From the NCBI RefSeq assembly GCF_002007215.1, contig NZ_MUHX01000004.1, forward strand, positions 1 to 64,000: a stretch of 64,000 nucleotides of DNA. Direction: 5' to 3'. This DNA comes from Pyramidobacter sp. C12-8 (GTDB lineage Bacteria; Synergistota; Synergistia; Synergistales; Dethiosulfovibrionaceae). Made by a program: the position numbers and the translations under genes. The first letter of the stretch is position 1, and the number at the start of each line of letters is the position of its first letter. Under the pieces are notes generated by a model that was not told where the DNA came from, searched no databases, and worked only from the letters and a program-made list of their open reading frames with translations. This document shows positions 1 through 64,000 of the stretch, in pieces.

Positions 1-183
1 GTGAGACTTCCGGATTCGCATGATGAGACTTCCGAACCTTCAACCTGTCTCATGGTGAGACTTCCGGAATCGGCAAGTCTCATAGTGAGACTTCCGGGAT
101 CTTCCGCAAGTCTCATAGTGAGACTTCCGGATTCGCATGATGAGACTTCCGAACCTTCAACCTGTCTCATGGTGAGACTTCCG
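1..183. repeat. Iteron-like repeat array inside the initiator gene (candidate origin)
   Basis: The 11-mer TGAGACTTCCG occurs seven times on the + strand, starting at 2, 24, 56, 86, 119, 141 and 173. Four copies are the right arm of an inverted repeat: GTCTCA-N3-TGAGAC at 47-61 and 164-178, and AAGTCTCA-TAG-TGAGACTT at 75-93 and 108-126. Bases 1-66 recur identically at 118-183, a 117-bp period (39 codons), so the reading frame of the overlapping gene is kept. Direct repeats plus dyads inside an initiator-type gene resemble lambdoid origins. The array may continue left of the window. Confidence 0.65.
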
Positions 184-428
184 ATTTTGTAAACCGTCCG
201 GTTTTGCCCTCGAGTTCGTTCGATAATCCCCTTTTTTCGAAGACCGTCCAGCGCCCGGCAGACCGTCGCTTTCGAACAGCTCGCCACGGAAGCGATCGTG
301 TCCAACGACGGCCAGCACTCTCCGTCGGCGTCGGCGTGGAACAGGAGAGCGATGAGAACCATTTTTTCCGACATCGGCAGATCCGACTTCAAGACGTTTT
401 CCGGAACGATCGCTTTCCGCTCGCTCAT
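1..428 (-). CDS. Phage replication initiator-like HTH protein (partial, C-terminus beyond window)
   Basis: The start ATG at 428 is preceded by a strong AAGGAGGT ribosome site and follows the ssb stop by 15 bases. The frame stays open to base 1, giving at least 142 residues. Residues about 15-75 form a winged helix of the type found at the N-terminus of phage replisome organisers and Rep proteins (motifs GECWPSLDTIA and SKATVCRALDGLRKKGIIER). After a YKIGS motif the protein becomes a low-complexity tail in which GSLTMR recurs, encoded by the DNA repeats at 1-183. The position downstream of ERF and SSB genes in a phage-like early operon supports a role in starting replication of the element, by analogy with lambda O. 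The replication role is inference; the HTH and repeats are seen directly. A plain HTH transcription factor is the alternative. Confidence 0.6.
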   Translation of the reverse strand, partial: MSERKAIVPENVLKSDLPMSEKMVLIALLFHADADGECWPSLDTIASVASCSKATVCRALDGLRKKGIIERTRGQNRTVYKIGSLTMRQVEGSEVSSCESGSLTMRLAEDPGSLTMRLADSGSLTMRQVEGSEVSSCESGSL

Positions 429-443
429 CCTGTCCACCTCCTT

Positions 444-920
444 CTAAAACGGGATATCCGCTTCCTCGCAGAAATCGGCAGCGCTTTCGCGCCGGTCGAA
501 ATTCTCCGCTTCCGCTTCGTAACGAGGTTCTTGCGTCCTCGGCCTTTGCGGAGCCTCGCAAGTTCCTTCCCGACTCTCTCTCCCCTTCGGCGAGCCGAGA
601 AACTGCACCGCCGAAGCGACGACTTCCGTAACGTAGCGCTTTTGTCCCTGGGCATCTTCGTAATTCCTCACTTGAATGCGACCTTCGACAAGGCAGGAAC
701 TTCCCTTGGAAAGGTACTTCTCCACGTTGACGGCCATGGCGCCCCATACCACGACGGGGATGAAGTCGCATTCGTCGATGCGTTGACCGTCTTTGCCCGT
801 CCGGCTCCGATTGACCGCCAGCGTCATGCTCGCCACGCTCGAATCGCCGTTGACGCGCCTCAGCTCCGGATCTCTCGCGAGATTGCCGATCAGAATCGCC
901 TTGTTGAATCCCCGCGCCAT
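444..920 (-). CDS. ssb: Single-stranded DNA-binding protein
   Basis: This 158-residue protein has a typical OB-fold N-terminus (start MARGFNKAILIGNL, then ARDPELR) through about residue 110, a flexible linker and the acidic C-terminal tip ending DIPF that docks partner proteins in the SSB family. The ATG directly follows the TAA of the ERF gene, so the two are co-translated. It would coat single-stranded DNA during replication and recombination of the element. Because it lies inside the phage-like early operon it is most likely the element's own copy rather than the host housekeeping gene. Confidence 0.93.
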   Translation of the reverse strand: MARGFNKAILIGNLARDPELRRVNGDSSVASMTLAVNRSRTGKDGQRIDECDFIPVVVWGAMAVNVEKYLSKGSSCLVEGRIQVRNYEDAQGQKRYVTEVVASAVQFLGSPKGRESREGTCEAPQRPRTQEPRYEAEAENFDRRESAADFCEEADIPF

Positions 921-1688
921 TTACATTCGTCCCTTCAGCGACTCCGACGCCGCCTCCACGATCTTCTCGAGGTCGGCGACCGGCATGCTCTTCAGGCCGT
1001 CGCCGATATCCTCGCGGCCGAGCACCCGGCGGACGAAAGGCGCGACCTCCTCGTTTTTCAATCCCAGCCCCGCGTCGCCCGTCAACAGATGTTTGGTGGC
1101 GCTCACCAGCTTGAGCCGACTCTCCTCTTCCGGCGTTTTGGCGGCCGGCGGCCTTTGGACGGCGTTCTTCGCTTCCGGCGGCCGCTGCGCCGTGCCGCGC
1201 GGCTCCGGCTTCCGATCGGCGTTTCTCGGCGCCGCCTGCTGCCGGTAGGATTGCGGAGGCGCCTTGCCCCGATCGCCTGCGCCGTGATTGACCGCCGCTT
1301 CTCCGTCGTCGTCGTCCGAGGCGATCCCCAGCATCGCGCACATAGCGTAGCGCCTCGCGTACGTGATAGCCGATCCCACGCCCTGGGGATCCTGTTTCGT
1401 AATCGGCATTCGCAGCGTCGAGGAAATCCGCTCTCCGGAGGAATGCGCCAGAACCGTCTCCAAGAACACGCTGAGCGCCCCGCGCTCCGATACCTCCACC
1501 GAAGGGATCTGCACCAGCGACAGCCCGTTCTCCTTCATCGGTTCCCGGCACGTGTTCCAACATTCCGCCAGCGTCGTGTACTTGCTGTTGAAGTAGGGGT
1601 TGGAGCTGTCCTTCACCGCGCATTTCATGGCTCCCTGCATTTTCGACAGGGCCGTGGCCAATTCCTTAATGCTCTCCGTACTGTCCAT
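921..1688 (-). CDS. ERF-family single-strand annealing protein
   Basis: The 255-residue protein starts at MDSTESI, with GGGAGG eight bases upstream; a longer in-frame start at 1718 lacks such a site. Residues about 1-130 match the ERF superfamily: NSKYTTL near the N-terminus, a GLSLVQ motif, and the signature ITYARRYAMCAMLGI followed by an acidic DDDD run. A basic low-complexity linker leads to a helical C-terminus. ERF proteins anneal complementary strands and act in phage genome circularisation and recombination, usually beside SSB as here. Its first codons overlap the end of the upstream 156-residue gene by 23 bases. Confidence 0.88.
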   Translation of the reverse strand: MDSTESIKELATALSKMQGAMKCAVKDSSNPYFNSKYTTLAECWNTCREPMKENGLSLVQIPSVEVSERGALSVFLETVLAHSSGERISSTLRMPITKQDPQGVGSAITYARRYAMCAMLGIASDDDDGEAAVNHGAGDRGKAPPQSYRQQAAPRNADRKPEPRGTAQRPPEAKNAVQRPPAAKTPEEESRLKLVSATKHLLTGDAGLGLKNEEVAPFVRRVLGREDIGDGLKSMPVADLEKIVEAASESLKGRM

Positions 1689-2136
1689 TTGCGAGCCTCC
1701 CTTCGCGCCGCGGCACAAAGCGCCGGATCCGAATTCCGTGCCGCAGAGAGCCTCGCCCCGCGCCGGCGAGAAATTCCCCTTCCTCGACCTCGACGAAGCC
1801 GAACAAACGCCACTTCGCGACCGTGCCGCCGGGAGCGAAGATGTTGCCCAGAACCTGTCGGTCCACGCCGAGACAGGCCGAAAGCTCGTCCATCAGCGCC
1901 AAATGGCGCTCCGTCCAGAGAGGGGCGAAGAGCACCCCGCTCTCGCGCAGATGGGCCGCTTCCCAGCGAAACGTGGCCAACCCGCCGCCGCACTCCTTCG
2001 GCAGCGCGAAGGCCAGGAAACCGGAGCGGAAAAACTTCCCGCTCCGGAACCGGTCGCAACGGCGATCCTCCCAGCAGAACTTCACCAGCTGGCCCCGAAA
2101 TACTCCGTGCAGGGACTCATTCCGCGGGGACTTCAT
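1666..2136 (-). CDS. Hypothetical phage-type protein, 156 aa
   Basis: I do not recognise this family. The frame overlaps the 3' end of the zinc-finger gene by 20 bases and the 5' end of the ERF gene by 23, the tight packing expected of a phage early operon. A GAGGA site precedes the ATG. The protein is rich in aromatic and charged residues (for example FRWEAAHLRESG and FAPLWTERHLALMDEL) and ends in a basic tail. No signal peptide or membrane segment is visible. A recombination-related role is possible from context only. Confidence 0.6.
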   Translation of the reverse strand: MKSPRNESLHGVFRGQLVKFCWEDRRCDRFRSGKFFRSGFLAFALPKECGGGLATFRWEAAHLRESGVLFAPLWTERHLALMDELSACLGVDRQVLGNIFAPGGTVAKWRLFGFVEVEEGEFLAGAGRGSLRHGIRIRRFVPRREGRLANGQYGEH

Positions 2137-2605
2137 CGACGTCCTCTTCCTCCGGAAAATCTTCTGGATCCATCTCCTCCGGAAAGTCTTCCGGATCCGT
2201 GTCCTCCGCGTCGGAGACAGGATCCAAGGCGAGATTCAGCTGATCGATCGAGTCCAGATCGCCGAGCTTGAACTCGGTGGCGATGACCTTCTTCACCATG
2301 CGCCCCGTTCCCTCGCACTCCGCGCAGGTCCCGCCGTATCCCATATCGGCGTTGCCCAGCCCGCGGCAGTACGGGCAGATGTACGGCCGGTGAATTCCCT
2401 TCTCCAGCGTTCCTTCCAGGCGGATCATCTCCGGCATGGAAAGCTTCGTGACCTCCGTTTCGACCACGATTCTTCCCGTGCCGCCGCAGTGCTCGCAGAC
2501 CGCCGTTTCCTTCGTTCCGTTTTCGAAAATAGGAATGTCCTTGCTCCCCATGCCCTTGCAGTCGGGACAGATCTTGATCTTCATCGTTTCGGGATTGAAC
2601 TGCAT
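2117..2605 (-). CDS. Free-standing DnaJ-type zinc-finger protein
   Basis: The protein is 162 residues from an ATG with a GGAGGGTGAG site. It carries four CxxCxGxG modules (CPDCKGMG, CEHCGGTG, CPYCRGLG, CAECEGTG), the cysteine-rich pattern of DnaJ, but no J domain and no C-terminal substrate-binding domain. The last 40 residues are highly acidic with two DPEDFPEE repeats. Two zinc sites are expected from the DnaJ precedent. In an early phage operon this could be a chaperone-like or nucleic-acid-binding accessory protein; the function is not known. Confidence 0.75.
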   Translation of the reverse strand: MQFNPETMKIKICPDCKGMGSKDIPIFENGTKETAVCEHCGGTGRIVVETEVTKLSMPEMIRLEGTLEKGIHRPYICPYCRGLGNADMGYGGTCAECEGTGRMVKKVIATEFKLGDLDSIDQLNLALDPVSDAEDTDPEDFPEEMDPEDFPEEEDVDEVPAE

Positions 2606-2625
2606 CGATCTCACCCTCCGTTGTG

Positions 2626-3117
2626 TTATAATCGAGGCAAGGGCCGATTCATGTCCTTGCTTCGTTCCTGGAACCGTCCGGTTGCCGCCGGGCGGTTCTT
2701 TTTTTGCGCCGCTTCGTCGTGGAGAGCCTCGCAGCGGGCGATCCCGCCGGTGCGGTTGTCCACGATCGCCCATACCTCTTCCGGCTGCTCGATCAGCTTC
2801 GCGACGTCGCGCAGCCGCATCAGAGAATCGTGCTCCTCCAGCAGATGCCACGCGTCGTCGCCGCGCTCGACGTGCGAAAACCAGTCCGCCGTCCAAATAT
2901 CCCCGTCGTCGTGGCGGACCAGCACGCGGTCGAAAGGCCGAAAGCCGCTTTCCGCGTCCGGCGCGAAGAACTCCGCCTCGATCGCCTCCCGCAGCGTCGC
3001 CGTCACGCTGGCCACGTCCAGCTCGTCCCACAGAAACGGAGGCTTGCGCATGGCCGGCAGAGAAGGCCTCCGTCTTGACATCTCCCGTACCGCCGCCGCT
3101 AGAATTTTGTCCTGCAT
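2626..3117 (-). CDS. Hypothetical phage-type protein, 163 aa
   Basis: The chosen start (MQDKILAAAVREM) has a GAGGG site and overlaps the upstream membrane-protein gene by 19 bases; an in-frame start at 3198 would overlap it far more. The N-terminal 60 residues are helical and basic. The centre has FDRVLVRHDDGDIWTADWF, a pattern seen in small phage-encoded proteins of unknown function. No membrane segment is present. It is followed by a 20-base gap before the zinc-finger gene. I do not assign a role. Confidence 0.6.
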   Translation of the reverse strand: MQDKILAAAVREMSRRRPSLPAMRKPPFLWDELDVASVTATLREAIEAEFFAPDAESGFRPFDRVLVRHDDGDIWTADWFSHVERGDDAWHLLEEHDSLMRLRDVAKLIEQPEEVWAIVDNRTGGIARCEALHDEAAQKKNRPAATGRFQERSKDMNRPLPRL

Positions 3118-3260
3118 CGTTCGGCCCTCGTAAACAAAAACAAAAGATCGATCAGCGCCCACCAGGTAAGCGCAAGCCAATAAACCATGACGAACCACGG
3201 AGCCTCGTCGGGAAAGCCAACGAAGAACATCAAAATGATCGGAATCGCACTGGATCCCAT
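3099..3260 (-). CDS. Small membrane protein, 53 aa
   Basis: It starts at MGSSAIPI with a perfect GAGGAGGT site eight bases upstream, inside the last codons of the preceding 48-residue gene. Two hydrophobic stretches (about residues 4-17 and 22-44, the second rich in Trp) leave a short basic tail, TRAERCRTKF. It is probably an inner-membrane mini-protein of the phage early operon. Function unknown. Confidence 0.55.
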   Translation of the reverse strand: MGSSAIPIILMFFVGFPDEAPWFVMVYWLALTWWALIDLLFLFTRAERCRTKF

Positions 3261-3262
3261 CG

Positions 3263-3409
3263 CTATACCTCCTCTTTTCCCAACAGTCTTTTCGCCAGCT
3301 TCGCGACGAAAAGCGCCACGCCCTTCGCCAGACGCCGCCACAACGGCCGCGCCCTCATGTGCCCCGCCAGCCTAACCGTCAACGCGACGACCTCCTCTCC
3401 GCGCGTCAT
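3263..3409 (-). CDS. Small basic amphipathic protein, 48 aa
   Basis: Its ATG overlaps the TGA of the upstream HTH gene as ATGA (3406-3409), so it is probably translationally coupled. The sequence is rich in Arg, Lys, Leu and Ala (for example LWRRLAKGVALFVAKL), consistent with a single amphipathic or membrane-associated helix. Only two bases separate its stop from the next gene's start. No family is recognised; the overlap pattern is the main reason for calling it real. Confidence 0.5.
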   Translation of the reverse strand: MTRGEEVVALTVRLAGHMRARPLWRRLAKGVALFVAKLAKRLLGKEEV

Positions 3410-3735
3410 ACGTCGCTTCCATCGAACACCTCTCCCTTCTTTATCCGCTCGATCAGGTCCCGAACCTCGTCCACCGCCCAGCCGCTGCGTCCCGTCGTCA
3501 CCTTCCTGGGCCTGGGGTACTTCCCCAGCCGCACCTGATCGCGCAGCGTGCTCTTGCCGATGCCCATGATCTCGGCAAACGTCTCTTCCGAGATAAAGCC
3601 CTCGGCCGGCAGTTTGCACACCGCCTCGACGTTCTGCACGCGGGCGCTCTTGTGCGCCTTCTTCGCCAGACCGTCGAGGATGTAGTCCCCAAGACGCCTG
3701 ACATCGCCGTCCGACATTTCCAGTTCGACATTCAT
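3406..3735 (-). CDS. AlpA/MerR-like helix-turn-helix protein, 109 aa
   Basis: The start at MNVELEMSDG is chosen because GGGAGGTG lies seven bases upstream; a GTG at 3756 would place that site inside the gene. The C-terminal half (FISEETFAEIMGIGKSTL, then VRLGKYPRPRKV) is a helix-turn-helix with a wing like those of AlpA-type prophage regulators and excisionases. It is the first gene of the leftward early operon and is divergent from the 59-residue gene at 3826. Likely roles are activation of the early operon or excision; both are inference. Confidence 0.7.
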   Translation of the reverse strand: MNVELEMSDGDVRRLGDYILDGLAKKAHKSARVQNVEAVCKLPAEGFISEETFAEIMGIGKSTLRDQVRLGKYPRPRKVTTGRSGWAVDEVRDLIERIKKGEVFDGSDV

Positions 3736-3770
3736 GCCGTTTTCACCTCCCGACACAATCTCATCCGCCG

Positions 3771-3799
3771 TTGACGGCGTTTTTATTTTTCGCTACAAT
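3771..3799 (+). promoter_or_regulatory. Sigma70-type promoter for the 3826-4471 gene pair
   Basis: TTGACG (3771-3776), a 17-base spacer and TACAAT (3794-3799) are close to consensus. The -35 box is also part of a short CGCCG-TTGA-CGGCG hairpin followed by a T-rich run, so the same bases could terminate transcription entering from the left. Confidence 0.65.
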
Positions 3800-3825
3800 A
3801 AATCAACAAAAAGGAGGAATGCGCT

Positions 3826-4005
3826 ATGTGCTTCAGTTCTGATTTGGTTCGCCGCGTCGGCGCCAGAATGGCGGCCGGAAACGCCGCCTCCAGCCCTGTC
3901 TCGCCGCATGTGCGTTCCATCGTCGAAAGCAAGACCGATCGCGAAATCGCCGAGGCGCTGACCCGGGCATCGATCAATACAAGGAAGCGTCATGCCGACC
4001 ACTGA
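3826..4005 (+). CDS. Hypothetical small protein, 59 aa
   Basis: AAGGAGGA lies eight bases before the ATG and a good promoter lies just upstream. The protein begins MCFSSDLVRRVGARM and its second half (SPHVRSIVESKTDREIAEALTRASINTRKR) resembles a short HTH-like helical pair with a basic end. The last 14 bases overlap the next gene. It has no recognisable family. Confidence 0.5.
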   Translation: MCFSSDLVRRVGARMAAGNAASSPVSPHVRSIVESKTDREIAEALTRASINTRKRHADH

Positions 4006-4471
4006 GAGCCAGAATTACAACCGCATCTACGAACTGCTGGTCAGCGGGGAAAACGATCTTGTCGGTCAAATCGCCTATGCGGTCTACAAACAGCAGAAAA
4101 TCGACAAGATCAAACGCTTTATAGAGAATAACGGGCGCATCCCCGAAAAGTCGGATCTCGCCTCTTTTACCGAAAACGCCGCTTCGGAAAAACAGCTTGG
4201 CTTCTACAAAGAGCACGCTCTGTCGATTCTGCGCGAATTCCTCGAATACACGCTCGACGATCAGGTAAACGAGATCGAGGCGCAGAAAAAAGCGGATTAC
4301 GACAAGCGCATCAACGACATTCTGAACCGGGTCACGCCCAAAGGGTTTATGTACGGGGTCTGGCAGGGCGTTTTCGCCTCGTTCATTTTCTTCGCCGCCG
4401 GCATCCTTCTGCTTCTCGCCACGGGAGGCTGGGCTCGCATCGGCAAAGCCCTGATCCAATTAGCTCAGTAA
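3992..4471 (+). CDS. Membrane-anchored hypothetical protein, 159 aa
   Basis: The gene overlaps the 59-residue gene by 14 bases and has an AAGGAAG site. Residues 1-125 are soluble, charged and helical; residues about 130-150 form one transmembrane helix (VFASFIFFAAGILLLLATGG), followed by a short tail. This is the topology of a tail-anchored cytoplasmic protein. It is convergent with the Cro-like gene and is followed by a clear terminator. Superinfection exclusion or another membrane role is conceivable for a phage gene of this form, but nothing in the sequence proves it. Confidence 0.6.
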   Translation: MPTTESQNYNRIYELLVSGENDLVGQIAYAVYKQQKIDKIKRFIENNGRIPEKSDLASFTENAASEKQLGFYKEHALSILREFLEYTLDDQVNEIEAQKKADYDKRINDILNRVTPKGFMYGVWQGVFASFIFFAAGILLLLATGGWARIGKALIQLAQ

Positions 4472-4474
4472 ACC

Positions 4475-4498
4475 GCCGCCCTCCGTGGCGGCTTTTTT
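4475..4498 (+). terminator. Intrinsic terminator
   Basis: GCCGCC-CTCCGT-GGCGGC is a perfect 6-bp stem followed by six T residues, three bases after the stop of the 159-residue gene. Confidence 0.8.
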
Positions 4499-4525
4499 CG
4501 TGTCTTCCATCACTACGTTCCTGCC

Positions 4526-4553
4526 GCCCCGGCCTGCGCGTCGGGGCGTTTTT
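4526..4553 (+). terminator. Second hairpin with T run
   Basis: GCCCCG and CGGGGC arms enclose ten bases and are followed by GTTTTT. It may back up the terminator at 4475 or serve the convergent leftward transcript. Confidence 0.45.
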
Positions 4554-4556
4554 CGT

Positions 4557-4733
4557 CTACGTCAGGGCCGCCTGGCAGGCGGACAGCATTTCGGCGAGCA
4601 CGTGCTTGGCGCCGTCTTCGTCCACCCGGCCGTCGAGCGCCAGATCGGTGATCAGGCGTGCCCAGCGGTGCGGATCCGTCAGCCAGTCCTTCAAGGAGAC
4701 TGCCGCCAGCGTCAGCGCGTCCGCCTCGGTTAC
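4557..4733 (-). pseudogene. Orphan coding frame after the Cro-like gene
   Basis: Directly after the TAA of the Cro-like gene the next frame reads 58 codons with strong coding character (VTEADALTLAAVSLKDWL, then DPHRWARLITDLALDGRVDEDGAKHVLAEML) to a TAG at 4557. It has no ATG, GTG or TTG start and opens upstream only into the repressor's 3' end. It looks like the 3' remnant of a gene whose beginning was replaced by the repressor, or a product that needs frameshifting. Function unknown. Confidence 0.35.
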
Positions 4734-4975
4734 TCCGTCGTTTCCATTCCCCCGGCTGGCGCCGGGGGTGACGGAGGGTTTACGCCAACTATTAATTCGT
4801 CAAAAGAACAGCCTAAAAGGTCTTGGAGCTGCAACAAACGTTTCCGAGCGGGAAAAAGCGTACCATTCTCGTAACGTCTTATTGTGTTTTCATCGATACC
4901 AATCTTCTCGGCAAGTTCGCTTTGAGTTAATCCCCGATGTTTGCGAAGTTCTTTCAAACCATTCAAACCTTCCAT
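4730..4975 (-). CDS. Cro-like HTH repressor, 81 aa
   Basis: The start MEGLNGLKELRKHR has an AAGGAGGGGTGAAT site; a longer start at 5059 would run through the promoter. It is a single HTH_3 (Cro/CI) domain (LTQSELAEKIGIDENTIRRYENG) with a short proline-rich tail. It is transcribed leftward from a near-consensus promoter that carries an operator in its spacer, divergent from the CI-like gene at 5126. This is the standard layout of a lysogeny switch, so it probably opposes the CI-like protein. A GC-rich perfect 8-bp hairpin (about 4747-4766) lies in its last codons. Confidence 0.85.
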   Translation of the reverse strand: MEGLNGLKELRKHRGLTQSELAEKIGIDENTIRRYENGTLFPARKRLLQLQDLLGCSFDELIVGVNPPSPPAPAGGMETTE

Positions 4976-5002
4976 ATTCACCCCTCCTTTCATGTTTAGA
5001 CG

Positions 5003-5031
5003 ATAATACATTACGTTATACGTATTGTCAA
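5003..5031 (-). promoter_or_regulatory. Leftward promoter with operator in its spacer
   Basis: On the minus strand TTGACA (5031-5026), 17 bases and TATTAT (5008-5003) form a near-perfect sigma70 promoter. The spacer contains the dyad TTACGT-TAT-ACGTAT (5011-5025), so a bound repressor would block polymerase. It should drive the Cro-like gene and possibly the early region. Confidence 0.8.
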
Positions 5032-5039
5032 GAGTAAAT

Positions 5040-5054
5040 TTACGTAAAACGTAA
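5040..5054. promoter_or_regulatory. Second repressor operator
   Basis: TTACGT-AAA-ACGTAA is a perfect 6-bp dyad of the same form as the site at 5011-5025, with centres 29 bp apart, about the spacing needed for cooperative binding on one DNA face (close to three helical turns). A weaker half-site, CACGT, lies at 5071-5075. Confidence 0.65.
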
Positions 5055-5076
5055 TACATACGCTACATATCACGTT

Positions 5077-5106
5077 ATGACGCTTTTCGTATGGTTTTGC
5101 TAGAAT
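5077..5106 (+). promoter_or_regulatory. Candidate promoter of the CI-like gene
   Basis: ATGACG (5077-5082), an 18-base spacer and TAGAAT (5101-5106) precede the start at 5126. The -35 box is weak and abuts the CACGT half-site, which fits self-regulation. Confidence 0.5.
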
Positions 5107-5125
5107 AGGAGAAAGAGGTGAGAAT

Positions 5126-5815
5126 ATGTCTACTTTTGGAGAGAGATTAAGCAATGCAATTAAAAATTCTGGCCTTACCAAGAAATATATAGCTGAAAAA
5201 TTAAATACAACTACTACAACCGTTTATCGTTGGGAAAAAAACATCAACCAAGCGAACGACGACGTGAAGAAACAGCTAGCGAAACTCTTGGACGTTTCGC
5301 TCTCCTATCTCATGGGCGAGTCATCCACTTCTAAGTTCGACAGCATAGAAGCGGATTTAAGCGGCCCCTTCCGCAAAACGATTCCCGTTCCGCTTTACGC
5401 TGAAGGCGTTTGTTGCGGAAAGGGATTCTCCTACGGTGCAGACGACAACAGCGAACAGCCCGAAAGCTTTCTGCCGTTTTGCCCTCCGGCGGTCGGCCAG
5501 GGTGCCAACGGCAAAATCATCGCAATTCGCGTCAGTGGCAATTCGATGATTGACGCTGGGATCCGCGAGGGTTCCATCATCTTCGTCGTTCTGGACTCTG
5601 AAATTCACGATCGGCAGCCCGGAGTGGTCTGCGTGGGGCCGGATCACAAGATGCTGGTGCGATGCGTAATCAGGAAACCTGACGGTTCCAAGGTCCTTCG
5701 AGCCAAAAATTCGCGTTATCCTGACGAGATCGTCTCGTTGGAAGACATCGAAGCGGGCTGGTATCGCGAGATCGGCCCTATCATCCAGGTATCCAGCACT
5801 CCCGAGTGGGCATAG
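5126..5815 (+). CDS. CI-like repressor with S24 peptidase domain
   Basis: The 229-residue protein has an N-terminal HTH (residues 5-62, LTKKYIAEKLNTTTTTVYRW) and a C-terminal LexA/CI-type S24 domain from about residue 85. The nucleophile serine is S140 in VSGNSM, and a Cys-Gly bond near residues 97-98 could be the cleavage site. The general-base lysine expected near 179 in the family (VKR context) is absent: the sequence reads KMLVRCV. It may therefore be a repressor that does not self-cleave, or that uses K175. The start is fixed by GAGGTGAG eight bases upstream. It lies divergent from the Cro-like gene. Confidence 0.88.
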   Translation: MSTFGERLSNAIKNSGLTKKYIAEKLNTTTTTVYRWEKNINQANDDVKKQLAKLLDVSLSYLMGESSTSKFDSIEADLSGPFRKTIPVPLYAEGVCCGKGFSYGADDNSEQPESFLPFCPPAVGQGANGKIIAIRVSGNSMIDAGIREGSIIFVVLDSEIHDRQPGVVCVGPDHKMLVRCVIRKPDGSKVLRAKNSRYPDEIVSLEDIEAGWYREIGPIIQVSSTPEWA

Positions 5816-5847
5816 TTCAAACCACGAAGACGGTCTGATGGCTAGAC

Positions 5848-5892
5848 AGCACAGGCGCCCCGTCTTCGTATCGAAGACGGGGCGCCTGTGCT
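5848..5892. terminator. 21-bp perfect hairpin after the CI-like gene
   Basis: Arms 5848-5868 and 5872-5892 are perfectly complementary around a TAT loop, starting AGCACAGGCGCC. There is no T run directly after the stem; ATATTTTT follows about ten bases later. It separates the repressor from the cargo genes and probably ends the repressor transcript. It could also be a protein-binding or processing site. Confidence 0.55.
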
Positions 5893-5926
5893 TGAGGGCA
5901 ATATTTTTACGAAAGGGGACGATGTT

Positions 5927-7324
5927 ATGCTCGATTTCGTTGCCATCGATTTTGAAACAGCCAACAGCGGAAGGGACAGTCCATGTTCACTGGGAGCCGT
6001 GATTGTAAAAAATGGGACTATCGAGAAAACCTTTTATTCTCTTATCCACCCCCACGACTCCTGCTTTTACTTTGATCCATTCAATACCGAAATTCATGGC
6101 ATTACGGAAGATGATGTTATGGATTCCCCCGAGCTGCCTGAAGTGTGGAAAAATCTGGTCGATGATTTAAGTGGAAGTACACTCATAGCTCACTTCTCCA
6201 GCTTCGATTGCAGCGTTATACGCTATACGTTTCCCCTCTATGACCTTTCTTTCCCCGAGTGTACGATTCTTTGCTCACGTAATGTCGCAAAACGTCAATG
6301 GCCAGACTTACTTTCTTACGGTTTATCTAACGTCGCCGAACTTCTTAACTTTGATTTTATCCACCACAACGCACTGGAGGACGCCAAAGCCGCAGCAGCT
6401 ATTATTTTCGAAGCTGCCCGTCTCCAAAACGCAAACTCCTGTGAAGAACTTGCCCAAAAGCTTCAACTAAAAATGGGGCTTTTTCAAACAGATCAATACA
6501 TTCCATCAAGAAGACTATCTCCCAGGAGCTCCAAGAGCATTAAAATACCAGAATGTCTTGATCTTACAAATCCTGAATTGAATCCAGATGATTACCCATT
6601 TTGGGATAGAGATGTTGTATTTACAGGTACATTGCTGAGCATGAAACGGGAGGATGCTTTCAAAAATATCGCCGCTGCAGGTGGTCGCCCACAGAACGCA
6701 GTAAACAAAAAGACGGATTATCTCGTGATGGGAGAACAAGATTATAGTCGGTTTAGCAATGGAGAAAAAAGCAGTAAAACTATAAAGGCCGAGGAATTGA
6801 AAGCCAAAGGCAGTGCCATTGAAATTATCTCCGAAGCAGATTTCTTGAACATGCTTGGAGATAAAGTAACGATCCCCCAAAATACAAGCAGCGATTTTAA
6901 AGACGAAATATACTTAAAAGGAATACAGCCCAAATTTGATGAATCTCTGGAAACTCTTCGCCAAATCTGTGCTGAGGTGATTGAACCTCAAAGAATAAAA
7001 ATGAATCAACGTAAGTACTTCGCCGTGATTGAATTGGATGGAAACAAAGGCATGCCGATTTGCTGCTTTTTCACAAAAGGGAATTCCGTTAGCATCGCAT
7101 TCTATGATGAGAACAATAATCAAATGGAGCGATGCATCATGTATAAATACGACGCGCTTTACGACAACAGCTTCGACTTAAAAAATCTAATCCGCAAATA
7201 CCTTGGAATACCATTAGAAAAGCCCCCTTATGAAGACGGCCTTGTACACGTAAGACGGAGGGGCACAAGAATAGAATTTTCAATCGACTTAGAACAGCTA
7301 CAAGCTCAGAAAAAAGAGGAATAA
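5927..7324 (+). CDS. DEDDh exonuclease fused to BRCT domain
   Basis: The 465-residue protein starts at MLDFVAIDFETAN, after an AAAGGGG site. Residues 1-165 are a DnaQ/Pol III epsilon-like 3'-5' exonuclease with D8, E10, D94, H147 and D152 in the order of the DEDDh family. Residues about 226-312 are a BRCT domain (DVVFTGTLLSMKREDAF, then AAAGGRPQNAVNKKTDYLV) as in NAD-dependent ligases. Residues 330-465 form a third domain I do not recognise, starting near PKFDESLETL. Exonuclease-BRCT proteins occur widely in Firmicutes and on mobile elements. The coding DNA is clearly AT-richer than the flanking chromosome, suggesting separate acquisition. A repair or anti-phage role is inference. Confidence 0.85.
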   Translation: MLDFVAIDFETANSGRDSPCSLGAVIVKNGTIEKTFYSLIHPHDSCFYFDPFNTEIHGITEDDVMDSPELPEVWKNLVDDLSGSTLIAHFSSFDCSVIRYTFPLYDLSFPECTILCSRNVAKRQWPDLLSYGLSNVAELLNFDFIHHNALEDAKAAAAIIFEAARLQNANSCEELAQKLQLKMGLFQTDQYIPSRRLSPRSSKSIKIPECLDLTNPELNPDDYPFWDRDVVFTGTLLSMKREDAFKNIAAAGGRPQNAVNKKTDYLVMGEQDYSRFSNGEKSSKTIKAEELKAKGSAIEIISEADFLNMLGDKVTIPQNTSSDFKDEIYLKGIQPKFDESLETLRQICAEVIEPQRIKMNQRKYFAVIELDGNKGMPICCFFTKGNSVSIAFYDENNNQMERCIMYKYDALYDNSFDLKNLIRKYLGIPLEKPPYEDGLVHVRRRGTRIEFSIDLEQLQAQKKEE

Positions 7325-7400
7325 TGTCGTGCTAATTTTGTTTGAAGCGATGAGACATTGAACTGACATATGCACGCAGCACTGCGCCGATTCGCCGTGC

Positions 7401-7706
7401 TCAAGCCGGCGTGTGCGAGGCGCCGCGGATGCTCAGGATTTGTCCGTTTTTATCGACGCGCATTTCGTAATAATCCGGGTCGCCGATTACGTAAAAAGGA
7501 TTCGCCTCTGCAGTTTTATATCGCTCCATAAATTCCGCAGGAGTGAAGTGCCGTATTTCATCGTCGGAATCAATGACGATCCAGTCGCCGGCTTTTGCCA
7601 ATTCCACGCCGTGACTGTTGCCGATATAACGGTCTTTGGCCGTCTGAAACGCACGTACTTGGGCCGGGCGTTCTTCGAAAATACCAATCTTCTCATCCAG
7701 TGTCAT
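7401..7706 (-). CDS. PGDYG-like small protein, 101 aa
   Basis: The protein contains RYIGNSHGVELAKAGDWIVI, then EIRHFTPAEFMERY, the pattern of small phage- and plasmid-borne proteins that combine a GDW strand with a PxxFxxxY motif. AAAGGATCG precedes the ATG. It is the only cargo gene on the minus strand and is divergent from the protease gene with 37 bases between starts, so the two may share a control region. No enzymatic motif is visible. Function unknown. Confidence 0.6.
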   Translation of the reverse strand: MTLDEKIGIFEERPAQVRAFQTAKDRYIGNSHGVELAKAGDWIVIDSDDEIRHFTPAEFMERYKTAEANPFYVIGDPDYYEMRVDKNGQILSIRGASHTPA

Positions 7707-7743
7707 TGCAACGATCCTTTCTACTCGCGAAGGAGTGATATTG

Positions 7744-8562
7744 ATGACTGTACCAGTCCGTTTGCCCTATAACGAAGGAGTATTTTTTGCAACGGTTAGA
7801 ATTGTGGCATGCAATAGTCAACCTCCTCGAAAGTCGACTGGAACGGGGTTCTGCTTCAGTTATGAGCGCGAGGGAATGCCGCAAAGCACTTTCATCGTAA
7901 CGAACCGGCACATGGTTGCGGGTTTTGATAGTGGCACCTTGTACTTTCACAAATCCAACAACGGCAAACCCAGTTACGAGAAACCTATAGAATGCTTTGT
8001 TGCTTCGTGGAGCGAGTGGTTCTGTCATCCGGATCCGAACGTGGACATCGCCATTCTTCCAAGCGACAATAACATTCTGAGTAACGCCGGCATGGACGAA
8101 GAACTTTTCACGCAATGCGTCTCCTCTTCCCTTGTTCTTGATGATAACATGCCGCACCCGCTTGAGGAAGTATTTTTTGTAGGTTATCCGGCTGGCCTTT
8201 GGGATGAACAGCACGCGCTCCCAATTGCCCGGCGGGGAATTACCGCCTCGTTTATCAATCAAGATTACAATGGAAGACCATGCTTTTTGATAGACGCTTC
8301 CGTGTTCGGCGGCTCAAGCGGAAGCCCCGTTTTCCTTCTGTCGTCTAAATTAAGTTCGCGGGAACCGGGAACCATCTCATGGGGTAAAAGATGTTATTTT
8401 ATCGGCGTCGTTGCTGAAACGCAACTCACGCTCGCTCGGACATTAAAGGTAAATGTTCCGCAGCAAACACTCCCGGCAGAACATCTGAATCTGGGCATAG
8501 TTTTCAAGGCAAGAACAGTTATCGAAACAATCGAAGCATGGAAAAAGTCCACCGAAAAGTAA
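7744..8562 (+). CDS. Trypsin-like serine protease, cytoplasmic
   Basis: This 272-residue protein has the chymotrypsin-fold triad: H56 in IVTNRHMV, D101 in DPNVDIAIL and S192 in FGGSSGSPVF. There is no signal peptide, transmembrane segment or PDZ domain, unlike DegP/HtrA, so it should act in the cytoplasm. The start is chosen from AAGGAG ten bases upstream; a GTG at 7735 is the alternative. Stand-alone trypsin-like proteases of this kind are known as effectors in bacterial conflict systems. Its location in cargo between a repressor and an integrase is consistent with that, but the target is unknown. Confidence 0.85.
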   Translation: MTVPVRLPYNEGVFFATVRIVACNSQPPRKSTGTGFCFSYEREGMPQSTFIVTNRHMVAGFDSGTLYFHKSNNGKPSYEKPIECFVASWSEWFCHPDPNVDIAILPSDNNILSNAGMDEELFTQCVSSSLVLDDNMPHPLEEVFFVGYPAGLWDEQHALPIARRGITASFINQDYNGRPCFLIDASVFGGSSGSPVFLLSSKLSSREPGTISWGKRCYFIGVVAETQLTLARTLKVNVPQQTLPAEHLNLGIVFKARTVIETIEAWKKSTEK

Positions 8563-8654
8563 TCGATGCGATGTCATGCGGTCTGCCCCAAGCCGCGGTC
8601 GCTGTAAGGAGACTTTTATGGAAGTTCAGTAAAAAGAATTGAAGGTGTTCGAAG

Positions 8655-9884
8655 ATGTTATACCAAACACTAAGAAGTTATTACTATAAGAGTAATGCCG
8701 AATATCAATCAGAATACGAGGCAAGGTTTTTTGCTCCTTTTACCCGGCGATTCGATTTTGAAGTGCAGCAAACAGGATGGTCATCTACGCATAAAATCTT
8801 TTTCTGTTACACGGAAGAGATTGTTACACTTTTAGTGGATATCCTAAAAGAAAACTACGCACTAGGTGCAATTATGAGAAGAACCCCGATTGTAGCTCTA
8901 ATACAGCTAAACAAGCAAAGTCTACGCGAAGAAATATTCTCCACGAATGAAATTGAAGGGGTCAGAAGCAGCAGAAAGGAAATCAAACAGGCCATTGAAA
9001 ATCAATTGTCGAAAGACAAAAGAAACCGCTTTTATAGCATTGCAGGTAAATACATCAAGCTTTCAAAAAAAGAGTCGATTCCTTTTCAAACTTGCGAGAA
9101 TCTGAGAAATTTCTATGACAATTTTGTTGCAGATGAAATCAAAGCTGAAAATCCTCAAAATTTACCTGACGGAAAGCTGTTTAGAAAAGCCGGAGTTTCT
9201 GTGCGCACTCCTACACAAAAAGTTTTGCATGAAGGATTATTTCCAGAAAAAAAGATAATACAAGCAATGACCGACGCATTGGGATTACTTCACGATGAAA
9301 CCATTCCTTCTCTCATCAGAATTTCTATCTTTCACTACCTTTTTGGCTATATCCACCCTTTTTATGACGGTAACGGCCGAACGTCTCGATTCATTGCTTC
9401 ATATTACCTGTCCCAAGAGCTTCAAAATATCGTAGGGCTTAGGCTTTCCATAACAGTGAAACAAAGAAAAAAAGATTACTACCAAATTTTCGATGAAACA
9501 AATAGCGATATAAATCGAGGAGATTTAACCCCGTTTATTACCCAATTCTTGAATTTTATTCTAGTCACAATACAGGGACTTCAAAAAACTCTTCAGGAAA
9601 AGCTCCAACAACTTTCTAAATATGACACTGCTCTAAAGAAACTACTTAAAGACAAGGGATTGGAAGATGATCTGCTCCATCGAATCTGTTACGTTCTCTT
9701 ACAAGCTGCAATGTTTAGCAGTGATGGTGCAACGATCAGGGAGATTCAAGACGCGGTCGAAAAAGCACGAGGTACTGTTGATAACAGAATATCTAAAATA
9801 CCATCTGAGTGGATTCTGAAAGACACTTCACCACGACAACATCGGTATAAGTTTAATGTTTTAGCGTTACGTTCCCAGCTCTGA
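8655..9884 (+). CDS. Fic-domain protein (class II) with C-terminal winged helix
   Basis: The 409-residue protein has the Fic motif HPFYDGNGRTSR at residues 234-245, matching HxFx(D/E)GNGRxxR, which transfers AMP or another nucleotide phosphate to hydroxyl side chains of target proteins. An inhibitory helix motif (S/T)xxxE(G/N) is present at T97-G102 (TNEIEG), placing it in the class whose N-terminal helix autoinhibits. A Fic_N-like region precedes it. The last 80 residues (GATIREIQDAVEKARGTVDN) look like a winged helix, so it may bind DNA. No separate antitoxin gene is visible. The DNA is AT-rich compared with the flanks. The catalytic class is well supported; the target is unknown. Confidence 0.9.
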   Translation: MLYQTLRSYYYKSNAEYQSEYEARFFAPFTRRFDFEVQQTGWSSTHKIFFCYTEEIVTLLVDILKENYALGAIMRRTPIVALIQLNKQSLREEIFSTNEIEGVRSSRKEIKQAIENQLSKDKRNRFYSIAGKYIKLSKKESIPFQTCENLRNFYDNFVADEIKAENPQNLPDGKLFRKAGVSVRTPTQKVLHEGLFPEKKIIQAMTDALGLLHDETIPSLIRISIFHYLFGYIHPFYDGNGRTSRFIASYYLSQELQNIVGLRLSITVKQRKKDYYQIFDETNSDINRGDLTPFITQFLNFILVTIQGLQKTLQEKLQQLSKYDTALKKLLKDKGLEDDLLHRICYVLLQAAMFSSDGATIREIQDAVEKARGTVDNRISKIPSEWILKDTSPRQHRYKFNVLALRSQL

Positions 9885-9889
9885 GAGGA

Positions 9890-9935
9890 ACAATTTATCT
9901 TCACAAAAATGGCGTATTTTGAGAAGATAAATTGT
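9890..9935. repeat. Inverted repeat 1 downstream of fic
   Basis: Arms of 19 bp (9890-9908 and 9917-9935, beginning ACAATTTATCTTC) pair with one mismatch around an 8-base loop. It lies just after the fic stop and may terminate transcription from either side. Confidence 0.6.
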
Positions 9936-9948
9936 GTTGTAAGTTGTT

Positions 9949-9978
9949 ACTTCACAAAAAAGGGTTTTTTTGAGAAGT
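9949..9978. repeat. Inverted repeat 2, related to repeat 1
   Basis: ACTTCACAAAAAA, GGG and TTTTTTTGAGAAGT form a dyad sharing the CTTC(A)CAAAA/TTTTGAGAAG core and even the same A:A mismatch with the repeat at 9890. Two copies of one dyad suggest a shared binding site or a duplicated terminator. Confidence 0.5.
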
Positions 9979-10063
9979 TCCGCAATTCCCCCCTTTAAAC
10001 CTGGAAATCATAGTCAAACATACAAAAGGCTCATGTAACCCAAGCAGCATTAACGTCTCAGAC

Positions 10064-10087
10064 CATTTTCGTGAGGTCACGAAAATG
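10064..10087. repeat. Inverted repeat 3
   Basis: CATTTTCGTGA-GG-TCACGAAAATG is a perfect 11-bp dyad with a two-base centre. The form fits a dimeric regulator's operator better than a terminator. Its sequence differs from the two dyads to its left. Confidence 0.5.
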
Positions 10088-10188
10088 ATTGCCTGGCGGA
10101 CGACATCAAGAAAGTCGAACGCCGGACGCGCTCGGAAGCGAAAAAAAAGCTCAAACTGAACGTCGCTCGCCTCTCGCACACAGAATAG
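10075..10188 (+). pseudogene. Possible gene remnant, about 37 codons
   Basis: The frame opened after a TGA at 10072 reads CLADDIKKVERRTRSEAKKK and on to a TAG at 10186, with charged helical content and GC-rich third positions unlike the AT-rich neighbours. It lacks a start codon, so it is best read as the 3' end of a decayed gene. The rest of 9885-10266 holds only the inverted repeats. Confidence 0.3.
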
Positions 10189-10266
10189 CTGACGAGCAGA
10201 TCACAATAGCAACACCCCCTTGCCTGTTCGCTCCAAGGGGAATATTCATATCGGGAGGATGATTCT

Positions 10267-10494
10267 ATGAAAAAGCGCTGTTTCGTCACAATCCTCGTTT
10301 TGTTCGCGATATGCGCTGCGGCGCCAACATTGCGCGCCGTAGCGGAGACAACGGTCTATATTGGCGACGAAAGTTACAAGTACCACAGAAAAAACTGCCG
10401 CACCCTGCGCGGCAACAAATACCCGCTGACACTCTCCGAAGCCAGGAAGCAAGGCCTCAAGCCCTGCAAGGTCTGCAATCCGCCGGCAGAGTAA
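10267..10494 (+). CDS. Secreted small protein with Ada-like metal-binding motif
   Basis: The 75-residue protein begins with a clear signal peptide (MKKRCFVTILVLFAICAAA, likely cut after A26). The mature part has YHRKNCRTLRGN, then LTLSEARKQGLKPCKVC, the HxxxC...CxxC pattern found as a tail on secreted nucleases and as a stand-alone domain. H40, C44, C67 and C70 are the likely metal ligands. GGGAGGAT precedes the ATG. It probably works outside the cytoplasmic membrane; the partner is unknown. Confidence 0.75.
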   Translation: MKKRCFVTILVLFAICAAAPTLRAVAETTVYIGDESYKYHRKNCRTLRGNKYPLTLSEARKQGLKPCKVCNPPAE

Positions 10495-10556
10495 AGGATT
10501 GAAACCGTAGATAAGCGAGAAAGAATTACTATTTTTTAAGCAGGAGCGTGACATCC

Positions 10557-11924
10557 ATGCGACCTAATCAGAAGTCATTGTCCCTTCAATCCCTTAAACT
10601 CGACCTACATAACCCACGACTGGACATCCAGAAGGATGATAACGCTGCGCTTTCAGCGATAATTGCTCAACAGAGCGAAAAAATTATCTACCTTGCAGAG
10701 GAGATTGTTAAGCAAGGTTTTATGGCGGACAGTCTCTTTTATGTGATGCCTGTTCAAGGAAATAACTCCCAATATACTGTCCTGGACGGAAACCGCAGGT
10801 TAACTGCTTTGCGAATTCTGCAGAACCCTGATCTGCTGGCAGGAACAAAGCTCAAGAATAAAATTAACTCCTTGAAAAAAATTATCAAAAAAGACACAAA
10901 TCTACCCAGTCATGTCGATTGTCTCGTTTTTCCTTCACGCAAAGAAGCTACGCTCTATCTGGAAAAGAAACATTCGGGACCAGATAAAGGACGCGGCGTT
11001 GTTCCCTGGAGATCTATAGAAAAAAGGCGTTTTAAGGAAAGACAGGGGAATACGCCTGACCGCATCGTAAACCTGCTCGATTTTTTGCAGGACGCAAAAG
11101 TTCCTATCCCTGATAATTTCCCCATTACAAACCTTGAGCGCCTTCTTAGCTCTCCTGATGTCAGGAAGAAGCTTGGCGTACAGTTAAAAGGCGGGCGTTT
11201 CTTCTGTGCCATAGAAAAAGAGGACTTTGTGCGCAATATGGCGCAGATCATTAACGAACTAGCACAAAAGGGCGCTGTCAACAGGATTCGTACTGTTCCG
11301 GATCGAGTTGCGTTCGTCGACACGTTGAATCTGCCTCCAGAGAGACCAGACATATTATGGGAACCTCGCCCAACAGGCGCGTCGACACCTTCAGCAAATG
11401 CATCTTCTTCATCACAGAAGGATACGCTGATCCAAGAAACGTTGTCTGCCCCCAAGAGACAACAAACTTCCACACAGGACAGAAAATTTCTGATTGCCAA
11501 GGAAACGAAATACAATATTCAATCCTCTGCTAACCCACGCCTTAATAACATTTATCGCGAATTAAAAAAGCTCGATATATCACTGTTTCCCAATGCCGGA
11601 GCCGTTTTGTTCAGAGTTTTTTTAGAATTGAGCATCGAGATATTTATACAAGACAAACATATACCAACACCACGTAATTGCAAAGATATGAAGCTAATTG
11701 AAAAGCTAAATATAATCAGAAGTTATTTAAAGGACGAAGGCTTCGATGAAAGAAAGTTAAAAGGCATCGATGTTGCAATCAGTAACAAAGATAACATTTC
11801 CTCGATCAATACATTCAATGCCTATGTTCATAATTCCAGTTTTAGTCCTGATCCGCAATCATTAAAAACTGCATGGGATAACCTTCTTCCTCTGTTCGAT
11901 ACCATTTGGCAAAAAGACAACTAA
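10557..11924 (+). CDS. ParB N-terminal-domain protein
   Basis: The 455-residue protein has a ParB/sulfiredoxin-like nuclease-fold domain at residues about 10-110 (DLHNPRLDIQ, then TVLDGNRRLTALRIL). The middle is variable with a Ser/Thr/Pro linker near 275-305. A helical C-terminal domain ends in NTFNAYVHNSSFSPDPQSLK, resembling the helical tail of HEPN-like and abortive-infection proteins, although no Rx4-6H motif is obvious. It lacks the HTH of true partition ParB, and no ParA is present. ATG at 10557 is preferred because AGGAG lies ten bases upstream. It is followed after 55 bases by the adenine methyltransferase, so the two probably work together. The function is inferred from context only. 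Confidence 0.75.
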   Translation: MRPNQKSLSLQSLKLDLHNPRLDIQKDDNAALSAIIAQQSEKIIYLAEEIVKQGFMADSLFYVMPVQGNNSQYTVLDGNRRLTALRILQNPDLLAGTKLKNKINSLKKIIKKDTNLPSHVDCLVFPSRKEATLYLEKKHSGPDKGRGVVPWRSIEKRRFKERQGNTPDRIVNLLDFLQDAKVPIPDNFPITNLERLLSSPDVRKKLGVQLKGGRFFCAIEKEDFVRNMAQIINELAQKGAVNRIRTVPDRVAFVDTLNLPPERPDILWEPRPTGASTPSANASSSSQKDTLIQETLSAPKRQQTSTQDRKFLIAKETKYNIQSSANPRLNNIYRELKKLDISLFPNAGAVLFRVFLELSIEIFIQDKHIPTPRNCKDMKLIEKLNIIRSYLKDEGFDERKLKGIDVAISNKDNISSINTFNAYVHNSSFSPDPQSLKTAWDNLLPLFDTIWQKDN

Positions 11925-11979
11925 ATACCTCTGGCCAAATCAAGCAACGTGGTATATACTTTCAGAGGAGGTGAATATC

Positions 11980-12876
11980 ATGTCATTTTATACTCCTTTG
12001 CGCTATCCCGGAGGTAAAAGAAAACTCGCTCAGTTCCTTGAGCTTCTTATCAAAGCCAATAAACTTGAAGGCTGCACTTACGTTGAACCTTACGCCGGCG
12101 GCGCAGGACTGGCATTGCACCTTCTCTTCAATCAATTGGCCAATAAGATCATCATCAACGACATCGACAAATCCGTTTTCGCCTTCTGGTATTCCGTACT
12201 GCACTATCCTGACGAGTTGTGCCGGATGATTCATGACACTCCCGTGACTATGGATGTCTGGTATGCACAGAAAGCCGTTCATCTCGGCGCAGATAAGTTT
12301 TCTCTTTTGGAACTCGGCTTCTCCACTTTTTTTCTGAACCGGACAAACCGTTCCGGAATTTTAAGCGCCGGCGTGATCGGCGGCAAAGCACAGAACGGCC
12401 GCTGGAAATTGGACGCCCGCTTTAAGAAAGACGAGTTGATTGCGCGCATTCAAGCAATCGCCGAGCGAGGCAACCAAATAGAGCTTTATGAAGATGATGC
12501 GATTCAGCTTTTGGAACGAATGGAACCCCGGCTTCGCAAACGCCCTGCTCTTTTCTACCTCGACCCCCCTTACTACCATAAAGGATCGATGTTATATCAG
12601 AATTTCTACGAGCCAGAAGATCATGAGAACGTTGCCAGCAGAGTAGAAAAACTCAGTTCCCCGTGGCTGGTATCCTATGACAACGCCCAACCAATCAATG
12701 CTCTGTACTCTCAGTACCGCTCAATGACCTATTCTTTAAATTACACTGCCCACCGAAAGGTCATGGGAGATGAGTTTATGGCCTTTTCAGATCATCTGCA
12801 GCTCCCTGGGAATTTACTGAGCGGAACCATGAAAATATCTCCAATGCACAACATACAGTTCAAAGAATCGGCATAA
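11980..12876 (+). CDS. D12-class DNA N6-adenine methyltransferase
   Basis: The 298-residue protein has the Dam/D12 layout: an N-terminal LRYPGGKRKL motif, the AdoMet-binding motif EPYAGGAGLALHLL (residues 36-49) and the catalytic DPPYY (195-199). The ATG is six bases after AGAGGAGGTG. Family members methylate GATC or related sites. No restriction endonuclease with a recognised motif lies beside it; the neighbour is the ParB-domain protein. It may protect the element, or form an epigenetic or defence pair with that protein. Confidence 0.92.
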   Translation: MSFYTPLRYPGGKRKLAQFLELLIKANKLEGCTYVEPYAGGAGLALHLLFNQLANKIIINDIDKSVFAFWYSVLHYPDELCRMIHDTPVTMDVWYAQKAVHLGADKFSLLELGFSTFFLNRTNRSGILSAGVIGGKAQNGRWKLDARFKKDELIARIQAIAERGNQIELYEDDAIQLLERMEPRLRKRPALFYLDPPYYHKGSMLYQNFYEPEDHENVASRVEKLSSPWLVSYDNAQPINALYSQYRSMTYSLNYTAHRKVMGDEFMAFSDHLQLPGNLLSGTMKISPMHNIQFKESA

Positions 12877-12879
12877 AGA

Positions 12880-12912
12880 AGCCCCCTCGCCATCACGGCG
12901 AAGGGGGCTTTT
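12880..12912. terminator. Bidirectional terminator
   Basis: AGCCCCCTCGCC and GGCGA-AGGGGGCT arms form a stem with one bulge, with AAAGA before it and TTTT after it. It separates the convergent methyltransferase and integrase genes. Confidence 0.8.
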
Positions 12913-12915
12913 ACG

Positions 12916-14136
12916 TTATTTCATCAATTCGATATCTCCTGAATCCACGCGCCCCTCTTTGACGGCGTCCAGATAGTCGGCCCACCACTGCATCATCCGA
13001 CGACGCAGCGGCAGCAGCTTGCTTTTGTCGTACGTCGCCTCGGTCTTGTCGCGTTTGAGATGCGACAGCTGACGCTCGATGGCCTCGTGGTCCCAGTGAT
13101 GCTCGTGCAGCAGCGTGCTGGCCATATGGCGGAACCCGTGCAGGTCGATCAGCGGCGGCGTGTCGGGCGCGGGCACGTGCACGACCAGCCATTTCAGCGC
13201 GACCTCCATGGCCGAAATCCCCATATACGGCGAGCCGCTCGGCGTGTTCCGCGTCGAGGGAAAGATTGGCTTGTCCTCGAACGGCTGCCCCTTCCAGCGA
13301 ATCTGCGCGATACGGCGCATGGCGTCCAGAATCTCCAGCGCCTGGCGCGAAAGAGGCACGATCTGAATGCGTTTTTTCTTGGCGTGCACGACGGGAATGT
13401 GCCATTCGTCCTCGTGAATCTCCGCCCAGGTGGCCCTGCGAAGCTCCGATCTTCTCACGAAGGTATAACCGACCATCCTGAGGGCATACCGCACGATCTG
13501 ACGCGGATAGCAGTCGATCGCCAGCAAAAGCCGACGCACCTCGCGCGGGTCGAACGCGGATTTGAAGTTCCGCACCTCCCATTCGGGGAGGGAACGGCTC
13601 AGATCGGCGGCGACGTTGAGGCCGATTTCCCCGCCGTCGAAGGCCAGGTCCAGAATCGACCGCGCCAGCGCCCCCGTGCGCCGCGCCGTGTCGATCAGCC
13701 CGCGCTCGATGGGGTGCTGCAGAACCTCCAGCAGTTCGGGCCGCGATATCTCCACCACCGGCCTGTTGGCCAAATACGGCAGCAGATACATCTCGATACG
13801 ACGCTTGATGATCTTGTAATGGTCGGGAGATACCGCCTTCTCTTTCTTCTTCAGCCAGCGCGCGAAGACGTCCCCGAAAGTCACCGTCTTGTTGCGAATC
13901 GACATGCCGGTGCGCGCCTTCATCTTGCGGTCGTCGCGCTCGCGCCGCGCTTCCTGCAGCGACATGACGGGATACTCGCCGATGACGACCTTGCGCTCCC
14001 TGCCGCCGACGAACGAGCGGATCAGCCATTTCTTTTTTCCCTTCGTGCTGATCCTCAGATACAGCCCGTCGCCGTCAAAAAGCATGTAGTCTTTTTCCTT
14101 CGCCGCAGCTTTGGCAATCGCCGTGTTCGTCAACAT
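12916..14136 (-). CDS. int: Tyrosine recombinase (P4-type phage integrase)
   Basis: The 406-residue protein has the N-terminal DUF4102-like arm-binding domain (GDGLYLRISTKGKKKWLIR), a core-binding domain and a C-terminal catalytic domain. Catalytic residues R228 (VRRSEL), H333 and R336 (HGFRH), H359 and Y369 are all present, so it should be active. The ATG at 14136 has GAGGTG six bases upstream; a GTG at 14145 overlaps that site. It lies at the element's right end, next to tRNA-Met genes, with its start facing them, the usual layout for integration at a tRNA 3' end. Confidence 0.93.
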   Translation of the reverse strand: MLTNTAIAKAAAKEKDYMLFDGDGLYLRISTKGKKKWLIRSFVGGRERKVVIGEYPVMSLQEARRERDDRKMKARTGMSIRNKTVTFGDVFARWLKKKEKAVSPDHYKIIKRRIEMYLLPYLANRPVVEISRPELLEVLQHPIERGLIDTARRTGALARSILDLAFDGGEIGLNVAADLSRSLPEWEVRNFKSAFDPREVRRLLLAIDCYPRQIVRYALRMVGYTFVRRSELRRATWAEIHEDEWHIPVVHAKKKRIQIVPLSRQALEILDAMRRIAQIRWKGQPFEDKPIFPSTRNTPSGSPYMGISAMEVALKWLVVHVPAPDTPPLIDLHGFRHMASTLLHEHHWDHEAIERQLSHLKRDKTEATYDKSKLLPLRRRMMQWWADYLDAVKEGRVDSGDIELMK

Positions 14137-14273
14137 GTGCGTCACCTCGGATTTTTGGTACGGTTTCGGCCGCGAAAAAATCGTCCACGAATTTTTAGTA
14201 CGGAAATAGGTACGCTTTTTTCTTGGATTCCCCCGTTTTCCGTCGGCCTTCCTCGGTGACAGTATAACAAAAA

Positions 14274-14297
14274 AACCCGCCGTTTGGCGGGTTTTCG
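14274..14297. terminator. Terminator of the tRNA-Met pair, bidirectional
   Basis: AACCCGCC-GTTT-GGCGGGTTTT is a perfect stem flanked by A7 and T4 runs. It lies 34 bases after the 3' end of the leftward tRNA pair. Confidence 0.8.
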
Positions 14298-14330
14298 TTA
14301 TCCATCGGCTTGTACCGATAGCTATCTTTC

Positions 14331-14407
14331 TGGTGGCGGTAACTAGATTCGAACTAGTGACACTGCGGGTATGAACCGCATGCTCTAGCCAACTGAGCTA
14401 TACCGCC
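14331..14407 (-). tRNA. tRNA-Met(CAT), elongator type
   Basis: A 77-base cloverleaf with encoded CCA: acceptor GGCGGTA pairs with TACCGCC, anticodon stem TGCGG/CCGCA, loop TTCATAC (anticodon CAT), T arm with GTTCGAATC. The first base pair is normal, unlike the initiator next to it. A tRNA-Ile2 with lysidine at C34 also has a CAT gene anticodon and cannot be excluded. Confidence 0.93.
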
Positions 14408-14414
14408 GTTAAAT

Positions 14415-14491
<77 letters not shown>

Positions 14492-14569
14492 ATAAAGCGC
14501 CGTTTCATGGCGACATCGGGTATATTAACAGACTCCCGGGAAAAATGCAAGAGCTTTCAGGCGGGAACT

Positions 14570-15367
14570 TTATTTCTTCTTCCCGTTCCCGTTCTTTGGG
14601 CTGCTTTTTTCCTTCGCGGCTTTTTCGGGCGCGCTTTTTGTTTCTTCTTTCTTCTCCTGGACGGCGTTGGGACCGATGACGACTTTCATCCCTTTCACGA
14701 CCAGCGGCTTGAGTTTTTGCAGATCTTCATTTTTCATGCGGATGCAGCCTTCGCTGGCCAGCGTACCGATCGATTCGGGATCGTGCGTGCCGTGGATGCC
14801 GATCCCCTTCCAGCCGGTCTTGAGGCGAATGAACCACGGGCCGTAAGCGTTTTTGATGACGCCCTTGCCGTCCTTGAAGTCGTGAGTCCAGCTGCTGGCG
14901 TCCTGGATCTGCTGCACGGAGAAACTGCCCTCGGGCGTGCGCATGTCGCCGGCTTTCTGCTTGTTGCCGGGCACCTTGCCCAGGGCGACGCCCCATGAGT
15001 CGATCGCTTTGTTGCCCTCGGCAAGATACAGTCTGAAACCGGCCTTGTCGATATAGATCCAGCGTCCTTTTTCATCGCTGCGGGCGATGGCGGCCGGTGC
15101 CGGCTCGTCCGCCGGGCGGGGCGGTTCGGCATCATCTCTGAGGCCTTTATTGGCGCCGACGTTCTTGGCCACGACGTCGGTCGCTTGTTCACTCGCGAGG
15201 TCAGGGCCGACGATGGCCGGCTTCAACGCGGTACCGACGATCTGCGGTTTGGGCGGTTCTTCGGTGCCGCCGTGAAGTTCCCAGGCGCCGAGAGAAACCA
15301 GTCCTACAAAAAACGCTACCGCCAGACCGGAGAGGACGAGAAAATTTCCTTTCGCTCTTCCGTACAT
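14570..15367 (-). CDS. L,D-transpeptidase (YkuD family), membrane-anchored
   Basis: Residues 8-30 form an uncleaved membrane anchor, followed by a Pro/Ala/Glu linker and a YkuD domain from about residue 100. The catalytic motif is GIHGTHDPESIG, then SEGCIRM, with the conserved His and Cys. The C-terminus is a Lys/Glu-rich tail. Family enzymes make 3-3 peptidoglycan cross-links or attach proteins to stem peptides on the outer side of the membrane. Three tandem ATG codons (15373, 15370, 15367) follow AGGAGGT; the third has the best spacing. Confidence 0.9.
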   Translation of the reverse strand: MYGRAKGNFLVLSGLAVAFFVGLVSLGAWELHGGTEEPPKPQIVGTALKPAIVGPDLASEQATDVVAKNVGANKGLRDDAEPPRPADEPAPAAIARSDEKGRWIYIDKAGFRLYLAEGNKAIDSWGVALGKVPGNKQKAGDMRTPEGSFSVQQIQDASSWTHDFKDGKGVIKNAYGPWFIRLKTGWKGIGIHGTHDPESIGTLASEGCIRMKNEDLQKLKPLVVKGMKVVIGPNAVQEKKEETKSAPEKAAKEKSSPKNGNGKKK

Positions 15368-15485
15368 CATCATACCTCCTTCTGTCTTTCGTCCCTTTTA
15401 TTTTACACAATGGGACTTTTTTATGCCATAATGAACGTACTGATTCGTCATTTTCCTAAAGATCTTTCTCGTCGGAGGTTTTTTC

Positions 15486-16139
15486 ATGAACGATCTCGCG
15501 TCCTATATCGATCACACGCTTTTGAAGCCCGACGCCACAGAATCCCAGATCCGCGCGCTCTGCGCCGAAGCGCGGCAATGGCGCTTCGCTTCGGTCTGCG
15601 TCAATCCCCGCTGGACGGCGACGGCGGCCGCAGAGCTGCGCGGCAGCGGCGTCAAAGTCTGCACGGTGATCGGGTTCCCGCTCGGCGCTTCGGTCAGCGC
15701 CGTCAAGGAGTTCGAAGCCCGCCAGGCCGTAGCGGAGGGCGCCGACGAACTGGACATGGTCGTCTCCGTCGGCGACCTCAAAGCCGGCAGCGACAAATAC
15801 GTGCGATCGGACATTGCCGCGGTCGTCAGGGGCGCGCAGGGGCGTACCGTCAAAGTCATCATCGAAGCCTGCCTGCTCACCGACGAGGAAAAGGGGCGCG
15901 CCTGCCGTCTGGCCGCCGCGGCGGGAGCGGATTTCGTCAAGACCTCGACGGGGTTTTCCAAAGGCGGCGCGACCGCGCGCGACGTGGCGCTGATGCGCGC
16001 CGCCGCAGGACCGACCGTCGGCGTCAAAGCCGCCGGCGGCATCCATACGCGCGCAGAGGCGGAAGAAATGATCGCCGCCGGGGCGACGCGGATCGGGGCT
16101 TCGGCCGGCGTGGCGATCTGCCGGGAAGCGGAAGCATAG
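15486..16139 (+). CDS. deoC: Deoxyribose-phosphate aldolase
   Basis: This 217-residue TIM-barrel enzyme splits 2-deoxyribose 5-phosphate into glyceraldehyde 3-phosphate and acetaldehyde in deoxynucleoside breakdown. The Schiff-base lysine lies in DFVKTSTGF and the second active-site lysine in GVKAAGGI. The start ([15 protein letters not shown]) has CGGAGG upstream and length matches the short bacterial family. It stands alone, followed by a strong terminator. Confidence 0.97.
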
Positions 16140-16140
16140 C

Positions 16141-16178
16141 AAAAGCGGGCGGCCTGACGGGGCCGCCCGCTTTTGTTT
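16141..16178. terminator. Bidirectional terminator between deoC and asparaginase
   Basis: AAAAGCGGGCGGCC (16141-16154) pairs perfectly with GGCCGCCCGCTTTT (16161-16174), followed by GTTTTA. It serves the two convergent genes. Confidence 0.9.
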
Positions 16179-17209
16179 TATGGCCGGCACTCGCGCAGAT
16201 AGCGGTTCAGCGCCTTTTCCGGCGCGTCAAAAGACGCCGCCAGCGCGTAGCAGCACAGGCTATGCACGAACTCGACGGAGCGGTCCATCTGGTTCCAGAC
16301 GCGGAACCCCGCCTTCGCCAGACGGGCCATGCCGACGCGGTCGTAGCCTTCGGGGTGTTTGACGCCGCCCTCGGCCTGGCTGCACGCGACGACGTACGGC
16401 GTCGTTCCGTTACGCCGTTCGATGCCGTCCAGCACGGACGGGATCATGTTGCCGGCGCCGTAGCCGAGCAGACACAGGAAGCGCTCGTCGCCCTGCCATT
16501 CAAAACGCGCTCCCGGCTGGGCGAAGAACCAGCGGATAGCGGCGCAGCGCTCGCGCAGCACGTCGGGATCGAGGCCAATCATCCTGCGCGTTTCTTCCGG
16601 CAGCTGTCCCGCCGCAGCCGTGCGGAAAGCCGCCGGCGACGGATCCAGTCCCCAGTCGGGATTGAAGAACAGCGGCTGGCCGTTGACGGCGTTAAAGGCG
16701 TCCGGATGCATGGCGTGCGTCTTGTGCGCCCGGTCGCCGGGGATCAGCTTCCAGTTGAAATAGACCCACACGCCGCGCAGATCGGAACAGCAGGCCATGG
16801 CCGCTCCGCGCAGGTTCGAGGTGACGTCCTCCGGCATGTAGTCCAGCGTCAGCTGGCTGCCGGTGAGGACGACCGGAATGGGCAGACTGCCGAAACACAG
16901 GCTCATCCACGCGGCCGTGCTCGCCATGGTGTCCGTGCCGTGAAGGATCAGCACGCCCGAAAGTCCCCGCTCCAGCTCCGCGGCGATGCAGCGCGAGATC
17001 AGCAGCCAGTGCCCCGGATCCATCTCCGAACTGTCGATGCCAGGACTCCCAAGCGGCTCGCGAAAGACCGCCTCCACGCCGCGCTCGGCAAAAAGCTCGG
17101 CAAGAGAATCTTTCAGACGCCGCGACGCGCCCGAAACCGGAGCCTTGCCCTGCCCGTCGAAACCGCTGGCGATCGTGCCGCCCGTAAAGACCACCAAAAG
17201 TCGTCCCAT
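16178..17209 (-). CDS. Type I-like asparaginase/glutaminase family protein
   Basis: The 343-residue protein has both asparaginase signatures: VVFTGGTIAS at the N-terminus with the nucleophile Thr, and LILHGTDTM with the second Thr/Asp/Lys set near residue 85. No signal peptide is seen, so it should be the cytoplasmic type that hydrolyses L-asparagine to aspartate and ammonia. AAGGAG precedes the ATG. It is somewhat divergent, so the exact amide substrate is not certain. Confidence 0.85.
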   Translation of the reverse strand: MGRLLVVFTGGTIASGFDGQGKAPVSGASRRLKDSLAELFAERGVEAVFREPLGSPGIDSSEMDPGHWLLISRCIAAELERGLSGVLILHGTDTMASTAAWMSLCFGSLPIPVVLTGSQLTLDYMPEDVTSNLRGAAMACCSDLRGVWVYFNWKLIPGDRAHKTHAMHPDAFNAVNGQPLFFNPDWGLDPSPAAFRTAAAGQLPEETRRMIGLDPDVLRERCAAIRWFFAQPGARFEWQGDERFLCLLGYGAGNMIPSVLDGIERRNGTTPYVVACSQAEGGVKHPEGYDRVGMARLAKAGFRVWNQMDRSVEFVHSLCCYALAASFDAPEKALNRYLRECRP

Positions 17210-17297
17210 GGATAATCTCCTTCGCCATCATGAATTTCACGTCGAAAATCGGCGTCAATCGCCGCCCCTATTCTAACCGAAGAGCGCCAAAATAAAA

Positions 17298-17333
17298 GCG
17301 CCGCGGCGAAATTTTTTTCTTCCGCCGCGGCGC
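17298..17333 (-). terminator. Terminator of the permease-apt operon
   Basis: GCGCCGCGGCG (17298-17308) pairs perfectly with 17323-17333 and is followed on the minus strand by TTTTATTTT. Confidence 0.8.
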
Positions 17334-17383
17334 GCGCCTCTATAAAAGAACGGCAAAAACAACGCCGTCACGATGCGATCGAC

Positions 17384-17929
17384 TCAATCCGTGAAAACGG
17401 GATGACGCTGGATATAGATCAGGTCCTCGCCGTCGTAGCCGCCTTCTTCGAGCAGCGGCGCGGCCTTGGCCACGACCGTGCAGGCCGTCTTGGCGAGGAT
17501 GTTCTCCACGGCGCGCAGCGAACCGCCCGTGGAAACGACGTCGTCGATGATCGCCACCTTTTTGTGATAGATCTTCTGCACGTCGGCGCTGTCCATGACA
17601 AGATGCTGCGGCGCCGCCGTCGTGATCGACATGACGTCGGCGATGAGCGGATTTTCCATGTAGGCCTTGACGGTCTTGCGGATGACGATGTAGTCGATGC
17701 CCAGACGCCGCGCGATGGCGTGCGTCAGCGGAATGGCCTTCGCCTCGGGGCAGACCAGGTAATCGATGCCCTCGGGCAGACGCCTCGCCAGTTCTTCGGC
17801 GCAGGTTTCGACCAGCTCGGTGTCGCCCAGCATGACGAACGAAGCCACCGTCACGTGATCGGCCACGCGGCGCAGCGGCAGCTGGCGGGTCAGTCCCAAA
17901 AGGCGCAGTTCGTACGTTTTTTCAGTCAT
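17384..17929 (-). CDS. apt: Purine phosphoribosyltransferase, adenine type
   Basis: The 181-residue protein has the PRPP-binding motif VAIIDDVVSTGGSL (residues about 127-140) and the N-terminal half typical of adenine phosphoribosyltransferases. It would convert adenine and PRPP to AMP. It lies 22 bases after a nucleobase permease gene, so uptake and salvage are coupled. Related PRTases for xanthine have a similar form, so substrate choice is inferred. Confidence 0.8.
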   Translation of the reverse strand: MTEKTYELRLLGLTRQLPLRRVADHVTVASFVMLGDTELVETCAEELARRLPEGIDYLVCPEAKAIPLTHAIARRLGIDYIVIRKTVKAYMENPLIADVMSITTAAPQHLVMDSADVQKIYHKKVAIIDDVVSTGGSLRAVENILAKTACTVVAKAAPLLEEGGYDGEDLIYIQRHPVFTD

Positions 17930-17951
17930 CGCTCAGTTCTCCTTGTGCTCT

Positions 17952-19058
17952 TTATAGATGGAAGATCATGCGGATCGCCGTGCCGGCGACCAGCCCGACG
18001 AAGGGATTCCAACGCGCCGAGGCGAAGATCGTCGCGCCCACCACCATGCCCCAGGGCGCGAAGCCAAAGCCGTTCAGCGCCTCGGGCGGCACCGCGCCGA
18101 TCGCCAGCGCCGCGTTGTTGATGAACGTCACGAACACGCCCAGCACGAGCAAAAACCCGGCGATGGACGAGCGGTGCACGTAACGCCCGATCGTCGGCAG
18201 CAGGCGGAAGATCAGCAGCGCCGCCATGATGCCCATCATCATCACCGAAGAGAGCACGGGGTGGGGCGCGGTCGCCGTGCCGGAGATGATCGACTCCACC
18301 GGCGAACCGCCGAACAGCGTGGAAACGATGTCGGCCGCGCTCGAGTAGATCGCCAGATGGTCAACGTTGGCGTTCACCCGCGCGATGGAGCCGGTGATCT
18401 TGCCGAAGGAGATGTTGGCGCCGATGTTGATACAGGCCATGGCCAGCGCGCCGGAGAAGACGCGCCGGCTGCTCCAGAACCGCCATTCGATGTTGCCGAA
18501 GCGGAACTTTTCGTTGCCGACGTCGGCGGACAGACGGTCGAGCTCCATGCGGCGCACGCGCAGCAGATAGTTGTAAAGCAGCGTCGACGCCGTCACGGAA
18601 ACGATGATCGTCCAGGCCAGGTCACGCGTCCAGAACCACACGGCCAGCGCTACGGCCACCGAGAGCGAGCCGGAATACTTCTCGGACCTGAGCATGTCCA
18701 CCGAAACGTTGGCCAGCATCAGGCCGACGCCGGCCATCATCGAATCGACGACCGCCGGGCCGATCCAGCTCACGATCGCCTCGTTCAGCCCCAGCAGCGA
18801 GGAGACCAGCAGGAACACCGCGCCCCAGAAGACCATGCTGAGACGCTCGCGGATATCCTTGCCCAGATTGCCGGCCAGCGCGATCGTCTCGGCCTGGAAG
18901 GAAATCGTCGCCACCGAGTTGAAATACAGCGAACCGCCCACGCCGGCCAGAAAAGCCAGCGCCGTCGGTAGCGCCGCAAAACCGTACATCAGCGCCAGCA
19001 GCCCCTGCGGGATGCCGTTGACGACGACGGCCAGCGCCGCCAAAAGATCCTTGACCAC
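17952..19058 (-). CDS. NCS2-type nucleobase permease
   Basis: This 368-residue, highly hydrophobic protein starts at a GTG with GGAGGAGTG upstream. It shows about ten to twelve membrane segments and family-like motifs in the N-terminus (ATISFQAETIALAG) and centre (FGGSPVESIISGT). It is shorter than the usual 430-450 residues, mainly at the N-terminus. With apt downstream, a purine base such as adenine or hypoxanthine is the likely substrate. Confidence 0.75.
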   Translation of the reverse strand: MVKDLLAALAVVVNGIPQGLLALMYGFAALPTALAFLAGVGGSLYFNSVATISFQAETIALAGNLGKDIRERLSMVFWGAVFLLVSSLLGLNEAIVSWIGPAVVDSMMAGVGLMLANVSVDMLRSEKYSGSLSVAVALAVWFWTRDLAWTIIVSVTASTLLYNYLLRVRRMELDRLSADVGNEKFRFGNIEWRFWSSRRVFSGALAMACINIGANISFGKITGSIARVNANVDHLAIYSSAADIVSTLFGGSPVESIISGTATAPHPVLSSVMMMGIMAALLIFRLLPTIGRYVHRSSIAGFLLVLGVFVTFINNAALAIGAVPPEALNGFGFAPWGMVVGATIFASARWNPFVGLVAGTAIRMIFHL

Positions 19059-19380
19059 AATACCACACTCCTCCGCAAATGATCGAACAAGCTTTACGAC
19101 CGTTACTTTTTACTCCCCGCTCGCTTTAAAGTCAAGAGTGCGGAAGCCGTCATGGAGGAGGGCTTTCCCGGGACTCGTTCCCGTTTTCAACGTATCTTTT
19201 CTCCGTCTCGGCACAGCGCAAAGATGGCAAAGTTTTGGGAAAGACGGCGTCGGGACGTTTCTTTGCTTTGCCAAATGTTTTATCCTGTCTCATTCTCATC
19301 GTCAATTAAAAAGCTCAAGCGTTTGTGTTATGATAAATGCGTTTTCCTCATATCGCTCTTTGCATAAAGGACTGATTTTG
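19059..19380. other. Intergenic region upstream of cls
   Basis: No convincing gene. It must carry the divergent control signals for the permease operon and cls. TATGAT at about 19,329 with a weak TTAAAA box 17 bases upstream is the only promoter-like pair I see for cls. Confidence 0.4.
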
Positions 19381-20841
19381 ATGACGTGGGGTCAGGGGCT
19401 CAGCATTTTCTTCCTCACCGGGCTGGACATCGTATCGTTCATCGTCCGCCTCTCCGCGCTGGTGATCATCCCCCAGCGGCACAATCCTTCTACGGCCACG
19501 GCGTGGCTGCTGGTGATCCTGCTCTGGCCGTGGCCGGGCATGATCGCCTACTCCATCCTCGGCACCAACGTGCTGCCGTCGCGCCGCATGGAACGCCACA
19601 ACGCCATGCTCTCGTATTTTCACGACATCCGCGCGCGCATGATGCATTCCGAACTGCCGGGCGCCATTTCGCCGCAGCTGCCGCCGTCGCTCCAGGCCAC
19701 CGCCAATCTGGCCCAGAATCTGGGGTATCTGAGCGCCGTTCAGGGTAACACGGTGCAGTACGTCACCGAAGCCGTCGATTTCATCGATACGCTCGTCGAC
19801 GAGATCGACGCCGCCGCCAGCGAGATCGACCTGCTTTACTACATTTTCGCCGACGATTCTCAGGGACGCAAGGTGGTCAACGCCTGCCGGCGGGCGGCCC
19901 GGCGCGGCGTCACCGTGCGGCTGCTCCTTGATTCCGTGGGTTCGCGCGAATTCCTGCGCAGTTCTCTGAGAGAAGACATCCAGCGCGACGGCGTCCAGGT
20001 GGAGGAAGCCCTTCCCGTGCGCATCTACCGCGCCAAAGCGGCCCGCTTCGACCTGCGCAACCACCGCAAGCTCGCCGTCTTCGACAGCCGCGTCGCCGTC
20101 ACCGGTTCGCACAACGTCACCGAACCCAGCTACGGCCGCTTCGGCAAGCTGATCTGGAAAGACGTCAGCCTGCGCTTCTGCGGCCCGGTCGTGCGTCAGT
20201 TGGAGAGCGTCTTCATCGAGGACTGGTATGTCGAGACCGGCGAGCGACTCGACACCGCGCACCTGTTCTCCGCCAACGATAACTTCTCGGGGCCGTCGTG
20301 CCTGCAGACGGTGCCGAGCGGCCCCTCCTACCAAACCGAAAACTATCAGCGGCTCATCATCGCCTCCATCATCGGCGCCCAGGAACAGGTGACGATCACC
20401 ACGCCCTATCTGATCCCCGACGAGGGCATGCTCCAGGCCATCGAAGTCGCCCGTCTGCGCGGCGTCAAAGTCAGACTGGTGACGCCGGCCCGGTCGGACC
20501 AGATCATCGCCGGTTACGCCTCGCGCGCGTATTACGAGGATTTTCTCCGCCTCGGCGTCGAAGTGTACCTTTACGACAAGGGGCTGCTCCACGCCAAAAC
20601 CGTCACCGTGGACGACAACCTCGGCTTCGTCGGTTCGAGCAACTTCGACATCCGTTCGTTCTCCCTCAATTTCGAGATCAACATGATCCTCTACGGCGTG
20701 CAGGAGAATTTCGGCATCCACCGCGTGCAGGGACTTTACATCTGCGACTCCCACCGCCTTACGCAGGACGAATGGGGAAAACGCGGCCACGTTTCCATGG
20801 CGCTCGAGTCGGTCACCAAGCTGCTGAGCCCGTTGCTGTGA
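19381..20841 (+). CDS. cls: Cardiolipin synthase (phospholipase D family)
   Basis: The 486-residue protein starts at MTWGQGLSIFF after AAAGGA. Two N-terminal membrane helices are followed by two PLD domains with HKD motifs: HRKLAVFD and HAKTVTVD, each with the downstream GSHN or GSSN. This is the ClsA layout, condensing two phosphatidylglycerols into cardiolipin and glycerol at the inner membrane. The open frame extends far upstream, but only from 19381 does it match the family. Confidence 0.93.
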   Translation: MTWGQGLSIFFLTGLDIVSFIVRLSALVIIPQRHNPSTATAWLLVILLWPWPGMIAYSILGTNVLPSRRMERHNAMLSYFHDIRARMMHSELPGAISPQLPPSLQATANLAQNLGYLSAVQGNTVQYVTEAVDFIDTLVDEIDAAASEIDLLYYIFADDSQGRKVVNACRRAARRGVTVRLLLDSVGSREFLRSSLREDIQRDGVQVEEALPVRIYRAKAARFDLRNHRKLAVFDSRVAVTGSHNVTEPSYGRFGKLIWKDVSLRFCGPVVRQLESVFIEDWYVETGERLDTAHLFSANDNFSGPSCLQTVPSGPSYQTENYQRLIIASIIGAQEQVTITTPYLIPDEGMLQAIEVARLRGVKVRLVTPARSDQIIAGYASRAYYEDFLRLGVEVYLYDKGLLHAKTVTVDDNLGFVGSSNFDIRSFSLNFEINMILYGVQENFGIHRVQGLYICDSHRLTQDEWGKRGHVSMALESVTKLLSPLL

Positions 20842-20954
20842 CCTGGCGCCCATACATAAGTATTACAATCAGAAATAACTGTACATTTGCGATTCCTTCG
20901 GATATAATCTGACCGAATTCAATCTGCTGTTTAACGAAAAGGAAGTGCATCGAT

Positions 20955-21164
20955 ATGATCACCAAGGATATGCTGATCGCCGACATCGTCGACAAGTATC
21001 CGCAGGTCGTCCAGCCCCTGATGCTGTCCGGCATGGGCTGCATCGGCTGCGCGATCTCCCACGCCGAAAGCCTCGAAGAGGGCGCCATGGCCCACGGCAT
21101 CGACCCCGACGATCTCGTCAGCGGCCTGAACGAAGTTCTCAAGGCCAACGGTATCGAGGACTGA
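20955..21164 (+). CDS. DUF1858 domain protein, 69 aa
   Basis: The single domain starts MITKDMLIADIVDKYPQ and has the conserved GMGCIGCAISHAESLEEGA motif with two cysteines in a CxxC pair. DUF1858 proteins are small, common in anaerobes and related to the N-terminus of ScdA/RIC iron-sulfur repair proteins; the role is not established. AAAGGAAG precedes the ATG and a terminator follows. Confidence 0.9.
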   Translation: MITKDMLIADIVDKYPQVVQPLMLSGMGCIGCAISHAESLEEGAMAHGIDPDDLVSGLNEVLKANGIED

Positions 21165-21178
21165 CGACACACAAAAGA

Positions 21179-21218
21179 ACTCCCGAAAGCGATTTGCCTT
21201 CGGGAGTCCTTTTGTTTT
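21179..21218. terminator. Terminator between DUF1858 gene and wecB
   Basis: ACTCCCGAA and TTCGGGAGT arms with inner GC pairs are followed by CCTTTTGTTTT; it lies between two convergent genes. Confidence 0.85.
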
Positions 21219-21223
21219 AAGAA

Positions 21224-22318
21224 TCAGGCCAGCCGACGTTCCAGCGCAGCGGCGATCCGTTCGGAAGCGCGCCCGTCGCCGTAGGGATTCCGCGCGGAAG
21301 CCATACGGACAAGACGAGGTTCGTCATCCATCAGCGCCGCAAATCGATCCATGGCGAGCGCCGGCTCGTTGCCAAGCAGCGTCACGATCCCCGCTTCCAC
21401 GCCCTCCGGGCGCTCCGTGACGTTGCGCACCACCGCCACCGGCACGCCCAGTGACGCCCCCTCCTCCTGCAGACCGCCCGAGTCCGTCAGGATCAAACGG
21501 CTGCGCGCCAGCAGCGCCGCCATGCAGCCGTATTCCAGCGGCTCGACGAGCTTCACGTTTTCCACGCCCGACAGCGGCGGCACCACCGCCTCGCGCACCA
21601 CGGGATTGAGATGGACCGGGAACACGAACGTCCACTCCGCGCGAGCGCGCGCCACATCGGCCAGACACCGCGCCAGCTCGTTCAGCACGGGCCAGTTCTC
21701 GCGCCGGTGCAGCGTCACCGTCACGACCGGGCCAAGATCGGGCACGCCGTCGGGCAAAACTCCTTTTTTCGAGGCAAAAAGGATCGCATCGACCGCCGTC
21801 TGTCCCGTCACGAAAACGCGCGCCGGGGCCGCGCCGCCCTTTAACAGATTGGCGCGCGCGCCTTCCGTCGGAGCGAAGAACGTGTCGCACAGCGCGTCGG
21901 TCAGCACGCGGTTGGCTTCCTCCGGAAACGGCTCGCTCATCGAGCCGCTGCGCAGCCCCGCCTCCACGTGCCCGACCGGGATCCGCTCCAGAAACGCCGC
22001 CCATGCCGAGACGAACGTCGTCAGCGTGTCGCCGTGCACCAGCACGTAATCGGCCTCCAGCTCGCGAAACGCCGCCGCCGCCTGCGGCAAGATCCGCGCC
22101 GCCAATTCCGGCAGCGTCTGCCGCTCGGTCATCACGTCCAGATTGCGCTCGTGCGGCACGCCGAAGATGGAAAGCGCCTGTTCGAGCTGCGTCCTGTGCT
22201 GCCCGGTCAGCAAAATCACCGGCTCCAGCGCGCCGCTGCGCGCCAGCGCCAGATACACCGGCGCCATCTTGACCGCCTCCGGCCGCGTGCCGAACGCGAG
22301 AACGATCCGTTTTTTCAT
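21224..22318 (-). CDS. wecB: UDP-N-acetylglucosamine 2-epimerase (non-hydrolysing)
   Basis: The 364-residue GT-B-fold enzyme interconverts UDP-GlcNAc and UDP-ManNAc, supplying ManNAc for surface polysaccharides. It has the family motifs [13 protein letters not shown] at the N-terminus, [36 protein letters not shown] and the C-terminal [10 protein letters not shown]. It is a single-gene unit between terminators. The lone location, away from other polysaccharide genes, is slightly unusual. Confidence 0.95.
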
Positions 22319-22360
22319 GGGCGAACACTCCCCTTCCGTGCTGCGTCAATTATACACAAA

Positions 22361-22405
22361 AAAGCGTGAAACTCCCGGCTTATCGAAGCCGCAGTTTCAC
22401 GCTTT
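22361..22405. terminator. Terminator after the S24-like gene
   Basis: AAAGCGTGAAACT (22361-22373) pairs with AGTTTCACGCTTT (22393-22405), enclosing a second CGGCTT/AAGCCG stem; a T run follows on the minus strand. Confidence 0.85.
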
Positions 22406-22409
22406 CGTT

Positions 22410-22823
22410 TTACAGCCCCACCAGCGGGCGCGAAAAAGTCCACATCACCTTGCCGAGCACCGACGGCACCGCGCCGCGCAGCTGCGCCGCGTCAAGCGAC
22501 ATGCCGGGGAACTTCTCCGACGCCGCCCGTAGTTCGCAGCCGCCGTTCGGCTTCCAGTACAGCCAGCGGATCACGTATCTCGAGCCGACTTTCACCAGCG
22601 CCGCGTCGCCGTCGAGGATTTCTTCCGCCGGATTGACGACCGCATACGAATCGCCGCAAATACGCGCTTTCGCCATGCTGTCGCCTTCGACCTGGACCAC
22701 GAAAAGCTTCCTTTCCACGCTCTCCGCCACCGCCCCGACAAACGTGCGTGGCAGCGCGAAACGATCGTCGCAGTCAAACTCGGGACCGCCGGCTAAGCCG
22801 CTGGTCCCGAGTTCTCTTTTCAT
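22410..22823 (-). CDS. S24 peptidase-like protein without HTH, 137 aa
   Basis: The protein matches the C-terminal domain of LexA/CI repressors: VQVEGDSMAKARICGDS holds the nucleophile serine at S49 and LDGDAALVKVGSRYVIRW follows. As in the element's CI-like protein, no lysine is found where the general base is expected. There is no DNA-binding domain, so it cannot be a repressor alone; it might be a UmuD-like protein or a degraded repressor. It lies 38 bases downstream of the AlbA_2-type regulator and ends at a strong terminator, suggesting one operon. Confidence 0.7.
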   Translation of the reverse strand: MKRELGTSGLAGGPEFDCDDRFALPRTFVGAVAESVERKLFVVQVEGDSMAKARICGDSYAVVNPAEEILDGDAALVKVGSRYVIRWLYWKPNGGCELRAASEKFPGMSLDAAQLRGAVPSVLGKVMWTFSRPLVGL

Positions 22824-22861
22824 CAACTGGCACTCTATTATCCCGAGTTATTTCGATTCAT

Positions 22862-24184
22862 TTACGACTCTTTTTTCATTGAATATGCAGTACTCCTTCC
22901 TTCTCCGTTCCTCATAAGCATGCCGCTCACAACAAGCTCTTTCAGTTTTCTCCCCGCCGCACTCTGCGACAGGCCCAGCGCCTTTTGCACTTCGGCGCGC
23001 GTGGCACTGTTACGGGCTTTTATGTAGTCCATTATCTGCTGTTCAAGCGGCTGGAAGGGGCGCGTCTGCAGCCGTTCCGTTTCGCTGTTCTGGCGCTGCG
23101 CGTTCACGTTCGGCAGGGTGATCTTGAACGCGTTGTCGGATATCTCGATAAAGTCCTGCAGAGGGCGGCCGTCGTAGTTCTCTTTAATTTTGAGCATTCC
23201 CGTCCCGAACGCTTCGATCAGGTGCAGGCGGTAGAACACGTTGGCCAGTTTTTTGTTGCGCGGGACGGAAACACCCATCATCACGTCGCTTTTGGCAATG
23301 CCTTTGGCAAGACCGCCGAGGGAGAGGAACTCAATGCGGTCATCGTAAATGCTGATCAGTGTTGAGCCGCTGTACGAATAATCGCGGTGCACAACGGCGT
23401 TGAGCAGGGCTTCGCGCACGGCTTCGGGCGGATAGTCGCGAGTGTCGATGCGTTTGAGTCCTTTGAACTCGGCGCACGTCGCGTTATAGCGGTCGATCGT
23501 GACGTAGGCATCATCAAGCTGGTCAAACAGCGACCCCGAAAATTCGGCGCGGTCTTTGAACAGCGTGTTCTTTGTGCTGCCCTGAAAGACGGCCAGCTTG
23601 ATGGTATGCTGGCACTGATCAGAAAGGAGCAGGCCAAGATTGGTATACGCGCCGTCTTCGCCGATGAGGCCAAGGGTACGCTTCTGCGTTTCGCCGAACG
23701 CGACTTTTTCTTCGGCAAATGTCTTTTGGACGCTGTGGAACGTCAGCGTCTGGATCAGCGAACGAGCGTCTTCAAAGCTGTCGCCGCTGGTTTCGAGGAT
23801 CATCTTCAGGATCGCGCTTTCCGTAGCCGGCACGGTGGATGCGCCCTGCCGCACATAGACGCCTTCAGGGCGTACTCCCTTCGCGCTCAGGTAATATGGG
23901 CAAGCCGTTCCCCTCTGCACGCTCGCGGCAACGACTTTTTTCCCCTGGATAACACGCGTTTCAACGCGCATGAACATGGTCACATCGGGCTTGATAGTGT
24001 CGCGGGCGCTGTTCGTCACCTTCAGCATCACGTCGTCAGGATCGTCCACGCCGAGCACCGTTCCATCGTCGTCCACACCGATCAGCAGTTCGCCGCCGTC
24101 GGTGTTGGCAAAGGCGATGATCGTCTTTTTGATCTCGTCGAAGTATTCTCGCTTGTATTCTACAGTCAGACTTTCGCCGGTCAT
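22862..24184 (-). CDS. Schlafen AlbA_2-domain transcriptional regulator with ATPase-like domain
   Basis: The 440-residue protein begins with an AlbA_2/Schlafen domain (LTVEYKREYFDEIKKTII, then NTDGGELLIGVDDDG). A GHKL-like ATP-binding domain follows at about residues 240-350 (EALLNAVVHRDYSYSG, then GLAKGIAKSDV). The C-terminal 70 residues form a winged helix (ATRAEVQKALGLSQSAAGRKL). ATG at 24184 has GAGGTGG upstream. Proteins of this type are usually called transcriptional regulators or ATP-dependent helicase-like; the repeats just upstream of the gene suggest it controls itself. Some relatives sit in defence islands. Confidence 0.85.
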   Translation of the reverse strand: MTGESLTVEYKREYFDEIKKTIIAFANTDGGELLIGVDDDGTVLGVDDPDDVMLKVTNSARDTIKPDVTMFMRVETRVIQGKKVVAASVQRGTACPYYLSAKGVRPEGVYVRQGASTVPATESAILKMILETSGDSFEDARSLIQTLTFHSVQKTFAEEKVAFGETQKRTLGLIGEDGAYTNLGLLLSDQCQHTIKLAVFQGSTKNTLFKDRAEFSGSLFDQLDDAYVTIDRYNATCAEFKGLKRIDTRDYPPEAVREALLNAVVHRDYSYSGSTLISIYDDRIEFLSLGGLAKGIAKSDVMMGVSVPRNKKLANVFYRLHLIEAFGTGMLKIKENYDGRPLQDFIEISDNAFKITLPNVNAQRQNSETERLQTRPFQPLEQQIMDYIKARNSATRAEVQKALGLSQSAAGRKLKELVVSGMLMRNGEGRSTAYSMKKES

Positions 24185-24208
24185 TTTTTCCACCTCACGT
24201 TTCTGTTC

Positions 24209-24287
24209 TTTCTAACCAATTCTACCCGATTCTAACCATTTTGGCAAGAAAGTGGTTAGAATCGAGGAGGAAAAAATGATTAGAATC
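24209..24287. promoter_or_regulatory. Operator repeats upstream of the AlbA_2 regulator
   Basis: The motif TTCTAACC or its complement GGTTAGAA occurs at about 24210, 24230 and 24253, with a variant TGATTAGAATC at 24277. ATTCTAACCA (24229-24238) and TGGTTAGAAT (24253-24262) form a perfect 10-bp dyad with a 14-base centre. A second half-copy, ATTCTACCC, lies at 24219. Such an array directly before the start codon fits autoregulation by the C-terminal winged helix. Confidence 0.65.
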
Positions 24288-24438
24288 AGGCAAAACGAAT
24301 AGAAAAAATATGGACGGGCACTTCCCCATAAACATGAACTCAATCTCCTATTCCGCGAAAACGAAAACTCAGCGTTTTGGTGGAATAGGCACGCCGGTAC
24401 GCGCATCGGATGTCGCCCCGCACTCAGCCGTTTCGCAA

Positions 24439-24490
24439 GCACAAACAAAAATGCCGCCCGCCGTTCGACGGGTGGCATTTTTGTTTGTGC
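24439..24490. terminator. Long terminator after the V-ATPase operon
   Basis: GCACAAACAAAAATGCC pairs with GGCATTTTTGTTTGTGC around an inner CCCG/CGGG stem. A and T tracts inside the stem make it work in both directions. An imperfect hairpin (about 24342-24391, CCTATTCC/GGAATAGG) lies nearby; the stretch 24300-24438 contains no gene. Confidence 0.85.
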
Positions 24491-24494
24491 CGTT

Positions 24495-25118
24495 TCAGTG
24501 TTCGCTGACGATTTCCTTGACTTTCATCAGCTGGCTGGTGGTCGAGCGGGCCTGTTCGTCCAGCTTCATCGAGATGTATTTGATGGTCTCGGCGTAGTTG
24601 GGGATCATGACGTGCTCGAGGGCGTTGACGCGGCGGCGGGTGCGCTCGATTTCGGTCGACATCAGGGCGACGGCCTTTTCGTCGGCGGCAAGCTGGAGCA
24701 GCCCGGGAATGACTTTGGAAAAGTCTTCGAGGGCCACGTCGAGGCTGGCCGGCGTGGTCGCCATGCCGTAATTGAAGGTGCTGCCCTCCTGATGGACTTC
24801 GTACTCGGGCACGATGACGCTCATGACGTTGCGCGTGGCGACGTCGAGGGTGCAGGTGCTGCCGGAGATCATCAGAGCCTGTTCGAGCATGGCCGGCAGG
24901 GTCTGGGCGCGGGCCATGAGGAAGCTGCGGTAGCAGGAGACGAGTTCGTTTTCGACTTTCTCGCGGATGGCTTTGACCGCGCGGGCTTTTTCGAGGAAGG
25001 CTTTGATCAGGGCGTCCTGTTTGTCCTTGAGCAGTTTATGCCCGCGCCGGGCGACGGCGAGACGTTTCTTGAGCCGCGAAAGCTCCATTCGGTTGGGGTT
25101 CACGTTCACGCGTGCCAT
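24495..25118 (-). CDS. atpD: V-type ATPase subunit D
   Basis: This 207-residue coiled-coil protein is the central rotor shaft linking the A3B3 head to the membrane ring. The N-terminal motif NPNRMELSRLKKRLAVARRG and long paired helices with a C-terminal helix are typical. It is the last gene of the operon, 15 bases after subunit B and immediately before the terminator. Confidence 0.95.
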   Translation of the reverse strand: MARVNVNPNRMELSRLKKRLAVARRGHKLLKDKQDALIKAFLEKARAVKAIREKVENELVSCYRSFLMARAQTLPAMLEQALMISGSTCTLDVATRNVMSVIVPEYEVHQEGSTFNYGMATTPASLDVALEDFSKVIPGLLQLAADEKAVALMSTEIERTRRRVNALEHVMIPNYAETIKYISMKLDEQARSTTSQLMKVKEIVSEH

Positions 25119-25133
25119 TGCGATCCCCCTCCC

Positions 25134-26546
25134 TTACGCCTTTTCCTCTGGGTTTTCTTGTTCCTTCAGCGGCATCAGGTATTTCTGGATGTACTTGTCC
25201 TTGACGCGTTTCAGTTCCTTGACGGGAACCATGTTCAGGAGTTTCCAGCCCAGTCCGAGGGTCGTCTCGACGGTGCGGTTTTCGTACTCGCCCTGACGGA
25301 CGTACTCGTCCTCGAAGCGCGAGGCAAACGTGGCGAACGCCTTGTCGTCTTCGCTCAGAGCGCCTTCGCCGAGGATGACGGCCAGTTCCTTGGCTTCCTT
25401 GCCGCGGGCGTAGGCGGCGAAGAGCTGGTTCATCAGGTCGGCGTGATCCTCGCGCGTCTTGCCTTCGCCGATGCCCTTGTCCTTCAGGCGCGACAGCGAC
25501 GGCATCACGTCCACGGGCGGATAGATGCCGGTGCGGTGCAGGTTGCGGCTGAGGATGATCTGCCCCTCGGTAATGTAGCCGGTGAGGTCGGGGATGGGGT
25601 GGGTCTTGTCGTCTTCGGGCATGGTGAGGATGGGCACCTGGGTGATGGAGCCGGTGCTGCCCTTGACGCGGCCGGCGCGCTCGTACATGGTGGCGAGGTC
25701 GGTGTAGAGGTAGCCGGGATAGCCGCGGCGGCCGGGAACTTCCTTGCGGGCGGCGGAGATCTCGCGCAGGGCCTCGCAGTAGTTCGTCAAGTCGGTGAGG
25801 ATGACGAGGACGTGCATGTTCTTCTCGAACGCCAGATACTCGGCGGCGGTCAGCGCCAGCTTGGGCGTGTAAATGCGCTCGACGGCGGGGTCGTTGGCGA
25901 GGTTGACGTACATGACGGTGCGGTCGAGGGCGCCGGTCTTGCGGAAGTCTTCCATGAAGAAGGCGGCTTCCTCGAAGGTGATGCCCATGGCGGCGAACAC
26001 GACGGCGAACTTCTCGCTGCCGCCGCCGATGACGTTCGCCTGACGGGCCAGCTGGGCGGCCATGCGGTTGTGAGGCAGTCCGGAAGCGGAGAAAATGGGC
26101 AGCTTCTGGCCGCGGACCATGGGGTTCATGCCGTCGATGGTGCTGATGCCGGCCTGGATGAACTCGTCGGGATAATCGCGCGAGTAGGGATTCATGGCCA
26201 GTCCGTTCACGTCGATGTTTTTCTCGGCGATGATGGGCGCGCCGCCGTCGATGGGATCGCCGCGGCCGTTGAAGACGCGGCCGAGCATGTCTTCGGAGAC
26301 GGGCAGTTCCAGCGATTTGCCGAGGAAGGTCACGGAGGCGGTGTCGACGTCGAGGCCGTCGGTGCCCTCGAAAACCTGCACGACGGCGCGGCCGGAATCG
26401 GTCTCCAGCACTTTGCCGCGGCGGCGGGAGCCGTCGGGCAGCGCGACTTCGACCAGAGAATCGTAGGGAACTTCCTTGACGCTCTCGACGACCAGAAGGG
26501 GGCCCGCAAGGCTGCTTACGGTTCTGTATTCAACTGGCAGGTTCAT
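25134..26546 (-). CDS. atpB: V-type ATPase subunit B
   Basis: The 470-residue non-catalytic head subunit has the family N-terminus ([15 protein letters not shown]) and the nucleotide-binding region [18 protein letters not shown] in place of an intact Walker A motif, as expected for B. The arginine that completes the active site of subunit A lies in the conserved PSLSRL region. Its ATG shares one base with the subunit A stop (TAATG), so translation is coupled. Confidence 0.97.
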
Positions 26547-28330
26547 TATTTATCGCCTCCTGACGCGAGAAGCTGGGCAATTTCGTCTCTCATTTCGCCT
26601 TCGAGCGCGTCGATCTTTTCGAGTTCCTGCTCGCCGACCAGCCCCATGCGGGCGATCTTCTCGCGCACGGGCAGGTTGAAGAGCTTGTTCATCTCGGCGC
26701 CGCTCTGCAAAGCTTCCAGTCCGGCGTGATGGAACTTGAGGATCGTCGAAAGCATCCTGAACTGTTTTTCCATCGACGTGTACGTGTCCACGTCGCTGAA
26801 GGCGTTCTGGTGCAGGAAGTCCTCGCGCAGCGACTTGGCCGTTTCCATGGTCATGCGCTCGTTGCGCGACAGGGCGTCCATGCCGACCAGCTGTACGATC
26901 TCCTTCAGCGAGGACTCCTCTTCGAGCAGCGTCATGGCCTCGACGCGCGTGGGCGTCCACTCGGCGTCGAACTTGGCGTCCCAATACTCGTCAAGCTTCT
27001 TCGTGTACAGCGAGTAACTGTTCAGCCAGTTGATGGCCGGGAAGTGGCGCTGATAGGCCAGATTGGCGTCCAGTCCCCAGAAGACCTTGGTCACGCGCAG
27101 CGTGTTCTGCGTAACGGGTTCGGAAAGGTCGCCGCCGGGAGGCGAAACGGCCCCGATGACGGAAACCGATCCCTCGCGGCCGTCGCCGCCCAGGCAGATC
27201 GCGCGGCCGGCGCGCTCGTAGAACGAGGCCAGACGCGTGCCCAGATAGGCGGGATAGCCTTCTTCGCCGGGCATTTCTTCCAGACGGCCGGACATCTCGC
27301 GCAGGGCTTCGGCCCAGCGGCTGGTGGAATCGGCCATCAGCGCCACGGAATAACCCATGTCGCGATAGTACTCGGCGATGGAAATCCCCGTGTAAACGCT
27401 GGCTTCGCGGGCCGCGACCGGCATGTTTGACGTGTTCGCGATCAGCACGGTACGCTTCATCAGCGGCTGGCCGGAACGGGGATCCTTCAGCTCGGGGAAC
27501 TCGCGCAGAACGTCGGTCATCTCGTTGCCGCGCTCGCCGCAGCCGATGTAAACGACGATCTGGGCTTCGGCCCACTTGGCAAGCTGGTGCTGGATGACCG
27601 TCTTGCCCGAGCCGAACGGGCCGGGCACGCAGGCCGTGCCGCCCATGGCGATGGGGAAGAACGTGTCGACGACGCGCTGGCCGGTCGTCAGCGGCGTGAC
27701 GGGCGGCAGCTTCTTGGCGACGGGGCGGCCGCGGCGCACGGGCCAGCGACGCAGCATGGAAACGCCATGTTTCTCCTTGCCGTCGTCGATCACGGCGATC
27801 ACGGCGTCGACGTTGAACTCGCCGGACTCGACGGAGACGACCTTGCCGCTGATCCCGTTGGGGACCATGATGCGGTGCTCCACAAGAACGGTCTCTTGGA
27901 CGACGCCAAGGACGTCGCCCTCGCTCACTTCGTCGCCAACGGAAACTCTCGGCTCGAACTGCCAGAGTTTCTCGTGATCGAGCGCTGAAACGCTGATGCC
28001 TCTGGCGATGAAGACGCTCTTCGACGCTTCTTCGATCGCCTTCAGAGGACGCTGAATGCCGTCATAGAACTGTTCGATAAGACCGGGGCCCAGTTCAACG
28101 CTCAGGGGTTCGCCGGTGCCCACAGCGGGCTCGCCGGGACGGAGACCTGACGTCTCCTCGTAGACCTGGATCGAGGCGAGATCACCGTTGAGTTCGATGA
28201 TTTCCCCGACCAGGCCGATGTCGCCGACGCGCGCCACTTCGTACATGCTCGCGCCGGTCATCCCCTTCGCGACGACCAGAGGTCCGGATATACGTTCGAT
28301 CGTGCCTTTTACATTTTTATCCGTGGCCAA
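26546..28330 (-). CDS. atpA: V-type ATPase catalytic subunit A
   Basis: The 594-residue subunit contains the Walker A motif GPFGSGKT, the bulge region characteristic of V/A-type A subunits (about residues 120-200) and the GERGNEM motif with the catalytic Glu. It hydrolyses or makes ATP. The start is TTG at 28330, supported by GGAGGCG eight bases upstream and alignment of [17 protein letters not shown] with family N-termini. A TTG start may set its dosage relative to B, which is coupled directly after it. Confidence 0.97.
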
Positions 28331-28354
28331 AACAATCGCCTCCAGGTGAATTCA

Positions 28355-28690
28355 CTATTTCTCTGCGAAAATATCCATGCCGACCGCCCGTTCGACGCTG
28401 CTGCGCACCGCGCTCAGCCCCACGCCGATGGATCCGCGGATCCCGGGGATGGGAATGATGCTGGCCGCGTATTCCTGAACGAGCCGGTCGATCAGAGAAG
28501 CCTGAGCGACGAACTGCCGCTCTTCGACGAAGATCACGCCGTAGTCTTCGCGGGCCAGACGGCTCACGGTCTCGGCAATCTCTTCGTCGCTCTCGACGGG
28601 AAAGGGGCGCACGCCGACGGCCTGAAAGGGAAGCACGGTGTCGTAGCTCCCAACAGCCGCCATTTTCTTTCTTCCGGCATCAGCGGACAT
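28355..28690 (-). CDS. atpF: V-type ATPase subunit F
   Basis: This 111-residue Rossmann-like subunit binds the D shaft. The family pattern is present: VGVRPFPVESDEEI, GVIFVEERQFV, then PIPGIRGSIGVG. It overlaps the end of subunit C by 11 bases. A start at an internal Met (MAAVGSYD) would fit the family length equally well. Confidence 0.93.
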   Translation of the reverse strand: MSADAGRKKMAAVGSYDTVLPFQAVGVRPFPVESDEEIAETVSRLAREDYGVIFVEERQFVAQASLIDRLVQEYAASIIPIPGIRGSIGVGLSAVRSSVERAVGMDIFAEK

Positions 28691-29693
28691 CGCGCAGCAA
28701 CCCCCTTATGGCGTCCTTCTCGACTCCGTTGGCGACGGAAACGAGCACCACCCGCAAGTTTTTGGCTTCTATTTCCTTGGTCCAGAGGTAACGGACCACG
28801 TTGCCCGGTTCGAACGCGCCGAAACGGCTCTTGGCGATCGCGCCGGTGATGAAATTGTCCAATTCCTTCTCGTACTGCACGAGAAGGCTGTTGAAGCTTT
28901 CTCCTTCCGAAAAAGGAGCCAACAGCGCGCCGATGTCGGCGAAAGCCAGCAGGCGCCCCCAGTTTTCCACCGGTTCGGTCACAAGCGGCGTCAGCCGGTT
29001 GATCGGAAGCGAGCCGCCTTCGTGAAGGAAAGACGCGGCCGTTCCATGATCCATGTCGATGCGCGAAAGGCGCAGGAGCGTTTTCAGGTTCTCGCCGTCG
29101 ATGCGGCAGCGAACCCAGTTTTCCACCCGCTCCATGCCGAGCTTTGCGGCGACTTCCCGCAGCGCTTTGAAATACACGCCGTCGAGGATCTTCTCCGCCG
29201 CAAGAGCGTTGTGCGTCTGCTCCCATGCCGCAAGGGCTTCGGGGATCGCCTGGTTGAATCCGTACGGAAGCTCCCAGTACTCCTCTCCTTCGATGGCCAG
29301 GATCAGCTTATCCGTGTCGATGTTGCCGAGAGAAGTGAGCAGATCGAGACGGCGTTTTTCCCCCCGAACCGTCAGGAACTGGCTTTTCAGCAGCGTTTTG
29401 ACGTTGTGCACGTCGTAGACCAGACGCAGCAGACTGACCAGCTCACGGTCGGGAACGAACGCCCCGATTTCCGTATAGCTGTGGTGAAGTTCCGCCTCGA
29501 TCGCCCGGTCGAATTCCAACGGCGATTTCAGCTCCATCAGCCAAGCCGAATAGGGAGTTTCTCCGAGAACTTTTACAGCCCCCTCCAGCGTGTCGCAGTC
29601 GATCATCCTCTGGAGGACTGACTCGTCAAGCAGACGGTTCTCAAGCGCCCTCAGACGCGCTACAGCGTAACCATACCGCTCCTTCGGGGCCAT
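28680..29693 (-). CDS. atpC: V-type ATPase subunit C
   Basis: The 337-residue helical subunit joins the D/F shaft to the K ring. The N-terminus (RYGYAVARLRALENRLLDES) and the conserved KEIEAKNLRVVL near the C-terminus are typical of the AtpC/NtpC (subunit d-like) family. The ATG at 29693 has GGGTGGTG upstream. It lies 12 bases after subunit E. Confidence 0.93.
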   Translation of the reverse strand: MAPKERYGYAVARLRALENRLLDESVLQRMIDCDTLEGAVKVLGETPYSAWLMELKSPLEFDRAIEAELHHSYTEIGAFVPDRELVSLLRLVYDVHNVKTLLKSQFLTVRGEKRRLDLLTSLGNIDTDKLILAIEGEEYWELPYGFNQAIPEALAAWEQTHNALAAEKILDGVYFKALREVAAKLGMERVENWVRCRIDGENLKTLLRLSRIDMDHGTAASFLHEGGSLPINRLTPLVTEPVENWGRLLAFADIGALLAPFSEGESFNSLLVQYEKELDNFITGAIAKSRFGAFEPGNVVRYLWTKEIEAKNLRVVLVSVANGVEKDAIRGLLRDVR

Positions 29694-29705
29694 GATCACA
29701 CCACC

Positions 29706-30290
29706 CTACTCCGCGTCAAACAGCCGTTTGACGACGTCGGACTCCAGTTCGTCCTTGAGCCAGTGGATCAGGGTTTCCAAGGAACAGTTCGTGCTGATCC
29801 TACCCTTGCGAAGGATAAAGCCGCCTTTGACGTCCGCTTTCTCGGCGGAAAGCGTCAGCTTTTTGTCCCGGGAAGCGTTGTATTTGTCGAGCCAGGTCTG
29901 ATCGATGCGCTTCTCGCCGGCAGCCACGAGCAGTTCCTCGTCGCCGCTGCTGACCGCCTGATCGAGAAGCTTTTCCATGAACGCAAGATATTTGTCGCCG
30001 GCCAGCTTGCAGAGGCGCGCCAGCGCGCCGTCGAAACTACGGCCGATCAGCTCCTGCTTGGCGCCGAGACGGAGCTTTTTCACGTCCAGATTCGCGATGA
30101 TCTGGGCACGGCGGCGCACTTCGGGAGCTTCGGCGGCGTACAGGCCGTCGTAATACTTCTTGCTTTTGGAAATTTCGGCGTCGGCGTCCGCGTTCAGAAC
30201 GTCGGCCTGCTTTCGGGCCTCGTCGAGCAGTTTCGCGGCCTCACTGGCCGCGTCCTGTTCGATTTTCTTCCTGATGTCAGCGAGTGCCAT
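29706..30290 (-). CDS. atpE: V-type ATPase subunit E
   Basis: The 194-residue peripheral stalk subunit has a long N-terminal helix rich in Ala, Lys, Glu and Asp (IEQDAASEAAKLLDEARKQA) and a globular C-terminal domain ending ESDVVKRLFDAE. With the H-like subunit it should form the stator that stops the head from turning. It follows the K ring gene by 14 bases. Confidence 0.9.
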   Translation of the reverse strand: MALADIRKKIEQDAASEAAKLLDEARKQADVLNADADAEISKSKKYYDGLYAAEAPEVRRRAQIIANLDVKKLRLGAKQELIGRSFDGALARLCKLAGDKYLAFMEKLLDQAVSSGDEELLVAAGEKRIDQTWLDKYNASRDKKLTLSAEKADVKGGFILRKGRISTNCSLETLIHWLKDELESDVVKRLFDAE

Positions 30291-30304
30291 GGTTCGAACC
30301 AGGC

Positions 30305-30781
30305 TTACAGGCTGATGCCGTTCATCAAAAGGATGCTGACGAGGAGGGCAAGCACCGCGTACGTCTCGACCATAGCCGGAAGGATAACGGCCTTGCCGGC
30401 TTCGCCGGGCTGCTTGGCGATCATCTGGATGCAGGCGGCCGAAGTTTTTCCCTGCGAAATGGCCGAGATCCAGCCGCCCAAGGCGATAGGCAGGCAGGCG
30501 AACATGACGGCCAGACCGTGCACCCAGTCGCAGGGAACGGCGGAACCGCCGACCAGCCCGACCTTCAGCATGGCGAAGAAGGCGATCAGCAGGCCGTAAA
30601 TGCCCTGCGTTCCGGGCAGAGCCTGCAGCATCAGCACAAGACCGAACTTGCCGGGATCTTCAGTCATCACGCCGGCGCCGACTTCACCGGCGATACCGAC
30701 GCCAATAGCCGAACCGATGCCCGCCATACCGGCGGCCAAAGCCGCGCCAAGCACAACAAAAGCGATACCAAGATAATCCAT
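30305..30781 (-). CDS. atpK: V-type ATPase membrane ring subunit K, sodium-type
   Basis: The 158-residue proteolipid has four membrane helices in two hairpins. Residues matching the sodium site of the Enterococcus hirae NtpK ring are all present: T58 and Q59 in LPGTQG, Q110 in SAISQGK and E139 in PAMVETY. This strongly suggests sodium rather than proton coupling. Only the second hairpin carries the carboxylate, as in NtpK. Confidence 0.95.
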   Translation of the reverse strand: MDYLGIAFVVLGAALAAGMAGIGSAIGVGIAGEVGAGVMTEDPGKFGLVLMLQALPGTQGIYGLLIAFFAMLKVGLVGGSAVPCDWVHGLAVMFACLPIALGGWISAISQGKTSAACIQMIAKQPGEAGKAVILPAMVETYAVLALLVSILLMNGISL

Positions 30782-30830
30782 TAAACGACACTCCCCTCAA
30801 AGTTTGGGTAATTTTCAACCGGCGCAGGAG

Positions 30831-32840
30831 CTAGGCTTCCTTGCGGCCAGTCACGTTGACATAGTTCGATCTGTAGCAGAAGGGATCGAAAGCCGTCCCG
30901 CCGCTGTTGTAGAACTTGCCGAAGAACTCCACGTACTGCAGTCGCAGCGGGTGCACGAACGCGCCCAGAATGTTGATCACCATGCTGAAAACGTGCCCGC
31001 CGAAGAAGATCAGCAGCGCCAGGATCCAGCCCACGTAAGCCGTGCCGCCGCAGAGCTTGGACATCAGGTTGATGATCATCGCCACGGCGCCGCCGACCAG
31101 ACCGAGGGCCAGCAGGCGGCTGTAGCTGAGCACGTCGCCCAGATAGCTGGTGACGTTGTACAGGCTCAGCACGCCGGAAACGAACTTGCCGATCAGACCT
31201 TTCTTCTCGCGCCCCTGCGTCAGGATCAGAATCAGGGCGCCGGCAATCGCCATATTTTTACCCAGCGGCTCGACTCCGGGCGCCGCAAAGGCGCCGACGC
31301 CGAAGATCAGCAGCCCCGTCAGGAGCACCAGCCAGCCGCCCTGATCGGCGCAGGCGGCGAACCAGCGACCGTCCCTGATATTGGCGTAAGCGGCAAGCAA
31401 AATGCCGTAGTAGATGTGGACGATGCCCAACGCCAGCGAAATACCCAACAGCAGCATGGGATCCTTCATGGGTTCGAGCAGCGTCACCAGATTCTTCACC
31501 GGACGCAGGAACCCCAGGAAGGGGAAGGCGTCGATCATGTCGCCCATCCAGCTGCCCGTCACCGCGCCGAAAAGGATCGTGGCGATGCCGCAATACTTCA
31601 CGAGGGTCAGGGCCCTCTTGATGCCGTCGGGCATTTTCCGATACTTTTTGAGGAAGTACGCGGCGATGGCCGTGATCACGATGCCGTAGCCGGCGTCGGC
31701 GTAGCACATGCCGAAGAACAGCAGGAAAAACGGCATCATCGGAAACGACGGATCGACCGAACCGTACACGGGCGCGCCGTACAGCATGGTCAGCATCTCG
31801 AACGGTTTCGCGCAGTCCCTGTTCTCCAGCACGATGGGCGGATCGTCGTTTTCCGCCGGTTCCGAAAGCTGCAGATCGACGTCCTTTTCGTACGGGACGA
31901 GGATTTGTTCCAGTTCCACGGCTTTGCTGTCGGGGACCCAGCCCCGCAACAGGACGACCTGCTCGGTACGCTCGCTCTCCTCCTCGGCGTCCTGGCGCCT
32001 TTTCATGATCGTCAGGTAATCGCCAAGGCGGCGGATCTCGTCCATATGAGCGTCGGTAAAAGTCTGAAGCCAGTTGACGAAATACTTCTCTTCCTGCCCG
32101 AGAGCGGCCAGCCGGTCCGAAAGTTTTTTCCGTTCTTCGGCGACGGTTCCCGTCAGGGAAGAAGGCAGATCGATCTTTGTGACGCTGTGTTTCAGGCAAA
32201 GCTCCGCAAGCCGGTCCTCGAGCGCGCGCAAATAAAACACGCTGCCCCAGGCGGGATCGCGGCTTCCCTTCGGAGGGATCGAGACGGAACACTCCGCGTC
32301 GGCGCCAAAAGCCTCCTCCACCGCGTCTTTCCATTCCAGCAGGTTCTCAGCGCGTCCGGCGCCCAAGAATCCGGCCACCATCCGGCTGCCTTCCGTGATC
32401 ATGGAGAGGGGCGGTTCAAAAGCGCCCAGACCCGACAAAGTCTGCTGCAAAGTTTTGATCTGCTGCACGTCGGACCGCAGCTCCGTCAGACGGCGCTCGC
32501 GCTTGCGGACTTCCGCCGCCAGATCGCCGGCGTCAACTTTTTCGGCCAAGGCGGCCAGTTTTTCCACGCTGACGTCGTCGCGCTCGCCCAGCATCCGCCC
32601 CAGCGTCCCGACGGGATCCTTATAGTACGGCGCAAGGTAGCGGACGAGGTAATTCACGTCGTTCAAAGCGGCCGCATAATCCCGGCCGTTTCGCGCCGGA
32701 CGGGCGGAAGACTCTTCGGCAGCGTTCCTCTCAGCAGCGAAAATCTCAGTGATCCCCCGCTCCTGAAGCACCGACAGCACCTCTTCGACGGCCGTTCGGT
32801 GCACGTACAGTTCGATTTTTTTAACGCGAGCAACGGCCAT
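30831..32840 (-). CDS. atpI: V-type ATPase subunit I (stator, membrane)
   Basis: The 669-residue protein has a soluble coiled N-terminal half and about seven to eight membrane helices in the C-terminal half, the layout of the a/I subunit that forms the ion half-channels. The conserved arginine region lies in LSYSRLLALGLVGGAVAM. Its start overlaps the H-like gene by 20 bases, with GAGGTGGTG as ribosome site. Confidence 0.95.
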   Translation of the reverse strand: MAVARVKKIELYVHRTAVEEVLSVLQERGITEIFAAERNAAEESSARPARNGRDYAAALNDVNYLVRYLAPYYKDPVGTLGRMLGERDDVSVEKLAALAEKVDAGDLAAEVRKRERRLTELRSDVQQIKTLQQTLSGLGAFEPPLSMITEGSRMVAGFLGAGRAENLLEWKDAVEEAFGADAECSVSIPPKGSRDPAWGSVFYLRALEDRLAELCLKHSVTKIDLPSSLTGTVAEERKKLSDRLAALGQEEKYFVNWLQTFTDAHMDEIRRLGDYLTIMKRRQDAEEESERTEQVVLLRGWVPDSKAVELEQILVPYEKDVDLQLSEPAENDDPPIVLENRDCAKPFEMLTMLYGAPVYGSVDPSFPMMPFFLLFFGMCYADAGYGIVITAIAAYFLKKYRKMPDGIKRALTLVKYCGIATILFGAVTGSWMGDMIDAFPFLGFLRPVKNLVTLLEPMKDPMLLLGISLALGIVHIYYGILLAAYANIRDGRWFAACADQGGWLVLLTGLLIFGVGAFAAPGVEPLGKNMAIAGALILILTQGREKKGLIGKFVSGVLSLYNVTSYLGDVLSYSRLLALGLVGGAVAMIINLMSKLCGGTAYVGWILALLIFFGGHVFSMVINILGAFVHPLRLQYVEFFGKFYNSGGTAFDPFCYRSNYVNVTGRKEA

Positions 32841-33153
32841 ATTGAGACACCACCTCTTCGGCCAGCCATTGAGCCGTTTTCTTTACCGCATCTTCATGAG
32901 ACTCTACGAACTGCCGAGCCTCGGTCTTGCCCTGTTCCACCGTCCGAGCGGCGTTTTCCGCCGCTTCCGCTTCCACCTGAGCAAGGCGGGAGCGGTACTC
33001 GCGGAAATGAGCCTGTTTGGCCTCTTTTACACGAAGGGCAGCTGAGTTGCGAGTCCTGATAACCAGATCCTGAGCTTCCGCTTTGGCGTCGGCCACTTTT
33101 TGAGCCGCCGCCGCTTCGACGCTCCTGATCTCGTCGGTCAGATTGGTAGACAT
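32821..33153 (-). CDS. atpH: V-type ATPase subunit H/G-like stalk protein
   Basis: This 110-residue protein is almost entirely one charged coiled coil (VADAKAEAQDLVIRTRNSAA), with Ala, Glu, Lys and Arg heptads as in the AhaH/subunit G family. It pairs with subunit E in the peripheral stalk. As first gene of the operon it has the strong site GAAGGAGGTGAACGC. Confidence 0.88.
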   Translation of the reverse strand: MSTNLTDEIRSVEAAAAQKVADAKAEAQDLVIRTRNSAALRVKEAKQAHFREYRSRLAQVEAEAAENAARTVEQGKTEARQFVESHEDAVKKTAQWLAEEVVSQYGRCSR

Positions 33154-33344
33154 GCGTTCACCTCCTTCGTTTTTCAGTCACAAAACACTGCAAAATATCG
33201 CAGTCATTGCCGAAATTAAACGGACCGCCGTGCCCCGTAAAGCACCGCGGCCTGCCGGAAAAACGGTGCCGCCGTCGCGTTCTCGCGGGACACGACAAGA
33301 TGCAGGGGCCGTGCAGTGCATTCACGCAGGCCCAAGCTCTTATA

Positions 33345-33373
33345 ATTTTAGATTTTCATGCATGATGTGTCAA
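33345..33373 (-). promoter_or_regulatory. Promoter of the V-ATPase operon
   Basis: On the minus strand TTGACA (33373-33368), 17 bases and TAAAAT (33350-33345) make a near-consensus sigma70 promoter in an AT-rich patch. Transcription should start near 33338, giving an untranslated leader of about 185 bases before the first gene. Confidence 0.8.
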
Positions 33374-33819
33374 TAATCACAAATTTAGAATTGAAAGGTT
33401 TTCATATTCAAATTTCATGGAAAAAGCCGGAGCTTTATAACCTTTGAGTAATAAGTAATGATTTGCTCAATTAGTTCATTCACCAATAACATAGATCTCA
33501 AAAACAATGATCATCATTTAAAATGAATTTTCATGTTTTTGCGCCATCCGCAATTCATTCTCTTTCTTGCTTGGTCGAAACGCTGAACAACGAGAACATC
33601 CAAGGGAAGCCGCAAAGCGAGTCACGCAGATTGCGCAGCCGCCGAGAGAGTCCTGAGCGCAGGACTCCTTCGGGACGCCGAACGCTCACAGTCAAGCCGT
33701 TTTATCGAAAACCAGCATCGACTTTTCGAATGCCGCCGTCTTTCTCCGGCGACCGGCCTCGCTTTTCGAAATGCGGCGTCCACTTTTCAGGAGACACGAC
33801 GATTTCGACCGCAAGGTAC
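33374..33819. other. Intergenic stretch without a gene
   Basis: Bases 33340-33540 are AT-rich, then GC content rises. A 121-codon frame at 33523-33888 has no ribosome site, no family resemblance and runs through the tRNA terminator, so I do not call it. A short stem TCCTGAGCGCAGGA is at about 33649. Confidence 0.5.
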
Positions 33820-33867
33820 ACAAAAGAGAGCGAGGGCTCTTTTTCAAAAGCCCCTGCTCTCTTTTGT
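33820..33867. terminator. Terminator of tRNA-Gly
   Basis: ACAAAAGAGAGC (33820-33831) pairs with GCTCTCTTTTGT (33856-33867), with an inner GGGCT/AGCCC stem; T residues on both strands make it bidirectional. Confidence 0.8.
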
Positions 33868-33891
33868 TCGTTCAGCCGTTCTCTTTAAAAT

Positions 33892-33967
33892 TGGAGCGGG
33901 TGACGAGGCTCGAACCCGCGACCCTCAGCTTGGGAAGCTGATGCTCTACCAACTGAGCTACACCCGC
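33892..33967 (-). tRNA. tRNA-Gly(CCC)
   Basis: A 76-base cloverleaf with encoded CCA: acceptor GCGGGTG/CACCCGC, anticodon stem TCAGC/GCTGA, loop TTCCCAA (anticodon CCC), T arm with GGTTCGAGCC. Discriminator T73 is typical of bacterial tRNA-Gly. Confidence 0.95.
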
Positions 33968-34059
33968 AAAACGTGGTTATTATACGCTAAAGCGCCGACG
34001 TTCGCAAGATGGCGATCCCGAGCAGTTTTTCCGCAGAAGACGCGCCCCACCCCCAGACA

Positions 34060-35184
34060 TCAGGCCATGTGAAAAGCTTCCGCGACCTTCGCGAGATTGT
34101 CGCGGATCTTGATGTGCTGCGGGCAGACCCGCTCGCAGCTGCCGCATTGAACGCATTCGGTGGCACGGGCTTTGCCGTGGCGTTCCACGAGCCATTTTTC
34201 CTGGCCTTCGGCGTAATTGTAGTTGCCGTAGATGTTCAATAGATTCAGCGCCGTGAAGGAACCGGAAATGCCGATGTTTTTCGGGCACACTTCCGCGCAG
34301 TAGTTGCAGCTTGTGCAAGGGATCATCGGCAAGGCGTCCAGCGTTTCCCGGGCTTTGGCGACGACGCGCTGCTCGGCTTCCGTCAGCGGATTGAAATCCG
34401 TCATATAGGAAAGATTGTCCTTCATCTGCTCCACGCTGCTCATACCGGACAGCACGGCGATCACGCTGTCCAGGCTGGCGGCGAAGCGGATGGCCCACGA
34501 AGCGCAGGAAGCTTGGGCGTCGGCGTTTTTGAACACGCGCTCGACGGCTTCCGGCGGGCTGGCCAAAAGGCCGCCCTTGACGGGCTCCATGATGACGACG
34601 GGCTTCCCGTGTTTTCTGGCCGTTTCGTAACAGGCCCGCGACTGAATACGAGGATTTTCCCAATCGGCGTAGTTGATCTGCAGCTGCACGAATTCCGCTT
34701 CGGGATGGGCTTGCAAAATGGCGTCCAGTTCCTCCGGCGTGGAATGGAAGGAGAAGCCGACGTGCCTGATCTTTCCTTCCGCTTTCTTCTCCTGCACGAA
34801 GTTCCACATGTCGAAGTCGTCGAAGAAATGGGTCCTGCCCTCGCCGAGGTTGTGCAGCAGATAGAAATCGAAATAACCGGCGCCGGTCCGTTTCAGCGAC
34901 GTTTCGAACTGGCCGACGGCGTCTTCCCGGCTTTGGCAGTTGATCCACGCGGCGTTTTTCGTGGCGAGCGTGAACTTTTCGCGCGGGTAACGCTCGACGA
35001 GCGCCTGACGGATCGCGTCTTCCGAGCCGGGATAGGCCCAGGCCGTATCGAAATACGTGAAGCCGGCCGCCATAAAGAGATCAACCATCCCTTTTACCTG
35101 TTCAACGTCGATAATCTCGCCGTTTTTCGGCAGCCGCATCAGCCCGAATCCAAGTTTTTTCGCGCTCAGTTTGATTTCCGACAT
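34060..35184 (-). CDS. Aldo/keto reductase with C-terminal 4Fe-4S domain
   Basis: The 374-residue protein has an AKR TIM barrel (residues 1-270; FGLMRLPKNGEI, FDTAWAYPGSE with the catalytic Asp/Tyr, and LLHNLGEG) fused to a ferredoxin-like C-terminus. Two cysteine clusters are seen: CTSCNYCAEVCP and CVQCGSCERVCP, able to hold two [4Fe-4S] clusters. This subfamily is common in anaerobes; the substrates are mostly unknown. TTGAGG with TATAAA 18 bases further on (minus strand, about 35,350-35,380) could be its promoter. It stands alone. Confidence 0.9.
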   Translation of the reverse strand: MSEIKLSAKKLGFGLMRLPKNGEIIDVEQVKGMVDLFMAAGFTYFDTAWAYPGSEDAIRQALVERYPREKFTLATKNAAWINCQSREDAVGQFETSLKRTGAGYFDFYLLHNLGEGRTHFFDDFDMWNFVQEKKAEGKIRHVGFSFHSTPEELDAILQAHPEAEFVQLQINYADWENPRIQSRACYETARKHGKPVVIMEPVKGGLLASPPEAVERVFKNADAQASCASWAIRFAASLDSVIAVLSGMSSVEQMKDNLSYMTDFNPLTEAEQRVVAKARETLDALPMIPCTSCNYCAEVCPKNIGISGSFTALNLLNIYGNYNYAEGQEKWLVERHGKARATECVQCGSCERVCPQHIKIRDNLAKVAEAFHMA

Positions 35185-35449
35185 GTTGCCCCCTCCTTGT
35201 CGATCTTGTTTTTCCTCATTTTGAACTCCCCCACCAATCCCAATGGCCCGCCTGGTCTCCCCTTGGCCGTGAAACGCGCATGAAAGCCCACCGGGGACCG
35301 CCCTGCGGGGTCTTTTTTCAAACAGAGAAACTCGTTCTGTTTATATTATTCTACTCTCTTCCCCCTCAAGAAGAAACCTCAAGTGCACTCTCATTCGTCT
35401 TTCATTGAAAGTCGAAGATCGCCATTTTCGACAATCAGCGGCGCAAGAG

Positions 35450-35501
35450 AAAAGCCGGCGCGATCCTCATCCTGCCTCAGATGATTTTCGCGCCGGCTTT
35501 T
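35450..35501 (-). terminator. Terminator of the hcp operon
   Basis: AAAAGCCGGCGCG (35450-35462) and CGCGCCGGCTTTT (35489-35501) are perfect 13-bp arms around a 26-base loop, 52 bases after the hcp stop. Confidence 0.85.
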
Positions 35502-35553
35502 CATGGAATAAGGGCCTGCGTCCTGTGTCCGACCTTACTCCGCTTTTCGCTTT

Positions 35554-37188
35554 CTAACCGAAGAACAGCTTCAGATCGTCGTCCACCGTGCCGATGCCCG
35601 CGATGCCGAAGTTCTTGACCAGCACGCCGGCCACGTTCGGCGACAGGAACGCCGGGAGCGTCGGCCCCAGATGGATGTTCTTGACGCCCAGGTACAGCAG
35701 CGCCAGCAGGACGATGACGGCTTTCTGCTCGTACCAGGCGATGTTGAACGCCAGCGGCAGGTCGTTGATGTCGTTCAGCCCGAAGATCTCCTTCAGCTTC
35801 AGGGCGATCAGCGCCAGCGAATAGGAATCGTTGCACTGGCCGGCGTCCAGAATTCTCGGGATGCCGCCGATGTCTCCCAGGTCCAGCTTGTTGTATTTGT
35901 ACTTGGCGCATCCGGCGGTCAGGATCACCACGTCCTTGGGAAGCTTTCGGGCAAATTCCGCGTAGTACTCTCTGGACTTCATCCGTCCGTCGCAGCCCGC
36001 CATGACCACAAACTTCCTGATCGCGCCGGATTTGACCGCGTCCACGACTTTATCGGCAAGCGCGAACACCTGTTCGTGCGCGAAGCCGCCGACGATGCTG
36101 CCCGTTTCGATCTCCTCAGGCGGAGGGCACTTTTTCGCCTGTTCGATGAGCGCCGAAAAGTCCTTGGTCTCGCCGTAGGCGCCGCCGATGTGTCTGCAGC
36201 CGGGAACGCCCGTGGCGCCGGTCGTCCAGAGACGGTCTTTGTAACTGTCCGCGGGCGGCACGACGCAGTTCGTCGTCATCAGAACGGGGCCGCGGAACTT
36301 CTCGAACTCCTCTTTCTGTTTCCACCAGGCGTTGCCGTAGTTGCCGGCAAAGTGCGGGTATTTCTTGAACGCGGGATAGTAATGGGCGGGAAGCATCTCG
36401 GAGTGCGTGTACACGTCCACGCCCGTCCCCGCCGTCTGTTCCAGCAGCATTTCGAGATCTCTCAGATCGTGCCCGGAGATCAGGATGCCGGGATTTTTCC
36501 GCACGCCGATGTCGACCGCCGTGATCTCCGGATGGCCGTAAGCCTCGGTGTTGGCCTTGTCGAGAAGCGCCATGCCGTCGACGCTGTACTTTCCGGTCTC
36601 GAGGGTCAGCGCCACAAGGTCGTTCACCGTCAGGCTGTCGTCGAGCGTCTTGGCCAGCGCGCGCTGGATGAAGGCGTCCACGTCCTCGTTGTCCTGCAGG
36701 AGCGCGTTCGCGTGCTTGGAATAGGCCGCCAGTCCCTTGAGGCCGTACGTGATCAGCTCCCGCAGGCTGCGAACGTCTTCGTTCTCGGTGGCGAGCACGC
36801 CGACTTCGGCGGCCTGAGCGTCGAATTCGCCGACGTCGCCGTCCCACAGCGCCGCTTGAGGCAGCCCCGACACGTCTCCCGTCTGACTCAGGAGCTTCCG
36901 CTTCACGGCCAGCGTCTCCCGGATTTTTTCGATGATCGCCTGGCGGTCGAAGTTCGCGTTCGTGATCGTCACGAAGAGGTTCATCGTCACGAGATGGTTC
37001 ACCTCTTTGTCGATGCGCCACCCCTCGCGGCGAAGCCGGTCCGCGACGCAGGAGAGCCCTTTCGTCACGTAGATCAGAAGGTCCTGCATGGCCGCCACGT
37101 CGGGTTTCTTCCCGCACACGCCGGAAACGGTGCACCCCTTTCCCCCCGCGGTTTCCTGACACTGGTAGCAGAACATTTTACGCTCCAT
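35554..37188 (-). CDS. hcp: Hybrid-cluster protein (hydroxylamine/NO reductase)
   Basis: The 544-residue protein starts at [10 protein letters not shown] with GGAGGTCTG upstream. The N-terminal cysteines (C7, C10, C19, C25; CxxC-x8-C-x5-C) bind the cubane cluster. The hybrid 4Fe-2O-2S cluster ligands lie in the central SGHDL region and in [17 protein letters not shown] and [10 protein letters not shown]. Hcp proteins detoxify nitric oxide and hydroxylamine in anaerobes. It is preceded by a ferredoxin gene ending two bases before its ATG, probably its electron donor in place of Hcr. Confidence 0.97.
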
Positions 37189-37190
37189 CG

Positions 37191-37376
37191 TCAGACCTCC
37201 TCGATCGCGCCGACCGGACAGCCCTCGCGCGCTTCCGCCGCGCTGTCGCGGTTCTCTTCCGCAACTTCTTCCGCGATCGCCGCGGCGACGCCTGCGTCGG
37301 TCATGGAAAAGACCTCCGGACAGGTCGACGCGCACAGCCCGCAGCCGATGCAGCTCTCATTCACAACATATTTCAT
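37191..37376 (-). CDS. Single-cluster [4Fe-4S] ferredoxin, 61 aa
   Basis: The start at [13 protein letters not shown] is chosen by family length and a GGGGGATC site. One cluster motif is complete: [12 protein letters not shown] with the fourth cysteine in REGCPVGAI. The short acidic middle is typical of Thermotoga/Desulfovibrio type ferredoxins. It lies between the flavodiiron protein and hcp genes and could serve both. Confidence 0.92.
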
Positions 37377-37425
37377 TTTCGGATCCCCCTTTTCGTTTTT
37401 TCCCCGCGGTACTTCGAAATCCCTT

Positions 37426-38631
37426 TTACGCCGGCGCCGCCGATCCCCCAAGAAGTTTCTCCGCCAAAGCGGGAATGGCGGCGAAATCTTCCTCTCCGGG
37501 ATTCCAAAGAGAACGCACGTTTTCATCGATCACGTCGAAGCCGGCGTCTTTCAGGCGTTCCCGCAGAACTTCGACGGACTCGCCGCTCCAGCCGTAGCAC
37601 CCGAAGGCCGCGGCCTTCTTGTTCCTGAACTTCAGCTGTTTGAGAAATTCCAGCCATCCCGCCACGCTCGAAAGGATGCCGCCCGATACCGTCGGAGAGC
37701 CGACGGCGATGGCTTTCGAGCGGAAGACCTCCGTCATGACCTCGTTCTTGTCCGCCTTCGCGATGTTGAAGACTTTCACCACGGTATCGGGGCTCTGCCG
37801 GTGGATTTCGTCCGCGATCCTGCGGGCGATCTTCGCGGTGCCCTCCCACATGGTGTCGTATGCGACCGTGATCTGATCTTCCCGATACGCGTTCGCCCAT
37901 TTCGCGTATTTCGCGACGATCTGCAGCGGATCCCGGCGCCAGATCGCGCCGTGGGAAGGGGCGATCATCTCGATCGGAAGGTTCAGCGTGCCGATCTCTT
38001 CCAGCTTTTTGGTCAGGATCGCCGCAAAAGGATTGAGGATGTTGGCGAAGTACTTCATGGATTCCTTGTCCAACAGGCACTGATCCGCCTTGTCGTTGAA
38101 CAGTTCCTCCACCGCATAATGCTGGCCGAACGCGTCGTTGGAAAAGAGGATGTTGTCGCCGGTCAGGTAGGTGCCCATGGAGTCCGGCCAATGGAGCATG
38201 CGCATCTCCACGAAGATCAGCTTCTTATCGTTGCCGATATCGACGCTGTCGCCGGTCTTCACCACGCGGAAGTTCCAGCCGCGCGCGCCGTACTGCCCTT
38301 CGATGCTCTTGACCGCATTGGCCGTACAGTAGATGGGCGTGTCCGGGATCTCATCCATCAGCGCCGTCAGCGAGCCGGAATGATCGCACTCGCCGTGGTT
38401 GGCGACGATAAAATCGATCTTCTTCAGGTCGACTTCTTTTTTCAGGTTCTCGACGAAATCGAAGCGGTGCGGCGTCCATACGGTATCGATCAGGACCGTC
38501 TTCTCCTCTTCGACCAGATAGGCATTCTGGCTGGAACCGTTCACGATGGAGTAATCGTCCCCGTGAAAGCTCTCCAGCTCCCAGTCGACGTGCCCCACCC
38601 AGCTTACGTTGTTTTTGACGTGTTTTCTCAC
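37426..38631 (-). CDS. Flavodiiron protein (NO/O2 reductase)
   Basis: The 401-residue protein begins at a GTG (38631) with AAAGGAG seven bases upstream, aligning VRKHVKNNVSWVGHVDWEL with family N-termini. Residues 1-250 form a beta-lactamase-like diiron domain with HGECDHSGS carrying the His/Glu/Asp/His ligands. Residues 255-401 are a flavodoxin domain (VAYDTMWEGTAKIAR binds FMN). FDPs reduce O2 to water or NO to N2O in strict anaerobes. The operon with Hcp suggests a combined nitrosative and oxidative defence. Confidence 0.95.
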   Translation of the reverse strand: MRKHVKNNVSWVGHVDWELESFHGDDYSIVNGSSQNAYLVEEEKTVLIDTVWTPHRFDFVENLKKEVDLKKIDFIVANHGECDHSGSLTALMDEIPDTPIYCTANAVKSIEGQYGARGWNFRVVKTGDSVDIGNDKKLIFVEMRMLHWPDSMGTYLTGDNILFSNDAFGQHYAVEELFNDKADQCLLDKESMKYFANILNPFAAILTKKLEEIGTLNLPIEMIAPSHGAIWRRDPLQIVAKYAKWANAYREDQITVAYDTMWEGTAKIARRIADEIHRQSPDTVVKVFNIAKADKNEVMTEVFRSKAIAVGSPTVSGGILSSVAGWLEFLKQLKFRNKKAAAFGCYGWSGESVEVLRERLKDAGFDVIDENVRSLWNPGEEDFAAIPALAEKLLGGSAAPA

Positions 38632-38678
38632 CGCGCGTCTCCTTTCCTCAAAAAAGGGCTTTACCCGCAAAAAAACGC

Positions 38679-39361
38679 TTACACGACGCCGATCTCGGGA
38701 TTCTTCTCGCCGAACTTCTCTTTCAGCGCGCGGCAGATCTCGCTCCGTTCTTTGCCCTGCTTTTCCTGCGTCTTGATCAGTTTGTAGGCCTGAAACAGCG
38801 GCGACGGGCCGATCTCGGAGCTGAAAAAACCGATGCCCTGGTTCCACGCCAGCAGCTCGAAGACGTCGTCCAGCGCCGCCGAGTCGAGGCCGTGCGCGTA
38901 GGCTTTGACCAGCTCGCGGGCGGCCTGCCGCATCCTTCCGGCGCCTGCCGCGTTGGCGAGCGACAGGAGCAGCCGCGTCTCGTACGGCAGCGTCCGCCTG
39001 GGGCTCTGCCAGGTGGTCTCCCAGAAGTCCACGGCGATCTTGCCGAGCTTCTCGTCGATCATCGGATAATTCAGGAGCGCCAGAGGCCGAAACGGCGCTC
39101 CTTCGCCCTCTTTTTTCTCCGTGCGGCAGAAAAACACGTGGAACTCCGTTTCGGCGGTCTGCTCCGTGTGATGTTCGAAACCGATATTCTCCAAAGCCGC
39201 GTACAGCGGATGCGGTTCGAACGTCTGCACAATCTCCAGCCCCTCGCCACTTCGAGCTTGGCCGCCGCCTGGATCAGACCGGCGGCGAAATTTCCCTGCA
39301 GGTGCCGCACGTCCACTTTGCGGAAGCCGTTCGTCTTGTCCCGCCACGTTTCGTAGCTCAT
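38679..39361 (-). pseudogene. DUF2249-type protein with apparent one-base frameshift
   Basis: The start MSYETWRDKTNG at 39361 has a GGAGGAGG site. The frame reads VDVRHLQGNFAAGLIQAAAK, then breaks near 39247; the next frame continues GLEIVQTFEPHPLYAALENIG, the expected second half of a DUF2249 (TusA-like) domain, and runs to 38679 with a helical C-terminal domain of about 130 residues. Restoring one G gives a 227-residue product. Either a real loss-of-function mutation or a sequencing error in a GC run. It lies inside the stress operon between the cupin and flavodiiron genes. Confidence 0.8.
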
Positions 39362-39386
39362 CTTCGTCCTCCTCCGGCGGCGTTTC

Positions 39387-40040
39387 TCACTTCAAGGTCA
39401 AAAGCAGCGCCATCTTGAACTTGCCGTTCGCCGTGACGCTGTGCAGACCGCCTGTGGCGAAGCGGAAATTTTCGCCGGCCTCGATCGGGTGATCCTGCCC
39501 CTCGTAGCCGATCACGCCTTTGCCTTCCAGCGCGAAGATCAGCGCGTCGCCCGGCGCGCGGTGCGGCGAAAGGCCGGTGCCCTCGTCGAAGGCCATGACC
39601 ACGAACTTGAATCCCTCGTTGGAGACCACGTCCACGTTGACGACGCTGTCCTTTTCATACGGCGCCAGCTCCGCCAGTTTGAACACTTCGCCCGTTTTGA
39701 CCGCTTCGTTCATCTGCAATTCTCCTTTCGCAATCACTTCCGTGTAAACGAATCCTTCCCGCGCCGCGATCCCGCAGAGCGTGTCTCTGGGCACGATCAG
39801 CGCTTCGCCTTCGCCGAGTTCGACCTCTTTTCCGCCCGCCCCGGCGCCGAGCGCAAAACGTCCCGTGCCGCCGGCGCCGATGCAGAGCGTCTCCGTCGGA
39901 TAGCTCTCGGCGCTGATGTCGGTTTCCCTGCCCAGCGAAAAGTACGAAATTCTCGTTTCCGCCCGAAGGCCCGACACAGTGGAGATCGTCATGCCGTCTC
40001 TGGGCGGATGCTCTTCGGCGATGGAAAACGCTCGATTCAT
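39387..40040 (-). CDS. Double-cupin protein, 217 aa
   Basis: The start MNRAFSIAEEHPPRDG has GAGGAGG upstream. Two cupin barrels are seen: the first around ETLCIGAGGTGRFALGAG, the second with FDEGTGLSPHRAPGDALIFALEG and HSVTANGKFKMALL, which carry His/Glu-type metal ligands. First gene of the stress operon. Small cupins beside Hcp and FDP genes are known in anaerobes but their role is not settled; sensing or binding a small molecule is possible. Confidence 0.85.
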   Translation of the reverse strand: MNRAFSIAEEHPPRDGMTISTVSGLRAETRISYFSLGRETDISAESYPTETLCIGAGGTGRFALGAGAGGKEVELGEGEALIVPRDTLCGIAAREGFVYTEVIAKGELQMNEAVKTGEVFKLAELAPYEKDSVVNVDVVSNEGFKFVVMAFDEGTGLSPHRAPGDALIFALEGKGVIGYEGQDHPIEAGENFRFATGGLHSVTANGKFKMALLLTLK

Positions 40041-40085
40041 CACGTTCAGCCTCCTCGCGGCCAATTTTTTTCCCTTTCTGTCCGT

Positions 40086-40127
40086 AATGTATCATGAACG
40101 GCTCGGCATGTATGTTGTTATAACAAC
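40086..40127 (-). promoter_or_regulatory. CRP/FNR-type palindrome and -10 box of the stress operon
   Basis: GTTGT-TATA-ACAAC (40114-40127) is a perfect palindrome with the 5-4-5 layout of CRP/FNR-family sites. On the minus strand a TACATT -10 box lies at 40091-40086, giving a start near 40079 and placing the palindrome centre about 41.5 bases upstream, the position of a class II activator site. HcpR or another FNR-like sensor is a reasonable candidate regulator. Confidence 0.65.
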
Positions 40128-40326
40128 GAAAGTCCCCCTCTCCGTCAAAAACCGCGACGCCAGCAGGCGCGCCGATCCCCGTCGAAAACGACGGATCGTT
40201 CGGCCGGCTCGGCACGCCGCGGCGTCTTGCGATGTTGCAAACTCCGACAAAGATGCTATACTTAACATGCCGCGGGGATCGCGGCGTTCTTTCGAATCGC
40301 TTCAAAATTTCAAGGGGGAAAATATC

Positions 40327-40839
40327 ATGTTGGATGCAAAAGTCAAAGAACTGATCAACACACAGGTCAACAAAGAATTCTACTCGGCGTATCTGTATCT
40401 GGATTTCGCCAACTACTATTACGATCAGGGGCTCGACGGCTTCGCTCACTGGTACGACGTGCAGGCGCAGGAAGAGCGCGACCACGCCATGCTGATGCGG
40501 ACCTACCTTCAGAACAACGGCGAGCTCGTCACCTTCTCCGAGATCGCCAAGCCCGACAAGGTGTACAAAAAACTCGACGACCCGCTCAAGTTCGCGCTGG
40601 AGCACGAGCAGTACGTCACCAGCCTGATCAACAAAATATACAAGGCCGCCAGCGACGTCAACGACTACCGCACGATGCAGTGCTTCGACTGGTTCGTCAA
40701 GGAACAGGGCGAAGAGGAAAAGAACGCCGAAGACCTGATCAAAAAGTTCTCGCTCTTCGGTTCCGATCCCAAGGGTCTGTACGCGCTGAACCAGGAGCTC
40801 CTCGCCCGCGTTTATGCCGCGCCTTCGTTGACGCTGTAA
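40327..40839 (+). CDS. ftnA: Ferritin
   Basis: The 170-residue four-helix protein has the ferroxidase ligands of bacterial ferritins: E17 in NKEFYSAY, E50 and H53 in QEERDHAM, and the E94/Q127 pair (EHEQY and KEQGEEEKN). It stores iron and removes Fe(II) and peroxide. AAGGGGG lies before the ATG. It is divergent from the stress operon and may share its control. Confidence 0.96.
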   Translation: MLDAKVKELINTQVNKEFYSAYLYLDFANYYYDQGLDGFAHWYDVQAQEERDHAMLMRTYLQNNGELVTFSEIAKPDKVYKKLDDPLKFALEHEQYVTSLINKIYKAASDVNDYRTMQCFDWFVKEQGEEEKNAEDLIKKFSLFGSDPKGLYALNQELLARVYAAPSLTL

Positions 40840-40872
40840 TTTTTCCGACGGAACGGCCGCAGGAGGGACTTC

Positions 40873-41421
40873 ATGCGCAGCATTCTGCTCGTTATCGGTT
40901 CGCTGAGAAAAAACTCTTTCAACCGCCAGCTGGCTCAGGTGATCTCTTCCGAACTGGCAGGGAAAGCCGACGTTTCCACGCTGCGGTTCGACGACATCCC
41001 CTACATGAACCAGGACATCGAATGGCCCGCGCCCGAGGCGGTGCGCCGCGTCCGCGAGACGGTCGCGGCCGCGGACGGCGTGTGGATCGTCACGCCGGAA
41101 TACAACTTCAATTTTCCCGGCCTGCTCAAGAACCTGCTCGACTGGCTTTCGCGCCCGACGGTGCAGGGCGATTACAAGAGCGCCGCGACGTACAAGAAAA
41201 AGGTCACGATCAGCGGCGCCGGCGGCAAGAACGCCACGGCCAACTCGCGCGCGCGGCTGACCGAGCTGCTCGAGTTCATGCGCGCGGAAGTCATGCCCGG
41301 CGGCGGCACGGGCGTCGCCGTGAACATGGACGCCTTCAAGACCGACAAGGTCGTCTTCACCGAAGAACAGCTCCGTCTCCTGCACGAACAAGCCGAGGCG
41401 TTCCTGGCGTTTTTGGGATAG
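40873..41421 (+). CDS. NADPH-dependent FMN reductase-family flavoprotein
   Basis: This 182-residue flavodoxin-like protein has the family N-terminus (LLVIGSLRKNSFNRQLA, binding the FMN phosphate) and VTPEYNFNFPGLLKNLLDWL. Members reduce FMN, quinones or azo compounds with NAD(P)H. It follows ferritin by 33 bases and is probably co-transcribed; supplying reduced flavin for iron release is a plausible role. Confidence 0.92.
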   Translation: MRSILLVIGSLRKNSFNRQLAQVISSELAGKADVSTLRFDDIPYMNQDIEWPAPEAVRRVRETVAAADGVWIVTPEYNFNFPGLLKNLLDWLSRPTVQGDYKSAATYKKKVTISGAGGKNATANSRARLTELLEFMRAEVMPGGGTGVAVNMDAFKTDKVVFTEEQLRLLHEQAEAFLAFLG

Positions 41422-41480
41422 TCTCCGCTGGTGAATCTTCGTTGCAGAGGTCGTTCAATCATTGATTGGCAATGGACGCG

Positions 41481-41517
41481 AAAAGGGCTTCCCCGCTCGA
41501 GGGGAAAGCCCTTTTTT
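41481..41517. terminator. Terminator of the ferritin operon
   Basis: AAAAGGGCTTCCCC pairs with GGGGAAAGCCCTTTT and is followed by further T residues. Confidence 0.9.
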
Positions 41518-41614
41518 GTAAACGAAAACCACCGGCACGGCCGGCGGCGACGATTCGGCGGTACCGGCAAAAAGCGGCAAATTTTCCATTCCTCCGGCGC
41601 CGCCCGAACGCAAA

Positions 41615-41670
41615 AACCCCGCCGCGGGCGCAATTCTGTGAAGAGACAGAACCGCGCCCGCGGCGGGGTT
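41615..41670 (-). terminator. Long terminator after the exported DUF gene
   Basis: Perfect 17-bp arms (41615-41631 and 41654-41670, AACCCCGCCGCGGGCGC) enclose an inner TTCTGT/ACAGAA stem; TTTTTG follows on the minus strand. Confidence 0.85.
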
Positions 41671-41695
41671 GCGTTATCCGTTTTTCACGCCGCGA

Positions 41696-42295
41696 TCAAC
41701 GACGTTTCGAGATCACGCGCGTCGCGCCTTCGGAATAAGGAGCCAGATCGCCCTGCTGATAGATCACGGCGACCGTCTTGGCGTCGGCAAGATAGAACTC
41801 GTCGCTCAGCTTTTCGGGAACGAACTCGGGGTTGAAAGCGATCGCCTTGCCTTCCTGATCGTAAAGTTTCCAAGCGCCCTTTTTCAGGTTCTTGACAAGA
41901 GAATTCACGCTCTTGACGCGGACAAAAGCGCTCAGCGGCACGCGCTCGCCCGTGACCTTGCTGTACACCACGCCGTGCTCAAAGTTCTCGGGATTGGCCG
42001 CGCCCCGCTCCATGACCGACGCGCTCATGACGAGAGAGACGTACTTTTTGTCCTCGAACTTCGCGGCGTAGCTCATGGACACGTCGTTCTGAGCGTCGTA
42101 CTTCGCTTTCATGCCGTCAACGTAAGCGGCGATATCCTTGTTGATCATCTCCTGGACTTTCGCGTTTTCCACGTGCACCGCGGGGTACACCAGCTTCAGT
42201 CCGAAACCGTCGGCCTGCACCGCGTCGACGACCTGAGCCTGAGCGGCGAAGGGAAGGGCGGCCACAGCCAAAAGAGCCAAAATCGCTTTTTTCAT
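41696..42295 (-). CDS. Exported protein, DUF3298/DUF4163-like
   Basis: The start MKKAILALLAVAALPFAAQAQ gives a clean signal peptide, probably cut after AQA (residue 20); GGAGGAAA lies upstream. The mature 179 residues (VYPAVHVENAKVQEMINKDI, then AKFEDKKYVSLVMSASVME and GVVYSKVTGERVPLSAFV) match the layout of periplasmic DUF4163/DUF3298 proteins found in PdaC and RsiV, which bind peptidoglycan or lysozyme. It is a single-gene unit. The function of this member is unknown. Confidence 0.75.
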   Translation of the reverse strand: MKKAILALLAVAALPFAAQAQVVDAVQADGFGLKLVYPAVHVENAKVQEMINKDIAAYVDGMKAKYDAQNDVSMSYAAKFEDKKYVSLVMSASVMERGAANPENFEHGVVYSKVTGERVPLSAFVRVKSVNSLVKNLKKGAWKLYDQEGKAIAFNPEFVPEKLSDEFYLADAKTVAVIYQQGDLAPYSEGATRVISKRR

Positions 42296-42522
42296 TTCAA
42301 AATTTCCTCCGGATCTTGATTTTGTGATCTGTGAAATTCCTTCACACCGCCGGCAATTGTAACAGATCGCCAATCCCCGCTTCAAGCGCTCCGGCGCAAG
42401 ATTGGAGATTCCTACACCCTTGCGCGGCTAAAGACAATTCGGCGGCGTCTCCCGAGCAAACGTTCCCGCTCTTTCTTCGTTGCACGCGGTTCGACTGCCC
42501 GCCATTCGCGGGAAGGCTTCGG

Positions 42523-45500
42523 TCATTTTTTCAGGCCCAGATGCCGCAGAGCCCGGCGCAGAGTGTGCGCCAATCCGTGATCGCGCCAGCAGCGAACGCC
42601 GCCGCGCGCTTTGCGCGGCGCCCAGGTGAGGATGCGGCCGAGGCGGAAGGAAACGCTGCGCTGGAGATCATGTATCACTTTTTCTTTCGTCCGCAGCTGG
42701 TTGCGCGCCGTCTCCGCCTCACGTTCGGCTGTCTGGCGCTGTGATGTTTCTTTTTGCAACTGTGAGCGTGCCGACGACAGTTCCTTTTCGGCTGCCTGGC
42801 GCTGCGTTGTTTCCTTTTGCAGCTGTGAACGCGCCGCCGACAGCTCTTTCTCGGCTGCCTGACGCCGCGACGCTTCCTGCGCGGCGAGGCTCCGGTCTTT
42901 TTCGAGCTTCGCGCAGCGCGCGTTCACGTTCCGAAGCTGGAGTTCGAGTCCGTCCAGGCGGCGACAGCGCGCGAACAGATACTCGCTTTCGTCTTCGTAC
43001 TGCAGCAGGCGCGTCACGTAATCCAGATTCGTCGGATTGTAAAAATAGCCGCGATCGCGCCGGTCAAGCTCCATCAGTTCGTTGGCCTGCGCTTTCAGCT
43101 CGCGCAGGATCCTGAACACGCTGTCGAGCGTACCGACCATGCGCAGATTGTAAGCGCAGCGATCCAGCGTGCTGTTGATGAAGCTCTGCTTCACCTGCGG
43201 CCAGCATTCCGACGCGGCCAGATTTCGCTTCCACAGTTTCGTCGCCTCCCAAAAGGCCAGCGGCGATTCGTCCTTGGTGTGTTCGAGGCTGCGCGGATTG
43301 TTGACGCGGCGCCGGTACCCGGGAGCGTCGTACGCGATAATCCGCGAGGCTTCGCCCAGCGCCGTATAAACAAAGACGATATCTTCCGCGCGCGACAGCG
43401 CCGGAAAGCGGAGCTGAAGGGAGTCGATAAAATCGCGACGGAACAGCTTGCCGCCCGGACCGCCGTCGTAAAAATTGAAAATATACTGCGGCACGTCGCG
43501 CCAGCAAAACACGGGCAGGTCGCGCGGCAGCAGGTTCAGCCGCAACGAAGACGGTTCGGCGGTCGCCGCTTCGCCGCCCTGCCAGCGGTACGTTCCTCCC
43601 ACGACGACGTCCGCCCGAGTCGAGCGCGCCCGGTCGGTCATCTTCAGCAGATAATCGGCGTCGAACGCGTCGTCGGAGTCAAGGAACGTCACGTATTCGC
43701 CCCGCGCCGCGTCCAGCGCTAGGTTACGCGCCACGCCGGCGCCGGCATGTTCCTGCGTCATCACGACGATCCGGCCGTCGCGCGCGGCGTATTCGCGCAG
43801 GATATTGGGCGTGTCGTCCGTCGAACCGTCGTCGACGCACAGCAGCTCGAACGAAGTCAGCGACTGCCTCAGCACGCTCTCCACCGCTTCGCACAGATAC
43901 CTCTGCGCGTTGAAGACGGGCATGACGACCGTGACGAGCGGGCGCGCCTCCGCGGCGATGCCGTGCCGTCCCTCAAAGCGCGGCGGCAGACACAGATTTT
44001 TCAGCGTCCAGAAATGCTCCTTGTACGCAAACGCCGCGATAAAATCTTCGCCGACGTCGTCTGCGTCGAGGCACCAGACGAACTCTTTGATGCGTTCGTG
44101 GAGGGCGTAAACGTCTTTTCCCCGTTCCAGCCGACGGAAATATTCTTCGAAAACGCGATTGAGCCCCCACTGGCAAACCAGGCGCGCCGTTGCCTGCGGC
44201 AGTGTGGCCGCCAACTCGCGAATCGCGGCATACGAGACAATCTGCCGTTCGAAGGACGGCGATTCCGCTTCGGCAGCAAGGTGCTCGGCGACGGGAATGT
44301 CGGTGATCATCAGACGCTGCGCCGCAGTCAGACAGCCCACGGAGAAGCTGCGTTCGCCGCCGTCCGGCAGCGGCGAAAACGCAAGGCCGTTTTGGCGCAC
44401 GAACTCGGTTCGGTACAGCCCGTAGAAAGAAACGGCCGTCTCGAGCAGCTCGCGCGGCGCTTCGGCAAAGGTCGCGGCCGTCCACAGTTTCGGGCAGTCG
44501 CGGTAGCTCCACGGCGCCGGCAGCTCCGTTTCGCCGCGGCGCGCGTCCTTCAGGCGCACCGCCCCTTTGACCAAATCCAGTTTGTTTTTCACAGCCGCAT
44601 CGTACAGCCGCCGCAAACTGTCGGGCAGCAGCCTGTCCCCGGCGTCGAGAAAGATCGCGTACTCGCCCGCGGCCGCTTCGAGCCCCGCGTTGCGCGCCGC
44701 TCCCGCCGTCAGACCGGGCAACGCAGCGATCCTGACGCGTTCGCTCCGTCCGGCGCATTCACGCAGAAGCGCCGACGGCGCGCCGCTTTCGGCGCAGATG
44801 ATCTCGATTTCAGTCAGCGATTGGGCGAGTACGCTGTCGAGAGTCCAGCACAGATCGCTTTCTTCGCCGCAGACAGAAATGATCACGGAGACCTTCGCCG
44901 CCCCCCGAGGCAACGCTTTATCGGCGAGAAAAAGCCTGAAACGCAAGCGCTCCTCTATCGGCAATTGCTCAACCCGTGCCCGTTCCTGCGGCAACAGCGT
45001 CGAGAATCGTTTGGCGCCGGTACGCCGAATCGACGCGACGATATCGCGCGCGGCTTTGGCGGCGCTTTCCGCAAGAGCCCGCTGCGAAAGCAGCTTGCGT
45101 ATTTCTTCCCAGACGACGAAGCAAGACCAGACGTCGGCAATTTTCACCGGGCTGGTCATGATGGAATTTTTGCGGATACGGTGCAGATAAAGGATCTGCG
45201 GCAGGTGAGCGGCGCGCTTCGCTTCCAACATCACCATAAAGGAAAAGAGCTCGTCTTCGTGGACGATGCCCTCGTAAAAGCGAATGCCGCCGCTCCGCAG
45301 GAAATCCCGCCTGATCATCTGCATCCACACGACGGGCACGTAGTCGCCGTTGGCGCGCATCGCGCCAAGCAGCTCTTCGCCGACGACGACGGCCGGGTAC
45401 TCGCGGACGCGACGGTAGTACTCGCGCGTGCGCTCGACCTCGGCTTCATAGGCGGGTTCGTCGGCGAAACACTCCGCGTTGAAATACAGGACGTCCAGCC

Positions 45501-45891
45501 GGCCGGCTTCCATGCGTTCATACAAAGCCTGCAGCGCCTCGGGCTTGAGAACGTCGTCGCCGTCCATGAAGAAGACGTACGGAGCGCGGGCGGCATCAAG
45601 CCCGCGGTTGCGCGCGGCCGACGGTCCGGCGTTTTCCTGCGACAGCACCGAAATGCGCGGCTCCTCGGCGGCCCAGCGCATCAGCACGTCCAACGAAGCG
45701 TCGGTCGAGCCGTCGTTGACGCAGATCACTTCCAGTTGCGTCAACGACTGACGCAAAACGCTCCGCAGCATGTCTTCGAGATATTCTTCCACATTGTACA
45801 CGGGGACGACGACGCTCACGAGCGGATGTCCGGCCTGATTCTGTTTCATGACGACACAGGAAGATTTTTGCTTATCCATAAGCGGTTTCAT
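42523..45891 (-). CDS. Three-domain GT2 glycosyltransferase with coiled-coil tail
   Basis: The 1122-residue protein starts at MKPLMDKQKS after GAGAGG. Three GT-A domains are in tandem: domain 1 (about residues 20-250; VSVVVPVYNVEEYL, CVNDGSTDAS, MDGDD), domain 2 (about 330-560; VSVIISVCGEESDL but CAESGAP and LDAGD in place of the usual DGST and DxD), and domain 3 (about 660-900; VTVVMPVFNAQRYL, CVDDGSTDDT, LDSDD). Domain 2 has lost likely donor-binding residues and may be inactive. Residues 1000-1085 form a coiled coil of about three 21-residue repeats (QAAEKELSAARSQLQKE). No membrane helix. It probably extends a surface polysaccharide or glycosylates protein; the acceptor is unknown. Confidence 0.88.
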   Translation of the reverse strand: MKPLMDKQKSSCVVMKQNQAGHPLVSVVVPVYNVEEYLEDMLRSVLRQSLTQLEVICVNDGSTDASLDVLMRWAAEEPRISVLSQENAGPSAARNRGLDAARAPYVFFMDGDDVLKPEALQALYERMEAGRLDVLYFNAECFADEPAYEAEVERTREYYRRVREYPAVVVGEELLGAMRANGDYVPVVWMQMIRRDFLRSGGIRFYEGIVHEDELFSFMVMLEAKRAAHLPQILYLHRIRKNSIMTSPVKIADVWSCFVVWEEIRKLLSQRALAESAAKAARDIVASIRRTGAKRFSTLLPQERARVEQLPIEERLRFRLFLADKALPRGAAKVSVIISVCGEESDLCWTLDSVLAQSLTEIEIICAESGAPSALLRECAGRSERVRIAALPGLTAGAARNAGLEAAAGEYAIFLDAGDRLLPDSLRRLYDAAVKNKLDLVKGAVRLKDARRGETELPAPWSYRDCPKLWTAATFAEAPRELLETAVSFYGLYRTEFVRQNGLAFSPLPDGGERSFSVGCLTAAQRLMITDIPVAEHLAAEAESPSFERQIVSYAAIRELAATLPQATARLVCQWGLNRVFEEYFRRLERGKDVYALHERIKEFVWCLDADDVGEDFIAAFAYKEHFWTLKNLCLPPRFEGRHGIAAEARPLVTVVMPVFNAQRYLCEAVESVLRQSLTSFELLCVDDGSTDDTPNILREYAARDGRIVVMTQEHAGAGVARNLALDAARGEYVTFLDSDDAFDADYLLKMTDRARSTRADVVVGGTYRWQGGEAATAEPSSLRLNLLPRDLPVFCWRDVPQYIFNFYDGGPGGKLFRRDFIDSLQLRFPALSRAEDIVFVYTALGEASRIIAYDAPGYRRRVNNPRSLEHTKDESPLAFWEATKLWKRNLAASECWPQVKQSFINSTLDRCAYNLRMVGTLDSVFRILRELKAQANELMELDRRDRGYFYNPTNLDYVTRLLQYEDESEYLFARCRRLDGLELQLRNVNARCAKLEKDRSLAAQEASRRQAAEKELSAARSQLQKETTQRQAAEKELSSARSQLQKETSQRQTAEREAETARNQLRTKEKVIHDLQRSVSFRLGRILTWAPRKARGGVRCWRDHGLAHTLRRALRHLGLKK

Positions 45892-45911
45892 CGCCACGAC
45901 CTCTCTGTCGA

Positions 45912-45982
45912 AAAATGAAAAGGCGCCGCCGAAAGAGCGAGTACGGCGCTTGATGCAGCCGTACTCGCTCTTTCGGCGGCGC
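45912..45982 (-). terminator. Terminator-like hairpin in the leader of the glycosyltransferase gene
   Basis: Arms 45958-45982 and 45923-45947 form a perfect 25-bp stem with a 10-base loop. On the minus strand TTTTCATTTTT follows (45921-45911 approx.). It lies between a strong promoter (46017-46046) and the start codon (45891), so transcripts must pass it. Confidence 0.75.
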
Positions 45983-46016
45983 GGCACCTTTGGAAGCAAA
46001 ACATATTATAGAAATA

Positions 46017-46046
46017 ATAATAACATCGTTCTCAACATTATGTCAA
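46017..46046 (-). promoter_or_regulatory. Promoter of the glycosyltransferase gene
   Basis: Minus-strand TTGACA (46046-46041), an 18-base spacer and TATTAT (46022-46017) precede a leader of about 120 bases. A second pair, TTGAGA with TATAAT at 19-base spacing, overlaps it. Confidence 0.7.
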
Positions 46047-46080
46047 CGCCGCGCCGTTTTTTTACCCGCCATCGCAAAAT

Positions 46081-46137
46081 AACGCAGCGGCAGGAAGAAG
46101 ACGCGGTGAACCGCGCCGTTCTTCCTGCCGCTGCGTT
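46081..46137 (-). terminator. Terminator of the radical SAM gene
   Basis: Perfect 19-bp arms (46081-46099 and 46119-46137, AACGCAGCGGCAGGAAGAA) with an inner GCGGT/ACCGC stem, followed on the minus strand by ATTTTG. The upstream arm touches the stop codon. Confidence 0.85.
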
Positions 46138-47045
46138 TACGTTTCTTCATCGCGGGCGACGTTGCGCCCGTCGAAGACGGGGATGAATTTTTCCATCGCC
46201 GTGTGGCCGCGCTGGATAAAACAGTTTTCCATGCCGAGCTTTTCGGCGTGGTCCAGCACCTTGTCGTACTCGCAGGTCATCAGGCGGCGGTTCAGCTCGG
46301 GGCAGCAAGCCGCCTGCGGCATGGGCGTGAACTGGTTCATCAGGCTCACGCAGATGTCCGAACCAAAGGTATTCCACAGATAATCCAGCACTCTGAAACT
46401 GTCGCGGGAGTGTCCCGGCAGAATCAGATGCCGCACCAGCACGCCGCGGGTCATCAGCCCGTCTTTCATCACGAACGGCCCCGTGATCTCGAACATCTTC
46501 TCGATCGACGCCGAAGCGTATCGAAAATAATCCGGAGCGTTGGAGTATCGCCGCGCCAAAGAATCGGCGCAGTATTTCAGATCGGGCAGGAACACGTCCA
46601 CGGAACCGCGCAGCGCTTCGATCGTCTCCGGCAGCTCGTAGCCGCCGCAGTTGTACACGACCGGCAGGATAAATCCATGCCGTTTGGCCCGATCGAGCGC
46701 CGCGAGGATCTGCGGCACGTAGTGCGTCGGCGTCACCAGATCGAGCGAGGCGGCGCCGCGCCGCTGCTGTTCGAGAAAGATTTCGGCCAGGCGTTCCACG
46801 CTCACGTCGACGCCTTTTCCCCGGTGGCTGACGTCGTAGTTCTGGCAGAAGACGCACTTCATGGTGCAGTGGGAGAAAAAAACCGTTCCGGCGCCGTTTT
46901 CGCCCGTCAGGCACGGTTCTTCCCAGCGGTGCAGCGACACCAGCGCCACGCGCGCCAGTTCGCCGGCGCCGCACCAGCCTTTTTGCCCGTTTTGCCTGTC
47001 CGCGCCGCAACGGCGCGGGCATAGGTCACATGAACACAGATCCAT
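46137..47045 (-). CDS. Radical SAM protein, PflA-like
   Basis: The 302-residue protein carries the cluster motif CTMKCVFCQN (CxxxCxxC) near residue 60, preceded by a second cysteine-rich start (CSCDLCPRRCG, then GWCGAG). This N-terminus is typical of the PflA-related YfkA/AmmeMemoRadiSam-like family. Conserved NCGGYE and DVFLPDLKY motifs follow. It uses S-adenosylmethionine to make a radical; the substrate is unknown. GGGGGAAG precedes the ATG. It is a single-gene unit. Confidence 0.88.
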   Translation of the reverse strand: MDLCSCDLCPRRCGADRQNGQKGWCGAGELARVALVSLHRWEEPCLTGENGAGTVFFSHCTMKCVFCQNYDVSHRGKGVDVSVERLAEIFLEQQRRGAASLDLVTPTHYVPQILAALDRAKRHGFILPVVYNCGGYELPETIEALRGSVDVFLPDLKYCADSLARRYSNAPDYFRYASASIEKMFEITGPFVMKDGLMTRGVLVRHLILPGHSRDSFRVLDYLWNTFGSDICVSLMNQFTPMPQAACCPELNRRLMTCEYDKVLDHAEKLGMENCFIQRGHTAMEKFIPVFDGRNVARDEET

Positions 47046-47065
47046 CGTCGCGCTTCCCCCACATA

Positions 47066-47100
47066 CAAAAATCGCCCCGGGAACCTTTTCCCGGGGCGAT
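47066..47100 (-). terminator. Terminator of the gap-pgk operon
   Basis: ATCGCCCCGGG (47071-47081) pairs with CCCGGGGCGAT (47090-47100); TTTTTG follows on the minus strand. Confidence 0.9.
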
Positions 47101-47113
47101 TGTACTCTCCAAA

Positions 47114-48307
<1,194 letters not shown>

Positions 48308-48308
48308 T

Positions 48309-49331
48309 TTACAGCCCCTTGGAGATCACGTAGTTGACCAGGTCGACGCAGCGGCAGGAATAGCCCCACTCGTTGTCGTACCAGGCGAAAACTTTGACGA
48401 GTCCGTTCATCTCGATGGTCTGATCGGGCGCGAAAATGCTGGAGCGGTCGTCGTGAATGAAGTCGGCGGACACGCACTCGTCGGTGACGTATCCCACGTA
48501 GGGAGCCATGGCGCCCGCGGCGGCCTTTTTCACGGCCGCGTTCACTTCGTCGGCCGTCACCGCGCGGCCGGGGACGAAGGTCAGATCGACGATGGAAACG
48601 TCGGGCGTGGGCACGCGCAGCGCCATGCCGCTCAGTTTGCCTTTCAGGGCCGGGATGACGAGCGCCACGGCCTTGGCGGCGCCGGTCGTGGTGGGGACCA
48701 TGGAACAGGCCGCCGCGCGGGCGCGGTAGTTGCTCTTCTTGTGGGACTTGTCGACCAGGTTCTGATCGCCCGTGTAAGAGTGGACGGTCGTCATCAATCC
48801 TTTTTCGATGCCGAACGCGTCGTTGAGGATCTTGGCGATCGGCGCCAGGCAGTTGGTCGTGCAGGACGCGTTGGAAACGATATGGTCCTTGGCGGGATCG
48901 TACTTTTCCTCGTTGACGCCCATGACGAACGTCGCCACGCCGTCGCCCTTGCCGGGAGCGGTGATGACGACCTTTTTGGCGCCGCAGGCGATATGGGCCC
49001 CGGCCTTTTCGGCCGTCACGTTCTTGCCGGTCGCTTCGATGACCAGCTCGACGCCCAGTTCCTTCCAGGGATACACGTCGTTTTCGGGCGTGACGCAGAG
49101 GATCTTTTGGCCGTTGACGACGATGGAGTCGCCTTCCGAAGTGACCGTGCCGTTGAAACGGCCGTGCACGGAATCGTACTTGAAAAGATACGCCATCTGG
49201 TCGGCCGACGCGCTGTGCCTCGTAACGGCGACAACCTCAAAAAGACCTTTTTTGTCGTACTCCGACATGGCACGAAGAACAAGACGGCCAATTCTGCCAA
49301 AACCACTGATCGCAACTCGAACTTTGCTCAT
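48309..49331 (-). CDS. gap: Glyceraldehyde-3-phosphate dehydrogenase
   Basis: The 340-residue enzyme has the NAD-binding start VAISGFGRIGRLVLRA, the catalytic cysteine in SNASCTTNCLAP, and the C-terminal AWYDNEWGYSCR. AGGAGG lies ahead of the ATG. It oxidises and phosphorylates glyceraldehyde 3-phosphate in glycolysis. Two promoter candidates lie upstream. Confidence 0.98.
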   Translation of the reverse strand: MSKVRVAISGFGRIGRLVLRAMSEYDKKGLFEVVAVTRHSASADQMAYLFKYDSVHGRFNGTVTSEGDSIVVNGQKILCVTPENDVYPWKELGVELVIEATGKNVTAEKAGAHIACGAKKVVITAPGKGDGVATFVMGVNEEKYDPAKDHIVSNASCTTNCLAPIAKILNDAFGIEKGLMTTVHSYTGDQNLVDKSHKKSNYRARAAACSMVPTTTGAAKAVALVIPALKGKLSGMALRVPTPDVSIVDLTFVPGRAVTADEVNAAVKKAAAGAMAPYVGYVTDECVSADFIHDDRSSIFAPDQTIEMNGLVKVFAWYDNEWGYSCRCVDLVNYVISKGL

Positions 49332-49392
49332 AGCAGCAGCCTCCTAAGAATTATTAGCCGTCTCCGCCGGGAAAACGGCTTTCGCAAGCGAC

Positions 49393-49437
49393 ATCATACC
49401 GTGTGTTTAGATTAAGCGCAAAACGGCCGGCTGTCAA
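49393..49437 (-). promoter_or_regulatory. Two overlapping promoter candidates for gap-pgk
   Basis: On the minus strand TTGACA (49437-49432) with TAATCT (49414-49409) and TTGCGC (49421-49416) with TATGAT (49398-49393) both have exactly 17-base spacers. Strong glycolytic expression could use either. Confidence 0.6.
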
Positions 49438-49460
49438 GATTCGTGCCGATTAATTTCGCG

Positions 49461-50339
49461 TCAGGACCGCTTCGACGGATCAAAACCGGCCTCTTCCGCG
49501 ATCGCGAGCAATTTTTTCAGACGATATTTCACGGTGCTTTTGCTCACCTGCGGGCGAAGCAGATCGCCAAGATCGGACAGCGTCGCTTCCGGATTCTCGA
49601 GCCGGGCCCGGGCCAGGGGGATCAGCTTTTCGGGGATCAGCTTCACGTCGAGTCGGCGCAGAAAATCGATCATCGCCACATGCTGGCGGGAAGTTTTCAC
49701 GCTGCGGCGAATATTGGCGCTGTCGCAATTGGCCTGCTTATTGGCCAAGTCGCGGCTGCCGCGCATTATCGAACGCTTTTCAAGGTTCTGCGCCAAAGCC
49801 GACATGCCCATAAAATAACAGAAACGCATGATCTGCTGAAGGTCGCGAATCGTCAGCTCGCGCACGTTTCCCTTATCCCGCGCCGAGAAGGTAATCTCGC
49901 TGCCCTCCAGCAGTTCGCTCATACTGCGCGCCACCGACGCATCGTGAAAACGCATGATGCAGTAATATCCCCGCTTGGGATTGTAAACGCTCCCCGCGCA
50001 GCCGAAAACGCCGCGCGCCCAGGCCCAACGGATGAAATCGCGGCGGTGACGTTTTGCGAGAATCGTCCTATAAAGAGACTGCGGCAAAACGACCGCCACT
50101 TTCCGATTCTGCACGCGCAGGATCTCGCTCAGGTCCGCTTCGCCGCTCCAGCGCACATACGGCCAGAGACGGCGGAAGCGGCGGTAGACCCACAGCCGCG
50201 ACGAGGAGATACGCGCCTCGATCCCGACGGTCTGCCTGTTCATGCAGGCGACGATCCCGGACAGCTCGGACTCCGCGGAAACGGCGTCGGTCACGGGAGC
50301 CAGAAACCATTCGTCCCATTGCTCGGTGCTGATCTTCAT
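49461..50339 (-). CDS. whiA: WhiA-family DNA-binding protein
   Basis: The 292-residue protein has the N-terminal LAGLIDADG-like domain without catalytic acids (RRDFIRWAWARGVFGCAGSV) and the C-terminal WhiA HTH (ATLSDLGDLLRPQVSKSTVKYRLKK in two parts). WhiA regulates cell division and metabolism in Gram-positives and some other phyla. Its ATG overlaps the yvcK stop (ATGA), completing the usual rapZ-yvcK-whiA set. Confidence 0.93.
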   Translation of the reverse strand: MKISTEQWDEWFLAPVTDAVSAESELSGIVACMNRQTVGIEARISSSRLWVYRRFRRLWPYVRWSGEADLSEILRVQNRKVAVVLPQSLYRTILAKRHRRDFIRWAWARGVFGCAGSVYNPKRGYYCIMRFHDASVARSMSELLEGSEITFSARDKGNVRELTIRDLQQIMRFCYFMGMSALAQNLEKRSIMRGSRDLANKQANCDSANIRRSVKTSRQHVAMIDFLRRLDVKLIPEKLIPLARARLENPEATLSDLGDLLRPQVSKSTVKYRLKKLLAIAEEAGFDPSKRS

Positions 50340-51475
50340 AGCTCATACCCGCCGTTCAGCTTGCGGTTGATCCTCATCAGCGCCTCGGCCAGGCGGGCGC
50401 TGTGATGACGTACGACGCCGCTCTCCTGGATCTGAAGCAGCGAAGCGCGGAAAACCTGGCAGCTCCTCGAGATCAAAAACTCTTCATCCTGCCGCCCCAG
50501 CGACAAAGGTTCCGCTCCTTGAGCGCGATACTTTTCCCGAAGCGGTTCGGGAATGACGTCTTCGTTGAGAACCACCACGTCGGGGTAACGTCCCAGCGCT
50601 TTGGCGACCCACTGAATGTGATTGAGCTGCGTCATGCCGCTGGTTTCCCCCGGCTGAGTCATCAGGTTGGCAACGTAAACGACGGGGCGCTTCGACTTGC
50701 GCAGCGCGGCGGTAAAATCTTCCACCAGCAGATTGGGGATGACGCTCGTAAAAAGGCTGCCCGGCCCCAGAATGACCAGATCGGCATGGTGAAGGACCGA
50801 AAATGCTTCGCGCACCGGCTTCACGCCCGAAGGCTCGAGGCGGATGCTGCGAATGTCGCGTCCGCGCTCCGCCACCGCCAGTTCGCCGCGCAGCGTCGCG
50901 CCGTCGTTCGTCTCGGCGACGAGCGTGACGTTTTCCGTCGTGATCGGCAGCACCCGGCCGCGGATCGCCAGCAAATTGTTGACGAGCTCCACGGCGTTTT
51001 TGAAATCGCCCGACTGCTCCGTCGCCGCCAGCAGGATCAGATTGCCGAGACTATGTCCTTTCAGATCGCCCTGGCCGAAACGGAAGTTCATGAAGGCCCG
51101 CAGCTGATCGTCGTTTTCGCTGAGGGCGACCAGACAGTTGCGGATGTCGCCGGGAGGCAGCATGCCCCAGTCGCGCACCAGGCGTCCGGAACTGCCCCCT
51201 TCGTCGGTCACCGTGACCAAGGCGACGATATTGCGCGTATAGCCTTTCAGCCCCTTTAAGAGAGAAGAAAGCCCCGTCCCGCCGCCGACTGCCACAAAAT
51301 GGGGCCCTCCCGCGAGACGGAGCTGTACGGCTGCCGCCGCCGCTTCCCGTTCGTTCGTTCTTTTCGATATGAAACTTCGCACGCGGCGACTGTTGCGGAA
51401 CAGAAGAGACACGGTCACGCCGCCGGCCAGACAGCCGCCGACAAAGATCAGCGCCACGGCGAACAAAAGCGTCAT
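50336..51475 (-). CDS. yvcK: YvcK/CofD-like protein (UPF0052)
   Basis: The 379-residue protein has an N-terminal membrane helix (LLFAVALIFVGGCLAGGV), then the conserved nucleotide-sugar-binding motif VAVGGGTGLSSLLKGLK, TVTDEGGSSGRL and LGPGSLFTS. YvcK binds UDP-sugars and affects cell wall precursor supply and carbon use. The membrane anchor is an extra feature seen in some clades. Start and stop overlap both neighbours. Confidence 0.93.
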   Translation of the reverse strand: MTLLFAVALIFVGGCLAGGVTVSLLFRNSRRVRSFISKRTNEREAAAAAVQLRLAGGPHFVAVGGGTGLSSLLKGLKGYTRNIVALVTVTDEGGSSGRLVRDWGMLPPGDIRNCLVALSENDDQLRAFMNFRFGQGDLKGHSLGNLILLAATEQSGDFKNAVELVNNLLAIRGRVLPITTENVTLVAETNDGATLRGELAVAERGRDIRSIRLEPSGVKPVREAFSVLHHADLVILGPGSLFTSVIPNLLVEDFTAALRKSKRPVVYVANLMTQPGETSGMTQLNHIQWVAKALGRYPDVVVLNEDVIPEPLREKYRAQGAEPLSLGRQDEEFLISRSCQVFRASLLQIQESGVVRHHSARLAEALMRINRKLNGGYEL

Positions 51476-52359
51476 GATTTCCGCCCTCCCCGTTCATCCC
51501 GTTCGAGGTCGCGATGCTTGACGCGGCACTCCACGCCGTCAATCCCTCCCAATCGCTCACCCAGCCATTCAGCCGCAAAAACAGAACGATGACGGCCGCC
51601 TGTACAGCCGATGGCGATCTGCAAATAATTTTTGCCGCTGAGGTGGTACACGGGAATGATGTTTTCGAAAAGCTCCAGACTCTGGTGTAAAAAGGAGCTG
51701 GCCATCGGATCGTTGTAGATGTACTTTTGCACCGGTTCGTCACGACCCGACAGATATTTCAGCGCCTCCACGTAATAAGGATTGACGAGGAAACGCACGT
51801 CCAACACAAAATCGGCGTCAAGCGCCACGCCGTACTTGAAGCCAAACGAACTGACCGTCACCTGCAGTCCGGCCGGATTGCGCGCCAAGATCGAGAAGAT
51901 CTCGGCGCGAAGCTGGGCGTTCGACAGTGCGGATGTATCGATGATACGGTCGGCGATGCGCCGGAACTGCGCCAATTGCTTGCGCTCGATGCCGATTCCT
52001 TCCAGCAGCGAATTCATGAAACCCAACGGATGACGCCGGCGCGTCAGGCTATAGCGGCGCAGCAGCACATCCTCGGACGCCTCGAGAAAAAGGATCTGAA
52101 CGTTGACGCCCTTCTGTTTCAGATCGTCGAGCACGCGCGGCAGACAATCCGGCAGATCGAGGCTGCGCACGTCGATCACGGCCGCTACGCCGTTCTCCAG
52201 CGCTCTGGGATGCTGAGACAAGATCCCGATCAGCCCTGGAAGCATACCGACAGGAATGTTATCGACCGTAAAAAAGCCCTGATCTTCCAGAAGATGCAGC
52301 ACGCTGCTTTTTCCGCTGCCAGACAGCCCCGTGATGATCAGCAGTTTTTTCGGAAGCAT
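51472..52359 (-). CDS. rapZ: RapZ-family RNase adapter / nucleotide-binding protein
   Basis: The 295-residue protein has a Walker A motif GLSGSGKSS, and family motifs SFGFKYG, DVRFLVNPYY and IAIGCTGGRHRSV. In E. coli RapZ targets the GlmZ RNA and so controls GlmS and amino-sugar supply. ATG at 52359 fits family N-termini (LLIITGLSGSGKS); a GTG at 52374 overlaps the SPOR stop as GTGA and is the alternative. Confidence 0.93.
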   Translation of the reverse strand: MLPKKLLIITGLSGSGKSSVLHLLEDQGFFTVDNIPVGMLPGLIGILSQHPRALENGVAAVIDVRSLDLPDCLPRVLDDLKQKGVNVQILFLEASEDVLLRRYSLTRRRHPLGFMNSLLEGIGIERKQLAQFRRIADRIIDTSALSNAQLRAEIFSILARNPAGLQVTVSSFGFKYGVALDADFVLDVRFLVNPYYVEALKYLSGRDEPVQKYIYNDPMASSFLHQSLELFENIIPVYHLSGKNYLQIAIGCTGGRHRSVFAAEWLGERLGGIDGVECRVKHRDLERDERGGRKS

Positions 52360-52370
52360 GGTCTCGCCGC

Positions 52371-53051
52371 TCACTGATTCTGCCGCACTAAGACCGGATG
52401 CCCCGCCGCCTTGATGTCCTTCGCGATCTCGTCGGCCACCGCCCGTTCGCGCCCGCCGGCCACGATCACGCGATAATAATTCTTGCCGCGCACTTCCGCC
52501 TGGCGCACCACGGCGCTGTGTCCCATCTTCTGAAGCGACGAAACGACGGCGTTTGCCGCCGCGCGATCAGTGTAGGAACCGCACTGGATAATAAACAGAC
52601 TTTTGTCGATGCTGCCGCCGCGGACAATGACGCGGTTTTCCCCTGGCGCGGCATCGCCTTTCTTGGGATCGACACGAGCAGCTCGCGGTTGTGACGGGCT
52701 TTTCGACGACGCATTGTCCCCTCCCTCGCCGCCTGTCGTGGCCGGGCGATCTTCGTTCTGGGACCGACCGCCGCTTTTACGCTGCACGGGTTGAGCGATG
52801 ATCACGTTGTCAATTTTCTCTTTTTTCGTCACCACGCCGTCTTTCTTGTCCCCGACGATCCCCGCGCTCTGGTGTTGGGCAATCGGGCGCGGCTGTGTGA
52901 TAACGGTCGGCTTCGGAGGACTGGGAGCCCAAAGAAGGCGGATCCCCACCACGACAATGCCCAACGCGACAACGCCAAGAATCGGCAGCATAAAGTCGCC
53001 AAACGGGACAGCCGGCTTCTGCTTGAAACGGCTTGTTGATCTGGCTGCCAT
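52371..53051 (-). CDS. SPOR-domain membrane protein
   Basis: The 226-residue protein has a short basic N-terminus, one membrane helix (residues about 22-40, MLPILGVVALGIVVVGIRLL), a charged low-complexity linker and a C-terminal SPOR domain (FIIQCGSYTDRAAANAVVSS, then NYYRVIVAGGRERA). SPOR domains bind denuded glycans at the septum, fitting its place next to ftsZ. GAGGTG precedes the ATG. Confidence 0.92.
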   Translation of the reverse strand: MAARSTSRFKQKPAVPFGDFMLPILGVVALGIVVVGIRLLWAPSPPKPTVITQPRPIAQHQSAGIVGDKKDGVVTKKEKIDNVIIAQPVQRKSGGRSQNEDRPATTGGEGGDNASSKSPSQPRAARVDPKKGDAAPGENRVIVRGGSIDKSLFIIQCGSYTDRAAANAVVSSLQKMGHSAVVRQAEVRGKNYYRVIVAGGRERAVADEIAKDIKAAGHPVLVRQNQ

Positions 53052-53130
53052 AAAAATCACCTCAGTTTCATAGAATCATGACATAACAACAACGGAGACA
53101 AGCAGACTTGTCCCCGTCCGAGAATCTTCG

Positions 53131-54303
53131 TTACTTTTTGCGGCGTCTGTAAGTCGTCGGGATATCAAGTCCGGAGCCAAGCCCTTCAAAAATACTGTGC
53201 GGCTCTTCCGAAACCACGTCGCTGGGCGTCAGGTTCTGTTTCTCGAACAAGCCGGCGGAATCTGAACCAGCCTGCGTCTTGGCGTCGTTCTTATCGGCAA
53301 GAATGTCCTTGAATCCCGTAGCGATCAAGGTAAAGCGCACGGTATCGCCCATCGAGGGATCGATGCCCTGTCCCCAGATGATGTTCGCGTCCTCGCGGGC
53401 AGAAGCGGAGATCAACTTCGCCGCTTCGTTCATCTCGAGAATGCTCAGATCCTCGCCGGACTCGATGCAGTACAGCACAGAAGAAGCTCCGTTCATCGGC
53501 GCTGTCATCAGCGGCCCGTTCATCGCCGCGCGGGCCGCCGCGAGCACACGGCCATCGCCCTTGGCTTCGCCGACTCCCATGATCGCCGTCCCCGCGTCGC
53601 GCATGATCGTGCATACGTCCGCAAAATCCACGTTGACCTGCATGATTTTGCGAATGACGCCCGTCACGCCGGCAACGGCCTGCCGAAGGACTTCGTCGCT
53701 CATCTTGAAGGCTTCCTGCCACGTCGTCGATTTATCGGAAAGCTCGATGATGCGGTCGTTGTGTACGATGACCAGAGCGTCGACTTTCTCGCGCAATCTG
53801 CTGATGCCCTCGGTCGCCTGCCGAATGCGCTTCGGCCCCTCCCAGCTGAAAGGATACGTAACGATCGCGACGACCAGCGCGCCGACCTTTTCCTTGGCGA
53901 TGCCGGCGATCACGGGAGCAGCGCCCGTACCGGTCCCGCCGCCCATACCGGCGGTGATGAAGACCATGTCGGCTCCTTCAAGAAGGTTCGTGATCTCCTC
54001 TTCAGACTCCTGAGCCGCTTCCTGTCCCACGCTGGGATTCGCACCGGCGCCCCGCCCCTTGGTCAGATTGCGTCCCAGGATCAGTTTCGACGAGGCTTCC
54101 GAAAGCCGCAGCGCCGCAACGTCAGTATTGCCGGCAATAAAATCCACATCATCAATGCCGCTGCGAATGATCGTATTCAGCGCGTTGCCGCCGGCGCCGC
54201 CGACACCTATAACCTTGATAACTTCTCGAGGAACTAACGCACTGATATCGTCATCCTCAAGGGGTGCATCGTTGGTGATCGAGAAGATCTCGCTGTCGTC
54301 CAT
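53131..54303 (-). CDS. ftsZ: Cell division protein FtsZ
   Basis: The 390-residue tubulin homologue has the GTP-binding motif [13 protein letters not shown], the T7 loop region ([11 protein letters not shown] with catalytic Asp) and the conserved C-terminal peptide [12 protein letters not shown] that docks FtsA and other partners. It forms the Z ring. It follows ftsA by 14 bases. Confidence 0.99.
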
Positions 54304-54317
54304 GGAACCGGTCCTCC

Positions 54318-55625
54318 TTAGAATAATTCTCTGAAAAGTTCTTTCGCATTGCGGGCAAAGGCTTTAAGGGGCGACTGAGAAGGTCTTCTTGCACCTTTCA
54401 TTCTCTTAGAAGATTTGCCGGGGGCAATGTTTTTGAAGATCGACATAGGCGCTTCCACGTATACGAAGGGATTCTTTCTCCTTTCCATCAGATACACGAT
54501 GATCCCCGATACGGCACTGTAGCGGCAGTCATTGCGTCCTCGCTGCATCTCCTCCCGAAGCACGGGCACGCCGACTCGCACGGATGTTCCCAAATAAGAA
54601 TCGGCAAACGGAACGATACCTTTGGTCATCACGACGCCGCCCGTCAGAATCACATCAGTGGGAAGCCCTGCTTTTTGGATAGCCTTGAGACTGGGAACGA
54701 CGCTGTCGGCAAAAAGTTCGTCCAGACGGCTCGCAATGATCTCCCCCACTTCCTCCTTGCCGAGTTCACGCTTCCGGCCGCGGTGTTCCACTGTCAGCGA
54801 TCCGTCTGTTTCCGCCTTCGGATCCACGTCAATATCCTTTTTCAGCTCTTCCGCAATCGCAAAGGGAATTTTCATGACGCAGGAAATGTCGTTGGTAATA
54901 TGATCGCCGCCAACGGGAATCTCCGCGGCGTGGATCATACGTCCTTCGGAAAAGATCGACACGCTCGTCGTTCCGCCGCCGATCGCCACAAGGGAAGCGC
55001 CCATCGACCGCTCGTCGACACTCAGCGTTCCCAAAGCTTCGGCGACAGGTTTCAGAACAAGACCGACTACAGAGACTCCCGCTTTTTCCACACAGTTTAC
55101 CACATTTTGCGCTACGGTAGTAGGGATTACGAGCGCCGTCAGTTCGACCTCCAGACGGATGCCCGTCATCTCCAAAGGGTTGTCGATCCCGCTGTTCCCG
55201 TCGATAGCATATTTGATGGGAATTGAATGAAGACAGCAGCTGCTCGGCAGCAGCTGGAGCTCGCTCAATGCCGTCTCGATGACCCGTTCGATGTCTTCGG
55301 CCATGATCTGGCGCGGCGAACGTCCCAGGGAAATCTTTCCCTTCAGTACGTGGCATTTTACGTCGATGCCGCTGAAAGCGACCACAGCACGGCTGATCTT
55401 TATACCGCTGAGCATAGATTCGGCATCGGCGATAGCGTCGGAGACCGAACTGACCGCCTGATCGAGATTGACGATCATGCCTTTGCGCAGACCTCGGGAA
55501 GGCGCCTGTCCTATGCCTATGATCTGCGCTTTATCGGGATTTTCCGGCGCTCGTTCGGCAACTGCCACGGCTATTTTCTTCGTACCGAGATCAAGTCCCA
55601 CCAGGATGTCAGAATCTCTGCCCAT
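54318..55625 (-). CDS. ftsA: Cell division protein FtsA
   Basis: This 435-residue actin-like ATPase starts at MGRDSDILVGLDLGTKKIAV with GGAGAGAG upstream. Phosphate-binding motifs VAIGGGTTSVSIF and VILTGGVVMTKG are present, and the C-terminal amphipathic helix (PLKAFARNAKELFREL) should tether FtsZ to the membrane. It is the expected neighbour of ftsZ. Confidence 0.97.
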   Translation of the reverse strand: MGRDSDILVGLDLGTKKIAVAVAERAPENPDKAQIIGIGQAPSRGLRKGMIVNLDQAVSSVSDAIADAESMLSGIKISRAVVAFSGIDVKCHVLKGKISLGRSPRQIMAEDIERVIETALSELQLLPSSCCLHSIPIKYAIDGNSGIDNPLEMTGIRLEVELTALVIPTTVAQNVVNCVEKAGVSVVGLVLKPVAEALGTLSVDERSMGASLVAIGGGTTSVSIFSEGRMIHAAEIPVGGDHITNDISCVMKIPFAIAEELKKDIDVDPKAETDGSLTVEHRGRKRELGKEEVGEIIASRLDELFADSVVPSLKAIQKAGLPTDVILTGGVVMTKGIVPFADSYLGTSVRVGVPVLREEMQRGRNDCRYSAVSGIIVYLMERRKNPFVYVEAPMSIFKNIAPGKSSKRMKGARRPSQSPLKAFARNAKELFRELF

Positions 55626-55652
55626 GAATTCTCTCTCCTTTGCCCTCAAACA

Positions 55653-56414
55653 TCATTCAGGGATGACGCTGTTCTTCTTAATAATTATTTTATCCTCGTA
55701 CGTCGCGTCGATCGACGTTTTTTGTTCCGGTTTCGCGCCAGTCAATTCTCTCACGACGATGAGACTTTTTTCAAGATGAGACACTTTTCCAATAAAAGAC
55801 GACTGGCTTTTTGTCCTCATGTTTTCAAAAACACAGGCGATCACATCTTCTCCGCCGCGGCGGAGCAGTTCAACGTCGGAAGCTTCCAGGTCCTTCTGGG
55901 AAAGCAGGGTCTGCTGCAGTGAATCAAGCCATTGATACGAAACCGTCAAATGAGTAACTCCGTTGAGTCCCAGATCCTCAAGCAAGGGGAACGAATTCCC
56001 CACCCGAAGTTCAGGGAGCTGCGGAATTTCCGCAGTCAGCACCTTCTCCCACAGATCGCGGCGCCATGCCGCGCCGTCCTGCGCGATAAGATACTCGGCA
56101 TGCTGCCAGACGATTTTCATGGCCGGAACAAAGGGGACCGCGGTCAGCTTCAGAGCGCCGCGAAAGGGGTTCCACTGCGTTTCTATCGTAAAGGGGTACT
56201 GTCGCTCATAGCTTTTGAGTTCGCTTTTTGCCAGAAGCCATGCCGGATGAAAATTCAGGAACGACTCGCTCCAATCGCGCAGATTCGTCTCGAACTCGGC
56301 CGAAAAATTCTCCACCTGCAACGACTTCAGATGAAAGGGTTGAAAATGATCGTTCAGGCACAGGAAAGATCCCGTTAAAAAAGAGTATAGGCACCACCGC
56401 AATCTTTTCCCCAT
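55653..56414 (-). CDS. ftsQ: Divergent FtsQ/DivIB-like protein
   Basis: The 253-residue protein has a short N-terminal membrane segment (WCLYSFLTGSFLCL), a POTRA-like region (LKSLQVENFSAEF) and a beta domain (IETQWNPFRGALKLTAVPF). Sequence similarity to known FtsQ is weak; the assignment rests on topology, length and location between murC and ftsA, where ftsQ or divIB is expected. Confidence 0.7.
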   Translation of the reverse strand: MGKRLRWCLYSFLTGSFLCLNDHFQPFHLKSLQVENFSAEFETNLRDWSESFLNFHPAWLLAKSELKSYERQYPFTIETQWNPFRGALKLTAVPFVPAMKIVWQHAEYLIAQDGAAWRRDLWEKVLTAEIPQLPELRVGNSFPLLEDLGLNGVTHLTVSYQWLDSLQQTLLSQKDLEASDVELLRRGGEDVIACVFENMRTKSQSSFIGKVSHLEKSLIVVRELTGAKPEQKTSIDATYEDKIIIKKNSVIPE

Positions 56415-56440
56415 TGCCCGCCCCCATAAAATTTAAGACG

Positions 56441-57889
56441 TCAAAGAGCCGACGCGAAACCCCTGTTCAACTCCTGAACGACCAGATCTCCAATCACACA
56501 GACATCGCCCGCTCCTTCAGTCAGGACCAAGTCGCCGGGACGAACCAACGACAGGACTCTTTCAGCGGCTTCAACTTTATTCTGAGCGAGGACGCAGTTT
56601 CCGCCGCGTCTGGCCACTGTGGCGCCGATCAGTTCGGACGACACGCCGGGAATCGGTTGCTCGTCCGCCGCATAGATCGGCAGCAGCACGACCTGGGGCA
56701 CGCTGGCCAGCACTTCTGCGAAACGATCGAAAAGAGCCTGGGTCCGCGTGTAGCGATGAGGCTGAAATATCAACAGGATTCGACGGTCAGGGTACATAAG
56801 CCTGACCGCATTCAGCGTTGCCTCAATCTCGCGGGGATGGTGTCCATAGTCGTCGTATACCAGGATATTGCCAGGACACATGGCGCGCAGCTGAAGACGC
56901 CGCTTCGCCCCGTGAAACATCCTCATGGCCTTTTGAATGATATCGAAAGAAACTCCCAATTCATGAGCGACGCCGCACGCCGCAAGCGAATCGAGAACGT
57001 TATGTTCGCCGGAAATCACCAGCTCAATGGTTCCCATTTTCCGGCCCTTCGCATGGAAAGTGTAGTTCAAACCGCCGCCGCAATGATACTGGATATCCGC
57101 AGCGTAAAAATCGAACGAAGGGTCGCGCCCGAAAAGATGCACGCGCTTCTTCAAATCGTCCGGAAGCGCTTCGATCACCCTTTTAACTCCGACATCTTCC
57201 CCACACAGGAAAAGCTTGCCACCTTCCTTGGTGTTGCAGAGGAAACGGCCAAAAGCGTCGATGACGGCCTGAAGATCGGGATACTGATTCACGTGGTCCC
57301 AATCGACGTTGGTCACGACGGAGTAAAGAGGATGGAAATACTCAAAAGACTCGTCGCTTTCGTCAAGCTCGGCGACCATATACTCCCCCATGCCGAGCTT
57401 GGCGTTGCATCCGATGTCACAAAGTTCCCCGCCAACCGCAATGGTAGGCTGCATGTCGGCCTGCTCAAGGATATAACTGATCAGCGAAGTCGTCGTCGTT
57501 TTGCCATGGGTTCCGGCCACGCCGATGCCGCGTTTGGAGTCGAAAAGAAGGCTCAGCAGCTCGGCCCGCTGCAGCACAGGGATCTCTTTCCTGCGCGCCT
57601 CGGCCAGCTCGGGATTGGACGCGGGAATAGCGCTGCTGTACGCCAGCAAATCGACTCTGCATTCATCCAAATGGTGCACGTCGTGTCCGTAAAGGATTTT
57701 TACGCCGGCTTTCTCCAGCTTTTCGACGTAAGCCGTGCGTCCCATATCGCAACCGCTGACATTGAAGCCCAACTCGTGGAAAAGCAGTGCCAGCCCGCTC
57801 ATCCCCGCTCCGCCGACACCCATAAGGTGGATGTTCTTGATACTGCCCAGATCTATTTTTTTTCGACTCACGTGGGATTCCCCTTTCAA
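56441..57889 (-). CDS. murC: UDP-N-acetylmuramate--L-alanine ligase
   Basis: The 482-residue ligase adds L-alanine to UDP-MurNAc. It has the Rossmann start IHLMGVGGAGMSGLA, the P-loop GTHGKTTTT, and VYDDYGHHPREI. The ATG overlaps the murG stop as ATGA; a GTG at 57871 with AAAGGGG eight bases upstream would give a 476-residue product that also fits. Confidence 0.97.
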   Translation of the reverse strand: MKGESHVSRKKIDLGSIKNIHLMGVGGAGMSGLALLFHELGFNVSGCDMGRTAYVEKLEKAGVKILYGHDVHHLDECRVDLLAYSSAIPASNPELAEARRKEIPVLQRAELLSLLFDSKRGIGVAGTHGKTTTTSLISYILEQADMQPTIAVGGELCDIGCNAKLGMGEYMVAELDESDESFEYFHPLYSVVTNVDWDHVNQYPDLQAVIDAFGRFLCNTKEGGKLFLCGEDVGVKRVIEALPDDLKKRVHLFGRDPSFDFYAADIQYHCGGGLNYTFHAKGRKMGTIELVISGEHNVLDSLAACGVAHELGVSFDIIQKAMRMFHGAKRRLQLRAMCPGNILVYDDYGHHPREIEATLNAVRLMYPDRRILLIFQPHRYTRTQALFDRFAEVLASVPQVVLLPIYAADEQPIPGVSSELIGATVARRGGNCVLAQNKVEAAERVLSLVRPGDLVLTEGAGDVCVIGDLVVQELNRGFASAL

Positions 57890-58923
57890 ACTGTGAGGCT
57901 GCGCAAGGCTTCATAAAGTTTTACCGCGCCTGCACTCAGATCCTCACAGCTCACGCGCCGCTCTGCGGCAGACCGCAAGGCCGCGCGAAACTGCTCCTGT
58001 GAAGAGCCTTCCAAAAAGACGGGGGCTCCCGTCAATTTGGAGAAATATTGGGCATTGCTCAACTGGTGCTGTCCAACGGCTTTTAACCACGGCACGACGA
58101 GCACCGGAATTCCCAGAGCCCGAAGCTCTGCCAGCGTCGAAGCTCCGGCCCGACAGACGATCATGTCCGCGGCAGAAAACACCGTCGTCATGTCCCAGCA
58201 GGCTTCATGAACCAGCGCTTCAGGGAAAGGACGATCTTCGGCTTTGATGCCCATGCACAGGACTTTACAACTCGTTGATTTTATCATATTTTGTGCGTCT
58301 TGCAGCACTTTTCTCAGGCCGCCGCTCCCCAGAGAGCCGCCCAAAATAATAATCAATTTCTCGTCATCCCTCAAAAACGTCCCCAGCAGCCGTTTCTGAG
58401 CGTCCTTTTTATCGATCAGACGGATCTCGCGCAACGGCATCCCCGTCACAATCTTTTTTGCCGTGTCCAGTCCCTTGCAGTCTTCCCAGGCACAAGCGAC
58501 AGGAATACCGCATCTGGCCGCAAAACGGGTGACTTTTCCCGCCACAGTGTTCTGTTCATGCATGAGCACGGGAACATGGAGGCAACGCGCCGCCAGCAAG
58601 ACGGGCATCGAAAGATAACCGCCGAACAGCACACAACGGTCGATCCGTTCTTTCTTTAAAATCGCGCGCGCCTCGAAAAAAGAACTGAAAAGGTGCTTCC
58701 AGCGCGTCAACGAACGCAGGCCGGACACGCCCAAAGGAGAACCTTCCAGCGACAATCTTTGAGGAACTACGCCATGAGCCTTATAAATTTCATCTTCCAG
58801 CGGACGGCTGCCCGAGAGCCAAATAACCGACTCCCCCCGCTTCTGCAGCCACAAGCCGAAAGCAATGGACGGGATGATATGACCGCCGGTCCCCCCGGCC
58901 GCCAATAGGATTCTGTACGTCAC
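57886..58923 (-). CDS. murG: Lipid II synthase MurG
   Basis: The 345-residue GT-B enzyme transfers GlcNAc to lipid I at the inner membrane face. It starts at a GTG (58923) with GAGGAGG upstream, giving the family N-terminus ILLAAGGTGGHIIPSIA. MHEQNTVAGKVTR, LGGSLGSGGLRK and CRAGASTLAEL are present. Confidence 0.96.
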   Translation of the reverse strand: MTYRILLAAGGTGGHIIPSIAFGLWLQKRGESVIWLSGSRPLEDEIYKAHGVVPQRLSLEGSPLGVSGLRSLTRWKHLFSSFFEARAILKKERIDRCVLFGGYLSMPVLLAARCLHVPVLMHEQNTVAGKVTRFAARCGIPVACAWEDCKGLDTAKKIVTGMPLREIRLIDKKDAQKRLLGTFLRDDEKLIIILGGSLGSGGLRKVLQDAQNMIKSTSCKVLCMGIKAEDRPFPEALVHEACWDMTTVFSAADMIVCRAGASTLAELRALGIPVLVVPWLKAVGQHQLSNAQYFSKLTGAPVFLEGSSQEQFRAALRSAAERRVSCEDLSAGAVKLYEALRSLTV

Positions 58924-58937
58924 GTCACCGTCCTCCT

Positions 58938-60068
58938 CTACGCGTCTTCTATCGGTTCTTTGATCAGTCTGATCAGCAAACCGATCCTTGCCCACATGAA
59001 TACCAGCGAGGTGCCTCCGTAACTGATAAACGGCAGAGGCATGCCTGTCAGAGGGATCAGTTTCATGACGCCGCCCAGATTGATGAAAAACGGCAGCAGT
59101 ACCGCGACGCAGCATCCCCAAATGAGAATACGCCGTTCCGGCGTCGCTTTTCTGTATGCGGCATAGACGCGCAGCGTCCAAAACACAAACAGAAGAAAAA
59201 CGCTCATCGTGCCGACAAGCCCCAACTGTTCCCCGAGAGCAGGGAAAATAAAATCGTTATGCACTTCCGGCAAGAACTGCTGGCTCCGCCCAAGCCCGAT
59301 GCCCCATATTCGCCCGTTGGCAAAAGCGATCAGTCCCTGAATAACCTGATAACCGGAACCCAGCGGATCGGTCCAGGGATCGAGCCATGTTTCGATCCGC
59401 TCGGCGCGATATCCATAATTCGCCATGTACCATAGCACCGGAGACGCGGCAATTCCCGTGACCAATGGCAACAGGATGCCGTACCGTTCGATGAAAAGAG
59501 CGCCGACGATGCCCACGAGCAGCAGCAGACCGCCAAAGTCAGGTTGTTTCATGATGATCAGGGCAAAGGGAGCAAACAGGATGCCGCTGAGGATCAGCGC
59601 TTTCCACATGCCGTCCACCCGCATGTAGACTTTGGCAAGATGGATCATCATCACAAAGCTCACAACTTCCAACGGCTGGAAGTTGACCGGACCGAGGCGG
59701 ATCCAGCGGGAAGCCCCTTTGACGACGACTTTCAACGGAGAAAAGACCGTCATCGCCAGCAGCCCAAAAGCCACGGCCAGCAAAAAAACGCTGTGTCTCG
59801 ACCAGAAACTCAGCGGCACCTGCGTCACCACGATAAATCCCGTCAAAGCTACCATGAGCCACAGCGCCTGCTTCAATCCCGGCGAAGAAAGATCCCAGCC
59901 CGTCATCGACGAGACTACAACAACGCCTAACGTGGAAAGGATCAAGGGCACAATCCAAAGCCCAAAAACGCTCCCGCCGCCGGCGTCGCGGTTATAAAAC
60001 CACGAATCCCTTATCTGGTTAGAACAGTGTTCTGACGAGTTGGGCAAAATGATCTCCCCGTTCTTCAT
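58938..60068 (-). CDS. ftsW: Lipid II polymerase FtsW
   Basis: This SEDS-family protein of 376 residues has about ten membrane helices and the motifs KGASRWIRLGPVNFQPLE, QPDFGG, LPEVHNDFIFPALGEQLG and PFISYGGTS. It polymerises septal glycan with its partner PBP. The start is uncertain: ATG at 60068 overlaps murD by 50 bases with no clear ribosome site, while a TTG at 60047 follows GGGGAGA. Confidence 0.95.
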   Translation of the reverse strand: MKNGEIILPNSSEHCSNQIRDSWFYNRDAGGGSVFGLWIVPLILSTLGVVVVSSMTGWDLSSPGLKQALWLMVALTGFIVVTQVPLSFWSRHSVFLLAVAFGLLAMTVFSPLKVVVKGASRWIRLGPVNFQPLEVVSFVMMIHLAKVYMRVDGMWKALILSGILFAPFALIIMKQPDFGGLLLLVGIVGALFIERYGILLPLVTGIAASPVLWYMANYGYRAERIETWLDPWTDPLGSGYQVIQGLIAFANGRIWGIGLGRSQQFLPEVHNDFIFPALGEQLGLVGTMSVFLLFVFWTLRVYAAYRKATPERRILIWGCCVAVLLPFFINLGGVMKLIPLTGMPLPFISYGGTSLVFMWARIGLLIRLIKEPIEDA

Positions 60069-61329
60069 AACTATGATACATGTCCCAGCTTGTGCAGGCG
60101 GGAGAAAGAAGGACTTTATCGCCGGGACCGGCAAGTTCCGAGGCTTTCTTCACGGCCTCGCCCATATCCTTCGCCCGCACGGCGTGTCGATAACCGGCAG
60201 ACCGCAGCGCCGCAAAAATTTTTTCGGCTTCGGAACCGATCACAATCGCGGCAAACGTCTCTTCGCACACGACGCGGGCAAGTTCATCATAGCGTTCGCC
60301 CTTGCCCTGGCCGCCAAGGATGACGAGTTTGCGGCCGCTGATGCTGTGCAAAGCCGCGATCACAGCGGCCACGTTGGTCCCTTTGGAATCGTCGATGTAA
60401 AGGACGCCATTGTGTTCGCCCACCGGTTCACAGCGATGATGGAGGACTTCGAAACTGGCAAGTCCCACGGAGGGATCGACGTCGCGAAACGCAAGCGCTA
60501 CGGCGGCACAAGACATGGCGGCATTTTCCAAATTATGGGCGCCGAGCAGTTTCAATGAGCTTTTACGGAACAACAGGCGGCGTCTTTCGCGATCGACCAG
60601 AAGCACATCGCTGTCGTCCATGTCGATCCTCAAATTGCCGCGTCCCAACGCACAAACGGTGCGTCCCGCCGGGACGCGGAACGCGTCGACGTCATGCGTC
60701 ACCGCGTAGCACTCCCCCTGACGGGGCAGAAAGATCCTGCACTTGTCGCTTTTGTAGCTCTCGTAACTGCCATGCCAATCAAGATGGTCAGGGGCCAGAT
60801 TCGTCAGGACGGCAACGTCCGGCCTGAGCTGCGTGTTCCAGTGCAGCTGAAAACTGCTCAGCTCCATCACGATTGCATCATAGCTTCTGTCCGCATGAGC
60901 CGCCAGGGGATCGCCGATGTTCCCCACGGAGACGGCATTCAGACCGCAACTTTGCAACAGGTGGGCGATCAGCGCCGTGCAGGTCGTTTTGCCGTTTGTC
61001 CCCGTCACGGCGATGATCTTTCCTTTCAGGAACGGGGCGAGAAGGTCGAGCTCTCCCTGCACAGGCACGTTTTTTGCGCGGGCCATCGACACCGCATCCG
61101 ATTTTTCCGAGACGCCCGAGCTCACGACCATCAGGTCGCACTCGCAGCATCTGGGCGTATGGCCGCCGGTTTCCCATTGGATCCGCGTCTTGCTGAAAAG
61201 CTCCTGCGTCTCGCGGGGGATCTCCGCCCGATGATCGGTCACGAAAACACCGGCGCCGCGGCTGGCCGCCCAGAGCGCCAGAGCCCTTCCGCTCACGCCG
61301 GCGCCGACGACGGTGATCTTATGAACCAT
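60019..61329 (-). CDS. murD: UDP-N-acetylmuramoylalanine--D-glutamate ligase
   Basis: The 436-residue ligase has the P-loop AVTGTNGKTTCTALI, the Mur central motifs NLAPDHLDWHG, and YIDDSKGTNVAA. It adds D-glutamate to UDP-MurNAc-L-Ala. GGAGGAG lies ahead of the ATG. Confidence 0.97.
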   Translation of the reverse strand: MVHKITVVGAGVSGRALALWAASRGAGVFVTDHRAEIPRETQELFSKTRIQWETGGHTPRCCECDLMVVSSGVSEKSDAVSMARAKNVPVQGELDLLAPFLKGKIIAVTGTNGKTTCTALIAHLLQSCGLNAVSVGNIGDPLAAHADRSYDAIVMELSSFQLHWNTQLRPDVAVLTNLAPDHLDWHGSYESYKSDKCRIFLPRQGECYAVTHDVDAFRVPAGRTVCALGRGNLRIDMDDSDVLLVDRERRRLLFRKSSLKLLGAHNLENAAMSCAAVALAFRDVDPSVGLASFEVLHHRCEPVGEHNGVLYIDDSKGTNVAAVIAALHSISGRKLVILGGQGKGERYDELARVVCEETFAAIVIGSEAEKIFAALRSAGYRHAVRAKDMGEAVKKASELAGPGDKVLLSPACTSWDMYHSYEERGDHFAQLVRTLF

Positions 61330-61401
61330 CTAAACTCCTCCTTCCGCCGCGCCCGAAAAGACCAAACGCACGGTAGCGACGTCGCGCTCAACGAAAATCG
61401 A

Positions 61402-62370
61402 TCACGGCATAAAAAAGAACGCCACGGACTGCGCCGCCGCGGCGCACAGCAGCGAACAAAGCGTATGGACCAGCAAAAAACGGACGACGATGCGGTCTTC
61501 GGGCCAGCCCAACAGTTGAAAATGATGGTGAAGGGGGCTCATTCTAAAAACGCGCCGGCCCCAACCATGAATGGCGATCAGCTGGATCACGACCGACAGC
61601 ATCTCAATGCCGAATCCCGTTCCCGCGGGGATCAGAACCAACACGCCGCCAGCGCCCATAAAAGCGCAGGAAGCCATCAGCCCGGCCAAAAAATGTGCTC
61701 CCGCGTCGCCCATGAAGACCTGAGCGGGATGACAGTTATGCCATAGGAATCCCAAAGCGACGGCCAATCCCGTCAGAGATCCCAGGTAAGGTTCCGGCGA
61801 GAGCGACGCCAAAACGACGAAAGTCACGACGCTTGCCCCCGCCGCCAGACCGTCCAGACCGTCGGTCACGTTCACCGAATTCTGAATGCCCACGGCGAAA
61901 AACAGCGCCAGAGGCCAGATCCAGCCGCCGATCGAAAAGCCCCAGAACAGAGCGGGAACTTTGCCGTCCAATGCCAGAAGGATGAACCACAGCCCCGTCG
62001 TCGTCGCCTGCAGAGCGAACTTTTGCAGGCTGCGCAGCCCCTCGCTAGAACTGTTTTTGAACTTCAACATGTCGTCGCATAAGCCGACCATAGCGGAAAG
62101 GATCGGATACGACCAGAAGATCACGCCGGCGCGATCGCCCCGAATCATGTGAGTCAGCAAAAGCCCTGAACCGATCAGCAAAAATACCACGCCGCCCGCC
62201 GCAGGAACTTTCGCCTTGATCTTCTCGTCGATATGCGTTCCATAAGCCTTCTGCACCTGAGACACGTGACGGCGCCGCATCCAGTCGATCCACGAATGCT
62301 GCGCGGCGACCTCACAGAAGAAAATCACGAAAAGAAGGATCAGCGAATGAGGAGCCAGAAGAGTCATCAT
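61402..62370 (-). CDS. mraY: Phospho-MurNAc-pentapeptide transferase
   Basis: This 322-residue, ten-helix membrane enzyme makes lipid I from UDP-MurNAc-pentapeptide and undecaprenyl phosphate. NVTDGLDGLAAGAS and the metal-binding FMGDAGAHFLAGL motifs are present; the C-terminal HHHFQLLGWPEDRIVVRF is complete. Its ATG overlaps the murF stop. Confidence 0.97.
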   Translation of the reverse strand: MMTLLAPHSLILLFVIFFCEVAAQHSWIDWMRRRHVSQVQKAYGTHIDEKIKAKVPAAGGVVFLLIGSGLLLTHMIRGDRAGVIFWSYPILSAMVGLCDDMLKFKNSSSEGLRSLQKFALQATTTGLWFILLALDGKVPALFWGFSIGGWIWPLALFFAVGIQNSVNVTDGLDGLAAGASVVTFVVLASLSPEPYLGSLTGLAVALGFLWHNCHPAQVFMGDAGAHFLAGLMASCAFMGAGGVLVLIPAGTGFGIEMLSVVIQLIAIHGWGRRVFRMSPLHHHFQLLGWPEDRIVVRFLLVHTLCSLLCAAAAQSVAFFFMP

Positions 62371-63737
62371 AGTTCGAGCGCCCTCACCACGCGCTCAAGA
62401 TGATTGCCGCGCGATCCCTTGACGAGAATCACGTCGCCTTCGCCCGGACGCGTTCCATCCACCGCCTCGATCAGCGCATCGATGGAGTCGTAGTAATAAT
62501 CCGCCGTCCCCTCGACGTTCTTCCATTCCTCGCCGAAGAGATACAGCAGGTCGCTGACGTGAAGCGCCCGCTCAAAGATCCTGCCGTGTTCCGAAACCGA
62601 CGCCGTTCCCAGCTCCAACATTTCGCCGAGGATCAAAAAGCGGCGCCCCGGGATGTCGGCCGAGTCCATGGCAGCCAGAGACGCTTTCACGGCCGCCGGG
62701 CTGGCATTGTAACACTCATCGAGAATCGCCGCGCCGCTTTCGGACAGGCGGATCTCTCCGCGCCCGGCGCTGTTGCGGCACTTGGGCAAAGACGCCGCGA
62801 TCTCGCGGCTGGAAAGCCCCGCACGCCCCGCGATGGCGATGGCGCAGCAGAGCGGATAGAGCTGATGTACGCCGGCCAACGGCAGAGAAAGGTTGAATGA
62901 CAAACCGTCCAGCCCCGTCAGGATCGCGCGCACCGTAAAATGATCTTTTTCCCAGCTCAATCGCTCGCGGGCAAAGAGCACTTCGCCGCGGCGTCCGAAG
63001 CGGATCACTTCCGGCAGTCTCAGTTCTTCGGCACGTTTGCAGAGCATTCCGTTGTCGCCGTTGATCACGGCGCAGCGCAGATTTTTCGACGCCAAGATCT
63101 CCGATTTGGCCTGAAGCACGCCTTCAAGGGAAGCGAAACTTTCCAGATGCGCCGGAGCCACCTCGGTGATCGCGGCGATCGTGGGCGGCAGATAATTCAC
63201 CATCGCGGCGATTTCCCCGTGGTGATTGGCGCCCATTTCCAGCAGCATGATTTCCGTGTCTGCCGGCGCGGCCAGCACCGTCACGGCGCAGCCGATGAGC
63301 GTATTATAGTTGCCTCCGGCGGCGTGAAGTTTGAAATAATCTTCCAAAAGAGCTTTCGTATCGTTCTTCGCCGAAGTTTTGCCGACGCTGCCCGTGATCG
63401 CGATCGTTTCGCGCAGATGCTCCAGCGACCTCAGATAGGCCGAAGCCAAAGAGGCAAGGCCGTATTCGCAGCGTTCCGGCGTCAGAACAAAAGCGCACTG
63501 GGGATACAGCGAACTCCATTCATCCCGATAGGAGCCAGCCTCGCAGACGATCAGCGAAGCTCCTTTGGCGAGCACGTCGGGAATGAAGCGGTGTCCGTCG
63601 ACCTTGGCGCCGTGAAGCGCCACAAATCCTTCGCCTTTTTGCGTTTCGCGGCTGTCCACCCGAATGATCAGAGGCAGCTCGGGGTCGACGCCCTTCACCG
63701 TCACGCCGGCCTGCGACGCCAATCGACTCAATCTCAC
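62367..63737 (-). CDS. murF: UDP-MurNAc-tripeptide--D-Ala-D-Ala ligase
   Basis: The 456-residue ligase starts at a GTG (63737) that overlaps the murE stop as GTGA, with GAGGGGCG upstream. It has the P-loop ITGSVGKTSAKND, LEMGANHHGEI and DECYNASPAAVKASL. It completes the stem pentapeptide. Confidence 0.96.
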   Translation of the reverse strand: MRLSRLASQAGVTVKGVDPELPLIIRVDSRETQKGEGFVALHGAKVDGHRFIPDVLAKGASLIVCEAGSYRDEWSSLYPQCAFVLTPERCEYGLASLASAYLRSLEHLRETIAITGSVGKTSAKNDTKALLEDYFKLHAAGGNYNTLIGCAVTVLAAPADTEIMLLEMGANHHGEIAAMVNYLPPTIAAITEVAPAHLESFASLEGVLQAKSEILASKNLRCAVINGDNGMLCKRAEELRLPEVIRFGRRGEVLFARERLSWEKDHFTVRAILTGLDGLSFNLSLPLAGVHQLYPLCCAIAIAGRAGLSSREIAASLPKCRNSAGRGEIRLSESGAAILDECYNASPAAVKASLAAMDSADIPGRRFLILGEMLELGTASVSEHGRIFERALHVSDLLYLFGEEWKNVEGTADYYYDSIDALIEAVDGTRPGEGDVILVKGSRGNHLERVVRALEL

Positions 63738-64000
63738 CGGATCTTCACGCCCCTCTCGACGGCCCAGCCCTCGACGACCGACCGGTCGCTGTAAGGATAT
63801 TTGACGCCGTTGATTTCCAGATACGGCTCCGGCCCCTTGCCGGAGAGCACCAGCAGATCGCCGCGGCGGCACCAGTCCAAGGCCTTGCGGATCGCCGCGT
63901 CGCGAGGCAGCTCGACGGACCAGCAATCGTCGGCGCGGACTTCCTTGATGCCCGCCACGATCTGCTCGGCGATCTTGACGGGATCTTCCGTGCGCGGGTT
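63734..64000 (-). CDS. murE: UDP-MurNAc-dipeptide ligase MurE (partial, N-terminus beyond window)
   Basis: The last 88 residues are present. They begin inside the diagnostic NPRTEDP motif, whose Arg binds the third amino acid in MurE enzymes, and continue through AIRKALDWCRRGDLLVLSGKG to the stop that overlaps murF. The residue following the motif that separates lysine from diaminopimelate use cannot be judged from this fragment alone. Confidence 0.95.
   Translation of the reverse strand, partial: NPRTEDPVKIAEQIVAGIKEVRADDCWSVELPRDAAIRKALDWCRRGDLLVLSGKGPEPYLEINGVKYPYSDRSVVEGWAVERGVKIR

Follow-up and report, generated by a model that had tools for sequence, protein, structure and literature searches.

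The initiator gene and the prophage around it

The window (the whole 64,000-nucleotide stretch of Pyramidobacter sp. C12-8 that was analysed) begins inside a phage replication initiator gene, upstream of which, on the same strand, lie genes for a single-strand DNA-binding protein and a single-strand annealing protein. The features considered below are the following, in window coordinates unless contig C106 is named.

1–428, minus strand: 5' part of the initiator gene (ATG at 428; the rest on C106:110–728)
2–183, minus strand: iteron array, seven exact 11-mers with starts at 2, 24, 56, 86, 119, 141 and 173
1–66: first copy of a 66-bp block with a 117-bp period; the assembly breaks here
118–183: second copy of the 66-bp block, 100% identical to 1–66
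47–61: dyad GTCTCA-N3-TGAGAC
77–91: dyad GTCTCA-N3-TGAGAC
110–124: dyad GTCTCA-N3-TGAGAC
164–178: dyad GTCTCA-N3-TGAGAC
222–383, minus strand: winged-helix DNA-binding domain (Pfam HTH_36, E = 1.2e-14; PHROG replication initiation families)
255–275, minus strand: start of the recognition helix, SKATVCR, whose Ala3 and Arg7 fit the GTCTCA iteron class
444–920, minus strand: SSB (single-strand DNA-binding protein), same operon as the initiator
921–1718, minus strand: ERF-family single-strand annealing protein, same strand as SSB and the initiator
3406–3756, minus strand: excisionase/regulator-like protein
5126–5815, plus strand: CI-like repressor (HTH and S24 peptidase)
12916–14145, minus strand: tyrosine integrase of the prophage
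14331–14346: 16-bp attachment core TGGTGGCGGTAACTAG, at the 3' end of tRNA-Met; the other copy at C106:24204
C106:718–2076: DnaB-like helicase gene, next after the initiator gene and overlapping it by 11 bp

Window base 1 is base 1 of contig C133, i.e., the contig end, and the start of contig C106 was found to be the reverse complement of window 1–109, a 109-bp overlap (C106:1–109) across which the initiator frame was joined. A Shine-Dalgarno sequence (AAGGAGG) lies 8 nt upstream of the ATG at 428, and the joined frame comprises 348 codons from this start, or 351 from GTG 437; these lengths are minimal, since the contig break lies inside the 66-bp repeat and the assembly does not fix the number of 117-bp units. 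Beyond the overlap, C106 supplies a fifth dyad (103–117), an A-rich stretch (118–152) and a C-terminal domain extending to 728. The preliminary description of this DNA had placed the repeats in the coding tail of a winged-helix, initiator-like gene next to ERF and SSB genes. The gene, its reading frame and both neighbours were confirmed, as was the position of the array within the coding frame, but the supposed tail is a linker between two domains in a window that starts at a contig end. Followed to the left of base 1, the frame meets no early stop and runs on into the second initiator domain, after which the DnaB-like helicase gene was observed directly.

The N-terminal domain matched phrog_270, phrog_391 (O-like) and other PHROGs, and tblastn matched genes annotated as "replication protein O". 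Both halves of the protein matched phrog_8102 (replication initiation protein) in order, first at positions 31–104 and then at 184–317. The C-terminal domain gave no Pfam match, no relevant PDB sequence and no match to phage records by tblastn, and window 1–2000 gave no match to phage records by DNA similarity. A DnaD-like helicase loader was considered and rejected, the DnaD_N score (25.6 bits) being below the cut-off of 27 and the C-terminal part being free of Pfam matches. The AlphaFold model of an initiator homolog, from the sister prophage in genome G003, had a mean pLDDT of 45.

Both contigs end inside the repeat. Elsewhere in the assembly, contig ends share 55 bp, which points to k = 55, less than the length of the 66-bp block; an artefact of assembly might thus account for the repeat structure or for the join of C133 to C106. 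This is extremely improbable, as the array is carried independently by both contigs, the join restores a complete initiator-helicase unit in which a single PHROG is matched in order, and the G003 sister prophage is organised in the same way. The contig break had also been considered as proof of at least three 117-bp units, and this argument was dropped, since the 55-bp overlaps imply that a 66-bp repeat is by itself sufficient to break the assembly.

The element was delimited as a prophage of ~38.4 kb in the tRNA-Met gene on the basis of the integrase next to tRNA-Met, the two copies of the 16-bp core, the terminase and portal genes on C106 and the CI-like repressor. In the same-species genome G181 the prophage is absent and its flanks meet with exactly the 16-bp overlap, leaving one core copy and thereby identifying an empty attachment site; the prophage and its site are direct observations. 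The prophage is possibly defective. Inside it, a low-GC stretch (window 5888–11924, 41–44% vs ~60%) separates the CI-like repressor from a D12-class adenine DNA methyltransferase (11971–12876, next to the integrase end); this stretch looks like acquired cargo or a defence island and encodes an RNase_T-type exonuclease (5888–7324), a Fic protein (8655–9884) and an unassigned 458-aa protein (10548–11924); a putative trypsin-like protease was noted by eye at 7735–8562.

The iteron array and its counterparts in related initiator genes

The repeat unit is the 11-mer TGAGACTTCCG (reverse complement CGGAAGTCTCA), and its seven exact copies, spaced 32, 22, 33, 30, 32 and 22 bp apart, have no counterpart elsewhere in the window or on C106 outside the same array. 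Five of the seven iterons extend to perfect GTCTCA-N3-TGAGAC (6-3-6) dyads, and the remaining two have a degenerate right arm. Recounting returned the seven 11-mers and the four full dyads reported previously, the fifth being cut by the window edge and whole on C106, and the repeats do form inverted pairs as had been stated. The 66-bp block recurring with a 117-bp period was likewise reproduced. Growth of the array by whole 117-bp units, also proposed at that stage, is sound as in-frame arithmetic; a change in copy number was itself not observed. The initiator gene contains 21 repeat pairs, whereas 100 codon shuffles gave 1.28 on average and never more than 6. The helical phasing of the iterons departs only weakly from randomness, being reached by 1.5% of random spacings, with points made dependent by the 117-bp duplication. 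A search of 182 other genomes of the order found no dyad-plus-half-site pattern. The last dyad is followed immediately by the A-rich ACGAACATATACAAGAACATAAAACATC, with 65% AT over 40 nt, a value equalled at other places in the initiator gene.

The 117-bp unit arose by a recent, exact and in-frame duplication, and linkers tolerate repeats, so that the array could be regarded as a protein linker of low complexity that replication slippage has lengthened and that is kept for its peptide or neutrally. This explanation is very unlikely, as the 11-mer is read in two frames that give different peptides, GSLTMR and EVSSCE, which indicates conservation of the DNA and not of the peptide. The repeated GSLTMR peptide of the preliminary description is therefore encoded as stated, and is only a by-product. 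Similarly, what the homologs conserve is DNA palindromes and not peptides, and the sequence of the DNA word varies with that of the recognition helix.

Iterons in the homologs were observed directly. In 24 Synergistota homologs of the same order, repeats at offsets of 20–24 bp numbered 45 in the linker, against 5.4 ± 2.3 expected, and were about at the background level in the N-terminal part. The same repeat pattern was obtained for lambda O and P22 gene 18, whose origins are annotated where the repeats are concentrated. Palindromic arrays of at least three copies were present in 15 of 35 homologs (1.5 expected), and a clear palindromic array was lacking in about half of the distant homologs from Synergistota. 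Palindromes of individual homologs, e.g., GTGCACCACGTGCAC, GTGTCACGGTGACAC and GTCCGTTATACGGAC, are spaced by ~22 bp and are followed by an A-rich stretch; in 66 initiator genes pooled, an AT peak and A-richness occupied the 40 nt immediately following the last dyad. Since linker iterons ~22 bp apart are general among the homologs, the array does not represent a new origin family, as had been suggested; the arrangement, the inverted repeats and the variable copy number are also found in homologous initiators of phages, in lambda O and in P22 gene 18.

Three further observations were made on initiator genes. A viral initiator gene (L124 2378–2587) carries nine GTCTCA dyads, mostly at 22–23 bp spacing, an array longer than that of the window. 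A double C tract after the A-rich stretch, e.g., CCCCCTTACCCCC(TAAAGGGGG), was detected in 5 of 65 initiator genes vs 0 of 152 background windows, its carriers including P22 gene 18, L009, L021, mEp554 O, Thermus phage Cumys and L207; the window gene has G tracts where those genes have C tracts. Five consecutive initiator-like winged-helix matches, mostly in small ORFs, lie on one contig (G106:C74 3877–5947).

Palindromic sites of winged-helix proteins are typical of operators, and the initiator might bind its own gene mainly for transcription control, with replication starting elsewhere. In an Eggerthellaceae MAG (L114 642–3110), five tandem GTCTCACCATGAGAC dyads do lie between genes, at an exact spacing of 37 bp and outside any initiator. 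Against the operator function, which is consequently held to be improbable, the array of the window is situated deep in the coding region and not at a promoter, its many copies at ~22-bp spacing followed by an A-rich stretch recur in most relatives, and the equivalent stretch in lambda and P22 is the origin. Single GTCTCACCATGAGAC dyads also occur near the five tandem ones of the Eggerthellaceae MAG, as another use of the same palindrome.

Recognition helix and iteron half-sites

The association between iteron and DNA-binding domain was evaluated by scanning viral contigs for pairs of a given dyad, using the DNA pattern alone. The GTCTCA scan returned 41 contigs, and 21 of the 28 dyad-covering ORFs scanned matched the initiator family phrog_270, whereas two control dyads matched in base composition returned 4 and 6 contigs. 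Further scans were made for GTGTCA, GTGCAC and GTCCGT. The alignment behind the helix-finding HMM was mixed and contained both the GTCTCA set and the window sequence, and dyad-covering ORFs with no HTH match amounted to 8 of 31 for GTCTCA, 13 of 37 for GTGCAC and 4 of 4 for GTCACA. Before helix residues were counted, the winged-helix domains were clustered at 60% identity, and the clusters are not fully independent.

Arginine was found at helix position 7 in all 47 clusters with GTCTCA or GTGTCA, both ending in TCA, vs none of the 24 with GTGCAC, GTCCGT or GTCTAC (p = 2e-19), and alanine at position 3 in 16 of 17 GTCTCA clusters vs 2 of 54 others (p = 8e-13). Among all domain columns, positions 3 and 7 displayed the strongest association with the half-site. 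Identity outside the helix was nearly the same within and between half-site groups (0.250 and 0.241, respectively), so the groups are not clades and relatedness does not explain the co-variation, which is itself directly observed. For GTATCA, a forecast was made in advance (Arg7 at least 90%, Ala3 rare), and it was borne out for Arg7 (12 of 13) and partly for Ala3 (5 of 13).

These counts suggest, with good though not full confidence, that helix residues 3 and 7 track the half-site of palindromic iterons (GTNNNN-N3-NNNNAC) in the same gene and thus constitute a readable recognition code, in which Arg7 would go with half-sites ending in TCA and Ala3 mainly with GTC. The specificities of origin and initiator would accordingly evolve together in one gene, and the origins of uncultivated phages would be predictable. 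The co-variation supports, at the level of sequence, binding of the initiator to the iterons. No description of such a helix-iteron code was found in the open-licence literature and, going by that literature, the general link between helix residues and same-gene iterons is what is new here. It provides a way of testing origin specificity in silico for many phage initiators.

The sister prophage of G003 shares the gene order, with an excisionase-like protein 93% identical and a helicase 52% identical to those of the window prophage. Its initiator has the iteron GTCCGT-N3-ACGGAC and the helix VRSTCFK, compared with GTCTCA and SKATVCR in the window. Similar neighbours beside a different iteron and helix would be read most simply as a joint exchange of initiator and origin. 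The co-variation thus suggests that an origin can switch specificity and yet keep its initiator, the two being one gene and exchanged together.

The proposed origin and comparison with known systems

The layout of gene and array is a direct observation. The analogy of lambda O and P22 makes it very probable that the ~38.4-kb temperate phage has its replication origin at the array, inside its own initiator gene. An intragenic origin of this kind is of the lambda O/P22 gene 18 type. Origin activity itself is inferred from those two phages, as are binding, the dimer on each dyad, the opening of the strands and the loading of the helicase. The N-terminal winged-helix domain of the initiator would bind the palindromic iterons in the DNA that encodes its own following linker, probably with one dimer per GTCTCA-N3-TGAGAC dyad. 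Binding along the array would then bend and strain the DNA and open the A-rich stretch after the last iteron, and the C-terminal domain would assist in loading the product of the next gene, the DnaB-like helicase. For the window, the outcome is that a new prophage has been assigned a putative origin and a replication module, with the claim of a new origin family removed.

The closest system in layout is P22, with an Erf system, an O-like initiator with an internal origin and a DnaB-like helicase of its own. P22 encodes erf, and the Erf cofactor Arf is present in its record. As in the window, its gene 18 has an annotated rep_origin inside (nt ~353–497) and is followed by the DnaB-like gene 12. 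The P22 iteron, however, is of the GGTAAA type and erf lies in the opposite operon, whereas the window has ERF, SSB, initiator and helicase on one strand, a C-terminal domain of another family and a longer array with 22 and 30–33 bp spacing.

The phrog_8102 family and the G003 initiator resemble the window gene over both domains, belonging to the same family, preceding a DnaB-like helicase gene and carrying palindromic linker iterons. The G003 protein differs in its C-terminal part, which is only ~28% identical, as well as in its iteron and helix.

Lambda O, named as the precedent in the preliminary description, was upheld as such, with annotated iterons inside O and the origin there. Like the window gene, it has inverted-repeat iterons in mid-gene; these are followed by an AT-rich tract, of which the A-rich stretch of the window gene is the putative counterpart. 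In lambdoid phages each iteron is an imperfect inverted repeat of 19 bp, the iterons lie midway along O with the AT-rich tract adjacent, and their copy number is variable, with 4 in lambda and 6 in Stx phages (PMC7466680). Unlike the at least seven iterons of the window gene, four are annotated inside lambda O, and in lambda the handover is from O to P and it is P that brings in DnaB of the host, whereas the phage of the window encodes its own DnaB-like helicase.

Follow-up and report, generated by a model that had tools for sequence, protein, structure and literature searches.

PD-lambda-5 is an antiphage system that was obtained in 2022 by functional selection of E. coli fosmids (PMC9519451). 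According to the sections of that paper on the system, the E. coli version, cloned in a host without the mrr region, affected nine out of ten phages, in their plating or plaque size, and the authors' term for it is a compacted RM+Abi system; the accessible part of PMC10799925 repeats the founding paper's description. The word ParB has no occurrence in the main text of PMC9519451, its text sections on PD-lambda-5 do not name the acting part of the first protein (A), and no mechanism was found in the accessible parts of the literature on the system.

The window considered here is the whole 64,000-nucleotide stretch of Pyramidobacter sp. C12-8 DNA that was analyzed. By sequence comparison, the gene pair that it carries is a real and intact member of PD-lambda-5, already catalogued under that name. 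What seems to be new is a predicted HEPN-like fold at the C-terminus of A and the exchange of the partners of the methyltransferase (B). The features of the pair are:

10557 to 11924, plus strand: gene A, a PD-Lambda-5_A homologue of 455 aa, with a ParB fold, a helical middle and a HEPN-like C-terminus (predicted)
10557 to 11006, plus strand: A residues 1-150, ParB/sulfiredoxin-type nucleotide-binding fold (predicted structure)
11013 to 11336, plus strand: A residues 153-260, helical middle, at the position of the ParB/KorB helix-turn-helix
11508 to 11921, plus strand: A residues 318-455, HEPN-like helical domain (predicted) in which E335, R353, E357 and H425 are conserved
11980 to 12876, plus strand: gene B, a PD-Lambda-5_B homologue of 298 aa, a D12-class N6-adenine DNA methyltransferase

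Both reading frames are intact at these coordinates, in agreement with a preliminary description of the locus as a ParB-domain gene followed by a D12 adenine methyltransferase gene. The candidate starts of A are GTG 10548 and ATG 10557, and A was taken to span 10557-11924 because the ATG alone is well spaced from an AGGAG (10542-10546, ten bases 5' of it). For B the candidates are GTG 11971 and ATG 11980, which lie 46 and 55 nt from the stop codon of A on the same strand; the ATG follows AGAGGAGGTG (read by eye) and yields the 298-aa protein. A matched the PADLOC model PD-Lambda-5_A (PDLC03998) with an E value of 4.2e-129 over residues 8-455 of the 458-aa reading, and B matched PD-Lambda-5_B (PDLC04018) with an E value of 6.1e-120 over residues 4-282 of the 301-aa reading. 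The pair thus has both homologues, in the order A then B and near full length, and like PD-lambda-5 the window copy is on a prophage; it differs in its host, from a phylum in which A was found at E 1e-10 or better in 3 of 185 genomes (B, at E 1e-20 or better, in seven). The preliminary description's view of a two-gene system that is not well described therefore has to be given up, as PD-lambda-5 received its name, and its defense of E. coli was demonstrated, in 2022.

The domain searches gave a clear identity to B, which scored 67.3 bits against MethyltransfD12 (PF02086; cut-off 22) and has the DPPY motif that is invariant in the B alignment (7/7 sequences). Judged as a type II restriction-modification system, the pair has in B a methyltransferase with intact motifs; for an endonuclease domain, A offered one Pfam match, to GmrSD_N and below the cut-off (18.5 against 33.2 bits), no NCBIfam match up to E 1, and PD-Lambda-5_A models alone among the best 25 of its 26 PADLOC rows. 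A also matched phrog_9592, a family whose function is not known. The weak GmrSD_N match is the point of likeness to the type IV GmrSD systems (DUF262/ParB plus HNH); the window pair is unlike them in lacking an HNH match and in having a methyltransferase partner and a HEPN-like C-terminus, and membership of GmrSD was rejected on the bit score and the missing HNH match. The GC content of A and B is 0.42 and 0.47, against 0.60 for the flank at 20-40 kb. A predicted hairpin over the ribosome-binding site and start codon of B (11947-11983; z -1.67) carries no weight as evidence, because 14 of 200 shuffled sequences folded as well, and the eight promoter-like matches found compare with 4.8 expected.

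The association of A with B was followed through 171 A loci gathered from relatives, plasmids, phages, GTDB genomes and IMG/VR, a set of 161 distinct proteins that includes the window (L001), near copies, and two loci from the same record (L009 and L059). A downstream B was present in 148 of the 163 loci with at least 900 nt downstream of A, and the gap was within 120 nt in 143 of those 148. Twelve of the 143 close pairs were convergent, and the median gap of same-strand pairs was 25 nt. Among the two nearest B matches listed per locus, none of at least 100 bits lay upstream of A in any of the 171 loci. The result was similar for the window plus 100 representatives at 70% identity, in which B was on the same strand in 87 rows, convergent in eight, missing from five and unjudgeable in one, and hence present in 95 of the 100 judgeable. 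The 100 relatives, which were also used for the A tree and the structure alignment, are clusters of those 145 A proteins, out of 160 loci (L012-L171), whose length was 420-560 aa and whose score was at least 170 bits; the other 15, among them the truncated L164 and L170, were dropped. A scan of genome contigs with A alone as the query found no relative. The pairing of A and B is far beyond chance, and co-occurrence of the two families, which had been set beforehand as a test of the pair, was found. An orphan methyltransferase with a chance neighbor is ruled out by the same linkage. In one phage record (OQ658368.1), a full B methyltransferase that is convergent to A (L005:5280-6155, minus strand) is unannotated in the deposited entry.

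The structure of A was modeled with AlphaFold2 on 101 sequences (mean pLDDT 90.5). Residues 4-148 of the model aligned with ParB bound to CTPgammaS (7bnr_A) with a VIA-align Z score of 9.6 and 2.1 Å over 93 residues, and KorB (8qa9_B) aligned more loosely with residues 4-258 (Z 8.9, rmsd 4.8 Å). The ParB-type N-terminus previously proposed for A is thus upheld by structure alignment of the predicted model as a ParB/sulfiredoxin fold. The model has both the fold and the P-motif arginines expected of a ParB CTPase. All 101 A sequences share N19, R21, G54, the GNRR of residues 78-81, L85, H139, W151 and R195, the last of them sitting in the helical middle. We infer that the ParB-type domain of A binds nucleotide and DNA. 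Its N-terminal fold and GxRR-type box (GNRR) are those of the ParB/Noc/KorB CTP clamps, from which A differs in having a HEPN-like C-terminus in place of a dimerization domain and in lacking an NCBIfam match; a plain plasmid-type ParB was ruled out on the last two grounds. No partition-ATPase match was found among the ten window proteins scanned with Pfam.

The HEPN fold is common to many ribonuclease toxins, and Rx4-6H is the catalytic motif of active HEPN RNases. When residues 316-455 of A were folded alone, the model was confident (pLDDT 92.3, pTM 0.86) and aligned best with the HEPN protein 2hsb (Z 9.2, 3.0 Å over 119 residues), followed by AbiA (8.7), the sacsin HEPN domain (8.5), HEPN-MNT toxins (about 8) and Csm6 (about 7), values to be read with the caveat that helical domains and bundles reach middling Z scores easily. 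HEPN appears in the title of 11 of the best 26 rows (Z 9.2 to 6.3, aligned over 104-122 residues), and further high rows are presumably HEPN proteins as well; the 26 also hold a few proteins that could not be placed as HEPN, such as 3mfn. Designed bundles, hemerythrins and other helical proteins ranked lower, mostly at Z 5 or under. A Foldseek search with the domain returned no significant match (best E 0.59), sequence profiles of A or of its C-terminus found no meaningful relative in the PDB, and Pfam gave only weak scattered matches to 100 A C-terminal domains, the commonest being DUF4145 (7/100).

E335, R353, E357 and H425 are complete in 86 of 101 A sequences. Rx4-6H is absent from the window A, and is present in six of the 98 aligned A proteins that keep H425. 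The C-terminus therefore resembles HEPN toxins of the MntA-HpeT type, Csm6 and the HEPN domains of AbiA and AbiV in its predicted fold (residues 318-455), and is unlike them in that the window protein and 92 of the 98 aligned proteins with the histidine do not have the motif. Its model is that of a HEPN-type domain, but because the Foldseek search was not significant and Rx4-6H is mostly missing, it is called HEPN-like here, and its active site is regarded as unusual or altered. The preliminary description had regarded this region as helical and uncharacterized, and the pair as having no nuclease: helical it is, and the annotated domains include no nuclease, but a region that models as a HEPN-type domain, albeit one without Rx4-6H, is no longer uncharacterized and leaves the second statement true of annotation alone.

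Fifteen loci had no B. One is L006, a Vibrio phage record whose sequence starts at A. Two (L164 and L170) match A in the ParB part only, and in each of them the ParB gene precedes one further gene, after which comes a C5 cytosine methyltransferase. The remaining twelve are of one kind (L010, L062, L070, L071, L073, L077-L081, L084 and L090), with an intact-looking A and no B within about 4 kb. Five aligned members of this kind keep the invariant residues and E335, R353, E357 and H425, and at position 57 all five, like the window protein, differ from the commonest residue. The five group together in the A tree with a support of 100. Those hosts that are named to genus or family we take to be alphaproteobacterial, except for L079, which is labeled Oceanobacillus and in which A is divided between two reading frames. 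In L070, L080 and L090, A has a convergent T5orf172 (GIY-YIG-type) gene beside it. The twelve loci imply that A can sometimes do without B, or else that a different methyltransferase stands in for it. A RAMA-domain protein was found in all ten of the B-less genomes searched, those of the twelve loci other than L010 and L079. The RAMA domain is a mark of CcrM-type enzymes; these are common in Alphaproteobacteria, so such a protein would be expected in these genomes anyway. The RAMA proteins fit a possible borrowing of host methylation by the B-less clade.

The neighbors of B were also variable. In the phylum, B adjoins A in G000 and G008, a divergent A in G042, and an ATPase protein in G003, G050 and G061; in G169 the contig ends there. 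In G003, a genome of a sister species, B is 98% identical to that of the window, and at the same tRNA site B and the integrase are shared at about 94% DNA identity over 4 kb, with a 556-aa ATPase in A's place beside B. Identity resumes at the ribosome-binding site of B (window position 11966). Much of the remaining island also differs, so the prophage is a mosaic rather than the product of a single clean swap. A 75-aa open reading frame (10267-10494, plus strand), whose start is signal-like, whose C-terminus holds a Cys motif and which has weak DUF6233 and Ada_Zn_binding matches, lies within the stretch that differs from G003.

The G003 ATPase has AAA_21/AAA_15 matches and matches phrog_3940 (function not known) nearly end to end. 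An alignment of 15 such ATPase proteins shows conserved Walker motifs together with TOPRIM-like ED.E and LD.D motifs; the TOPRIM label rests on the latter two motifs, there being no TOPRIM Pfam match. Among the best 25 PADLOC matches per protein none was end to end, all being partial. The ATPase and its motifs recall the OLD, Gabija and PARIS-type ATPase-TOPRIM proteins, from which it differs in being paired with a D12 methyltransferase. An ATPase with TOPRIM-like motifs stands directly upstream of a B-family methyltransferase at L181:7566-9236 (minus strand), L269:4985-6685 and L270:5831-7459, and in the viral loci described below. The ATPase-methyltransferase pair is a candidate sister two-gene defense system.

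In viral sequences, 160 loci were scanned, of which 118 had a B of at least 200 bits and 92 were left after copies were merged. Among these at least 92 distinct loci the partner was A in 43, a member of the ATPase family in 34 and neither in four, and 11 were cut off; these are fractions of a sample, because they cover the matches listed only, and 11 of the 34 ATPase loci are (by contig name) seeds of the ATPase profile, itself made from 15 proteins. The C-terminal end of A is covered by 41 of the 43 A matches; of the other two, L213 is a ParB-only protein of 369 aa and L218 stops short. At three of the four loci with neither partner, a ParB protein without the HEPN-like part is accompanied by a separate second protein, and at the fourth B adjoins an integrase. 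Such a three-gene variant, with a D12 or C5 methyltransferase, was seen at L296:907-4024, L339:8175-11261, L325:2684-5836, L164:4001-7111 and L170:3983-7652, the last also with a Vsr gene. The second protein is about 330-350 aa long and has a conserved D..D..Q.A in five of five cases, a pattern that we take to resemble PD-(D/E)XK nucleases; Pfam gave it no match over the cut-off.

On a quick tree of 86 B proteins, in which 28 of 83 inner branches were well supported, partner identity needs at least 12 changes, where two would be the possible minimum. On the well-supported branches, the ParB-HEPN label must have changed at least six times and the ATPase label at least five. With shuffled labels the mean was 30.7 changes, so partners still cluster on the tree, and exchange has been repeated but not free. 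These observations show that another protein type has taken the place of A beside B, and they suggest that several partners, A among them, are exchangeable within a single methyltransferase lineage. Exchange beside a near-constant B makes A likely to be a methylation-gated effector, and the effector role suggested for A in the preliminary description is favored by it.

A rival explanation is an ordinary restriction-modification system. In that case A would be a DNA nuclease acting through its ParB/Srx domain, cutting DNA that lacks the methylation of B, and the C-terminus would dimerize or position the protein. A purely DNA-cutting A is a serious rival because other ParB-family proteins are reported to nick DNA, one of them being fused to an adenine methylase (PMC5512222, in its accessible part). 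The residues identical in 101 of 101 sequences all lie in the ParB domain and the middle, with none in the C-terminus, and ParB-only relatives adjoin other methyltransferases. However, the best ParB structure matches of A are CTP-binding clamps, and the joint retention of E335, R353, E357 and H425 in 86 of 101 sequences is more than a spacer would seem to need. We consider this explanation unlikely, though it is worth keeping in view.

The integrase gene adjoins a tRNA-Met pair, and A and B lie beside the integrase:

12916 to 14145, minus strand: tyrosine integrase of the carrying prophage (Phage_integrase, Arm-DNA-bind_3, phrog_1)
14331 to 14346, no strand assigned: attR core, 16 bp, 3' end of the tRNA-Met gene (read by eye from the junctions)

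G159, a genome of the same species, has an empty site: over the 16 kb compared it matches the window from 14331 on only, and contig C106 of the window's genome carries the other flank of its site at 100% identity. The attL on this other contig repeats the 16-bp attR core, and the 16 bp common to both junctions are the tRNA 3' end. Genes for terminase subunits and a portal protein lie on the element side of C106, and one for a phage-type S24 repressor lies in the window. The att core and the terminase, portal and S24 repressor genes identify the carrier as a prophage, most likely one that is split over two contigs. An array of GTGAGACTTCCGG repeats occupies window positions 1-184, at the contig start, and matching SGSLTMR repeats are encoded at the start of C106 (by eye); this array is therefore the probable point, within the prophage, where the assembly is broken. 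Further possible defense cargo at 5888-9884 comprises a DnaQ-like exonuclease with a weak BRCT match (PDC-S48), a trypsin-like protease (PDC-S45, E 7.6e-69) that is also present in the island of G003, and a Fic protein (SoFic-like).

Such a location would also suit postsegregational addiction, in which A is a toxin silenced by the methylation of B, the pair mainly stabilizes the prophage, and phage defense is a by-product. The pair does adjoin the integrase at the end of the element, and it is present in the window genome and absent from G159. We nonetheless think this improbable, as the E. coli relative came out of a selection for phage defense and was then confirmed to provide it (PMC9519451, sections on the system) and A without B persists in one clade. 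Least credible, and very improbable in our judgment, is a DndB-like regulator, a ParB/helix-turn-helix protein that represses or tunes a methyltransferase which alone modifies DNA: the predicted architecture of A and the ATP-dependent repressor DndB of phosphorothioate systems (PMC12704722, as far as accessible) lend it some color, but the alternative gene beside a near-identical B is an ATPase carrying TOPRIM-like motifs and by its domains no regulator, intact-looking A exists without B, a HEPN-like domain is unexpected in a repressor, and B is convergent to A in 12 loci.

The explanation that we prefer, and regard as probable, is that the pair is a PD-lambda-5 antiphage module carried as prophage cargo, in which B provides the mark of self and A is a sensor-effector with a HEPN-like killer domain. 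B would place N6-methyladenine at a short site in the DNA of host and prophage. A would be the effector and probably also the sensor, its ParB-type domain binding nucleotide and DNA. Engagement of unmodified incoming phage DNA by A would switch on the C-terminal HEPN-like domain, which would cut RNA or otherwise poison the cell and so stop the infection. In this scheme, the steps that we infer are the binding of nucleotide and DNA by A, the role of methylation as gate, and whatever chemistry the HEPN-like domain performs. A constant methyltransferase with a variable partner is what would be expected if B writes the self mark and the partner attacks unmarked DNA. Against the antiphage module stand the missing Rx4-6H of the window A, a Foldseek result for the C-terminus that is not significant by itself, the twelve A loci without B, and the clustering of partner labels on the B tree. 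The ParB domain might also be what nicks DNA, given the reports on other ParB-family proteins (PMC5512222), and the HEPN-like part would then be structural.

A broader reading, put forward tentatively, is that the pair belongs to a modular methylation-gated family. A single D12 lineage would write the self mark and repeatedly swap its killer, which would be a ParB-HEPN protein, an ATPase carrying TOPRIM-like motifs, or a ParB protein with a second subunit. Reading of the mark would fall to the ParB clamp, and the B-less clade of Alphaproteobacteria would borrow the CcrM methylation of its hosts.

With a HEPN-like domain in A, and with A and the ATPase having repeatedly replaced each other, the mechanism of PD-lambda-5 becomes directly testable. 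If the mark of B protects equally against both of its unrelated partners, self/non-self marking would be a plug-in part for different killers, and the ATPase-methyltransferase pair would become a candidate defense system.
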